From a virus: 30,413 bases of DNA. The position numbers were made by a program, and so were the translations under genes. Shown one piece after another: positions 1 through 30,413 of the stretch (the stretch's first letter is position 1; every line of letters starts with the position of its first letter). Location of the stretch: positions 1-30,413 of the IMG/VR virus record IMGVR_UViG_3300033233_000129, one strand, 5' to 3'. The notes under the pieces are model-generated. The model had not been told where the DNA came from, ran no database searches, and was given only the letters and a program-made list of their open reading frames with translations.

Positions 1-2
1 GC

Positions 3-218
3 GGGGCGTCGCAACCGGAGCTTGGTGAAGCTCTCGGGCTCACGGCCTCTGCTGTTTCACGCCTTGAGGGCGGCGTTACGAAGGTGACGGTTGTGCATCT
101 TCGCAAGATTTCGAGAAAACTCGCGGTGCCATCGTCGGTCATTGTTGAGGATGCCGAACGGTACTTCAACAGAGCCGAAGGTGGCGCAACTAGCAGAAAG
201 ACCCCGGTGCAACCGTGA
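3..218 (+). CDS. XRE-family helix-turn-helix regulator, 3' part only
   Basis: The reading frame enters from the left edge, so the N-terminus is missing. The visible residues fit the Cro/XRE DNA-binding fold: a Q-P-E-L-G-E-A-L-G-L helix, the recognition helix T-A-S-A-V-S-R-L-E-G-G, then V-H-L-R-K-I-S-R-K-L for the following helix. Proteins of this family bind operators as dimers and usually repress or activate phage transcription units. The stop overlaps the GTG start of the next gene by four bases, so it is probably the first visible member of the early operon. The short C-terminal tail (about 25 residues after the HTH) has no recognisable domain. Confident on the fold; the target operators are unknown. 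Confidence 0.7.
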   Translation, partial: GASQPELGEALGLTASAVSRLEGGVTKVTVVHLRKISRKLAVPSSVIVEDAERYFNRAEGGATSRKTPVQP

Positions 219-373
219 AGCACTACGTCATGGCAGGTATCGCGCTAGTAGGTCTGGTGTGCCTGACGCTCGCGCACGTCTGGAGGGTGGTCGGAATCGG
301 GCAGGCCGTGTTCATGTACGCCTTCCTTGCCGTCTCGGGAATCAGGGACTTCAGGAAAGGCAGGCACCCGTGA
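215..373 (+). CDS. small two-helix membrane protein
   Basis: A 52-residue frame starting at GTG, which overlaps the upstream TGA by four bases. It reads M-K-H-Y-V followed by a hydrophobic stretch at about residues 5-20 and a second at about 27-42, then a basic tail (D-F-R-K-G-R-H-P). Two short transmembrane helices with a positively charged cytoplasmic end are likely. No family is recognised. Its neighbours are other tiny genes in the same coupled operon. It could be an inner-membrane accessory protein of early infection; this is a guess from size and hydrophobicity only. Confidence 0.5.
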   Translation: MKHYVMAGIALVGLVCLTLAHVWRVVGIGQAVFMYAFLAVSGIRDFRKGRHP

Positions 374-513
374 AGCATCAGGAATCGGCAGACCAGGCGA
401 AGCCCGTCACGGAAGAGGTGAATCTTGTTCTGGCACGACTCGAAGGCTGGAGAAAGACGAAACACGGGTGGCAGTGCCCGAACTGTCAGCGCAAAGCTGC
501 GGTGCAACCGTGA
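370..513 (+). CDS. hypothetical protein, 47 aa, with one CxxC
   Basis: A GTG start overlapping the upstream TGA gives 47 residues. The frame stays open further upstream, but the coupled start at 370 is preferred because the neighbours all start the same way. The C-terminal third has G-W-Q-C-P-N-C, half of a zinc-ribbon-like site; with only two cysteines it would need a partner or a second chain to bind metal. The middle is amphipathic (V-N-L-V-L-A-R-L-E-G-W-R-K). The product begins M-K-H, like the genes before and after it, and the DNA around its stop repeats that around the stop of the first gene. No function is recognised. Confidence 0.5.
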   Translation: MKHQESADQAKPVTEEVNLVLARLEGWRKTKHGWQCPNCQRKAAVQP

Positions 514-704
514 AGCATCCCCGAGCCAGAGTCCGCGCGAAGCCAGACACGCGAACGGTGAATCTGAAACCGAGCACGACACGCCGCGTCCGGCTCGTCC
601 CATCGACGACCCGTGCTCTCGACCCGGAGAAGGTGCGGCTTGCGCTTGGGGCGGAGCCAGCGCCCAGGTCGCGGCACTCCAAGAGATTCCCGAGGCAGCC
701 GTGA
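510..704 (+). CDS. hypothetical basic protein, 64 aa
   Basis: Begins at a GTG sharing four bases with the previous stop (third M-K-H start in a row) and ends by overlapping the next GTG. The protein is rich in Arg, Lys, Pro and Thr with two P-S-T-T-R segments about 13 residues apart, and has no clear hydrophobic core. It may be a small nucleic-acid-binding or disordered protein. The call rests on the coupled start/stop arrangement rather than on homology; composition is low-complexity and the frame could be weaker than its neighbours. Confidence 0.4.
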   Translation: MKHPRARVRAKPDTRTVNLKPSTTRRVRLVPSTTRALDPEKVRLALGAEPAPRSRHSKRFPRQP

Positions 705-889
705 AGCCGAGGGAAGTCCTCGTCCCCATGGTCTTCGACGACCACGACGGCTTCACGGCCGGCGTGCCGGACGGTGAACCGTCCGCATGCTGGCCCGACG
801 AGGTGTGCGCGCACGAGTCGTGGTTCGCGGTCATCCAGGCCGGCGGCCCTCCGCTGTACGGCGTGCCGATTCGCCTGGTGGAACCGTGA
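701..889 (+). CDS. hypothetical protein, 62 aa
   Basis: GTG start coupled by a four-base overlap to the upstream stop. The sequence is acidic and aromatic (M-V-F-D-D-H-D-G-F near residues 10-18, then W-P-D-E-V-C-A-H-E-S-W-F-A-V) and ends P-L-Y-G-V-P-I-R-L-V-E-P, which looks like a small folded beta domain. Two cysteines lie too far apart for an obvious zinc motif. Family not recognised. Part of the early run of co-directional small genes. Confidence 0.5.
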   Translation: MKPREVLVPMVFDDHDGFTAGVPDGEPSACWPDEVCAHESWFAVIQAGGPPLYGVPIRLVEP

Positions 890-1080
890 ACGCCGTGCCG
901 TGGTCGGAGTCCGCGGCCGCGAGCGACGCGCTGCTCGTGGCGCAGATGCGACGCGACCTGGAGCGTGTCGTGATCCCGAAGGTGCAGACGGCGCCGGCTC
1001 GGGAGGCCGTCAGTCATGCCGTCATGTACGTCCTGGCGGCCATGGCGGCGCTGGAGCATCTGGAGGAGGCGCCCCCATGA
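886..1080 (+). CDS. hypothetical helical protein, 64 aa
   Basis: Starts at GTG overlapping the previous stop and ends with the ATGA overlap of the next gene. Mostly alpha-helical by composition: an Ala-rich first helix (A-A-A-S-D-A-L-L-V-A-Q-M-R-R-D-L-E-R) and a second (A-V-S-H-A-V-M-Y-V-L-A-A-M-A-A-L-E-H-L). The second is hydrophobic but punctuated with His and Glu, so a helical bundle is more likely than a membrane span. No known family. Confidence 0.5.
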   Translation: MNAVPWSESAAASDALLVAQMRRDLERVVIPKVQTAPAREAVSHAVMYVLAAMAALEHLEEAPP

Positions 1081-1277
1081 GCTTACTGGAGACGCTGCTG
1101 CGGAGCCTCGTCGATCTGGTGACGCCCGAGCTGGTCTGCGACCAGTGCCGGCGACCCCACGACGAGGTCGTCGGGCGAGCCGGAGACTTCTCCCTGTGCA
1201 GTCGGTGCCACGCGAGCATCACGAGCAAGACCGGCGTCGCGGTGCGCAGGCGGCGGCCGGAAGGGCCGCAGCCGTGA
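1077..1277 (+). CDS. small zinc-site protein with two CxxC motifs
   Basis: A 66-residue product starting at ATG in an ATGA overlap. It contains C21-D-Q-C24 and C41-S-R-C44, the spacing of a four-Cys zinc ribbon, preceded by an amphipathic helix (L-L-E-T-L-L-R-S-L-V-D-L-V) and followed by a very basic tail (V-R-R-R-R-P-E-G). Zinc ribbons of this kind in phages often mediate nucleic-acid or protein contacts. Metal binding is inferred from the four cysteines; the partner is unknown. Confidence 0.55.
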   Translation: MSLLETLLRSLVDLVTPELVCDQCRRPHDEVVGRAGDFSLCSRCHASITSKTGVAVRRRRPEGPQP

Positions 1278-1483
1278 CTGAGCCCGTGGCGCTCCGTCGC
1301 CGCCACCCGGTGGGCTACCGCTGGGTGGTCATGTGCGTCGCGACCGGCAGCCGCAGGGAGTGGGTCATCGACGGCGCCCCTGACCGCGCGGCTGCGGAGG
1401 CGTTGCTCGCGCGCTGGGAGGGCCGCAGCACGGGCGAGTGGAATGGCGAGTACACGTTTCACCTTGTGGAGGCGATCGAATGA
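1274..1483 (+). CDS. hypothetical alpha/beta protein, 69 aa
   Basis: GTG start coupled to the upstream stop. The pattern is strand (G-Y-R-W-V-V-M-C-V-A-T), turn, strand (R-E-W-V-I-D-G-A), helix (A-A-A-E-A-L-L-A-R-W-E) and final strand (Y-T-F-H-L-V-E-A-I-E). This is a compact small domain of the sort often carried by phages, but no named family is recognised. Ends by the ATGA overlap with the following gene. Confidence 0.5.
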   Translation: MTEPVALRRRHPVGYRWVVMCVATGSRREWVIDGAPDRAAAEALLARWEGRSTGEWNGEYTFHLVEAIE

Positions 1484-1668
1484 GCACGCGGCCCGAATGG
1501 ATGGACGACCCCAACGAGACGGCGGAGCCGGCCGTAGACGGGCGCTGCCCGTTCCATGCTGTGCGGCTGGAGCACACATGGAGTACGGACCTCCGACACT
1601 GCCCTGAATGCCACCGCGTGTGGAGGCATGGGGAGCGCGTGGCGAAGTGCTGGTGGAACGGACCATGA
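1480..1668 (+). CDS. small Cys/His protein with a zinc-ribbon-like site
   Basis: 62 residues from an ATG overlapping the previous stop. C23, H26, C41 and C44 (C-P-F-H ... C-P-E-C-H) are spaced for one tetrahedral zinc site, and a further C57 lies near the end. The region around W34 and W48 gives a small aromatic core. The likely role is a compact zinc-stabilised domain; no partner or substrate can be named. Neighbouring genes 1077 and 2134 also encode zinc-site proteins, so the operon is enriched in these. Confidence 0.5.
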   Translation: MSTRPEWMDDPNETAEPAVDGRCPFHAVRLEHTWSTDLRHCPECHRVWRHGERVAKCWWNGP

Positions 1669-1958
1669 GCCGGCACACGAGAGACAGCCTGGCCGAGGAC
1701 GAGCCGGACCTGCTGTTCGCGGACGGGTTTGACGATGCGATCCCGGGCGTCGTGCGGCGCGTGGGGCAGGAGCTGTTCGTGGTTTACGACACGCGGCGCT
1801 GCATCGCGAGCCTGATGCGCGACGGCATGACGCGCGAGGAGGCGGAGGAGTACTTCGGCTTCAACGTCGAAGGCGCCTGGGTGGGCGAGCGCACGCCGGG
1901 GTTCGTGCTGCTGGCGAAGGCCGACGACGATGATGATGACAGCGAGGACGATGAGTGA
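1665..1958 (+). CDS. conserved phage-type protein with acidic tail, 97 aa
   Basis: ATG start in an ATGA overlap. The C-terminal half carries E-E-Y-F-G-F-N-V-E-G-A-W-V-G-E-R-T-P-G-F, a sequence pattern I know from small proteins common in phages and bacteria (usually Y-F-x-F-N-x-x-G-A-x-V-G-E-x-T-P), whose function is unassigned. It is preceded by a helix starting R-D-G-M-T-R-E-E-A. The final 12 residues are Asp/Glu/Ser only. The family resemblance is from memory, without a search. Confidence 0.6.
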   Translation: MSRHTRDSLAEDEPDLLFADGFDDAIPGVVRRVGQELFVVYDTRRCIASLMRDGMTREEAEEYFGFNVEGAWVGERTPGFVLLAKADDDDDDSEDDE

Positions 1959-2137
1959 GCGCGGTGTACGGCTCCGGGTTTTGGGCCACGGCGGTGACCG
2001 TCCTGCTGTGCTCGGCGCTGCCGCGCGTGGTGGCGGGGACGATGAGCGCCGGGAAGGCGCTCACGCAGGTCTTCCTGTGCGCGCTGGCGTGGCCGTTCTG
2101 GCTGGCGGCCACGATCCATGAGGCACTGGACCTGTGA
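1955..2137 (+). CDS. small membrane protein, 60 aa
   Basis: GTG start sharing four bases with the upstream TGA. Two hydrophobic segments are clear: about residues 8-28 (W-A-T-A-V-T-V-L-L-C-S-A-L) and 36-54 (L-T-Q-V-F-L-C-A-L-A-W-P-F-W-L-A), separated by a short S-A-G-K turn. A two-span inner-membrane hairpin is likely. No holin or superinfection-exclusion family is recognised, though either role would fit its size and place. Confidence 0.55.
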   Translation: MSAVYGSGFWATAVTVLLCSALPRVVAGTMSAGKALTQVFLCALAWPFWLAATIHEALDL

Positions 2138-2583
2138 AGCCGCGGCGAGTGGAACCTCCGTTCAAGCTCACGCACCCCGAGCCGGTGTCGCCGGTGTGCA
2201 AGGCGTGCGGCAAGACCGTCAAGGACATGAAGCGGCACGCCGGGACCGAGGCGTGTACGAGGGAAGCGCGGCGGGCGATGATCGAGCGCATGGGCCTCGT
2301 CGAGGTGTGGTTCCGGGAGAGCCGCACACTGACCACGGCAGGGGTCGCGGTGGTCGTCATCCGTGACCGGAAGCGCGGCGAGAGCGGGAAGAAGCGCGAC
2401 CAGCGGCGGTGGTACGCCTCGCCGCAGCCGGTCCGTGCCTTGCGCATGCTGACCGGCTCGGGCATACCGGACAAGCGGGCGGCTGCGCTGCTCAGCGGGC
2501 CCCCGGAGGAGCTGGAGCGGGAACTGGCGGTGATCGCGCTCAGTGGGCGAGTGGGCAGTGCGGGGGGAGCGGCCCCGTGGTGA
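2134..2583 (+). CDS. C2HC zinc-finger protein, 149 aa
   Basis: GTG start overlapping the previous stop. Residues 22-41 form a C-x2-C-x9-H-x5-C zinc finger (C22, C25, H35, C41). A strand-rich segment follows (V-E-V-W-F-R-E-S-R-T-L and G-V-A-V-V-V-I-R-D-R), then a basic region ending R-R-W-Y-A-S-P-Q-P-V-R-A-L-R-M-L, and a helical C-terminus (P-D-K-R-A-A-A-L-L). A nucleic-acid-binding role is plausible from the finger and basic patches. It is the largest protein in the early run before 3 kb. Named family not recognised. Confidence 0.55.
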   Translation: MKPRRVEPPFKLTHPEPVSPVCKACGKTVKDMKRHAGTEACTREARRAMIERMGLVEVWFRESRTLTTAGVAVVVIRDRKRGESGKKRDQRRWYASPQPVRALRMLTGSGIPDKRAAALLSGPPEELERELAVIALSGRVGSAGGAAPW

Positions 2584-2843
2584 AGCGGTCCACGCCGGTC
2601 ACCCGCGACGAGCTGCGCCGCCTGCGCGCGCGGCTGGAAAAGGTCGAAAGGGATATTCTGGAGTGGCAGATACAGCAGCGGGACAAGCTGTCGGAGCACG
2701 ACGGATCGCTCGGGTCGGTCGAGGGGCGCCTGGAGCGAGTCGAGGGACAGCTTGCCGCGATCCTGCGCGCGGCGGAAGCCAACCCCCAGGCGCTGCACGA
2801 GGTGGTGCTGGCCGTGCTGCAAGGGAAAGAGCCGCCGCGATGA
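2580..2843 (+). CDS. coiled-coil protein, 87 aa
   Basis: GTG start in a four-base overlap. Heptad-like leucines and charged residues run through most of the protein (E-L-R-R-L-R-A-R-L-E-K-V-E-R-D-I-L-E-W-Q and S-V-E-G-R-L-E-R-V-E-G-Q-L-A-A-I-L). The tail N-P-Q-A-L-H-E-V-V-L-A-V-L-Q-G-K resembles the tail of the next protein (N-P-E-M-I-R-E-L-A-A-Q-A-L-K-G), suggesting the two are diverged copies. Probably an oligomerisation or scaffold-type protein; function unknown. Confidence 0.5.
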   Translation: MKRSTPVTRDELRRLRARLEKVERDILEWQIQQRDKLSEHDGSLGSVEGRLERVEGQLAAILRAAEANPQALHEVVLAVLQGKEPPR

Positions 2844-3139
2844 GCGAGTACCCCGCAACGCTCGGCGACCTGGCCGACGTGGAGGCGCGTCTCGACGCGC
2901 GGCTGACCCGGCTGGCGAAGCGCCAGGAGTCGGATTCCACGGTCACCGACGAGAAGGTGAGCGAGCTACGCGGTCGCGTCATCGACGCCACCGGGCGGGC
3001 GGAGATGGCGGAGGCCGGCCTGGTCGCCGCGAACCGGCGGCTCGCGGAGCTGGAGCGGCTCTGGGCGGTGGCGCTGGAAAACCCGGAAATGATCCGGGAG
3101 CTGGCGGCGCAGGCCCTCAAGGGCCCACAGGGCGGTTGA
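2840..3139 (+). CDS. coiled-coil protein, 99 aa, paralogue of the upstream gene
   Basis: ATG start overlapping the previous stop. Nearly the whole chain is predicted helix with heptads (L-A-D-V-E-A-R-L-D-A-R-L-T-R-L-A-K-R; A-E-A-G-L-V-A-A-N-R-R-L-A-E-L-E-R-L), and the C-terminus N-P-E-M-I-R-E-L-A-A-Q-A-L-K-G matches the spacing of the preceding protein. The two may heterodimerise. Its stop ends the first transcription unit: a promoter begins at the stop codon. Confidence 0.5.
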   Translation: MSEYPATLGDLADVEARLDARLTRLAKRQESDSTVTDEKVSELRGRVIDATGRAEMAEAGLVAANRRLAELERLWAVALENPEMIRELAAQALKGPQGG

Positions 3140-3164
3140 CGCTGCCTGGCAGCTCTGGTAGCAC
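3136..3164 (+). promoter_or_regulatory. sigma-70-type promoter for a leaderless mRNA
   Basis: TTGACG at 3136-3141 and TAGCAC at 3159-3164 are separated by exactly 17 bases. The ATG of the next gene lies 11 nt after the -10 box, too close for a Shine-Dalgarno site, so transcription should start at or near the start codon. The spacer begins with a perfect inverted repeat, GCTGCC-T-GGCAGC (3141-3153). Confidence 0.6.
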
Positions 3165-3175
3165 TGACGGCAGGC

Positions 3176-3295
3176 ATGGCTTACCTGACCGCTTACCTGT
3201 GCATGGCCGCGTTCGCGGCGGGCTACATCACGGCTACCGTGATCGCGGTCGAGGTGATGCGCCGCGTATTGCGAGCACGAGGCTTCCGTGAATGA
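3176..3295 (+). CDS. single-span membrane peptide, 39 aa
   Basis: A very short frame starting at ATG 11 nt after a good -10 box. The first 26 residues are hydrophobic (A-Y-L-T-A-Y-L-C-M-A-A-F-A-A-G-Y-I-T-A-T-V-I-A-V) and the end is basic (M-R-R-V-L-R-A-R-G-F-R), giving one membrane helix with its positive end probably inside. Support comes from the promoter placement, the hydrophobic pattern and the overlap of its stop with the next start. No family known. Confidence 0.5.
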   Translation: MAYLTAYLCMAAFAAGYITATVIAVEVMRRVLRARGFRE

Positions 3296-3947
3296 ATCCC
3301 CCGACAGCCCCCTGGTCCGGCAGCACCTGGAAGCCTTCGGTGAGGTGGCCCGTCTCGTCGCGTCCGGCCAGGACGTGCCGGAGTCCCTGTGGGAGACGAT
3401 CCGCGCGACCTGGGCGGGCATGAACCTGGCGGAGCGCGAAGCGGTAGAGCAGCGGGCCCGGAGCAGATCCCAGATCACGTCATCCACGAAGAAGCGCGTC
3501 GGATACTCGATCTTTGCCCAGCCGACAGTCGGCGGAAAGTCGGTCCTCCCGAGGATGACGGTCTCGCCGACCCGGGGAACATGCTCGGTCTCTCCGAACT
3601 CCGCTACGCTGCAAGGTCGGGCCACTGACGTGCGCGCTGTGCCGGCTCGACTTCCACGGAAAGAAGTTCCAGTGACCGACCCCGTGCTCACGTGGCTGCG
3701 GGCGCAGTACCTGCTGCGGTTGCAAGGCGCCGCCCTGGACGAGCGGGTGAAGGCGGGCTTGCAGACGTTCGACTACGAGCAGATCGTGCGCGAGCGCGAC
3801 GCGGCGCGCTCCGAGGCTGCGCGGCTGACACTGGAGCGCGACGAGGCCGTCGCGGCACTCGCCGAGAGCGACCGGGGGCGCGCCGACCAGCTACGCATCA
3901 TCCAGGGCCTACGCGCCCGGCTCGAAGGAAAGGACGACCCGCGATGA
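3288..3947 (+). CDS. open frame joining two probable genes across a suspect segment
   Basis: One uninterrupted frame of 219 codons from GTG 3288. It seems to join three parts. Residues 1-57 form a plausible helical protein (H-L-E-A-F-G-E-V-A-R-L-V; M-N-L-A-E-R-E-A-V-E-Q). Residues about 58-128 are Ser/Thr/Pro-rich and unlike a folded protein. From GTG 3672 the sequence becomes a 91-residue coiled-coil protein (M-T-D-P-V-L-T-W-L-R-A-Q-Y; E-R-D-A-A-R-S-E-A-A-R-L). GTG 3672 shares four bases with a TGA in another plus frame that ends T-C-A-L-C-R-L-D-F-H-G-K-K-F-Q, so the coiled-coil protein very likely starts there as a separate gene. The middle stretch is described separately. Confidence 0.45.
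   Translation: MNESPDSPLVRQHLEAFGEVARLVASGQDVPESLWETIRATWAGMNLAEREAVEQRARSRSQITSSTKKRVGYSIFAQPTVGGKSVLPRMTVSPTRGTCSVSPNSATLQGRATDVRAVPARLPRKEVPVTDPVLTWLRAQYLLRLQGAALDERVKAGLQTFDYEQIVRERDAARSEAARLTLERDEAVAALAESDRGRADQLRIIQGLRARLEGKDDPR
3454..3623 (-). other. island with coding signal on the minus strand
   Basis: Read on the minus strand, this stretch gives V-A-E-F-G-E-T-E-H-V-P-R-V-G-E-T-V-I-L-G and then R-F-F-V-D-D-V-I-W-D-L-L, with third codon positions overwhelmingly G or C. The V-P-R-V-G-E-x-V ... V-x-x-V-x-W pattern resembles small phage proteins I know. There is no minus-strand start or sensible stop, and the plus frames here look non-coding. A GGCCCG near the left end (within 3454-3460) and its complement CGGGCC at 3618-3623 could mark a small inversion. 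Natural or assembly origin cannot be told apart here. Confidence 0.35.
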
Positions 3948-4342
3948 CCGAAAGTGAGGATGCGATCCGGGCCGAGTGCCTGGAGCTGGCCAGGGCCTAC
4001 TGGCCGGAGGACGACGTGCGGGTGGTAGTGGTGAAGGCCGGCGAGCCGAAGCTGGTGGAGGCATGGATCAGGCCGCAGCACGGCGAACCGTTCGTGACCA
4101 TCGGTGGTGGTAGGACTGTCCGCACCGTCCTTCTGGCCCTGCGCGATGCCCTTCGCCGCCTGACCGGCGTGGTGGCCGAGGGCATGACGCCGCGGGACCA
4201 GCGCGACCGGCTGTGGCAGCTCCTGGACGACATCGACACGTTGGACGATTCGTGCCGGGAGCACGACGCGGAGTTCCGCGAGCGGGTACGGGCGGTGCAG
4301 AAGAAGCGCTGGGCGATCTGGAACCCCACGGTGGAGCGGTGA
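3944..4342 (+). CDS. hypothetical helical protein, 132 aa
   Basis: ATG start in an ATGA overlap. The first half looks alpha/beta (A-E-C-L-E-L-A-R-A-Y-W-P, then V-R-V-V-V-V-K-A, then K-L-V-E-A-W-I-R-P and P-F-V-T-I-G-G-G-R-T). The second half is helical (L-L-A-L-R-D-A-L-R-R-L and D-R-L-W-Q-L-L-D-D-I-D-T-L). The end R-W-A-I-W-N-P-T-V-E-R is aromatic. No known domain is recognised. Coupled to the next gene through a GTGA overlap. Confidence 0.5.
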   Translation: MTESEDAIRAECLELARAYWPEDDVRVVVVKAGEPKLVEAWIRPQHGEPFVTIGGGRTVRTVLLALRDALRRLTGVVAEGMTPRDQRDRLWQLLDDIDTLDDSCREHDAEFRERVRAVQKKRWAIWNPTVER

Positions 4343-4566
4343 GCAAGCCGCTATCCCGTGCGCAGCGCGAGGCGAAGCGCGTGGAGCTGACGGGTCGGCT
4401 CCGCCGCCGGCTGGCCGAAACCGTCGAGGCGATCGACGCCGCGATCGACGCCTGGGAGGCGGTCGGCCGCGTCGCCGAGGCGCTCGCCGACCTGGACGAA
4501 CCCCAGGCGACCGAGGGGGTCAGCGGGACCAAGATGCGCGTCAGCCGGCGCAGGGAGCTACGGTGA
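4339..4566 (+). CDS. basic helical protein, 75 aa
   Basis: GTG start overlapping the previous stop. The N-terminal 30 residues are very basic and helical (R-A-Q-R-E-A-K-R-V-E-L-T-G-R-L-R-R-R-L), followed by an amphipathic helix (I-D-A-A-I-D-A-W-E-A-V-G-R-V-A-E-A-L-A-D-L). A nucleic-acid or oligomer role is possible. No family recognised. Ends R-V-S-R-R-R-E-L-R, overlapping the next start. Confidence 0.45.
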   Translation: MSKPLSRAQREAKRVELTGRLRRRLAETVEAIDAAIDAWEAVGRVAEALADLDEPQATEGVSGTKMRVSRRRELR

Positions 4567-4877
4567 CCGCGCCCTACCGCTGCCAGTGCACCGGCCAGTG
4601 CGGCTTCACGCACGCCTGGACCGCGGAGGTGCGCGCGCAGCCGTGCGGAGCGCCGCACGGCTGCGTGGTCGTCCGCAGGACGGACTACCCGAGCTACTGG
4701 CAGCTCGCGGACAGCGAGACGCTCGCGCTCGCGCATCCCGAGCACTACAGCGTGGACAAGCCGATCCTCGTCGAGTTGCGACCGGTCGCCTTGCCAGGGG
4801 TGGAGGGCATCGTGGCGTGCCAGCGGTGCAAGCTCTTGATCGAACGAGGACAGACACCGAAGGGAAGCGAGCCATGA
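4563..4877 (+). CDS. Cys-rich protein related to HNH-type zinc domains, 104 aa
   Basis: GTG start coupled to the upstream stop. C7, C9, C13, C28, C34 and C86-Q-R-C89 are visible. The arrangement C-Q-C-T-G-Q-C-G ... C-G-A-P-H-G-C ... A-C-Q-R-C-K closely follows phage HNH endonucleases, which have C-x-C-x-G-x-C-G ... C-G-x-x-H-G, then a V-A-H-L-D-H catalytic segment, then M-C-Q-R-C-H. Here the catalytic part is not conserved: the corresponding place has L-A-L-A-H-P-E-H. It is therefore more likely a non-cutting structural relative, or an enzyme with altered chemistry. The comparison is from memory. Confidence 0.5.
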   Translation: MTAPYRCQCTGQCGFTHAWTAEVRAQPCGAPHGCVVVRRTDYPSYWQLADSETLALAHPEHYSVDKPILVELRPVALPGVEGIVACQRCKLLIERGQTPKGSEP

Positions 4878-4999
4878 ATAAGCTGACGTACGCGGAGCGC
4901 AGGGAGATTATAACGACCGTCTCCAGGTGGTTCCACGCCTGCATGGCGCGCGGGAGGCGCTTCCACCGCTCCCGCCGGGACGCGCGCTCGATGCGGTGA
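4874..4999 (+). CDS. small basic protein, 41 aa
   Basis: ATG start in an ATGA overlap and a stop overlapping the next GTG. Very basic C-terminus (M-A-R-G-R-R-F-H-R-S-R-R-D-A-R-S). The N-terminal half is amphipathic (L-T-Y-A-E-R-R-E-I-I-T-T-V-S-R-W-F). Possibly a nucleic-acid-binding peptide. Support is mainly the tight coupling on both sides. Confidence 0.4.
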   Translation: MNKLTYAERREIITTVSRWFHACMARGRRFHRSRRDARSMR

Positions 5000-5091
5000 C
5001 CAAAGACCTGCATCACGCCGAGATGGGCGTGGACGGGCAGGTCGCCTGCTCGTGCGGCGTGGAGTGCCTGCGGCAGCTCTCCGCCGGGTGA
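4996..5091 (+). CDS. tiny Cys-containing protein, 31 aa
   Basis: GTG start sharing four bases with the previous stop. The product is M-T-K-D-L-H-H-A-E followed by V-A-C-S-C-G-V-E-C-L-R. H6, H7 and three closely spaced cysteines could form a small metal site. At 31 residues it is at the limit of what can be called a gene; only the perfect spacing within the operon supports it. Confidence 0.35.
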   Translation: MTKDLHHAEMGVDGQVACSCGVECLRQLSAG

Positions 5092-5118
5092 GCCCTGCCG
5101 GGAAAGGATGGTCACCGA

Positions 5119-5349
5119 GTGGCTAAGCTGACGCACGTGTGGGTCCGTTGCGCGGCGTGTAACGAGCGGGTGTCACCGAACCTCGTGAGTGCCTCCGGGG
5201 ACGAGGACGAGCAGGATGTCCTTCACCGGGAGGGCTGGTGCCCCACGGTCGTCGAGGGGTTCAGGCGCTGGCTCTGCGCCGTGTGCGCTCTCACGCCGGA
5301 CGAGAGCCAGGTCTTGGTGGCGCTGCGGGGGCCTTGGTGGCGGACGTGA
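5119..5349 (+). CDS. zinc-site protein with two CxxC pairs, 76 aa
   Basis: GTG start placed after a purine-rich GGAAAGGA (5101-5108) at a usable distance, one of the few early genes with its own ribosome site and a gap upstream. C11-A-A-C14 and C53-A-V-C56 make a likely four-Cys zinc site, with C41 as an extra candidate. The loop between them is acidic (S-G-D-E-D-E-Q-D-V). Ends with the GTGA overlap of the next gene. Function unknown. Confidence 0.5.
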   Translation: MAKLTHVWVRCAACNERVSPNLVSASGDEDEQDVLHREGWCPTVVEGFRRWLCAVCALTPDESQVLVALRGPWWRT

Positions 5350-5585
5350 GTCTGCTCCCGGAGTGGCGGGTCAAGATCACCAGCGCCGACGTGACGGCGA
5401 CGGTGCCCGCGCTTGCGCAGACCGTGGGGTACTTGCCGTTCGACTTCGAGGTCTACTCGTTCGGCGGGCTGCGCTGGGCGTCCTACTGGTTCGAGAGCGA
5501 GGAGGCCGCAGTGACGGTCGCCGCGCTGGTCACGCTCGCGGGCTGGCGAGCGGAGACGCAAGCGTTCCTGCTGGCTGCGCCATGA
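5346..5585 (+). CDS. hypothetical alpha/beta protein, 79 aa
   Basis: GTG start coupled to the upstream stop. The pattern W-R-V-K-I-T-S-A-D-V, then F-D-F-E-V-Y-S-F-G-G-L-R-W-A-S-Y-W-F-E-S, then a helix E-E-A-A-V-T-V-A-A-L-V-T-L-A-G-W reads as a small ferredoxin-like fold. The family is not recognised. Ends in an ATGA overlap. Confidence 0.5.
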   Translation: MSLLPEWRVKITSADVTATVPALAQTVGYLPFDFEVYSFGGLRWASYWFESEEAAVTVAALVTLAGWRAETQAFLLAAP

Positions 5586-5800
5586 CCCTGATCTACGTCG
5601 TGGTCGAGGTCGGGCGTGACTTCAGCCGCGTCGTGCGCGTCCGGGAGGCCGTCGCGCGCCCGTGGCTCGACGAGTACCGCGGGCACGTGCGCTACTGGGT
5701 CCTGACGCTGGAGGACGCGGAGAACGAACGTGCGGTGCTCGCGCTGGCCGGATTCCGCGCGACCATCGAGGGAATCGACCCGGAGGATCGCCGCCCGTGA
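5582..5800 (+). CDS. hypothetical small alpha/beta protein, 72 aa
   Basis: ATG start in an ATGA overlap. It begins with a strong strand (L-I-Y-V-V-V-E-V-G) and later has Y-W-V-L-T-L-E-D and a helix (A-E-N-E-R-A-V-L-A-L-A-G-F). The strand-helix order resembles the preceding protein, so the pair may be distant copies. Last gene of the early run; a promoter lies directly after its stop. Confidence 0.5.
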   Translation: MTLIYVVVEVGRDFSRVVRVREAVARPWLDEYRGHVRYWVLTLEDAENERAVLALAGFRATIEGIDPEDRRP

Positions 5801-5802
5801 CC

Positions 5803-5838
5803 GAAAAGTGGCGCTCGCCCCGGGGCGGGCGGTAGGCT
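5803..5838 (+). promoter_or_regulatory. promoter with spacer palindrome, leaderless start
   Basis: GAAAAGTGG (5803-5811) stands where the -35 region is expected, though without a clear TTGAC. The -10 box TAGGCT is at 5833-5838, 9 nt before the GTG of the next gene. Between them lies a perfect 12-base palindrome, CGCCCCGGGGCG (5816-5827). The same order recurs upstream of the genes at 10308 and 26786. Confidence 0.55.
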
Positions 5839-5847
5839 CCGCCCATC

Positions 5848-6030
5848 GTGATCAAGGCGAAGGCCGAAAGCTGGTGCGAAGGGCATCTCGCCGACCCGGA
5901 GTTCCGGGCCGAGTACCTGCGCGAGGTCACCCGGATGCACCGGCAGGCAGTCGCCGAGGGGGACGCCGAGCTGGCCCGCTGGTGCATGCGGCAGCGGGCC
6001 CGGCTTGACAGCAGTGGCAGCACGCGGTAG
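5848..6030 (+). CDS. hypothetical protein, 60 aa
   Basis: GTG start 9 nt after a TAGGCT box, so the mRNA is probably leaderless. The protein is helical and highly charged (E-F-R-A-E-Y-L-R-E-V-T-R-M-H-R-Q-A-V and A-E-L-A-R-W-C-M-R-Q-R-A-R-L). No family recognised. Its last codons contain the -35 box of the helicase promoter. Confidence 0.5.
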   Translation: MIKAKAESWCEGHLADPEFRAEYLREVTRMHRQAVAEGDAELARWCMRQRARLDSSGSTR

Positions 6031-6033
6031 AGC
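6005..6033 (+). promoter_or_regulatory. consensus promoter of the helicase gene
   Basis: TTGACA at 6005-6010, 17-base spacer, TAGAGC at 6028-6033. It overlaps the end of the upstream gene. The ATG at 6057 is 23 nt after the -10 box, leaving a short leader with only a weak purine stretch (GAGAGCGAG). Confidence 0.6.
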
Positions 6034-6056
6034 AAACCCGAGAGCGAGACCCGACC

Positions 6057-8681
6057 ATGCAATACGAACCGTACGAGGGCGAGCACGAGCACCCGGGCAT
6101 GATGCCGAACGGGTACGAGGAGGAGGGCGGCACGCGGCTGCTCGCGACGAGTTGCCTGATCTGCGACCGGCCCCTGCGCGACCCGGCCAGCCTGGAGCGT
6201 GGCGTAGGACCGATCTGCGCAGCCAGGCACGGCATGTTCGCGGTGACCGGCAGCCCCGACATGGCGGCCCTGGCACGAGCGCTGGAAACCACTCCCCCGC
6301 TCATGGCGACTGCCGTGCGAGAGCGCGAGGGTGACCCGCGCCTGGCGGTGAGCGCCGCCATCCACGCGGCGGGCCGGGCCTGGGAGACGCACGCCAGCGA
6401 CTACGCCCACTACGTGGGTAGCGCCATGGAGATCGCAAGTGCGCTCGGCTACGCGGGCACGGCCCGAGCACTCCAGGCCGTGTTCATCGAGGGCCGGAAG
6501 TTCGACGAGGAGGGCAACCCCGTCGGCACGCAGAAGCCAAAGGGCATCGTGGTGCACGAGGCGCAGGGCGGGCTCTGGGAAATCGAGCTTCCGTTCATCG
6601 ACTCGAAGAACGTCTGGTTCGAGACGAACAACGCCATGAAGGCAGCGGGTTCGCGGAACCAGAAGGATCATCGTGGCCGGTGGCACACGACGTTCCCTGG
6701 CACCCCCGTCCAGTGGATCAAGATCCTGAACGCGCTCGTGCCGACTCTGGCGGGGACGCTCGGCGTGCTGCCGAACGGCGAGACGTTCATCGTCCCGAAT
6801 GACCGGCAGCCGGTGCCCGAGGCTCCGACTGTGCAGGCGCCCGCGAGCGTGGGGCCCGAGGGGGCGGTGCAGGAGACGCCGGGGAGGCTCCCGAAGGACG
6901 CGGCGAGCCTGGAGCCGGGCGACACGGTGTACCTCAAGGGCAAGCCGATGGTCGTCGCGTGGATCAGTCCCGACCGCGTGCGGACGATCCTGCTCACGCC
7001 GGAGCAGGCGGCCGAGAGCAGGCGGAAGGAAAACGGCTACCTGCACGGCAAGAAGTACGGGGGCATCACGGCGGGGATGCGCGACGTGGTGGTGACGCCG
7101 CCCACGCAGGCGGAGGTCGCGCAGGTGGCGGAGACGACCGACCGACCCGCGGAGCGTGCGGCCGCGACACGTGAGATGCCGGAGCGGCTCATGGAGCACC
7201 AGCGCGAAGGCGTGCTGTGGCTCTGCCAGCAGGGCTCGGGGCTGCTCGCATACGACATGGGCCTCGGGAAGTCGGCCATCGCCATCGTCGCTGCCGACTA
7301 CCCCGCGCTGGTTGTCTGCCCGAAGTCCCTGAAGGCCAACTGGGTCAAGGAGGTCACCATGTGGCGCCCTGACCTGACTGCCGTGTCCGTGGAGACCGGC
7401 AAGAAGCGGGAGGCAGCAACGCTCGCGGCGGCGGAGAAGGCCGACGTGACCGTGGTGAACTACGACATCCTCTCGCGGTACGTGGATCGGTTCCAGGCGC
7501 GCAAGTTCAAGACGCTGATCCTCGACGAGAGCCACTACATCAAGAACTTCAAGGTCGGGCCGCGGAAGAACGACAAGGGCGAGTGGCGGACCGTCCCGAG
7601 CGGCAGCGGTCGCGCCGTGGCGTCGTGGGAGGTATCGCAGGGCATCCCGCGCCGTTTTTGTCTCAGTGGCACCCCGATGGATAACAAAAGCCCCTGCGAA
7701 ATGTTCGGCCAGCTCCACATCGTCGCCCCCGACGAGTTCCCGCGCTTCAAGCCATTCGGTGAGCGCTACTGCGGCCCGAAGCAGATCCGCGCGCAGGGCC
7801 GGAACATCACGACGTACGACGGCGCGTCGAACATCCTGGAGCTGCACGAGCGGCTCAACGGCAAGACCATGCTCCGCAAGACCAAGGAGCTACTGAACCT
7901 GCCGGAGAAGTGGCGGCGCACGAAGCTGATCTCGCTCGACGAGGAGACGGCCAAGCAGTACGAGGCGGCGGCGGAGGATCTGTTCGGGTTCATTCGCGAG
8001 CGCGGTGGCTGGGAGGCGATGGAGCGCGCGGAGAAGGCCGAGGTGCTCGTGCGAATGACCACGCTCAGTCACCTGACCGGCGTGGGCAAGGTCGAGGCGT
8101 TCCTGGAGGAGGTACAGCAGCATTGGGAGAGCACGCACCGCCCGTTGATCATCTTCGCGAACCACCGCGACGTGCAGGAATCGCTGATCAGCGGTCTGAG
8201 GGCGTTGAACTACCGCGTGGGCGCCATCCCGGGGAACGAAGATCGCGAGGAGACCAAGGTGCGGTTTCAGGAGGGGGTTCCCGCGAGCGCGCCGCCGGAG
8301 CAGCGCGACTACTACGACATGCTGGTGCTGTCGATCGGTGCGGCGCGCGAGGGGCTCACGCTCACGCGAGCGCAGGATATGTTTTTCGTCGAGCGCACGT
8401 GGAGCCCGTTCCACCTGGCGCAGGCGGAAGACCGGATCCATCGCATCGGCCAGAAGAATCAGGTCGTCATCACGTACTTCGATGCGCCGGGCACGCTGGA
8501 CGAGAAGTTCGGTGACATGCTGATGCGGAAGATCGCGACCGCAAAGGGAGTGCTGGCCGGCGTCAGCCTGACGCAGGAGGATGCCGCCGCCGAAATCTTC
8601 GGTTCGATCGGCAGCGGCGGCATGAAGCCGAACCAGCGCGGCGGCGCTGAGTCGTACCCGGACTGGATCGAGCCGCAGTAG
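6057..8681 (+). CDS. SNF2-family DEAD/H-type helicase-like ATPase with N-terminal zinc motif
   Basis: An 874-residue protein of helicase superfamily 2. Residues 33-58 carry C33-x2-C36 and C54-x3-H58 within C-L-I-C-D-R-P-L-R-D-P-A-S ... G-V-G-P-I-C-A, a zinc motif often fused to phage enzymes. Residues about 170-225 look like the small substrate-recognition repeat seen in SMARCAL1-like proteins (W-H-T-T-F-P-G-T-P). The motor starts near 376: Walker A D-M-G-L-G-K-S at 400-406, motif II D-E-S-H at 490-493, motif III S-G-T-P at 537-540, and the C-terminal lobe with Q-A-E-D-R-I-H-R-I-G-Q near 790-800. All core motifs are intact. SNF2 enzymes translocate on duplex DNA; in phages they probably assist replication, fork remodelling or repair. 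Largest gene in the window and the only clear DNA-metabolism enzyme. Confidence 0.9.
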   Translation: MQYEPYEGEHEHPGMMPNGYEEEGGTRLLATSCLICDRPLRDPASLERGVGPICAARHGMFAVTGSPDMAALARALETTPPLMATAVREREGDPRLAVSAAIHAAGRAWETHASDYAHYVGSAMEIASALGYAGTARALQAVFIEGRKFDEEGNPVGTQKPKGIVVHEAQGGLWEIELPFIDSKNVWFETNNAMKAAGSRNQKDHRGRWHTTFPGTPVQWIKILNALVPTLAGTLGVLPNGETFIVPNDRQPVPEAPTVQAPASVGPEGAVQETPGRLPKDAASLEPGDTVYLKGKPMVVAWISPDRVRTILLTPEQAAESRRKENGYLHGKKYGGITAGMRDVVVTPPTQAEVAQVAETTDRPAERAAATREMPERLMEHQREGVLWLCQQGSGLLAYDMGLGKSAIAIVAADYPALVVCPKSLKANWVKEVTMWRPDLTAVSVETGKKREAATLAAAEKADVTVVNYDILSRYVDRFQARKFKTLILDESHYIKNFKVGPRKNDKGEWRTVPSGSGRAVASWEVSQGIPRRFCLSGTPMDNKSPCEMFGQLHIVAPDEFPRFKPFGERYCGPKQIRAQGRNITTYDGASNILELHERLNGKTMLRKTKELLNLPEKWRRTKLISLDEETAKQYEAAAEDLFGFIRERGGWEAMERAEKAEVLVRMTTLSHLTGVGKVEAFLEEVQQHWESTHRPLIIFANHRDVQESLISGLRALNYRVGAIPGNEDREETKVRFQEGVPASAPPEQRDYYDMLVLSIGAAREGLTLTRAQDMFFVERTWSPFHLAQAEDRIHRIGQKNQVVITYFDAPGTLDEKFGDMLMRKIATAKGVLAGVSLTQEDAAAEIFGSIGSGGMKPNQRGGAESYPDWIEPQ

Positions 8682-8689
8682 GCGCACGG

Positions 8690-9088
8690 ATGCGCTTGGT
8701 CCTCTGGCGTGCCGCAATCGACGACTACGTGCCGGACGCTGCGTCGTTCGCCAGGGACCGCGCGGACGCGGAAGCCTACCTCGACAACCCATCATTCGGC
8801 GGCGGCAGCCTGTTCCGGGCGCGTGTCGAGACGAAGGCGGAGCGCGTCCTGAACCTGTACGACGAGCGGCGCCCGGTGGAGTTCCTCGTCGAGCAGCTCG
8901 GGCTGCGGCATCCGGGCGCGCTGGGTGTCGAGGAGTGGATCCCAGGGGATCCGACGGTACAGGAAGCGCTCGCGGCGGCCGGCTACGACTGGGTGGTCGT
9001 GCGCGATTCCTTCCCTCCGGGAGCGGAGACGTGGATGTGGATCGGACCGTTCGATCGGGAGCCGGAGCTGGTGCCCGTGCGCAGGTAG
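8690..9088 (+). CDS. conserved phage-type protein, possibly ADP-ribosyltransferase-like
   Basis: 132 residues from an ATG eight bases after the helicase stop. It starts M-R-L-V-L-W-R-A, continues with N-P-S-F-G-G-G-S-L-F-R-A-R-V, then R-V-L-N-L-Y-D, E-E-W-I-P-G-D-P-T-V and a strongly patterned end, A-A-G-Y-D-W-V-V-V-R-D-S-F-P-P-G-A-E-T-W-M-W. Similar small proteins occur in many phages and metagenomes. The early W-R, the G-G-G-S-L-F-R-A-R-V strand and the following L-N-L-Y-D recall ADP-ribosyltransferase toxins, but a convincing catalytic Q/E-x-E is not seen. Called conserved and unassigned, with the transferase idea as a weak hypothesis. Confidence 0.5.
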   Translation: MRLVLWRAAIDDYVPDAASFARDRADAEAYLDNPSFGGGSLFRARVETKAERVLNLYDERRPVEFLVEQLGLRHPGALGVEEWIPGDPTVQEALAAAGYDWVVVRDSFPPGAETWMWIGPFDREPELVPVRR

Positions 9089-9096
9089 TGGCGGGC

Positions 9097-9126
9097 AGCA
9101 CCGGTAGCACCGGTAGCACCGGTAGC
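9097..9126. repeat. 9-base tandem repeat
   Basis: AGCACCGGT is repeated three times perfectly (9097-9123) with a partial fourth copy, in the gap between two genes. It lies about 75 bases before the preferred start of the next gene. It may be a slippage-prone spacer; no protein-binding role is evident. Confidence 0.7.
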
Positions 9127-9200
9127 AGCCGTCGCCGCTTGACCCGCGCGAGGGCAGAACATTGGACAGGGGAGCCGGAGACGTGGCAGGCTTCGCGACC

Positions 9201-9926
9201 ATGAAGACAGCCGTCATTGCTGCGAGGCGCCCGAAGATCGTGCTGCTGTTCACTGTGCTGCTGTTGGCCCCGTTGCAGGCCCCGGACGTCGGCGAGCGGG
9301 CCGCTGGCCTATTGCTGTCCATGCCGCGCCCGTGGTTCGATCCGGCGCATCCTCTACCGGAGACAGAGGAGGAGACGGAGTTCAGGATCGCGCGCGTAGC
9401 TCGCGAGGTGGATGCGCAGGTGCTGGAGATCGACAGGAGCACAGGGTTGCTTCGTGCTACTGGCTTTTCGCGCCTGGATTTCGTGGCTCTGGCCGCTGTA
9501 GCGGCCTACTCGGAGTCGTCCCTCTCCTGGGAGGTGCATGCGGGTCGGGAGTGGCCGGGACGCCCGGCGCCCTTCGGGGACCACGGGCGGGCCCGGTGCG
9601 TGTTCCAGTTGCAGCCGAGCGCGTCTCAGGTGCCGTTCGAGCAGTGGCGCCCGTTCGAGCCGGACGAGCACTTGCTGCTCGCGGGGCTGGACGAGGAGTC
9701 TACGCGGCGGTGCGTGCGAGCGGGGGTACGTGCTTTGGCCTGGCATGCCTGGCGGTGTAAGAAGGAGAACCGCGTCCTTCTCCAGCACGGAGACTGGAAG
9801 CAGGCGGTAGCGGTCATCTACAGCGAGTATCACCGGCCCAGCGCGTGCCGATACGTCTTGTCGGATGGCTCGTACAAGCGGGCCGGCACCTGGATGACCT
9901 TCCGTAAGAACCTCGGAGCCAAGTGA
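9201..9926 (+). CDS. transglycosylase/lysozyme-like wall enzyme with signal anchor
   Basis: Start taken at ATG 9201, because the longer frame from TTG 9162 adds only unpatterned residues. Residues 11-26 are hydrophobic after several basic residues (P-K-I-V-L-L-F-T-V-L-L-L-A-P-L), a signal sequence or anchor. Residues about 93-190 fit a lytic-transglycosylase-like fold: F-V-A-L-A-A-V-A-A-Y-S-E105-S-S-L with the usual catalytic Glu before Ser-Ser, then A-R-C-V-F-Q-L-Q-P-S in the place of the usual M-Q-I-N strand, and A-G-V-R-A-L-A-W-H-A-W-R-C-K. The M-Q-I-N element is altered, so activity is uncertain. Such proteins cut peptidoglycan at entry or lysis. It is followed, with overlap, by a conserved zinc protein and then a holin-like gene. 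Confidence 0.6.
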   Translation: MKTAVIAARRPKIVLLFTVLLLAPLQAPDVGERAAGLLLSMPRPWFDPAHPLPETEEETEFRIARVAREVDAQVLEIDRSTGLLRATGFSRLDFVALAAVAAYSESSLSWEVHAGREWPGRPAPFGDHGRARCVFQLQPSASQVPFEQWRPFEPDEHLLLAGLDEESTRRCVRAGVRALAWHAWRCKKENRVLLQHGDWKQAVAVIYSEYHRPSACRYVLSDGSYKRAGTWMTFRKNLGAK

Positions 9927-10276
9927 TGACCCCCATCGAGCGTCTCGCTGCGGCGTACCCGACGCTGTTCGAGGGCACGGCCATTCAGTGGTCGGATTGT
10001 CCGCCCGGGTGGGAGACGCTTGTCGCGGCGCTGTGCGCGCGACTCGTCGCCGAGCACCCGACCGTGCGCTGCGCGCAGTGCAAGAGCAAGTTCGGTAGCC
10101 TGCGGTTCTACGTGGAGGAGGCCGACGAAGCGGCGGTGGCGTTGATCCGCGCCTGCGAGGCGCAGAGCGTGCGGCTCTGCGAGGAGTGCGGCGCCCCCGG
10201 GGAAACCCGGCCGCTCCGCGGCCGGGTCACGACGGCGTGCCCCGAGCACGCGGCAGAGCGCGTGCCGAAAACTTGA
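9923..10276 (+). CDS. conserved phage zinc protein (GW...KFGxLRFY family)
   Basis: Starts at GTG 9923 (or ATG 9926) overlapping the previous stop. It carries the family pattern P-P-G-W-E-T-L-V-A-A-L-C, then K-S-K-F-G-S-L-R-F-Y-V, then S-V-R-L-C-E-E-C-G-A-P-G, ending T-T-A-C-P-E-H. C86, C89, C106 and H109 should bind zinc; C50 and C53 form another pair. I recognise this as a widespread small phage and prophage protein with no assigned role. It sits between a wall enzyme and a holin-like protein, which may hint at late expression. Confidence 0.65.
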   Translation: MMTPIERLAAAYPTLFEGTAIQWSDCPPGWETLVAALCARLVAEHPTVRCAQCKSKFGSLRFYVEEADEAAVALIRACEAQSVRLCEECGAPGETRPLRGRVTTACPEHAAERVPKT

Positions 10277-10300
10277 CGGTCGCCCCGAGGCGCGTAGCCT
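10273..10300 (+). promoter_or_regulatory. leaderless promoter of the holin-like gene
   Basis: TTGACG at 10273-10278, a 16-base spacer and TAGCCT at 10295-10300; the ATG follows after 7 nt. A GAAAA run lies just upstream. The spacer contains CGCCCCGAGGCG (10281-10292), an imperfect version of the palindrome in the promoter at 5.8 kb. Confidence 0.65.
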
Positions 10301-10307
10301 CCGCGGC

Positions 10308-10751
10308 ATGACCGAGAGCATGGACGTTCAGCCGTTTCTCGACCTGATCGCGCAGCACCAGTGGGTCGGGCTTGCGTCCCTGGTCATCGGCCTCGTGGTG
10401 CGACTGCTGAAGGAAGACACGCGCTTCCCGCCGTTCGCGATCCCTGCGCGCTGGCGCCCGATGCTCGCGCTCGGTCTGGGCGTGGCGAGCGGCGTGCTAC
10501 GGACCGTGGCGACCGGCACGCCGTGGCGCGTCGCCGTCCTCGGTGGGCTCGTGTCGGGCTTCGCGGCCATCGCCGGCCATGCCTCCGTGGTGGACGGTGT
10601 GCGCAACGGCCGGGACATTCCGATGCCAGGACTGACCAAGAAACCGGCGGCCTCGGCGCCCCCGCCGCCTGCGGACCCAGACCCGGAACAGCCGCCGCCG
10701 ACCGACCCGGCCCCGCCCACGCCCCGCGATCCATCGGCACGCCAGCCCTGA
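10308..10751 (+). CDS. membrane protein, holin-like, with proline-rich tail
   Basis: 147 residues with three hydrophobic segments at about 17-33, 49-66 and 72-90 (V-G-L-A-S-L-V-I-G-L-V-V-R-L; M-L-A-L-G-L-G-V-A-S-G-V-L; V-A-V-L-G-G-L-V-S-G-F-A-A-I-A-G-H). The last 45 residues are Pro/Asp-rich (A-P-P-P-P-A-D-P-D-P-E-Q), probably a disordered tail. The layout W-R-P-M-L-A-L-G-L-G-V-x-S-G-V with a following G-G-L-V-S-G resembles phage holin-type proteins I have seen. Its own leaderless promoter and position after the wall enzyme fit a lysis role, but a virion membrane protein cannot be excluded. Confidence 0.55.
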   Translation: MTESMDVQPFLDLIAQHQWVGLASLVIGLVVRLLKEDTRFPPFAIPARWRPMLALGLGVASGVLRTVATGTPWRVAVLGGLVSGFAAIAGHASVVDGVRNGRDIPMPGLTKKPAASAPPPPADPDPEQPPPTDPAPPTPRDPSARQP

Positions 10752-10762
10752 AAGCACGAAAC

Positions 10763-10791
10763 TTTCCCCCGGGGGAGCCGTTCGGTATGCT
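10763..10791 (+). promoter_or_regulatory. promoter with spacer palindrome
   Basis: TTTCCC (10763-10768, weak -35) and TATGCT (10786-10791) are 17 bases apart; the ATG follows after 11 nt. A perfect 12-base palindrome, TCCCCCGGGGGA (10765-10776), overlaps the -35 region and spacer. A GAAA run lies just upstream. The hairpin could also end transcription from the holin-like gene. Confidence 0.5.
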
Positions 10792-10802
10792 GACCACCTG
10801 GC

Positions 10803-11213
10803 ATGGACGACTTCGCGTACGCCCCGCTGTCGGCCTACGGCGCTGACCAGGAATCGCCGGCACCGTCATCCATGGTCGCCGCGCCCACCATGCTGCCCAT
10901 GCCGCCGACCCCTCGGCTCCCTCCGGTCGAGGAGTACCGGGCGGCGCGGCGCGGGGCGGGCATCGGCCTGGTCATGGCGACCGCCGGCACGGGCGCGGGC
11001 TTCTGGCTCGGTGGGCCCCTGGGGGCCGGCGCCGGGCTGCTGCTCGTCGGCGCCGCGCGCAACACGCTGCGCGCCACGCGCGGGTGGAGTGACGCCGATC
11101 CGGTCGTGCGCCAGGATGCGGGGACGAGCGCGTCGCTCGCGCTGTTCGGCGCACTGCTCGGGGGCTACCTTGCGTACCGGGTCTACACGAAAAGCACTGG
11201 AGAGACACCGTGA
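10803..11213 (+). CDS. glycine-rich membrane protein, 136 aa
   Basis: The N-terminal 45 residues are Pro/Ala-rich and likely disordered. Residues about 51-85 are a long Gly/Ala/Leu hydrophobic stretch that may form a helical hairpin (G-I-G-L-V-M-A-T-A-G-T-G-A-G-F-W-L-G and L-G-A-G-A-G-L-L-L-V-G), and residues 109-125 form another (A-S-L-A-L-F-G-A-L-L-G-G-Y-L-A-Y). The ATG follows a -10 box by 11 nt. It is translationally coupled to the 303-residue candidate virion protein, suggesting that they act together, for instance in the virion or its assembly at the membrane. No family recognised. Confidence 0.5.
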   Translation: MDDFAYAPLSAYGADQESPAPSSMVAAPTMLPMPPTPRLPPVEEYRAARRGAGIGLVMATAGTGAGFWLGGPLGAGAGLLLVGAARNTLRATRGWSDADPVVRQDAGTSASLALFGALLGGYLAYRVYTKSTGETP

Positions 11214-12121
11214 GTCAAAACGTACTTGCCGACGCGCAGTTCACCATCGCCGCGGTGCTGCGGCCCTTCGAGGGGTTCGAGGCGCGCTACCAGGGGGAGG
11301 CCGTCACGGTGCCGATCGTGTTCCCCGGCACGCTCGACGACGACGCCGGCAAGCCCGGGTTCTCGCCGTACCTGCTGAAGGGGCTGCCCGTGCCGATGGG
11401 CGCGAAGATGGCGCTCTGGTTTCCTGCGGTGGTCGGTCTTGCGGACGGGTTCCCGGCCCTCGACTATCGGTACGTCCTGATCTGGAGGCTCCGCAACGTG
11501 GGCGACTTCCAGCGTCGGCGCATCCCCTACCACCTGTCGAAGGAATCGACTGGCGCTCCCGACACGTACCTCGCTCCCATGCCACCCGAGCGCTTCGTGC
11601 TGCCGGCTGCGACGGAAACCGTGCTGTATCAGCAGCCGGAGCCGACGGCGGTCCCGCCACTCATCACCCAGCCGGGTTTCGGTATTGGCCATCTGCGCAG
11701 CGAAGGGGTCGATGTGCCGAGCGATCTAGCGGACTTCTCGGCCGTCGCTCCCAGCGCGGGACTGCCGTTTCTGCCGCCGAACGCCGCGCCGAACTTCGCC
11801 AACGCATTTCCGCTGCCAGGCGCGAACACCGAGCCGCTCGGTGCCTTCCAGCAGGGTGTGCTTGATCCGAGGGTATCGAACCTGGCGCCGTACAGCATGT
11901 TCCGGCCGTACTACACGGTCGCCAAGGGCGACGAGCTGATGATCGCCTGCTACCCGAACAACCGCCTGGGGATCCCCGACTGGGACTTTCGCACGATCGA
12001 CGCGCAGTTCAGCAACCTCTACGGCACCAACGCCTTCGCGCCTTCCCCTGCCGGCACCGCGAGCCACAAGCCATTCCCCGACCTCGGGATCTACGTGTTC
12101 GCTGGCTCGAATCCAAGCTGA
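11210..12121 (+). CDS. candidate virion structural protein, 303 aa
   Basis: GTG start sharing four bases with the membrane-protein stop. The chain is rich in beta-type and Pro/Gly segments, with few charged helices: P-V-P-M-G-A-K-M-A-L-W-F-P, L-D-Y-R-Y-V-L-I-W-R-L-R-N-V-G-D-F, P-P-E-R-F-V-L-P-A-A, F-R-P-Y-Y-T-V-A-K-G-D-E-L-M-I-A. A Pro/Ala/Asn-rich linker spans about residues 190-215. No signal peptide is seen. The composition suggests a folded beta-sandwich such as a capsid, decoration or spike protein, but no family is recognised and no neighbour proves it. Confidence 0.45.
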   Translation: MSQNVLADAQFTIAAVLRPFEGFEARYQGEAVTVPIVFPGTLDDDAGKPGFSPYLLKGLPVPMGAKMALWFPAVVGLADGFPALDYRYVLIWRLRNVGDFQRRRIPYHLSKESTGAPDTYLAPMPPERFVLPAATETVLYQQPEPTAVPPLITQPGFGIGHLRSEGVDVPSDLADFSAVAPSAGLPFLPPNAAPNFANAFPLPGANTEPLGAFQQGVLDPRVSNLAPYSMFRPYYTVAKGDELMIACYPNNRLGIPDWDFRTIDAQFSNLYGTNAFAPSPAGTASHKPFPDLGIYVFAGSNPS

Positions 12122-12140
12122 CGCATGGACCTTCACCACC

Positions 12141-12473
12141 ATGTCCATCGAAGAAATTGGAAAGCTGCTCGGTGCAGCGGCTGCGGGTGTCGCCGCAAGC
12201 CTCGCGACCCTTCCGCGGCGGGTGAAAAAGGAAATCGCCGAGGACGAGAGCCTGGCGCTGCTGCGGCAGCGCCTCGACGGGTTGCACAAGGACGTGACGG
12301 AGACGCGCGACGCGGTGAGGCGCCTGGAGGAGCGGGTCTCCCGCTCGGTATCGGACGATGAATTTGCGACCTACACCTCACAGACCAGTGCCGCGGTCAC
12401 GGCCCTCACCGAGAAGGTCGGCCACGCGACAGGAGCGATAGAAGCATGGTATCGCAGCCAAGGCAGCCGCTGA
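12141..12473 (+). CDS. coiled-coil protein, 110 aa
   Basis: ATG 12141 is chosen; no good Shine-Dalgarno site is visible. An Ala-rich first helix (L-L-G-A-A-A-A-G-V-A-A-S-L-A-T-L) precedes heptads (L-A-L-L-R-Q-R-L-D-G-L-H-K-D-V, then V-R-R-L-E-E-R-V). The rest is helical and charged. It could be a trimeric or dimeric spacer protein. It overlaps the next gene by 28 bases. Confidence 0.5.
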   Translation: MSIEEIGKLLGAAAAGVAASLATLPRRVKKEIAEDESLALLRQRLDGLHKDVTETRDAVRRLEERVSRSVSDDEFATYTSQTSAAVTALTEKVGHATGAIEAWYRSQGSR

Positions 12474-12703
12474 CATTCGTGCTGTCGGAACCACCGGCGG
12501 CGACGCCGGTACGGAGCGCGTCGGGGGCGCCGATCAAGACCCGCGTCATCCGGGCCATGGAGGAACAGCTCCAGGTCGAGCGCCTGGCGAGTGAGGCGCT
12601 GGACGCCATGATCCGGGTCCTGCGTCAGCTCCGCGACACCCGGCCCCCGCCCTCGGGCAGGGCCCCCGAGGAACGCCTGCCGAGGCTCGCAATCGAAAAG
12701 TAG
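12446..12703 (+). CDS. hypothetical protein, 85 aa
   Basis: ATG 12446 lies inside the end of the upstream gene. The N-terminal part is Pro/Ala/Ser-rich; the middle has a clear amphipathic helix (R-V-I-R-A-M-E-E-Q-L-Q-V-E-R-L-A and A-L-D-A-M-I-R-V-L-R-Q-L). The tail is Pro/Arg-rich. No family. Its last codons contain the GAAAAG element of the next promoter. Confidence 0.45.
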   Translation: MVSQPRQPLTFVLSEPPAATPVRSASGAPIKTRVIRAMEEQLQVERLASEALDAMIRVLRQLRDTRPPPSGRAPEERLPRLAIEK

Positions 12704-12730
12704 CGCTGCTGCCGGTGGCTGAGCTATCCT
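12695..12730 (+). promoter_or_regulatory. probable promoter followed by a leader with ribosome site
   Basis: GAAAAG (12695-12700) with TATCCT at 12725-12730. Unlike the leaderless cases, the next ATG is 28 nt further on and is preceded by GAAAGGGA (12742-12749), a usable Shine-Dalgarno site. The leader text is similar to that before the gene at 15371. Confidence 0.4.
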
Positions 12731-12758
12731 CCGGCGACCGACGAAAGGGACGACTTCC

Positions 12759-13211
12759 ATGGCGGACGACTTCAGCGACATTGACCTTGCACAGTTCGGT
12801 GCCGGCGCGCTCGGTGGAGCGGGTGCCGACGACCACTACGCCTCCCGTACGGGCTACCAGCCCGACGGAGTGCGGTTCGAGATCGTGTGCGACACCTGCG
12901 GCCAGCGGCAGCACGTCGTCGTGAGCTGGGACGAGTGCATCTTCGTGAGCCAGGGGCAGCCGCCGCCCGGCACGCCGCACAGCCCGCCGTGGGCGTACTC
13001 GGCACGGCACGGCGCGCTCCACCCGAACGTGCCGTGCTGCCAGTGTCAGCGACGCGACACGCTCGTGATGCTCACGCCCGACGAGGCGGGGCGCCATCTG
13101 CGCGCCGGCACGCAGGCGGGTCACGTGCTGCCCGAGTACGTCGCGAACGCGGTACGCCAGGTCCAGGCCGCACGCCAGGTCCAGGCCGCGGCGCAGCAGT
13201 ACCGGTGGTAG
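12759..13211 (+). CDS. zinc-site protein with C-terminal Gln/Ala repeats, 150 aa
   Basis: ATG after a Shine-Dalgarno-like GAAAGGGA. C44-D-T-C47 and C94-Q-C96 (with C93) can make one zinc site, enclosing a Pro-rich loop. The N-terminus is Gly/Ala/Asp-rich. The C-terminus repeats R-Q-V-Q-A-A twice, encoded by an 18-base direct repeat. Possibly a virion-associated or regulatory zinc protein; no family recognised. Confidence 0.5.
   Translation: MADDFSDIDLAQFGAGALGGAGADDHYASRTGYQPDGVRFEIVCDTCGQRQHVVVSWDECIFVSQGQPPPGTPHSPPWAYSARHGALHPNVPCCQCQRRDTLVMLTPDEAGRHLRAGTQAGHVLPEYVANAVRQVQAARQVQAAAQQYRW
13154..13189. repeat. 18-base tandem duplication in a coding region
   Basis: ACGCCAGGTCCAGGCCGC occurs twice without mismatch (13154-13171, 13172-13189). 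It is in frame and duplicates six residues near the C-terminus of the zinc-site protein. Confidence 0.75.
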
Positions 13212-13229
13212 CAGGGGGCCCGGAGGCGC

Positions 13230-13760
13230 GTGAGTGAGTGCGCCGACACCACGACGAGCGTGACGCCCGAGAAGGCGCTCCTGATTCTGGAGCCCTACTT
13301 CCTGGCGATGCAGGAGACGTTTGTGGGCGCTGGGCTGGATGCGGCGAAGCGCGTGCAGCTCTACGTCGCGCCGTCGATGCACGACTCGCCGCGGCACTTC
13401 GCGGGCACGCGCGACGACGGCATCGTGGTGATGCTGGCCCCTGAAATGGTCGAGCTGCCGGAGAACACCGTGGCGGCCATCATCGCGCACGAGTTCGGGC
13501 ACGCGGCCGACTTCCTGTACCCAGGGGAGTTTGCGCTCGGGCCGGAGCGGGTGGCGATGCGGCGTAACCGCTCCGCCTTCGACGGGGACGACCACTGGGC
13601 GCGGTGGGTGAAGGAATGGGAGAAACGCGACGACGACGTGGTGGAGTTCGTCGCCGACGCAATCGCGGAGATGGTGACGGGGCGACGCATCGGCTACACG
13701 GGACCGTGCAAGCTGCAAGCGTTCGACCGAGGCAAGGCGCGGCCGCAAGGGCTGCGGTGA
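13230..13760 (+). CDS. HExxH zinc metalloprotease-like protein
   Basis: GTG start; GGAGGC just upstream may help initiation. H87-E88-F-G-H91 in I-I-A-H-E-F-G-H-A-A-D-F is the classical zinc-protease signature, with E88 as the catalytic base. Downstream D-D-V-V-E-F-V-A-D-A-I-A-E-M (about 136-148) offers acidic residues for the third ligand, as in gluzincins and the ImmA/IrrE group. Residues 43-72 give the expected edge strands (V-Q-L-Y-V-A-P; G-I-V-V-M-L-A-P). A phage peptidase of this size may process structural proteins or degrade a host regulator. Its substrate is unknown; a link with the TPNA-containing protein at 25-26 kb is only a suggestion. Confidence 0.65.
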   Translation: MSECADTTTSVTPEKALLILEPYFLAMQETFVGAGLDAAKRVQLYVAPSMHDSPRHFAGTRDDGIVVMLAPEMVELPENTVAAIIAHEFGHAADFLYPGEFALGPERVAMRRNRSAFDGDDHWARWVKEWEKRDDDVVEFVADAIAEMVTGRRIGYTGPCKLQAFDRGKARPQGLR

Positions 13761-13779
13761 AAGAAGGAACAGGTACGCC

Positions 13780-14166
13780 ATGGCCAAGAGCCCGATGGAG
13801 AGATTGCAAGCGCTCGAAAAGTCACTCGGCGGCCCGGGAGGCGCGCCGCTGCTCGTGGGCCTCGACGAGCCCGACGAGGACATCGTGGAGGCGCTCGCGT
13901 GTCTCGACGCGGACGCCGAGTACTGCCTGCGCCTGCGGGAGTTCAGGGGCGCGCCCACCCTGATCGTGAGCACGCGGAAGGCCACGCTCGCGGAGGTCAC
14001 CGAGCTGGAGAAGCTCTACGAGGAGACGGCGCCAGCCGAAGGGGAGGATGAGGGGGACGAGGATGGGGAGGGAGACGAGGATGGGGAGGGAGACGAGGAT
14101 GGGGAGGGAGACGAGGATGGGGAGGGAGACGAGGACGAAGATGGGGAGGACGACGAAGACGAGTAA
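13780..14166 (+). CDS. small protein with a repetitive acidic tail
   Basis: ATG preceded by GAAGGAACAGG, a usable ribosome site. Residues 1-85 form a compact domain (M-E-R-L-Q-A-L-E-K-S-L; L-L-V-G-L-D-E-P-D-E-D-I-V-E-A-L; L-R-E-F-R-G-A-P-T-L-I-V-S-T-R). The last 40 residues are almost only Glu, Asp and Gly, built from G-D-E-D-G-E repeats. Acidic tails of this sort are found on DNA mimics, chaperone-like proteins and scaffolds. No family recognised for the core domain. Confidence 0.55.
   Translation: MAKSPMERLQALEKSLGGPGGAPLLVGLDEPDEDIVEALACLDADAEYCLRLREFRGAPTLIVSTRKATLAEVTELEKLYEETAPAEGEDEGDEDGEGDEDGEGDEDGEGDEDGEGDEDEDGEDDEDE
14059..14130. repeat. 18-base tandem repeat encoding the acidic tail
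   Basis: The unit GAGGATGGGGAGGGAGAC occurs four times without mismatch (14059-14130), followed by decayed copies. It encodes E-D-G-E-G-D in frame. In the +1 frame the same DNA encodes Arg/Met/Gly-rich basic sequence. Copy number should be prone to change by slippage. Confidence 0.85.
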
Positions 14167-14332
14167 CGGCCGGCGGGACCGTAGGAAGCGCTGGCGGAAG
14201 AAGAAGCAACGCGACCGTGCGAGCGTGTTCCGGGCTCTGACTGGGGTCCAGGACCCGGCTCCGCGGCTGTGGACGGTGCCTCCCGGCGTGACCCTGCCGA
14301 TGCGCGTCACCACCTTCCGGCGAGAGTCGTGA
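14141..14332 (+). CDS. small very basic protein overlapping the acidic tail
   Basis: ATG 14141 lies inside the end of the acidic-tail gene in another frame, giving 63 residues. It reads G-R-R-D-R-R-K-R-W-R-K-K-K-Q-R-D-R-A-S-V-F-R-A-L, then P-R-L-W-T-V-P-P-G-V-T-L-P-M-R-V-T-T-F-R-R. The basic helix followed by a short beta-type end suggests nucleic-acid or polyanion binding. It fills the gap before the Nudix gene and ends just before that gene's -10 box. An acidic protein followed directly by a basic one invites the idea of a pair. Confidence 0.5.
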   Translation: MGRTTKTSNGRRDRRKRWRKKKQRDRASVFRALTGVQDPAPRLWTVPPGVTLPMRVTTFRRES

Positions 14333-14338
14333 TACCGT
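14333..14338 (+). promoter_or_regulatory. candidate -10 box of the Nudix gene
   Basis: TACCGT sits 10 nt before the ATG and matches TAnnnT; no good -35 box is seen at 16-18 bases. Included because its placement matches the other leaderless promoters here. Confidence 0.35.
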
Positions 14339-14348
14339 CGCGGCCGCC

Positions 14349-14726
14349 ATGTACGCCGCCGCCGGCATCCTGCTCGTCGCCCCCACCGGGCGCATGCTGC
14401 TGCTTCGCCGCGTGGACGATGGCACGTGGGCGCTCCCGGGCGGCATGGTCGAGCCGACCGATGCGGCGCCCCCGTACGCGGCGCTGCGGGAGCTGGCCGA
14501 GGAGACCGGCTACCAGGGCGCGGTGGACATGGAGCGCGCCTCGCTCGACGTGAGCCGGCGTTCGGACGGGCTGATCTACTGGACGTTCGGGGGGCAGGTG
14601 CCCCGGGAGTTCCGGCCGCGGCTGAACGCGGAGCACACCGCGGCGGGCTGGTTCCCGGCCGGGGGCCTACCCTCGCCGCTGCACCCGGGCGTCGTTCGGC
14701 TCCTGGGGCGGCTCGGGCTCGGCTGA
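14349..14726 (+). CDS. Nudix hydrolase
   Basis: 125 residues, the usual length of a single Nudix domain. The Nudix box spans about residues 31-55: G-G-M-V-E-P-T-D, a spacer, then R47-E-L-A-E51-E52-T-G-Y, which contains the metal-binding E-E pair. The first half has Asp in place of the usual Glu and one extra residue, so it is slightly atypical. Nudix enzymes hydrolyse nucleoside diphosphates linked to another moiety, for example oxidised nucleotides, ADP-ribose or mRNA caps; the substrate cannot be told from sequence. A second strand L-L-L-L-R-R-V-D-D-G-T-W-A-L-P precedes the box as expected. Confidence 0.85.
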   Translation: MYAAAGILLVAPTGRMLLLRRVDDGTWALPGGMVEPTDAAPPYAALRELAEETGYQGAVDMERASLDVSRRSDGLIYWTFGGQVPREFRPRLNAEHTAAGWFPAGGLPSPLHPGVVRLLGRLGLG

Positions 14727-14737
14727 GTACCGAGATT

Positions 14738-14767
14738 TTGCTCTGCCGCCCGGAGCCGGGGTAGCCT
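14738..14767 (+). promoter_or_regulatory. leaderless promoter with spacer palindrome
   Basis: TTGCTC (14738-14743), 18-base spacer, TAGCCT (14762-14767), then ATG after 9 nt. The spacer ends with CCCGG-AG-CCGGG (14749-14760), an inverted repeat. Confidence 0.55.
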
Positions 14768-14776
14768 CGCTGGCGC

Positions 14777-15355
14777 ATGGGTTCCCTCGGTGTCCTGGTC
14801 TGGTCGGCGCTCGGCGGCCTCGCGGCCCACCGGGCGCTCGTCCGTCCCGTCCGGGCGGTGTTCGACGAGGGGGAGGTCACGGCGTGCCCCGGGGGCACCG
14901 GCTGCGCCCCGACCCTGGGGATCCGTAGCACCCGCGGCGCCGCGCCGGTCTACGCCCTGGTGAGCGGGACTGCCACGCGGGTCGCTCCCGACCGCGTCGA
15001 GCTGACGAGCCGGTACGAGCCGGTCATCGTGAGCTACTTCGGAGCGCTCGCTCCCACCGTCGCCCCCGGCGAGTCGGTGCGTGCCGGTGCGGTCATCGGT
15101 CACACCGAGGCCGTCAACCTGGGGGTGTCGCAGATCCAACGCCTGGCCGGCGGCGCGCTGAGGACCGCCGCCGTCGAGCCGGCGAGCTGGCTGGCCGCGC
15201 GGGGGCTACGCGCTGCCACGCGGCTTCGGCCCGGCACCCTGTGGTGCCAGGGCGGCCGAATGCTTCTGGTCCCGCAGGAGGTCGCGCGCTGCGGGATGCG
15301 CCTGCCCGAGCCATCGGGCTTCTCTCTGCTCCCTGTCACCGTGCGTCTCGCATAG
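14777..15355 (+). CDS. degenerate M23 peptidase-like protein
   Basis: 192 residues. After a hydrophobic N-terminus (S-L-G-V-L-V-W-S-A-L-G-G-L-A-A), the segment A-A-P-V-Y-A-L-V-S-G-T-A-T-R-V, then V-I-V-S-Y-F-G-A-L, then V-A-P-G-E-S-V-R-A-G-A-V-I-G-H follows the strand order of lysostaphin-type M23 domains. The zinc ligands are missing: the H-x-G-x-D site reads T-L-G-I-R and the H-x-H site is Y-F-G-A-L. It is therefore probably a structural, non-catalytic M23 fold, as found in virion proteins. The end (E-P-A-S-W-L-A-A-R-G-L) also matches phage versions I recall. Cleavage of cell wall is not expected. Confidence 0.5.
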   Translation: MGSLGVLVWSALGGLAAHRALVRPVRAVFDEGEVTACPGGTGCAPTLGIRSTRGAAPVYALVSGTATRVAPDRVELTSRYEPVIVSYFGALAPTVAPGESVRAGAVIGHTEAVNLGVSQIQRLAGGALRTAAVEPASWLAARGLRAATRLRPGTLWCQGGRMLLVPQEVARCGMRLPEPSGFSLLPVTVRLA

Positions 15356-15370
15356 AAGGACGATTCCACC

Positions 15371-15787
15371 ATGGCCCTGTTCGCTGCTGCATACGAAGAC
15401 GACACCGATGACTTCAACATCCGCTCTCTCCGGGCGGGCGACGCTCCGGCGATGATCACGTTCCTCAATGCCGAGGTGGCCGCCGCGCTGGCCAACGGCG
15501 AGCAGAACATCGTGGACCTCAACCTGACCGGAGCGGCGTCGGGGCTCGACTGGCAGTGCTGGCTCGTGACGGCCCCAACGGTCAGCATCGGCGGGAAGAC
15601 CGAGTTCTGTCCGCTTTCGCTCGCGCGCTTCGCCTGCGCCGTGGCGGGCAACCCGGTCGAGGCGCGCGAGAAGCTCCAGGCGCAGCTCGCCGTCATCGTG
15701 CCCGAGATCGTGTTCAAGGTCGAAGTGGCCGGTGCTGGCGACGGACCGCACTACATGGCCCTGGCTCTCTGCGCGATTGGCGGCTGA
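15371..15787 (+). CDS. candidate structural protein, 138 aa
   Basis: ATG preceded by GAAGGACGATTCCACC, a leader similar to that of the gene at 12759. The protein mixes helices and strands (A-P-A-M-I-T-F-L-N-A-E-V-A-A-A-L-A; W-Q-C-W-L-V-T-A-P-T-V-S-I; E-I-V-F-K-V-E-V-A-G-A-G) with a helix E-A-R-E-K-L-Q-A-Q-L-A-V-I. No domain is recognised. A proper ribosome site and isolated position suggest strong expression. The TnpB element begins directly after its stop. Confidence 0.45.
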   Translation: MALFAAAYEDDTDDFNIRSLRAGDAPAMITFLNAEVAAALANGEQNIVDLNLTGAASGLDWQCWLVTAPTVSIGGKTEFCPLSLARFACAVAGNPVEAREKLQAQLAVIVPEIVFKVEVAGAGDGPHYMALALCAIGG

Positions 15788-15802
15788 CCCCCCAAGAGCA
15801 AG

Positions 15803-15828
15803 CCCCCGCCTCGCTTGGCAGGCGGGGG
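15803..15828 (+). repeat. left-end hairpin of the TnpB element
   Basis: CCCCCGCCT and AGGCGGGGG form a perfect nine-base stem with an eight-base loop. No T-run follows, so it is better read as an IS subterminal hairpin than as a terminator, although it would also hinder read-through from the upstream gene. Confidence 0.65.
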
Positions 15829-15869
15829 TCCACCACCACGAAGCGAAGCGAAGGAGGCAGCTCTTGTGG

Positions 15870-15875
15870 TAGCAT
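15870..15875 (+). promoter_or_regulatory. candidate -10 box of tnpB
   Basis: TAGCAT with an upstream TGTGG, 16 nt before the tnpB ATG. No clear -35 is seen; a GAAGCGAAGCGAAGGAGG purine repeat precedes it. Confidence 0.3.
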
Positions 15876-15891
15876 CAGAACCAACTAGCAC

Positions 15892-17052
15892 ATGCTTCGC
15901 GTCTACCGCTACCGCCTCTACCCGACGACCGCTCAGGCCGAGCGGATGGAGTGGACGCTCTGGCGGCTCCGCGAGCTGTACAACGCGGCGCTCGACGAGC
16001 GCATCACGGCCTACCGACGAGCTGGCAAGTCGCTCTCCGGCTACGACCAGATGCGGGAGATCAAGGCCGTGCGCGAAGCGCGTCCAGAGTACGCCGCGAT
16101 TCACGTCCACCTGCTCCAGGACGTCCTCACGCGGCTGGAGCGCGCATACCGGGCCTTCTTCCGGCGCATCAAGGCAGGAGAGAAACCGGGCTTCCCGCGC
16201 TTCAAAGGGAGGGGCAGCTACACGAGCTTCACGTTCAAGGACGCGAAGAACCGGAACGGCGTTGCCTTCGACGCGAAGACCAAGCGCCTCCGTCTCACTG
16301 GCATCGGCGAGGTCAAAGTCAAGCTACACCGGAAGCCCGAGGGTACGCTCAAGCAGGTCACCGTTACGTTGGGCGGTGACGGGCATTGGTACGCTTGCCT
16401 CTCGTGCGACGACGTGCCAACGAAGCCGTTGCCAGCAACTGGCGAGGCCGTGGGCATCGACGTCGGTATCACGACGTTCGCTGCGCTGTCCGACGGCACG
16501 ATGGTCGCGAACCCGCGGCACTACGAGCGAACGCAAGCGGCGCTGCGCCGGAAGCGGCGTGTGGTTGCGCGCCGGAAGCGTGGCGGGAATCGGCGCCGCA
16601 AGGCCGTTGTCGTCCTCCGCGCCCATCACGACCGCGTGCGGCGCACCAGGCTCGACTTCCACCACAAGACGGCGCTCGGTGTCGTGCGGCGCTTCGACCG
16701 CATCGCCGTCGAAGATCTCAACGTCACGGGGCTCGCGATGGGGCGGCTCGCGAAACAGGTTCAAGACGCCGCGTGGGCGCAGTTCACTCGCATCCTCGAA
16801 TCCAAGGCAGAATGCGCCGGGAGAGAGTTCGTGCGGGTGGACCCACGTGGGACGTCGCAGCGCTGTAGCGGATGCGGGGCCGTCGTCCCGAAGAAGCTCA
16901 GCGTCAGAGTTCACGATTGTCCGAGCTGCAAGCTCGTCCTGGATAGGGACGAGAACGCAGCGCGGAACATCAAACGGCTGGGGCACAGCCGTCGGGGAGG
17001 GATGAGCAGTGGCTCGCCCGGTGAACCGAGAAGCCCCTCCCTCGCCTTCTGA
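15892..17052 (+). CDS. tnpB: RNA-guided nuclease TnpB
   Basis: 386 residues, normal length for TnpB, ancestor of Cas12. The N-terminal half (L-R-V-Y-R-Y-R-L-Y-P-T, then N-A-A-L-D-E-R, then P-G-F-P-R-F-K) forms the usual RNA- and DNA-binding domains. The RuvC nuclease is complete: D190 in G-I-D-V-G-I, E274 in I-A-V-E-D-L-N-V and D353 in D-R-D-E-N-A-A-R-N. The zinc finger C325-S-G-C328 ... C343-P-S-C346 is intact. TnpB uses an RNA from the element's right end to cut DNA next to a short target motif, which helps keep the element in place. The 3' end of the gene overlaps the right-end hairpin. Nothing suggests inactivation. Confidence 0.92.
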   Translation: MLRVYRYRLYPTTAQAERMEWTLWRLRELYNAALDERITAYRRAGKSLSGYDQMREIKAVREARPEYAAIHVHLLQDVLTRLERAYRAFFRRIKAGEKPGFPRFKGRGSYTSFTFKDAKNRNGVAFDAKTKRLRLTGIGEVKVKLHRKPEGTLKQVTVTLGGDGHWYACLSCDDVPTKPLPATGEAVGIDVGITTFAALSDGTMVANPRHYERTQAALRRKRRVVARRKRGGNRRRKAVVVLRAHHDRVRRTRLDFHHKTALGVVRRFDRIAVEDLNVTGLAMGRLAKQVQDAAWAQFTRILESKAECAGREFVRVDPRGTSQRCSGCGAVVPKKLSVRVHDCPSCKLVLDRDENAARNIKRLGHSRRGGMSSGSPGEPRSPSLAF

Positions 17053-17085
17053 GGCAGGGAGGGGAGTTGTCACCCCCGCGGCACT
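16940..17085 (+). ncRNA. probable omega RNA (TnpB guide RNA)
   Basis: In known TnpB systems the guide RNA comes from the 3' end of tnpB plus the right end, with the guide in the flanking DNA. Here the right-end hairpin overlaps the last tnpB codons: CCCCTCCCT (17034-17042) pairs with AGGGAGGGG (17056-17064), with an inner GCCT/AGGC stem and one bulged C. The guide would start at about 17065 (AGTTGTCACCCC). The 5' boundary is a guess. Confidence 0.4.
17034..17064 (+). repeat. right-end hairpin of the TnpB element
   Basis: A nine-base outer stem and four-base inner stem around a TCTG loop, with one bulged base. It overlaps the stop of tnpB (17050-17052) and resembles the left-end hairpin in its A-A-G-C-C-C-C start. 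Confidence 0.65.
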
Positions 17086-17086
17086 C

Positions 17087-17332
17087 ATGCTGGCCGGATT
17101 CGGGGCAGTCGGGCTCTACGCGATCGGCTCCGCGGCGGTGGAGCACAAGCGCGCCATCGCCGCGGGCGAGCCGCCGACTCACGAGCCAGCGGAGTACTCG
17201 TCGAGCACGGTGGACGACGTGCTCGCGTTCACCGCGTCGATGGTCATGCTCGGCATCCTGTTCGACCAGAGCCCCGCCCTGGTCGCGGAAGCCGCAGCGA
17301 CCGTCGGCTGGCGTCCGGGCGCTGCCAGATAG
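17087..17332 (+). CDS. small membrane protein, 81 aa
   Basis: Start taken at ATG 17087; the frame remains open to GTG 17009 inside tnpB, but that part encodes the hairpin and is unlikely to be original. Two hydrophobic segments at about residues 2-18 and 46-64 (M-L-A-G-F-G-A-V-G-L-Y-A-I-G-S-A-A; D-V-L-A-F-T-A-S-M-V-M-L-G-I-L-F). An acidic loop with S-S-S-T lies between them. The TnpB insertion sits directly upstream and may have removed its own promoter or N-terminus. It resembles the other small Gly/Ala-rich membrane proteins here in type, not clearly in sequence. Confidence 0.45.
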   Translation: MLAGFGAVGLYAIGSAAVEHKRAIAAGEPPTHEPAEYSSSTVDDVLAFTASMVMLGILFDQSPALVAEAAATVGWRPGAAR

Positions 17333-17399
17333 CTCACGCGGGGGCAGGCTGCTGAAACCCTGCGGGAAACGTAGTCCGGCGGGGCCCGATACCGAAAAG
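17333..17399. other. short intergenic stretch
   Basis: Between the membrane protein and the next promoter. It contains CCCTGCGGG, a small inverted repeat, and no start codon with a useful frame. Nothing else is seen. Confidence 0.4.
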
Positions 17400-17429
17400 T
17401 TGTGGAGCAGGGCGGACGGTCGCTAGGCT
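17400..17429 (+). promoter_or_regulatory. leaderless promoter of the first fibre gene
   Basis: A GAAAAG element (17394-17399) precedes TTGTGG (17400-17405); an 18-base spacer leads to TAGGCT (17424-17429), and the ATG follows after 8 nt. The gene therefore probably starts at ATG 17438 rather than at the in-frame GTG 17402. Confidence 0.6.
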
Positions 17430-17437
17430 TCGGGGCC

Positions 17438-18922
17438 ATGGCGACCCCGTTCCAGAGCTTCCCTGCTGCGCTGCTCGTCCTTTCGCCACGCCTCACGCGG
17501 ACGGGGAGCCCCGACGCTTCGGTCGAGGGGATCAACACGACCACGCTGGGGGACGGATGCTGGTGCTACTGCGCGGAGAACAAGGGGGAGTACCAGCTCG
17601 ACAAGCAGGACAACACGACGCCGCCCGACGGCAACACGGTCATCGCGCCGACGACGGGGCCCGGCCGCTGGAAGCTCTTTTCGGGCAGCGGCGGCGGCGC
17701 GTGCCCTGCGCTCTCGCGGGTCTACTACGTGGACGCGAGCACGACCACACCGCTGGCGAACCAGACCGGTGCGAGCTGCGCCCCGTTCGCATCGATCCAG
17801 CAAGCGATCGACGCGGTGCCAGTGCGGACCACGATATTCGACGTGACCGTACCGTGGACGTTCAGGATCGCGCCCGGCATCTACGACGAGGACATCACGC
17901 TCCGAGACGACGGCGTCGTGGTGCTGGAGGCGATCGGCAACCCGGGTGCGCCGTTCTTGCTGGACATCGCGGTGCTCCTGTTCGACCCGATCGGGCTCGC
18001 TCCGCACAACATCACCGTCCAGGGAATGCCGCTATTGACAGGCTCTCCCTTCGCAGTGGCGACGTTCCGCAACTTCCTCTTTGGCGACATGCTCCGCACG
18101 GGCGACGATGCGGAAATCGCAATCGTATTCGACGCCAGCTTTGCGTTCGGCACGATCGATGGTCAGCCTGGTACCGGTGAACTCAGTTCGATCGGTCTGA
18201 CGAACGGGACCAGCGTCGCCACGGCCCTCACGGCCACGCACCTCCTGATGAAGAACGGTGCGACGGTCGCTGGCCCTGCGACCACAGGTGGGGCCACGAT
18301 CCTGGACGACAGCCAAGTGCTGGAGTTGACCGGCCTGACCTCTGCTGCGGGCGGCGTCGGTCTCGTGGACTCGGCGGTCGTGATGCTGACGCTTCCGGCT
18401 GCGCCCGCTGGAGTGGGCGGCACGGTTCAGAATAGCCGCATCCAGGCGATCACGGGCGACGCTTCGGCGCTGGCCTTCGACAACTTCTCGACCGGCTGGT
18501 ACGCAGCGGGCGCCCCCGCTGGGCTCGACTCGACGCTGGCATACCAGCAGTTCTACTCGTCGGAGGCGCCGTCTGGAGGACGGTTCATCGTTCTGAATGC
18601 TGGGGACATCACGCCCGTCACCATCGCCAGGGACGGAGTGAACCCGTGGCTTCCGAACGTCTACATGCTGGCTCCTCCGGTGGCTACGGTCAGCATGCTA
18701 CTGCTGCCGCCGCTGCCCGACTGGTTCGGCGGCGCTCAGTACGTCACGCCAGGGCTCGTGACGTTCTCGCGGGAACTGATCGTGAAGAACCGTGGGTTGG
18801 GTACGGTATCGATCGTGCCGCAGGCTGGCGAGTTCATCAACGGAGGCGGGGCCCTCGCGGTGCCTCCCGGAGCCACGGTCACGCTGCTCGCCTTGAAGGG
18901 CGTAGACTGGGAGACAATCTGA
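17438..18922 (+). CDS. tail fibre/spike protein 1: shared N-module plus beta-rich body
   Basis: 494 residues. The first ~80 residues (F-Q-S-F-P-A-A-L-L-V-L-S-P-R-L-T-R-T-G-S; A-S-V-E-G-I-N-T-T-T-L-G-D-G; E-N-K-G-E-Y-Q-L-D; G-N-T-V-I-A-P-T-T-G-P-G-R-W) are shared with two later genes and probably attach the protein to the virion. A Ser/Gly linker follows, then V-Y-Y-V-D-A-S-T-T-T-P ... F-A-S-I-Q-Q-A-I-D-A-V, the typical opening of a pectate-lyase-type parallel beta-helix, continuing with many short Val/Ile/Gly/Asn strands. Trimeric spikes of this kind bind or degrade surface polysaccharide. No catalytic residues can be assigned. Confidence 0.7.
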   Translation: MATPFQSFPAALLVLSPRLTRTGSPDASVEGINTTTLGDGCWCYCAENKGEYQLDKQDNTTPPDGNTVIAPTTGPGRWKLFSGSGGGACPALSRVYYVDASTTTPLANQTGASCAPFASIQQAIDAVPVRTTIFDVTVPWTFRIAPGIYDEDITLRDDGVVVLEAIGNPGAPFLLDIAVLLFDPIGLAPHNITVQGMPLLTGSPFAVATFRNFLFGDMLRTGDDAEIAIVFDASFAFGTIDGQPGTGELSSIGLTNGTSVATALTATHLLMKNGATVAGPATTGGATILDDSQVLELTGLTSAAGGVGLVDSAVVMLTLPAAPAGVGGTVQNSRIQAITGDASALAFDNFSTGWYAAGAPAGLDSTLAYQQFYSSEAPSGGRFIVLNAGDITPVTIARDGVNPWLPNVYMLAPPVATVSMLLLPPLPDWFGGAQYVTPGLVTFSRELIVKNRGLGTVSIVPQAGEFINGGGALAVPPGATVTLLALKGVDWETI

Positions 18923-19239
18923 TGTTCGACGTCAAGACGGCTTTCAAGGACACGGTCAAGGCTGCGCGGGCGGGGTTCGACAAGCTACCGGAGGAGGAGC
19001 GGACCGTGGACGCCTACCGTCGGGAGCTGCTCGCTGCCGGTGAGACGCAGCGCGAGAAGCTGCTCGACGAGGTGAAGGCGCAGGTGCTCGCCAACCCAGG
19101 CCCACTGCTCACGCGGGCGGTACGTCCGGCTCCGCCGCCTGCATCACCGGCACCGGTCACGGCGCCCGCACCGGCCGCGAGTAGACCGTTCGACCTCCCG
19201 ACGCTGCCGACCGTGCGATTCAACGACGGATCCCGATGA
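18922..19239 (+). CDS. hypothetical protein between fibre genes, 105 aa
   Basis: ATG shares one base with the previous stop (TGATG). The N-terminal 55 residues are helical and charged (F-K-D-T-V-K-A-A-R-A-G-F-D-K-L-P-E-E-E; D-A-Y-R-R-E-L-L-A-A-G-E-T-Q-R-E-K-L-L). A Pro/Ala linker (about 68-88) follows, then F-D-L-P-T-L-P-T-V-R-F. It overlaps the next fibre gene by four bases. It could be a fibre chaperone or adaptor by position only. Confidence 0.45.
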   Translation: MFDVKTAFKDTVKAARAGFDKLPEEERTVDAYRRELLAAGETQREKLLDEVKAQVLANPGPLLTRAVRPAPPPASPAPVTAPAPAASRPFDLPTLPTVRFNDGSR

Positions 19240-20435
19240 ACTTCCAGAGCTTCCCGCCCAGCCTGCTGATCCTGAGTCCTCGTCTCACGCGGACGGGCAG
19301 CCCTGACGCTTCGGTCGAGGGGCTCAACACGACCACGCTGGGGGACGGAGCGGTCGTCTACTGCGCAGAGAACAAGGGGGAGTACCAGCTCGACCGCACC
19401 AGCACGGCCGTGCCCGACGGCAACACGGTCATCGCGCCGACGACGGGCCCTGGGCGGTGGCTGCTGCTGGCTGGTGGAGGTGGCGCGGGCGGCCCTCCCT
19501 GGACCGTGCTGAAGGTCGTGGACGTGGGCACGACCGTCCCGGTGCCGGACCAGAACGGCAGCGCGGACTTCCCGTACGGAACGATTCAGGCGGCGGTCGA
19601 TGCGGGGGCCACGCGGCTCATGCTCGTCGGTGGGCCCAGCGCGGAGAACGTCGTGGTGCCGGGCGGCGAGCTAGCCATCACCGTGGCGGATTTCCAAGCC
19701 TTCCCGGGCGCGATTGCCTCGGTCACCTTCTCCGCCCCGGGCAGCTTCTCGGCACAACTCGCCGGGCGCATCGGCGCGATCACGATGCCGGACAACTCCG
19801 CAGTGGATCTGCGAAACTGCGACCAAGTCGGCACACTTACGCTCGGGAACAAAGCCTTCGCTCGGCTGGAAGGTACTGCCGTAGACACCTTTCTCGGCGG
19901 CAATAACTGCACCCTCGTGACCGACCGGGACGTGGACGACGCCACGTTCGGGACCTCCGGCACGCTGATGATCACTGGTCCCTCTCCCAAGAGCAACGGA
20001 GCGGGCGGCGATCTCTGCAACCTGGGTAACGTCACGATGCCCGGTATCTGCACCGTGATCGGCGCCAACCTCCGTTTCGACATCGGCAAGACACTGAACA
20101 CTGGGGGTTACGTCGAACTGACCGCCGCTCAGGTGGACGGGGACATCACGTGCGACTCACTGGACCTGATCAGTTGTAGAAAGACTTTAGGCAACGTCAG
20201 TTGCGCGAACTTCCGGTTCCGGGAGTCCGAAATCAACGGCGGGACGATCACCTGTACGGGCGTGTTGCCGTCGCTGATCAACACGCGCTGCCAGCCGCCG
20301 ACGGTGTTCGCCAACAACCCCGCCCCGGGCACCTTCTTCCTCGACGGCTACTCGAACTACTGGATCAAGCTGTTCGGTGTCCCCGTAGCCGGCTCGCCCG
20401 CCTCGAAGGTCATCACCGAGGATCTGATCCCGTAA
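19236..20435 (+). CDS. tail fibre/spike protein 2: shared N-module plus beta-rich body
   Basis: 399 residues. The N-terminal ~80 residues nearly match those of fibre 1, and the DNA is also highly similar there (17500-17560 against 19282-19350), pointing to recent duplication or recombination. After a Gly/Ala linker comes V-L-K-V-V-D-V-G-T-T-V-P-V, then F-P-Y-G-T-I-Q-A-A-V-D-A-G-A, the same beta-helix opening pattern, followed by repeating T-L-T-L-G-N, V-T-M-P-G and I-T-C-D-S strands. The end differs fully from fibre 1. Probably an alternative receptor-binding spike. Confidence 0.7.
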   Translation: MNFQSFPPSLLILSPRLTRTGSPDASVEGLNTTTLGDGAVVYCAENKGEYQLDRTSTAVPDGNTVIAPTTGPGRWLLLAGGGGAGGPPWTVLKVVDVGTTVPVPDQNGSADFPYGTIQAAVDAGATRLMLVGGPSAENVVVPGGELAITVADFQAFPGAIASVTFSAPGSFSAQLAGRIGAITMPDNSAVDLRNCDQVGTLTLGNKAFARLEGTAVDTFLGGNNCTLVTDRDVDDATFGTSGTLMITGPSPKSNGAGGDLCNLGNVTMPGICTVIGANLRFDIGKTLNTGGYVELTAAQVDGDITCDSLDLISCRKTLGNVSCANFRFRESEINGGTITCTGVLPSLINTRCQPPTVFANNPAPGTFFLDGYSNYWIKLFGVPVAGSPASKVITEDLIP

Positions 20436-20456
20436 GGGGAGGGGGGTGCCGGCCGA

Positions 20457-21275
20457 ATGCTGCTGAAGCCTGCTCCCGCTGACTGGCGCGTGCTCGCGAT
20501 CGGGCTGTCCGGCCACGACGTGGCCGCGTGGCAGAACGTGCTCCGCCTGGAAGCCCGACCCGAGGCATGGACAGGTAACTGGCCACTCGCGGCCGACGGG
20601 TCGTTCGGGCCGATGACGCAGGCGGCCACCCGCGCGTTCCAGATGCGGCGTGGCCTGACGACGACGGGGATCGTGGATCCCTCCACGCGGGCGTTCGTCG
20701 ATCCCACGCTGTTCGCCACGGCCGTGCCGCTGCTACCGGGCGGCGACCTGCCGATCACGTTCGTGCAGGCCAAGGAGTGGCGGTGGGCGGACCGGAAGAC
20801 GGTGGACTGGATCGTCATCCACTCCGCCGAGGTCTGGGAGAAACCGAGCAGCGCCGAAGCGGTGGCGGCGTACTTTCGGAATCCGCACCCGCCCGCGAGC
20901 GCGCACTTCACGGTGGACTGCGATAGCATCGTCCAGTCGGTGAAGACCGAGCACATGGCGGCGCACGCGGGGCCGGCCAACCGCCGCAGCATCGGCATCG
21001 AGCAGGCGGGCTACGCCAAGCAGACGCGAGAGGAGTGGCTGGACGACTACGGCCAGCGGATGCTGCGCCTCGTGGCCCGCCTGGTGGCCAGGGAGGCGAA
21101 GACCTGGAGCATCCCGCTCGTGAAGCTCACCCCGACGGAGATGATCGCGGGGGCACGCGGGCTCTGTGGGCACGTGGACGTGAACGCGGCGTTCCCAGGG
21201 TCGAGCAAGCACTACGATCCAGGGCCGCACTACCCGTGGGATGTCCTTCTCCAGTGGGCCAAGGAGGCGGCGTGA
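20457..21275 (+). CDS. N-acetylmuramoyl-L-alanine amidase with peptidoglycan-binding domain
   Basis: 272 residues in two domains. Residues about 14-82 are a PG_binding_1 domain (G-H-D-V-A-A-W-Q-N-V-L-R; D-G-S-F-G-P-M-T-Q-A-A-T-R-A-F-Q; G-I-V-D-P-S-T). Residues about 115-262 are an Amidase_2 domain with zinc ligands H122 (I-H-S-A-E), H239 (C-G-H-V-D) and D254 (K-H-Y-D-P-G), plus E182 in G-I-E-Q, which suits the catalytic acidic residue. It cuts the bond between MurNAc and L-alanine in the cell wall. No signal peptide is seen, so release would need a holin or the virion. It sits among fibre genes and may be the endolysin or a virion-borne entry enzyme. Confidence 0.9.
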   Translation: MLLKPAPADWRVLAIGLSGHDVAAWQNVLRLEARPEAWTGNWPLAADGSFGPMTQAATRAFQMRRGLTTTGIVDPSTRAFVDPTLFATAVPLLPGGDLPITFVQAKEWRWADRKTVDWIVIHSAEVWEKPSSAEAVAAYFRNPHPPASAHFTVDCDSIVQSVKTEHMAAHAGPANRRSIGIEQAGYAKQTREEWLDDYGQRMLRLVARLVAREAKTWSIPLVKLTPTEMIAGARGLCGHVDVNAAFPGSSKHYDPGPHYPWDVLLQWAKEAA

Positions 21276-21781
21276 AACCGTACGCCCCGAACCGCAAGCG
21301 GACTCCGAAGGAGGAGCGGGAGTTTCAAGCCCAGCAGCAGAAGCTGTACCGTCCGGGATGGACGATGCCGAGCAAGCACTACACGCCGATCGGCGAGATC
21401 GTGAGCCGCGTGCACACGGCGACCGGGGATGTCGAAGGAGAGGTCCGAGCCGGCGGATTCGGTGGCGCCTCGGCCTCATTCGTCGCCCCGGGGGGGCGTG
21501 ACATCGAAGGTCATGCGCGCCGAGCGCTGGCAGCGGCGCAGCACAGGCCGAACGGTTCCGGCTACTACGTCTGGCCGCTCGCTCGCGGGTCCGACCAGCC
21601 GCTCGCGTCCGAAGGACCGTGGGGCCCCTACGCGCACCTGGACGAAGCCAAGACCTTCGCCCGCATCGGCGCCACCGAAGGCGCGCACGACCGCGCGGTG
21701 AGCCTGGGGCTTGACCCGAATGCGCCCAGCTTCCAGATCGTGCGGCGGTACGAAGCCGGCACGGGCGAACGCTTGCTGTAA
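21272..21781 (+). CDS. hypothetical protein, 169 aa, with a C-terminal phage domain
   Basis: GTG start sharing four bases with the amidase stop. It begins M-K-P-Y-A-P-N-R-K-R-T-P-K, close in style to the start of the minus-strand protein at 25-26 kb (M-R-Y-V-S-P-H-T-P-N-A-R-R). The C-terminal half (Y-Y-V-W-P-L-A-R-G; A-K-T-F-A-R-I-G-A; D-R-A-V-S-L-G-L-D-P; F-Q-I-V-R-R-Y-E-A-G-T-G-E-R) fits a small domain I recognise from other phage proteins, with no known role. It could be a virion-associated protein. No catalytic site is seen. Confidence 0.5.
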   Translation: MKPYAPNRKRTPKEEREFQAQQQKLYRPGWTMPSKHYTPIGEIVSRVHTATGDVEGEVRAGGFGGASASFVAPGGRDIEGHARRALAAAQHRPNGSGYYVWPLARGSDQPLASEGPWGPYAHLDEAKTFARIGATEGAHDRAVSLGLDPNAPSFQIVRRYEAGTGERLL

Positions 21782-21798
21782 CGAACCGAAGGTAGACC

Positions 21799-23379
21799 AT
21801 GAACTTTCAAGGATTCCCCCCCAGCCTGCTGATCCTGTCGCCCCGGTTGACGCGCACTGGTGACCCTGCCGCGAGCGTCCAGGGCATCAATACCACGACG
21901 CTGGCCGACGGCGCGCTCGTCTACTGCGAGGAGAACAAGGCGGAGTACCAGCTTGACCGCACGAGCGCGGCTGTCCCAGACGGTAACGTCGTCATCGCCC
22001 CCGTGGCGGGGCCGGGGCGATGGTTGAAGGTGCTGCCGGCGGGCGGCGGCGGCGCCTGCACGTCGAACAACCTCACGATCACCGGGCTCTACGCTTGCGC
22101 GGAGAATGACTCGAACACGGCCAGTGGCCAGGCGAGCTTTGCTATCGGCACGAGAACACTTGCGAGCGGCGATCACTCGCACTCCGAGGGGTTCGAGACG
22201 CAGGCAACGGGATATGCCGCCCACGCCGAGGGAGCCGGGTCCATCGCAAGCGGCGACGGCTCGCACGCTGAAGGCGTCGGCATAGCCAGCGGCGAATTGT
22301 CACACGCCGAAGGGAACGGGACGGCTAGCGGCGATAACTCGCACGCTGAAGGGGGTGGGGCGGCCAGCGGCAGTAGTTCTCACGCCGAGGGAATAGAGAC
22401 TCAGGCCACAGGCGATACGTCTCACGCCGAAGGTAATGATACTCAGGCCACGGGCGCGGCTTCGCACGCCGAGGGGCGTTCCGCTGACGGCTACCCGCAG
22501 GTCGCCAACGGCGCGGCGTCACACGTCGAAGGAACGGGAAACCGGGTGGATGGAGAGTCGGCGCACGCCGAAGGCGAACGCCACACCGTAGGGAACTCCC
22601 CGCAGCCCGCCACACTGGCCGCTGGCGGCACGACCATCACGATGGTTGGCGACCAGACGTTCCTGTTTCCGTTCGGTGCCGCAGGCGGCTCGGTGATCCT
22701 GGAGCCAACCGCGCCCGTCGCCGGTCCTCCGGTCACCGCGACCGTCATCGACTGCCCGGTCTGGAGCAGCGGTCCGAACGAAACGACCTTCACCCTCTCC
22801 GCGCCCATTGACGGAACAACGACCGGCGTGAACGTCTCTCTCCCCAACTGGGGCCGGGCGGCGCACGCCGAAGGGCTCGGGCACCTCGTCCTTGGCGCTG
22901 CGAGCAGCGCGAAGGGGATCGCCGCTACCGGGCTGTTCGGCAACACGATGTATCACGGCGGCGACGGTAGGGGTCAGTTCGGTCGATACGTCGCCTCGGG
23001 TGACCTGACCGGAGGCACAAGCGCGTTCGCCACCGCTCTCACGGTCTGGGCGGGCAGTCAGTCCCCTGCCGGCGCTAGCGGCATTGGCGCGCTGTACTTT
23101 CTCCGCACGACCTTCGTCGTGAACGATGAGACAGGCGGGGCCTGGTTCGCCGAGGAGCGCAGGACGCTGGTTCATGTGGACTCGGCGCGTGTGGTGACAG
23201 TCCTCACGGACGTAATTGCCTATACGGCGGATCCTATGGCTACCGGAATCACGACCGCCGTGGTTTCTGGAGGCACAGGAACGCTCGCACCAACGATCAC
23301 CTGGCCGGCGCCAACCGCGAACAACGAAACGTACGCAATCACGGTGGAGTGGACCCAGGTAAGCTCCGTTGCCGGCTAG
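21799..23379 (+). CDS. tail fibre/adhesin protein 3: shared N-module plus YadA-like repeats
   Basis: 526 residues from ATG, preceded by CGAAGGTAGACC. The first ~80 residues are a diverged copy of the module in fibres 1 and 2. Residues about 106-262 then hold at least ten repeats of the type A-x-G-x-x-S-H-A-E-G, the head repeat of trimeric autotransporter adhesins such as YadA, which folds as a left-handed beta-roll. The C-terminal part is beta-rich (G-G-T-T-I-T-M-V-G-D-Q-T-F; T-A-L-T-V-W-A-G-S-Q) and carries one more S/A-H-A-E-G near 355. It should form a trimeric receptor-binding fibre with a different surface from its relatives. Confidence 0.75.
   Translation: MNFQGFPPSLLILSPRLTRTGDPAASVQGINTTTLADGALVYCEENKAEYQLDRTSAAVPDGNVVIAPVAGPGRWLKVLPAGGGGACTSNNLTITGLYACAENDSNTASGQASFAIGTRTLASGDHSHSEGFETQATGYAAHAEGAGSIASGDGSHAEGVGIASGELSHAEGNGTASGDNSHAEGGGAASGSSSHAEGIETQATGDTSHAEGNDTQATGAASHAEGRSADGYPQVANGAASHVEGTGNRVDGESAHAEGERHTVGNSPQPATLAAGGTTITMVGDQTFLFPFGAAGGSVILEPTAPVAGPPVTATVIDCPVWSSGPNETTFTLSAPIDGTTTGVNVSLPNWGRAAHAEGLGHLVLGAASSAKGIAATGLFGNTMYHGGDGRGQFGRYVASGDLTGGTSAFATALTVWAGSQSPAGASGIGALYFLRTTFVVNDETGGAWFAEERRTLVHVDSARVVTVLTDVIAYTADPMATGITTAVVSGGTGTLAPTITWPAPTANNETYAITVEWTQVSSVAG
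22114..22587. repeat. coding repeat region: SHAEG adhesin repeats
   Basis: Degenerate repeats of about 30-45 bases around a core such as TCGCACGCCGAGGG or CTCACGCCGAAGG. The DNA copies differ at many third positions, so the protein pattern is kept by selection rather than by recent duplication. Confidence 0.65.
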
Positions 23380-23386
23380 CACTGTG

Positions 23387-23707
23387 ATGCTGATCGCCCA
23401 CAATGCCGCCGAGCAGCACGCCGCCGTGGTGGACCGCGACACCGCGATGCACGCGGGCGTCGGCGTGGCGGCTGGCGTGCTGGGGATCAGCGTGACCGCC
23501 GCGGTGCTCGCGTCGCTCGGCGTGGAGTTTGCGTACCTCGCGGCGAAGCGCGGGGCACGCCACGCTGCGTTCGACAAAGTGGAGCCGGCAAGCTCGATTG
23601 CCAACCACGCCGCCGACGTGGTCGCGACGGTCGGCGGCGTCTACCTGGGCCGCTGGATCGTGCGGCGGTACGGGGCTGGCAGCAGTGCTGTTGCGCCGGG
23701 AGCCTGA
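23387..23707 (+). CDS. membrane protein, 106 aa
   Basis: Start at ATG 23387 (GTG 23384 also possible). Residues about 24-52 are hydrophobic (G-V-G-V-A-A-G-V-L-G-I-S-V-T-A-A-V-L-A-S-L), and a second weaker segment lies near 78-92 (A-A-D-V-V-A-T-V-G-G-V-Y-L-G). Basic residues (A-A-K-R-G-A-R-H; I-V-R-R-Y) lie between and after. Similar in type to the membrane proteins at 10803 and 17087. No family recognised. Confidence 0.45.
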   Translation: MLIAHNAAEQHAAVVDRDTAMHAGVGVAAGVLGISVTAAVLASLGVEFAYLAAKRGARHAAFDKVEPASSIANHAADVVATVGGVYLGRWIVRRYGAGSSAVAPGA

Positions 23708-23719
23708 CTGTGCGACTGT
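23691..23719 (+). promoter_or_regulatory. candidate leaderless promoter of the glycosyltransferase pair
   Basis: TTGCGC (23691-23696) and GACTGT (23714-23719) with 17 bases between; ATG follows after 7 nt. Both boxes are imperfect, but spacing and placement match the stronger examples. Confidence 0.4.
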
Positions 23720-23726
23720 TGCGGCC

Positions 23727-24371
23727 ATGACGACGCCGAGCCTGGGTGTGTTCGTCCAGAGCCACGCGGGCCGGGAGCCGGTGCTGAATGGGCTCCGTGC
23801 CTCCCTGGAAGCGTCCGACGTGGGGACGGACTACCGGGTGCTGCTGCATCCGCCGCAGCAGACCGTCGTGGAGCACTTCCTCGGCGTGCTCCGGGCCATG
23901 CGCGACTCTGATGCGGACCTCGTGCTGCGTCTGGAGGACGACGCGCTCGTGAACCGGCACCTGCGGCACAACCTCACGACCTGGCCGGCGGTGCATCGGC
24001 CGGACTTCGGAGCCGGCTGGGCCATGAGCCCGCCGCTGAGTGTACTCGACTGGATCTACCGCAAGCGGGTGCACAATCCGGCGCGCAAGCGGCTGATCCC
24101 GATCTGCGTCGCCGTCATGTTCTGGCGGCGCGACATGGACTGGGTGATCGATGGCTGCCAGCGGTGGTTCGCTCGGCATGGCGGCGACGCGATGGACTTC
24201 GCCATGAGCGCCGCGGCGCACGACGCGGGCCGAAAGAACTATCTGCACGATCCCTGCCTTGCGGACCATCGCATCCTGGGGGTGGCCAGCACGCTGCGGC
24301 ACAACCACAAGAGCAGCGACACGGCGGCGGGCGCGTACCGCGAGACGTGGAAGCGGGCGGTGACACCGTGA
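23727..24371 (+). CDS. glycosyltransferase-like protein (GT-A type), 214 aa
   Basis: Start taken at ATG 23727, 7 nt after a candidate -10. The N-terminus L-G-V-F-V-Q-S-H-A-G-R and the segment A-D-L-V-L-R-L-E70-D71-D72-A-L-V match the nucleotide-sugar and metal-binding D-x-D-type site of GT-A enzymes. I-C-V-A-V-M-F-W-R-R-D-M-D-W-V-I and D-F-A-M-S ... H-D-P-C-L fit the acceptor half. It may transfer a sugar onto host surface glycan, phage DNA or fibre proteins; the acceptor is unknown. It is coupled to a second glycosyltransferase. Confidence 0.6.
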   Translation: MTTPSLGVFVQSHAGREPVLNGLRASLEASDVGTDYRVLLHPPQQTVVEHFLGVLRAMRDSDADLVLRLEDDALVNRHLRHNLTTWPAVHRPDFGAGWAMSPPLSVLDWIYRKRVHNPARKRLIPICVAVMFWRRDMDWVIDGCQRWFARHGGDAMDFAMSAAAHDAGRKNYLHDPCLADHRILGVASTLRHNHKSSDTAAGAYRETWKRAVTP

Positions 24372-25054
24372 AGCTCGGCATCCCGACCATCGTGCGGTAC
24401 GACCTGCTGGGGCGGCTTCTGGACTCGGCGGAGCGCGGGACGGTGAAGCCGGACGGCTACCTCATCGTGGACAACGGTGGGGGCCTGGCCGCCGCTGGAG
24501 TGCGTGTGCCGGAGAACACCCGGATCATCGTACCGGGCAAGAATCTCGGCGTGGCCGCGGCCTGGAACCTGATCCTCGACGCGGCTGGAGCCGAGCCCAT
24601 CGTGATCAGCAACGACGACATCACGCTCGGCCCCGATGCGTTCGCGACGCTGAGCGCCGCCGCGGCAGCGTACCCCCTGGTCACGGCGGGAGGCTGGGCG
24701 CTGTTCGCGCAGGCGCCAGAGTGTACCCGTACGGTCGGCTACTACGACGAGAGCTTCTTCCCTGGCTACTACGAGGACACGGACTACGCCTACCGGATGC
24801 GGCTGTGCGGCTTTCCGCGCCACGACGTATCGGTAGCGGTGACGCACGTGGGCTCGGCCACGATCAAGGCGGCGCCGCAACTGAACGTGGGCCGCTCGGG
24901 CGCCTACTACCACGCGAAGTGGGGCGGTGCGCCAGGGCACGAGCGCTGGCGTGAGCCGTTCGGAGGCACTCCGCCGGAAGGCTGGTCGCTCCGGGCGCCG
25001 ACGTGGAAGCTGCCACCGCGGCGCACCATCATCGACTACATTTACGGTCGCTGA
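24368..25054 (+). CDS. family 2 glycosyltransferase, 228 aa
   Basis: GTG start overlapping the upstream stop. GT2 features are clear: L-I-V-D-N-G-G near the start, N-L-G-V-A-A-A-W-N-L-I-L, the metal site I-S-N82-D83-D84-I, and Y-D-E-S-F-F-P-G-Y-Y-E-D-T-D-Y-A-Y-R-M-R with the catalytic E-D. GT2 enzymes use nucleotide sugars to extend glycans. The protein is short and lacks membrane helices, so it is probably cytoplasmic. Together with the upstream gene and the methyltransferase at 26.2 kb it suggests a sugar-modification set within the fibre region. Confidence 0.85.
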   Translation: MKLGIPTIVRYDLLGRLLDSAERGTVKPDGYLIVDNGGGLAAAGVRVPENTRIIVPGKNLGVAAAWNLILDAAGAEPIVISNDDITLGPDAFATLSAAAAAYPLVTAGGWALFAQAPECTRTVGYYDESFFPGYYEDTDYAYRMRLCGFPRHDVSVAVTHVGSATIKAAPQLNVGRSGAYYHAKWGGAPGHERWREPFGGTPPEGWSLRAPTWKLPPRRTIIDYIYGR

Positions 25055-25064
25055 AGACGGCGAC

Positions 25065-26123
25065 TCACTGCCCGATCTTCGTGTCCACGTCGTCGTACTC
25101 GCCGTGCTCGGCGGCAGAGCGGAAGCTCTCCTCTAGCTGGCGCGCGGCCTCGCGGCGCGTCGGGACGTTGAACATCTGGTTCCAGGGGAGCGACGAGTGA
25201 TTCTCCTGCACGTAGCGGCGTGCGCCGGCCTCCGCGAGGTACTCGAACAGCTTGACGGCGAGCGCGGGGTCGTAGGAGCCCTTGCGCCACTTGCGGAGCG
25301 CGTTCAGGAGCACGCTGCGCCCCTGGCCGCGGGGGCCGCCGAGCGACAGGTCGGCGGTGTTGTCGATGAACAGGACCAGCTCGGTGGCCGCGTGGCGGTC
25401 CACTTCGCCCTTCGGTCCGGCGTTGGGGGTCAGAGGCGGGCTGTGCGGCCCCAGCGGCACTGCCCGCATTTCCTTGCCCTTCGCGTCCGTCCCGTACAGG
25501 AACCGCCCGTCGGGCGTCTCGGCCCAGCGGGGCTGCCCGAACAGCGCCCCCGCGATCACCGCCTGCGCGACGTGCCGGTTCGTCTCCGCGCTGAACACGT
25601 CGGACACCCACAGCCCGTCCGGGGTGAGCTGCTTCAGCACGTACTGGATCGGGCCGCCGTGCGCGTTGGGGGTGTGCTGCGGATGCGCGGCCTCGTGCCC
25701 CCTCGCATACCCCCGCTCCCACTCCTGGGCGCAGTAGTGGCACGTGCTCTCCGTCACGGACGGGACGACCGTGCCAGCGTGCGCCTCCTCGCCGCAGAGC
25801 GTGTGGCCGGGCCGTCCGGGCAGGTGCATGGTGCGCCCGTGACTGCTGGCGTTCGGCGTCTGCCCCGGGCCGATGATGTCCGCAAGGCTGACCAGGGAGA
25901 GCCAGCCAGGGCCGAAGTTGTTACGCACCTGTTGCAGCTCGGGCGAGTGGCGGCCACCGACCCGCGCGCGCTCAGACCTCCAGTCGTTCAACAGGTCGTC
26001 CTTCCACGCCGGGCCGTGCTCCCGGGCGTAGGTGAGCAGGGCCTCCCGCTGCGCGGCGGTGAGGACGGGATAGGACGGCTTCTGCCTACGAGCGTTCGGG
26101 GTGTGCGGGCTGACGTAGCGCAT
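25065..26123 (-). CDS. four-domain phage protein with TPNA linkers (possible polyprotein)
   Basis: The only minus-strand gene, 352 residues. T-P-N-A occurs at residues 8-11, 89-92, 151-154 and 232-235 and divides it into blocks. Block 1 (about 20-80) has Y-A-R-E-H-G-P-A-W-K-D-D-L and V-R-N-N-F-G-P-G-W-L, a pattern known from small phage proteins. Block 2 (about 96-140) has C110 and C128-H-Y-C131, a partial zinc site. Block 3 (about 157-230) contains the strands L-W-V-S-D-V-F and R-F-L-Y-G-T-D. Block 4 (about 245-340) has E-L-V-L-F-I-D-N, Y-D-P-A-L-A-V-K-L-F-E-Y and A-G-A-R-R-Y, another common small phage protein. The repeated T-P-N-A at block borders suggests linkers or cleavage sites. It has its own promoter and ends 10 bases from the convergent glycosyltransferase gene. 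Confidence 0.6.
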   Translation of the reverse strand: MRYVSPHTPNARRQKPSYPVLTAAQREALLTYAREHGPAWKDDLLNDWRSERARVGGRHSPELQQVRNNFGPGWLSLVSLADIIGPGQTPNASSHGRTMHLPGRPGHTLCGEEAHAGTVVPSVTESTCHYCAQEWERGYARGHEAAHPQHTPNAHGGPIQYVLKQLTPDGLWVSDVFSAETNRHVAQAVIAGALFGQPRWAETPDGRFLYGTDAKGKEMRAVPLGPHSPPLTPNAGPKGEVDRHAATELVLFIDNTADLSLGGPRGQGRSVLLNALRKWRKGSYDPALAVKLFEYLAEAGARRYVQENHSSLPWNQMFNVPTRREAARQLEESFRSAAEHGEYDDVDTKIGQ

Positions 26124-26130
26124 GGTCGGA

Positions 26131-26159
26131 ACGCTACCAGCCGGCTCGGGGTTGGTCTA
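26131..26159 (-). promoter_or_regulatory. leaderless promoter of the minus-strand gene
   Basis: Read on the minus strand: TAGACC (26159-26154), 17-base spacer, TAGCGT (26136-26131), then ATG after 7 nt. The spacer carries the perfect palindrome AGCCGGCT (26139-26146). Confidence 0.55.
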
Positions 26160-26163
26160 CATT
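26158..26163 (+). promoter_or_regulatory. candidate -10 box of the methyltransferase gene
   Basis: TACATT lies 16 nt before the ATG and shares two bases with the -35 of the divergent minus-strand promoter, so the two genes could be mutually exclusive in expression. The -35 side is weak (TACCAG). Confidence 0.4.
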
Positions 26164-26179
26164 TCGGTCGGCGAAGCCC

Positions 26180-26736
26180 ATGGCCCATCAATCCCAACAG
26201 GATTTCTGCGAGCGCGTGAAGGCCCGGTTCCCCGCGTACTTCACGGGCACGACCGTGCTCGACTGCGGCAGCCTGGACATCAATGGCTCGAACCGGCCGC
26301 TGTTCGCGGGCGGGAGGTACACCGGCGTAGACATCGCGCCCGGTCGCAACGTCGATCTGGTGAGCGCGATCCACGACCTGAAGCTGGCCGACGGGGCGTT
26401 CGACGTGATCGTCTCGACCGAGTGCTTCGAGCACGATCGGCACTACGCGGACAGCCTGCGCAACATCGTGCGGATGCTGCGGGCTCGGGGGGGCTCCTGT
26501 TCTTCTCGTGCGCGACGACGGGGCGGCCCGAACACGGCACGCGGCGCGCGCACCCGGGCAGCTCCCCGCTGACGGCGCGCCTGCCGGGCTGGGGGGACTA
26601 CTACCGGAACCTGACCGAGCAGGACGTGCGCGAGGCCATCGACCTCACGGCCTTCGACAGCTACGAGTTCACGGCGAACGACGTGGACAAGGATCTGTAC
26701 TTCTGGGGGCTGAAACGGGGCTCTCCGGCGCCGTGA
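26180..26736 (+). CDS. class I SAM-dependent methyltransferase, frameshifted at a G7 tract
   Basis: From ATG 26180 the frame gives T-V-L-D-C-G-S-L (motif I, residues 25-32), Y-T-G-V-D51-I-A-P (acidic SAM-binding residue), and F-D-V-I-V-S-T-E-C-F-E-H (motif IV), typical of methyltransf_11. At the run of seven G (26487-26493) the frame is lost and this frame ends at 26572. The expected continuation, G-L-L-F-F-S-C-A-T-T-G-R-P-E-H-G, then P-G-W-G-D-Y-Y-R-N-L-T, is intact in another frame and ends at 26736. One extra G would restore a single protein of about 185 residues. The split may be phase variation, a real mutation, or a sequencing error. The substrate is unknown. Confidence 0.7.
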
Positions 26737-26741
26737 AGCCG

Positions 26742-26776
26742 GAAAGTGGCGGCGCCCCGGCAGGCCACGGTAGGCT
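26742..26776 (+). promoter_or_regulatory. leaderless promoter of the collagen-like fibre gene
   Basis: GAAAGTGGC (26742-26750) matches the upstream element of the promoter at 5.8 kb, and a GCGCCCCGG follows in the spacer. TAGGCT is at 26771-26776, and the GTG start follows after 9 nt. Confidence 0.55.
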
Positions 26777-26785
26777 CCCGTCTCG

Positions 26786-28384
26786 GTGGCACAGCTTCCC
26801 AAAGATCACGCCGGCACCCCGATTCTCGACCCCTCGGGTGGCGTGGGGCCGCAAGGCCCGCAAGGCCCGCAAGGCCCGCAAGGCCCGCAGGGGACAGCGG
26901 GGGCCAACGCGCTGCTCTTTGCGAACCCCGCGGCGGTCGCTGCCTTCGACGCGAGCGCGACGCCAAACCTGACGCTCGCGAGCGTCGGCGTGGTGAACGA
27001 CTCGTACCGGTACCTGACAGCGCCGTCTGCTGCACTCCTGGCTGCGGCAGACGGGGTGAACGTCATCGCGCCGAGCGCCCCGGCCGGTGCCGTGTTCGTG
27101 CGGCTCTACGAGCAGAACCTGGCAGCGCAGTACCAGGCGGCGTGGTTCCTCGATCCTGCGGGCAACGACGGCAACGACGGGCTCACTGCCCTCACGCCGC
27201 TGAAGACGATGCACGAGCTGTCCGTGCGGCTCCGAGGCGCGAAGATCGCCCAGAACGTGACCGTGACCCTGGCCGCTGGCGACTACTCGGCCGAGCCGGT
27301 GCAGTTCGACATGGAGATCGAGCAGGGCTTCTCCGTCCTGATGACCGGCTCCGTCTCGTCCGTCGGCGACACGATTGCGGCGATTCTGCCGACCGTGCCG
27401 GGCGCCGCGTCCACGAACGCAGGAGCGCAGCGCGGGACGGTCACCAGCACGACCCTGGCGTTCGCCGCTGGGGACGACCGCCGACGGCTCCGGCTCACCG
27501 GAGGCGCAAGCGTGGGCGCGATGGCGTTCATTACGCGCGTCGTGACGCCCGGCGTGGGCGGCGTCGTGAACGTGACCCGCTGGGGCCGGCTCACGAGCCC
27601 GCTCACGAGCACCATCGTCACGAACGTCGTGCCCACGGTCGGCACGGCCTACGCGATCGACACCCTGGACTCGCGCATTGGGTACCTGAACCTCCGCGTC
27701 CGAGGCCCGGGACGATTCGTCGTCCAGGATTGCCTGATCCGCCCCGCCGAGACGGTCACAGTCACGCACCGTGGGGTCTGCGACAACGGCAACCTCAACG
27801 GGGTGATGACCTACGGCTGCATCTACCAGGCGTCGGGCGCCGTCGTGTTCCAGGGATCGAACTTCACGATGGCGGTGTGCTCGCTCTCAAGCGACGTCGC
27901 GAACATCGCCGTCTCGCAGTCGTTCCTGTCGGCCCGCATGTGTGTCTGGACGGGCGCAGCGGCGGCCACGCTCACGATCCAGTCGGACTCCACCGTCCAG
28001 CAGAACGAGGCCGCCTGCCTCGACAACGTGAAGCTGCTCCTCCAGACCGCGGGCGTCTGGGATCAGATCGGCAGCGCAAGCAATGACATCCAGTACGTGG
28101 ACTGCACCGGCCCGAACGCCTGCGAGGTCGCCCCGACGGGTCAGTACTGGGCGCACTCGGCAACCGACCTTCAGTGGGGCCTGAACAACGCCTTCACCGC
28201 CGCGGCGTTCCTCATCTCGGGGCAGTACAACTACAGTTCCGCCATCCCGAGCGTGCCGGGTGGGACCACCGACTACTCGGTGGGCGGCACGACGGGCGCG
28301 TACGCGACCCTCCCTGTGATCAAGACTACGGCCGCCGCCGGAACCGTTGCCACGGGCGGCGCCCCTGCGGCGATGGTGGTGTAG
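26786..28384 (+). CDS. tail fibre protein with short collagen-like stalk
   Basis: 532 residues from GTG. The N-terminus ([15 protein letters not shown]) is nearly the same as in the gene at 28581 and probably anchors the fibre. Residues 21-35 are five G-P-Q triplets, a short collagen-like triple helix that would hold a trimer. The rest is beta-rich: A-W-F-L-D-P-A-G-N-D-G-N-D-G-L-T-A-L-T-P-L-K-T-M resembles the start of beta-helix phage spikes, followed by many V-T-V-T-L, V-V-N-V-T and C-T-G-P-N-A strands. Likely a receptor-binding fibre. The enzyme activity, if any, cannot be seen. Confidence 0.7.
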   Translation: MAQLPKDHAGTPILDPSGGVGPQGPQGPQGPQGPQGTAGANALLFANPAAVAAFDASATPNLTLASVGVVNDSYRYLTAPSAALLAAADGVNVIAPSAPAGAVFVRLYEQNLAAQYQAAWFLDPAGNDGNDGLTALTPLKTMHELSVRLRGAKIAQNVTVTLAAGDYSAEPVQFDMEIEQGFSVLMTGSVSSVGDTIAAILPTVPGAASTNAGAQRGTVTSTTLAFAAGDDRRRLRLTGGASVGAMAFITRVVTPGVGGVVNVTRWGRLTSPLTSTIVTNVVPTVGTAYAIDTLDSRIGYLNLRVRGPGRFVVQDCLIRPAETVTVTHRGVCDNGNLNGVMTYGCIYQASGAVVFQGSNFTMAVCSLSSDVANIAVSQSFLSARMCVWTGAAAATLTIQSDSTVQQNEAACLDNVKLLLQTAGVWDQIGSASNDIQYVDCTGPNACEVAPTGQYWAHSATDLQWGLNNAFTAAAFLISGQYNYSSAIPSVPGGTTDYSVGGTTGAYATLPVIKTTAAAGTVATGGAPAAMVV

Positions 28385-28390
28385 GAGAAG

Positions 28391-28576
28391 ATGAGCATGG
28401 CGTTCTGGAAGATCGTGTGCGCGGACGGTGAAAACCGTAGGGACACCTGCTACTCCGACGAAATGACGGCAGAGACCGACCTGCCGCTCTACGACCAGGA
28501 CTGCGACGCGGCGCGCGTGCTGGGTAGCTCCCCGTGCGGAGGCGAGCCACACCGCGTCGAGCGCGAAGAAGACTAG
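28391..28576 (+). CDS. small Cys-containing protein, 61 aa
   Basis: ATG 28391 (28397 also possible), preceded by TAGGAGAAG, which contains a ribosome site. The product has [11 protein letters not shown], four cysteines (about 9, 20, 38, 49) and an acidic end (V-E-R-E-E-D). The spacing does not give a clear zinc motif. It lies between two collagen-like fibre genes and could be a fibre partner. No family recognised. Confidence 0.45.
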
Positions 28577-28580
28577 CGGG

Positions 28581-29315
28581 ATGTCGCAACTTCCGAAGGA
28601 CCATGCGGGAACGCCGATCCTTGACCCGGCTGGCGGCGCCGGGCCGCAGGGCCCGCAAGGCGCTCAGGGCTTCCCTGGGCCGCAGGGTCCGCAGGGTGAC
28701 ACTGGTCCGCAGGGCCCGCAGGGCGTCCCCGGAGCACAGGGCCCACAGGGCGCTCAGGGCCCACAGGGCGCTCAGGGCCCACAGGGCGCTCAGGGCCCGC
28801 AGGGTGACACTGGTCCGCAGGGCCCGCAGGGCGTCCCCGGAGCACAGGGCCCGCAGGGCGCTCAGGGCCCGCAGGGTGACACCGGAGCGCAGGGCCCACA
28901 GGGCACGACGGGAGCGCAGGGCCCGCAGGGCCCTGGCTCTACCCTCATGTGGGGCGCGAGCAGCGTGGCCGCCACCACGGCGACCCGCACGCTGTGGCCC
29001 TGGTACGAGAACGCGACCGCCCCGCTTCTCGCCGCTGTCATCCAGTGGCGCGTGCCGCGCGCCGGCACGATCCGCTTCATGCGCGTCCATGTGGGGACGA
29101 CCGCTGGGAACGGGAACCTCATCGTCTACACTCTCCGGGTGAACGGCGTCGCCTCCGCGCTCACGGTTTCGATGGCGTCCACCGCCGCCGACGGCTCCGA
29201 TCTGGTGAACAGCGTCCCCGTCGCTGCCGGTGATCTAGTGGACATCCTCGTGACCAAGGCGCTGGCCATCGGCACTTCGCCGTCCGACATTGCCTGCTCC
29301 ACGGAGTTCGACTGA
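28581..29315 (+). CDS. collagen-like tail fibre protein, 244 aa
   Basis: The N-terminus [15 protein letters not shown] matches the gene at 26786. Residues 21 to about 117 are about 32 Gly-X-Y triplets (G-P-Q, G-A-Q, G-D-T, G-V-P), forming a collagen-like triple helix. The C-terminal ~120 residues form a beta-sandwich-like knob ([38 protein letters not shown]). Collagen stalks in phages are trimeric spacers for such tips. It is preceded by AGCGGG, a weak ribosome site. Confidence 0.8.
28689..28852. repeat. direct DNA repeats in the collagen region
   Basis: A 56-base segment (28689-28744) recurs without mismatch at 28797-28852, 108 bases (36 residues) on. Between the copies lies an 18-base unit, CAGGGCGCTCAGGGCCCA, in three copies. 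Such repeats change stalk length by recombination. Confidence 0.75.
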
Positions 29316-29800
29316 TGAGCGCCCATCGCTTCCAGTGGACCGGAGTGGATCTGCAAGACTTGCAGATGCTCGTCGAGGCTACGGCCTCGATCAGCGCCGT
29401 CTCGCTCCCCCTCTACATCGACGTCACCCTGACGAACGACGCGATGCTGCCGGATCTTCAGACCATGATGACGGATTTCGGCTGGAGCTTCGTCTCGTCG
29501 AGCCCCACGACTCCGCTCCCCACCATCTCCTCGGCCGAGTACGAGATCGACTTCGGCCCCGACCCCGTACCGGACGCCAAGTTCACGCTGACCGTTCCCG
29601 AGGCGTTGCCTACATCCCGCGTGAGCGCCGTACAGAGCGGGAAAACCGCCACCGGCAGGACTCCGGGCGATGCTCAGTGGGACGCCCTCGTATTCGGGGC
29701 AGATCCCTCAACCGGTAGTATCATCCTCTACGCGACGTGCCCGACCGGCTCGGTTGCCGGCAAACGCATCGTCGTGGTCACCGTGGACAATCTTCTCTAG
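29315..29800 (+). CDS. hypothetical structural-type protein, 161 aa
   Basis: ATG shares one base with the upstream stop. Beta-rich with alternating strands (V-S-L-P-L-Y-I-D-V-T-L; W-S-F-V-S-S-S; Y-E-I-D-F-G-P; F-T-L-T-V-P; S-I-I-L-Y-A-T-C; R-I-V-V-V-T-V). Composition and place after a fibre gene suggest a tip, decoration or baseplate-associated protein. No family recognised. Confidence 0.5.
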   Translation: MSAHRFQWTGVDLQDLQMLVEATASISAVSLPLYIDVTLTNDAMLPDLQTMMTDFGWSFVSSSPTTPLPTISSAEYEIDFGPDPVPDAKFTLTVPEALPTSRVSAVQSGKTATGRTPGDAQWDALVFGADPSTGSIILYATCPTGSVAGKRIVVVTVDNLL

Positions 29801-29808
29801 GAGCGAAC

Positions 29809-30413
29809 ATGGCAGCCGTAGACACAGGCAACGACGCAGTAGGCAAGGCGAACGTCAACTCGGCGTTCCAGTTGGAAGTCTGCACGCCACGCGACGAGGC
29901 GCAGTCCATCGGGATCGGGTTCGTCTCCTGCTCGTCGGCCGTGGACAACGGGGTGATGACTGGTGTGCCGTACCAGCTTTCGCCCGAGTGTGACACCGAT
30001 TACCGGCTCCGCGTCGGCCAGGACAACATCCTCGACACCGAGCTTTTCAACTACGCGGCCCAGAACACTGGCAAGCACTTCTTCGCCTTCACGACGCTGA
30101 CGGCGACGGTGAGCGCGAATGGGCTTCTCCTCAACTCCGGCGGCATCACGACTGCCTCGACCGGATGCACGTTCGGGACTCAGGCGATGTTCCCGTTGAA
30201 CGGTACGGCGCCGCTCCACTGCGAGATGAGCATCTCGTTCTCGGCGCAACCCACGAGCAACGTGAACGTGGACTTCGGGATGTTCCAGCGCGGGGCCGCA
30301 AACCCGTTTGCGCCGACCGATGGCGCGTACTTCCGTCTCACGAGCGCCGGCCTGGAAGGCATCGTCAACAACAACGGAGTCGAGACGTCCACGGGCACGT
30401 TCCCGGCTGCGGG
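29809..30413 (+). CDS. phage virion-type protein, cut by the window edge
   Basis: Begins at ATG 29809 with GGAGCGA just upstream as ribosome site and runs open to the right edge, at least 201 residues. It contains the pattern D-N-I-L-D-T-E-L-F-N-Y-A-A-Q-N-T-G-K, then N-S-G-G-I-T-T-A-S-T-G, then M-F-P-L-N-G-T-A-P-L-H-C-E, then V-D-F-G-M-F and D-G-A-Y-F-R-L-T-S-A-G-L. I recognise this as a beta-rich family common in environmental phages, probably a virion surface component, with no established function. The C-terminus is missing. Confidence 0.6.
   Translation, partial: MAAVDTGNDAVGKANVNSAFQLEVCTPRDEAQSIGIGFVSCSSAVDNGVMTGVPYQLSPECDTDYRLRVGQDNILDTELFNYAAQNTGKHFFAFTTLTATVSANGLLLNSGGITTASTGCTFGTQAMFPLNGTAPLHCEMSISFSAQPTSNVNVDFGMFQRGAANPFAPTDGAYFRLTSAGLEGIVNNNGVETSTGTFPAA

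What the first reader, a model, noticed from the sequence alone, without database searches (positions are those of the whole stretch)
25065..26123. Minus-strand protein built from small phage domains separated by TPNA motifs
Seen: four T-P-N-A copies at residues 8, 89, 151 and 232, each at a border between differently patterned blocks; two of the blocks resemble stand-alone small phage proteins I recognise. A similar start (A-P-N-R-K-R) occurs in the protein at 21272. This looks like a fused polyprotein whose parts may be released by a protease, or beads joined by a standard linker. The gene stands alone in orientation and has its own promoter. The HExxH protein at 13230 is a possible partner, though nothing links them directly.
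Basis: partly seen in the sequence, partly recalled or inferred. Interest (0 to 1): 0.7.

Follow-up and report, generated by a model that had tools for sequence, protein, structure and literature searches.

The report
Phage bead protein with PNA seams
This phage gene makes one protein out of several small, swappable domains, and in this phage and its relatives most of the joints between such domains carry the same short sequence (proline-asparagine-alanine or similar), as if it were a tear-off line or address tag for cargo proteins.

Summary
In detail: four TPNA copies (residues 8, 89, 151, 232; 0.006 expected) head four unrelated blocks; synonymous codons differ, so the repeat is at protein level. 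Block 1 is a widespread small phage/plasmid domain, fused in a Pseudomonas plasmid to ArdcN plus MPTase-PolyVal, a textbook polyvalent protein. Block 4 recurs in nine other viral contigs, block 2 in one; block 3 has no relative found. In related phages the bead genes are reshuffled, and [PRSV]-N-[ADGP] marks 17 of 28 homology-defined seams (4.8 expected); it also sits directly behind start codons. AlphaFold puts every TPNA in low-confidence coil between blocks. The same beads in unrelated viruses usually lack the tag (block 1: 1 of 34), so it belongs to the phage lineage, not the bead. The HExxH protein at 13230 is conserved in all five tagged relatives, not found in four unrelated contigs sharing block 4, and has the residues described for phage polyvalent zincins, but no Pfam match above cut-off. 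Best reading: a small polyvalent cargo protein whose beads carry a lineage-specific head tag, probably a processing site. Cleavage, packaging and the partnership are unproven; the 'own promoter' was not supported.

The parts
25065..26123 (-). 352-aa bead protein (P0001), the gene of the finding
   Evidence: MRYV start conserved in kin L082 and L081
26091..26102 (-). seam tag 1, TPNA residues 8-11, directly behind the start
   Evidence: coil, low pLDDT
25869..26081 (-). block 1, helical domain (residues about 15-85), stand-alone in phages/plasmids and N-terminal to ArdcN + MPTase-PolyVal in a Pseudomonas plasmid
   Evidence: pLDDT about 95
25848..25859 (-). seam tag 2, TPNA residues 89-92; EPNA at the homologous seam in G012
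25674..25847 (-). block 2 (residues 93-150), small H/C-rich bead (HTLCG...CHYC); 68% identical relative in G012 in a different bead order
25662..25673 (-). seam tag 3, TPNA residues 151-154
25431..25661 (-). block 3 (residues 155-231), predicted small alpha/beta domain, no relative found
   Evidence: absent from the relative in G012
25419..25430 (-). seam tag 4, TPNA residues 232-235; TPNA, SVNA, EPNA, RRNV at the homologous seam of G012, G011, G016, G013
25068..25418 (-). block 4 (residues 236-352), helical bead, C-terminal in all relatives of this phage lineage
   Evidence: helices with pLDDT 75-92
21272..21784 (+). second bead protein (169 aa): tag APN at residues 5-7 behind the start, HRPNG before the C-terminal GYYVW bead; interior beads differ in every relative
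13230..13760 (+). HExGH zincin-like protein, candidate processing peptidase

Best explanation
The gene encodes a small polyvalent-type cargo protein: four unrelated small domains in one chain, each headed by a short tag, T-P-N-A here and [PRSV]-N-[ADGP] in relatives. Phages of this lineage shuffle such beads between proteins at two conserved loci, the gene behind the endolysin and the minus-strand gene, keeping one C-terminal bead at each and swapping the rest. The tag is a protein-level signal belonging to the phage lineage, most likely the recognition site at which a phage peptidase (best candidate the HExGH protein at 13230) cuts at or next to Asn, removing the N-terminal leader and releasing the beads, probably proteins that travel in the virion and act early in the host. 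Shown: the tags, the bead shuffling, the seam enrichment, the position in coil, the lineage specificity, the conserved HExGH protein. Inferred: cleavage, the identity of the protease, packaging and ejection.
For: Four TPNA, 0.006 expected, different codons. The same beads occur in other orders in kin with the tag at the seam. In tagged kin 17 of 28 homology-defined seams hold [PRSV]N[ADGP] against 4.8 expected (P 0.0002). Among all dipeptides and gapped pairs, PN and NA rank first in an unbiased scan (z 5.8 and 5.4; family-wise 95% level 5.2). With one seam per bead family 6 of 11 against 2.3 (P 0.013). The tag is a property of the recipient: block-1 relatives in other phages and plasmids carry it 1 of 34 times, and block-4 relatives in four unrelated contigs lack the strict form. 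It also stands 4-8 residues behind the start of bead genes with good Shine-Dalgarno sites, and of a stand-alone core gene (YVAN / YTPN / YQPN in three relatives), where no domain precedes it, which a mere linker does not explain. Tags lie in low-confidence coil between blocks. Pro codons at the tags match background usage, so selection is on protein. A conserved leader ending HHF(A/S)(V/I)N precedes variable beads in four relatives. The HExGH protein is 52-88% conserved in all five tagged relatives and not found in the four untagged contigs. Zincin processing of polyvalent proteins was predicted before (PMC5512222).
Against: No experimental cleavage data. About 40% of seams lack a recognisable tag. 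The exact tetrapeptide is not enriched genome-wide. Many seams share ancestry, so the larger statistics overstate independence. The HExGH co-occurrence is confounded with phylogeny: other core genes (11210, 14777) show the same pattern. The HExGH protein matches Pfam Peptidase_M48 only below cut-off and not MPTase-PolyVal. No prohead protease of families S77 or S78 was found, though the S77 search had no positive control. No virion evidence for these proteins.
Confidence: 0.45

Rival explanations
1. Uncleaved bead string: PNA is a favoured flexible seam between independently folding domains, and the protein works as one multidomain chain.
For: Tags lie in coil between folded blocks; ArdC of pSa and TraC1 of RP4 are transferred full length (PMC5512222); no cleavage data; 40% of seams lack a clear tag.
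Against: The tag also precedes the first bead right behind the start codon and heads a stand-alone core gene; only 2-3 residues are conserved inside otherwise variable linker, unlike a generic linker.
Confidence: 0.3
2. Fusion relic: each bead was once a stand-alone gene starting with an N-terminal tag of this lineage (M-R-x-Y-x-P-N), for example for capsid targeting; fusions kept the tags without present function at internal seams.
For: Stand-alone and polyprotein genes start with the same tag (VREYQPN, VRAYRPN, VKPYAPN, MRRRMYQPN).
Against: Internal tags persist between relatives whose bead bodies have diverged to about 50-80% identity, with free synonymous change, which suggests selection.
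Confidence: 0.17
3. DNA-level recombination site: the conserved CCGAACG-like word guides bead exchange and the peptide is a by-product.
For: Many tags read CCG AAC G or CGG AAC G.
Against: Pro codons CCC, CCT, CCA and the Asn codon AAT also occur and match background usage; the tag also sits at protein starts.
Confidence: 0.05
4. Chance plus shared descent of two tagged bead families (GYYVW and block 4).
For: These two families supply 12 of the 28 homology-defined seams; one-per-family support is moderate (P 0.013).
Against: Four TPNA in one protein are already far beyond chance; at least six bead families have the tag.
Confidence: 0.03

Closest known systems
Polyvalent proteins (Iyer et al. 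2017, J Bacteriol, PMC5512222)
   Same: Multidomain proteins of phages and conjugative elements built from small shuffled domains, many also found alone; block 1 itself is fused to ArdcN and MPTase-PolyVal in a Pseudomonas plasmid; processing by HExxH zincins was proposed.
   Different: No ArdcN, zincin or other recognised catalytic domain in the same chain here; the candidate zincin is a separate protein; a lineage-specific peptide tag at the bead heads is not mentioned in the passages read (word searches for 'linker' and 'short motif' found nothing).
T4 internal proteins with capsid targeting sequence and gp21 cleavage (PMC9026906)
   Same: Conserved short leader plus variable small payload proteins; lineage-specific short cleavage motif (L/I-X-E).
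   Different: T4 cargo are single proteins, not strings; motif has Glu, not Asn; no S77 protease found here (without a positive control).
SPN3US / phiKZ head proteins cleaved by a prohead protease (PMC10052503)
   Same: Short motif (A-X-E) cleaved repeatedly in head and ejection proteins, N-terminal propeptides.
   Different: Different residue, no homologous protease identified, no virion data here.
Phage domain mosaicism (Smug et al. 2023, PMC10684548)
   Same: Ongoing shuffling of protein fragments between phage proteins.
   Different: That paper's text holds no mention of linkers, seams or polyproteins; here the seam itself carries a recurring motif.

Membership tests
Polyvalent proteins | Two or more unrelated domains in one chain in a phage or conjugative element | tested here: met
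   Blocks 1, 2 and 4 have relatives in other contexts; block 3 is a separate predicted fold
Polyvalent proteins | At least one domain shared with established polyvalent proteins | tested here: met
   Block 1 N-terminal to ArdcN and MPTase-PolyVal in L050
Polyvalent proteins | Domains of disparate known biochemical activity | tested here: inconclusive
   No convincing Pfam, NCBIfam or PDB match for any block
Polyvalent proteins | Carried in the virion or with the DNA into the host | not testable with these tools
   Needs virion proteomics
Phage-type polyvalent zincin (for the 13230 protein) | HExxH, Asp three residues downstream, upstream conserved His, downstream Glu | tested here: met
   H87 E88 G90 H91 D94 invariant in 9 sequences, H51, H56, E139 and E147 invariant too; features as described in PMC5512222; which His and Glu are the ones meant is not resolved
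Phage-type polyvalent zincin (for the 13230 protein) | Match to Pfam MPTase-PolyVal PF18818 | tested here: not met
   Not among matches at E up to 5; M48 at 0.013, below its cut-off
Prohead protease substrate of a known kind | Prohead protease S77 or S78 in the genome | tested here: inconclusive
   S78 not found in 10 records while controls rang; S77 not found, but the control genomes did not ring either; records may be fragments
T4-type internal proteins | Conserved N-terminal leader cleaved at a short motif, variable payload | tested here: inconclusive
   Leader ending HHF(A/S)(V/I)N in four relatives, reduced in the window; cleavage not testable

The most novel reading that the evidence does not exclude
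A lineage-specific seam code: a phage group marks cargo domains with a short Asn tag that a trans-acting phage zincin reads, and beads captured from other elements acquire the recipient's tag. A different, Glu-containing tag ([RS]E[ASG]) may play the same part in the unrelated contigs G019-G022 (P 0.017 for a motif picked by eye, not significant in the unbiased scan).
Probability: 0.33. Interest if true: 0.82.

Novelty: new variant of a known kind. Interest (0 to 1): 0.6.

Why it matters
Polyvalent proteins are thought to deliver early takeover and anti-defence activities, but how such chains are cut and how new domains are added is open. A recurring tag at most bead heads, tied to the phage lineage, gives a direct handle: it predicts bead boundaries, cleavage products and a protease-substrate pair that can be tested with two genes. 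It would also be a sequence flag for finding unknown injected proteins in uncultured phages.

Tried and rejected
Scans with P0001, block 4 alone and the 21272 protein as single sequences found almost nothing in viral contigs or genomes; alignments of block 1, the fibre N-termini and two beads were needed. tblastn of blocks 2-4 in named phages and of block 4 in plasmids: no match. Fold search of both models in the PDB: nothing at E below 0.001. A mixed alignment of block-1 and block-4 relatives misaligned block 1, so two separate structure runs were used. DNA-level motif idea: rejected by codon usage. Genome-wide tag enrichment in the 179-kb relative: PNA 12 against 8.8 expected, no real excess. 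The HRRN-rich basic protein of that relative (19 R[RK]N) may or may not be related to the tag. Literature searches for phage polyproteins gave nothing under those words; the polyvalent-protein paper came up through ArdC. Gene calls in kin contigs come from a simple ORF and codon-position script, not a gene finder.

Full report
Observation. The ORF at 26123..25065 on the minus strand encodes 352 aa with TPNA at residues 8, 89, 151 and 232. Composition predicts 0.006 copies, and any tetrapeptide reaching four copies appeared in 2 of 20,000 shuffles. Synonymous positions differ between copies, so the repetition is of peptide, not a recent DNA duplication. The start is supported by the same MRYV start in two relatives. 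No sigma-70-like promoter or terminator was found.

What the blocks are. Block 1 (residues 15-85) belongs to a family of about 60 residues with the pattern YAxEHGxxWK...LQQVRNxFGPxWL. It occurs alone or at the ends of other proteins in 36 viral loci, as a 68-aa protein beside a ParB-like gene in a Paracoccus plasmid, and as the N-terminal part of a 540-aa Pseudomonas plasmid protein whose other domains are ArdcN and MPTase-PolyVal. Block 2 is an H/C-rich bead found again in the relative G012, 68% identical. Block 4 is a helical bead found in nine other viral contigs, two of them distant. Block 3 has no relative found. None of the blocks has a convincing match in Pfam, NCBIfam or the solved structures.

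Kin phages. Helicase and fibre N-terminus searches and bead searches gave relatives of the window, among them contigs of 179, 138, 131, 38 and 23 kb (G011, G013, G018, G016, G012). They share core genes with the window, including 11210, 12759, 13230 and 14777. The contigs G019-G022 share little but block 4 and serve as an unrelated comparison.

Bead shuffling. The minus-strand gene reads leader + block 4 in G011; leader + bead + EPNA + block 2 + TPNA + block 4 in G012; leader + APN/VPNA beads + EPNA + block 4 in G016; TPNA + block 1 + TPNA + block 2 + TPNA + block 3 + TPNA + block 4 in the window. The gene behind the endolysin reads tag + variable beads + PNA/SNA + GYYVW bead in the window, L053, L055 and G012. 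The tag also stands immediately behind the start codon: VKPYAPN, VREYQSN, VRAYRPN, VREYQPN, each with a GGAG-type Shine-Dalgarno in front, and in a stand-alone core gene of three relatives (YVAN, YTPN, YQPN).

Statistics. Seams were defined by where BLAST homology begins between proteins of a closed network of about 30 bead proteins. In the tagged lineage 17 of 28 seams hold [PRSV]N[ADGP] within the seam window against 4.8 at random positions of the same proteins (P 0.0002); in the unrelated contigs 1 of 26 against 1.7. In an unbiased scan of all dipeptides and one-gap pairs PN and NA rank first (z 5.8 and 5.4; 95% family-wise level 5.2). Taking one seam per bead family, 6 of 11 against 2.3 (P 0.013). 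The seams overlap in ancestry, so the last figure is the fairest. Outside the lineage block 1 carries a tag in 1 of 34 cases.

Structure. Two AlphaFold runs with different alignments agree that blocks 1 and 4 fold as helical domains (pLDDT about 95 and 75-92 in the run that had their relatives) and that all four TPNA lie in coil; tags 2-4 lie in, or at the edge of, stretches with pLDDT below 50.

The HExxH protein. It is 53-89% identical to the window's copy across nine sequences with invariant H51, H56, H87-E88-x-G90-H91, D94, E139 and E147. Iyer et al. describe for phage-type polyvalent zincins a conserved upstream His, HEXXH, an Asp three residues downstream and a Glu in the next helix (PMC5512222). 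It is present in all five tagged relatives and not found in the four untagged contigs, but so are several other core genes, so this is association by lineage, not proof. Pfam M48 matches below cut-off; MPTase-PolyVal does not.

Mechanism. The most economical account is a small polyvalent-type cargo protein with processing tags. The strongest argument against a plain linker is the tag in front of the first bead and at the head of a stand-alone gene. The strongest argument against a fusion relic is the persistence of P-N-A while bead bodies diverge. Neither excludes these rivals. T4 internal proteins and SPN3US ejection proteins show that phages use short lineage-specific motifs for such processing (L/I-X-E, A-X-E; PMC9026906, PMC10052503), there with Glu; Asn would be new among these.

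A possible second tag. In G019-G022 many seams read SEAR, REAS, REG or RESS. The excess of [RS]E[ASG] is 9 against 4.4 (P 0.017), but the pattern was picked by eye and the unbiased scan does not find it. It is a lead only.

Verdict. The kind of protein is known (polyvalent proteins); the recurring lineage-specific seam tag was not found in the papers read and is the new part. Cleavage and the partner protease remain to be tested.

Noticed in passing
window 17402-18922, 19236-20435, 21799-23379: Three fibre-like proteins share the N-terminus FPxSLLxLSPRLTRTG...NTTTLxDG with unrelated remainders; relatives carry two or more copies too.
   Followed up: partly
window 21799-23379: Repeated SHAEG motifs resembling the head repeats of trimeric adhesins (from memory, not tested).
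   Followed up: no
window 26180-26736: Methyltransferase-like reading frame appears split over two frames near 26500; sequencing error or real shift not decided.
   Followed up: no
window 26786-28384 and 28581-29315: Two collagen-like proteins with the same start ([14 protein letters not shown]) followed by GPQGPQG repeats.
   Followed up: no
window 15892-17052: TnpB/OrfB-like transposon protein between structural-looking genes, recognised by eye only.
   Followed up: no
L060 16327-18567 (G011, 179-kb relative): Very basic 746-aa protein with many HRRN and 19 R[RK]N motifs in tandem, function unknown.
   Followed up: partly
L060 18542-19471 and homologues G013 104125-104877, G018 50493-51248: A 250-aa core protein 80% identical between relatives that are otherwise about 40% alike, no PHROG or Pfam match; candidate major virion protein of a poorly known phage group.
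   Followed up: partly
L060 3278-6553 (G011): ComM/YifB-like Mg-chelatase ATPase fused to tag-bearing bead-like tails.
   Followed up: partly
L129, L122, L118, L126 (G022, G020, G019, G021): Long bead proteins of an unrelated virus group whose seams often read SEAR/REAS/REG, possibly another lineage tag.
   Followed up: partly
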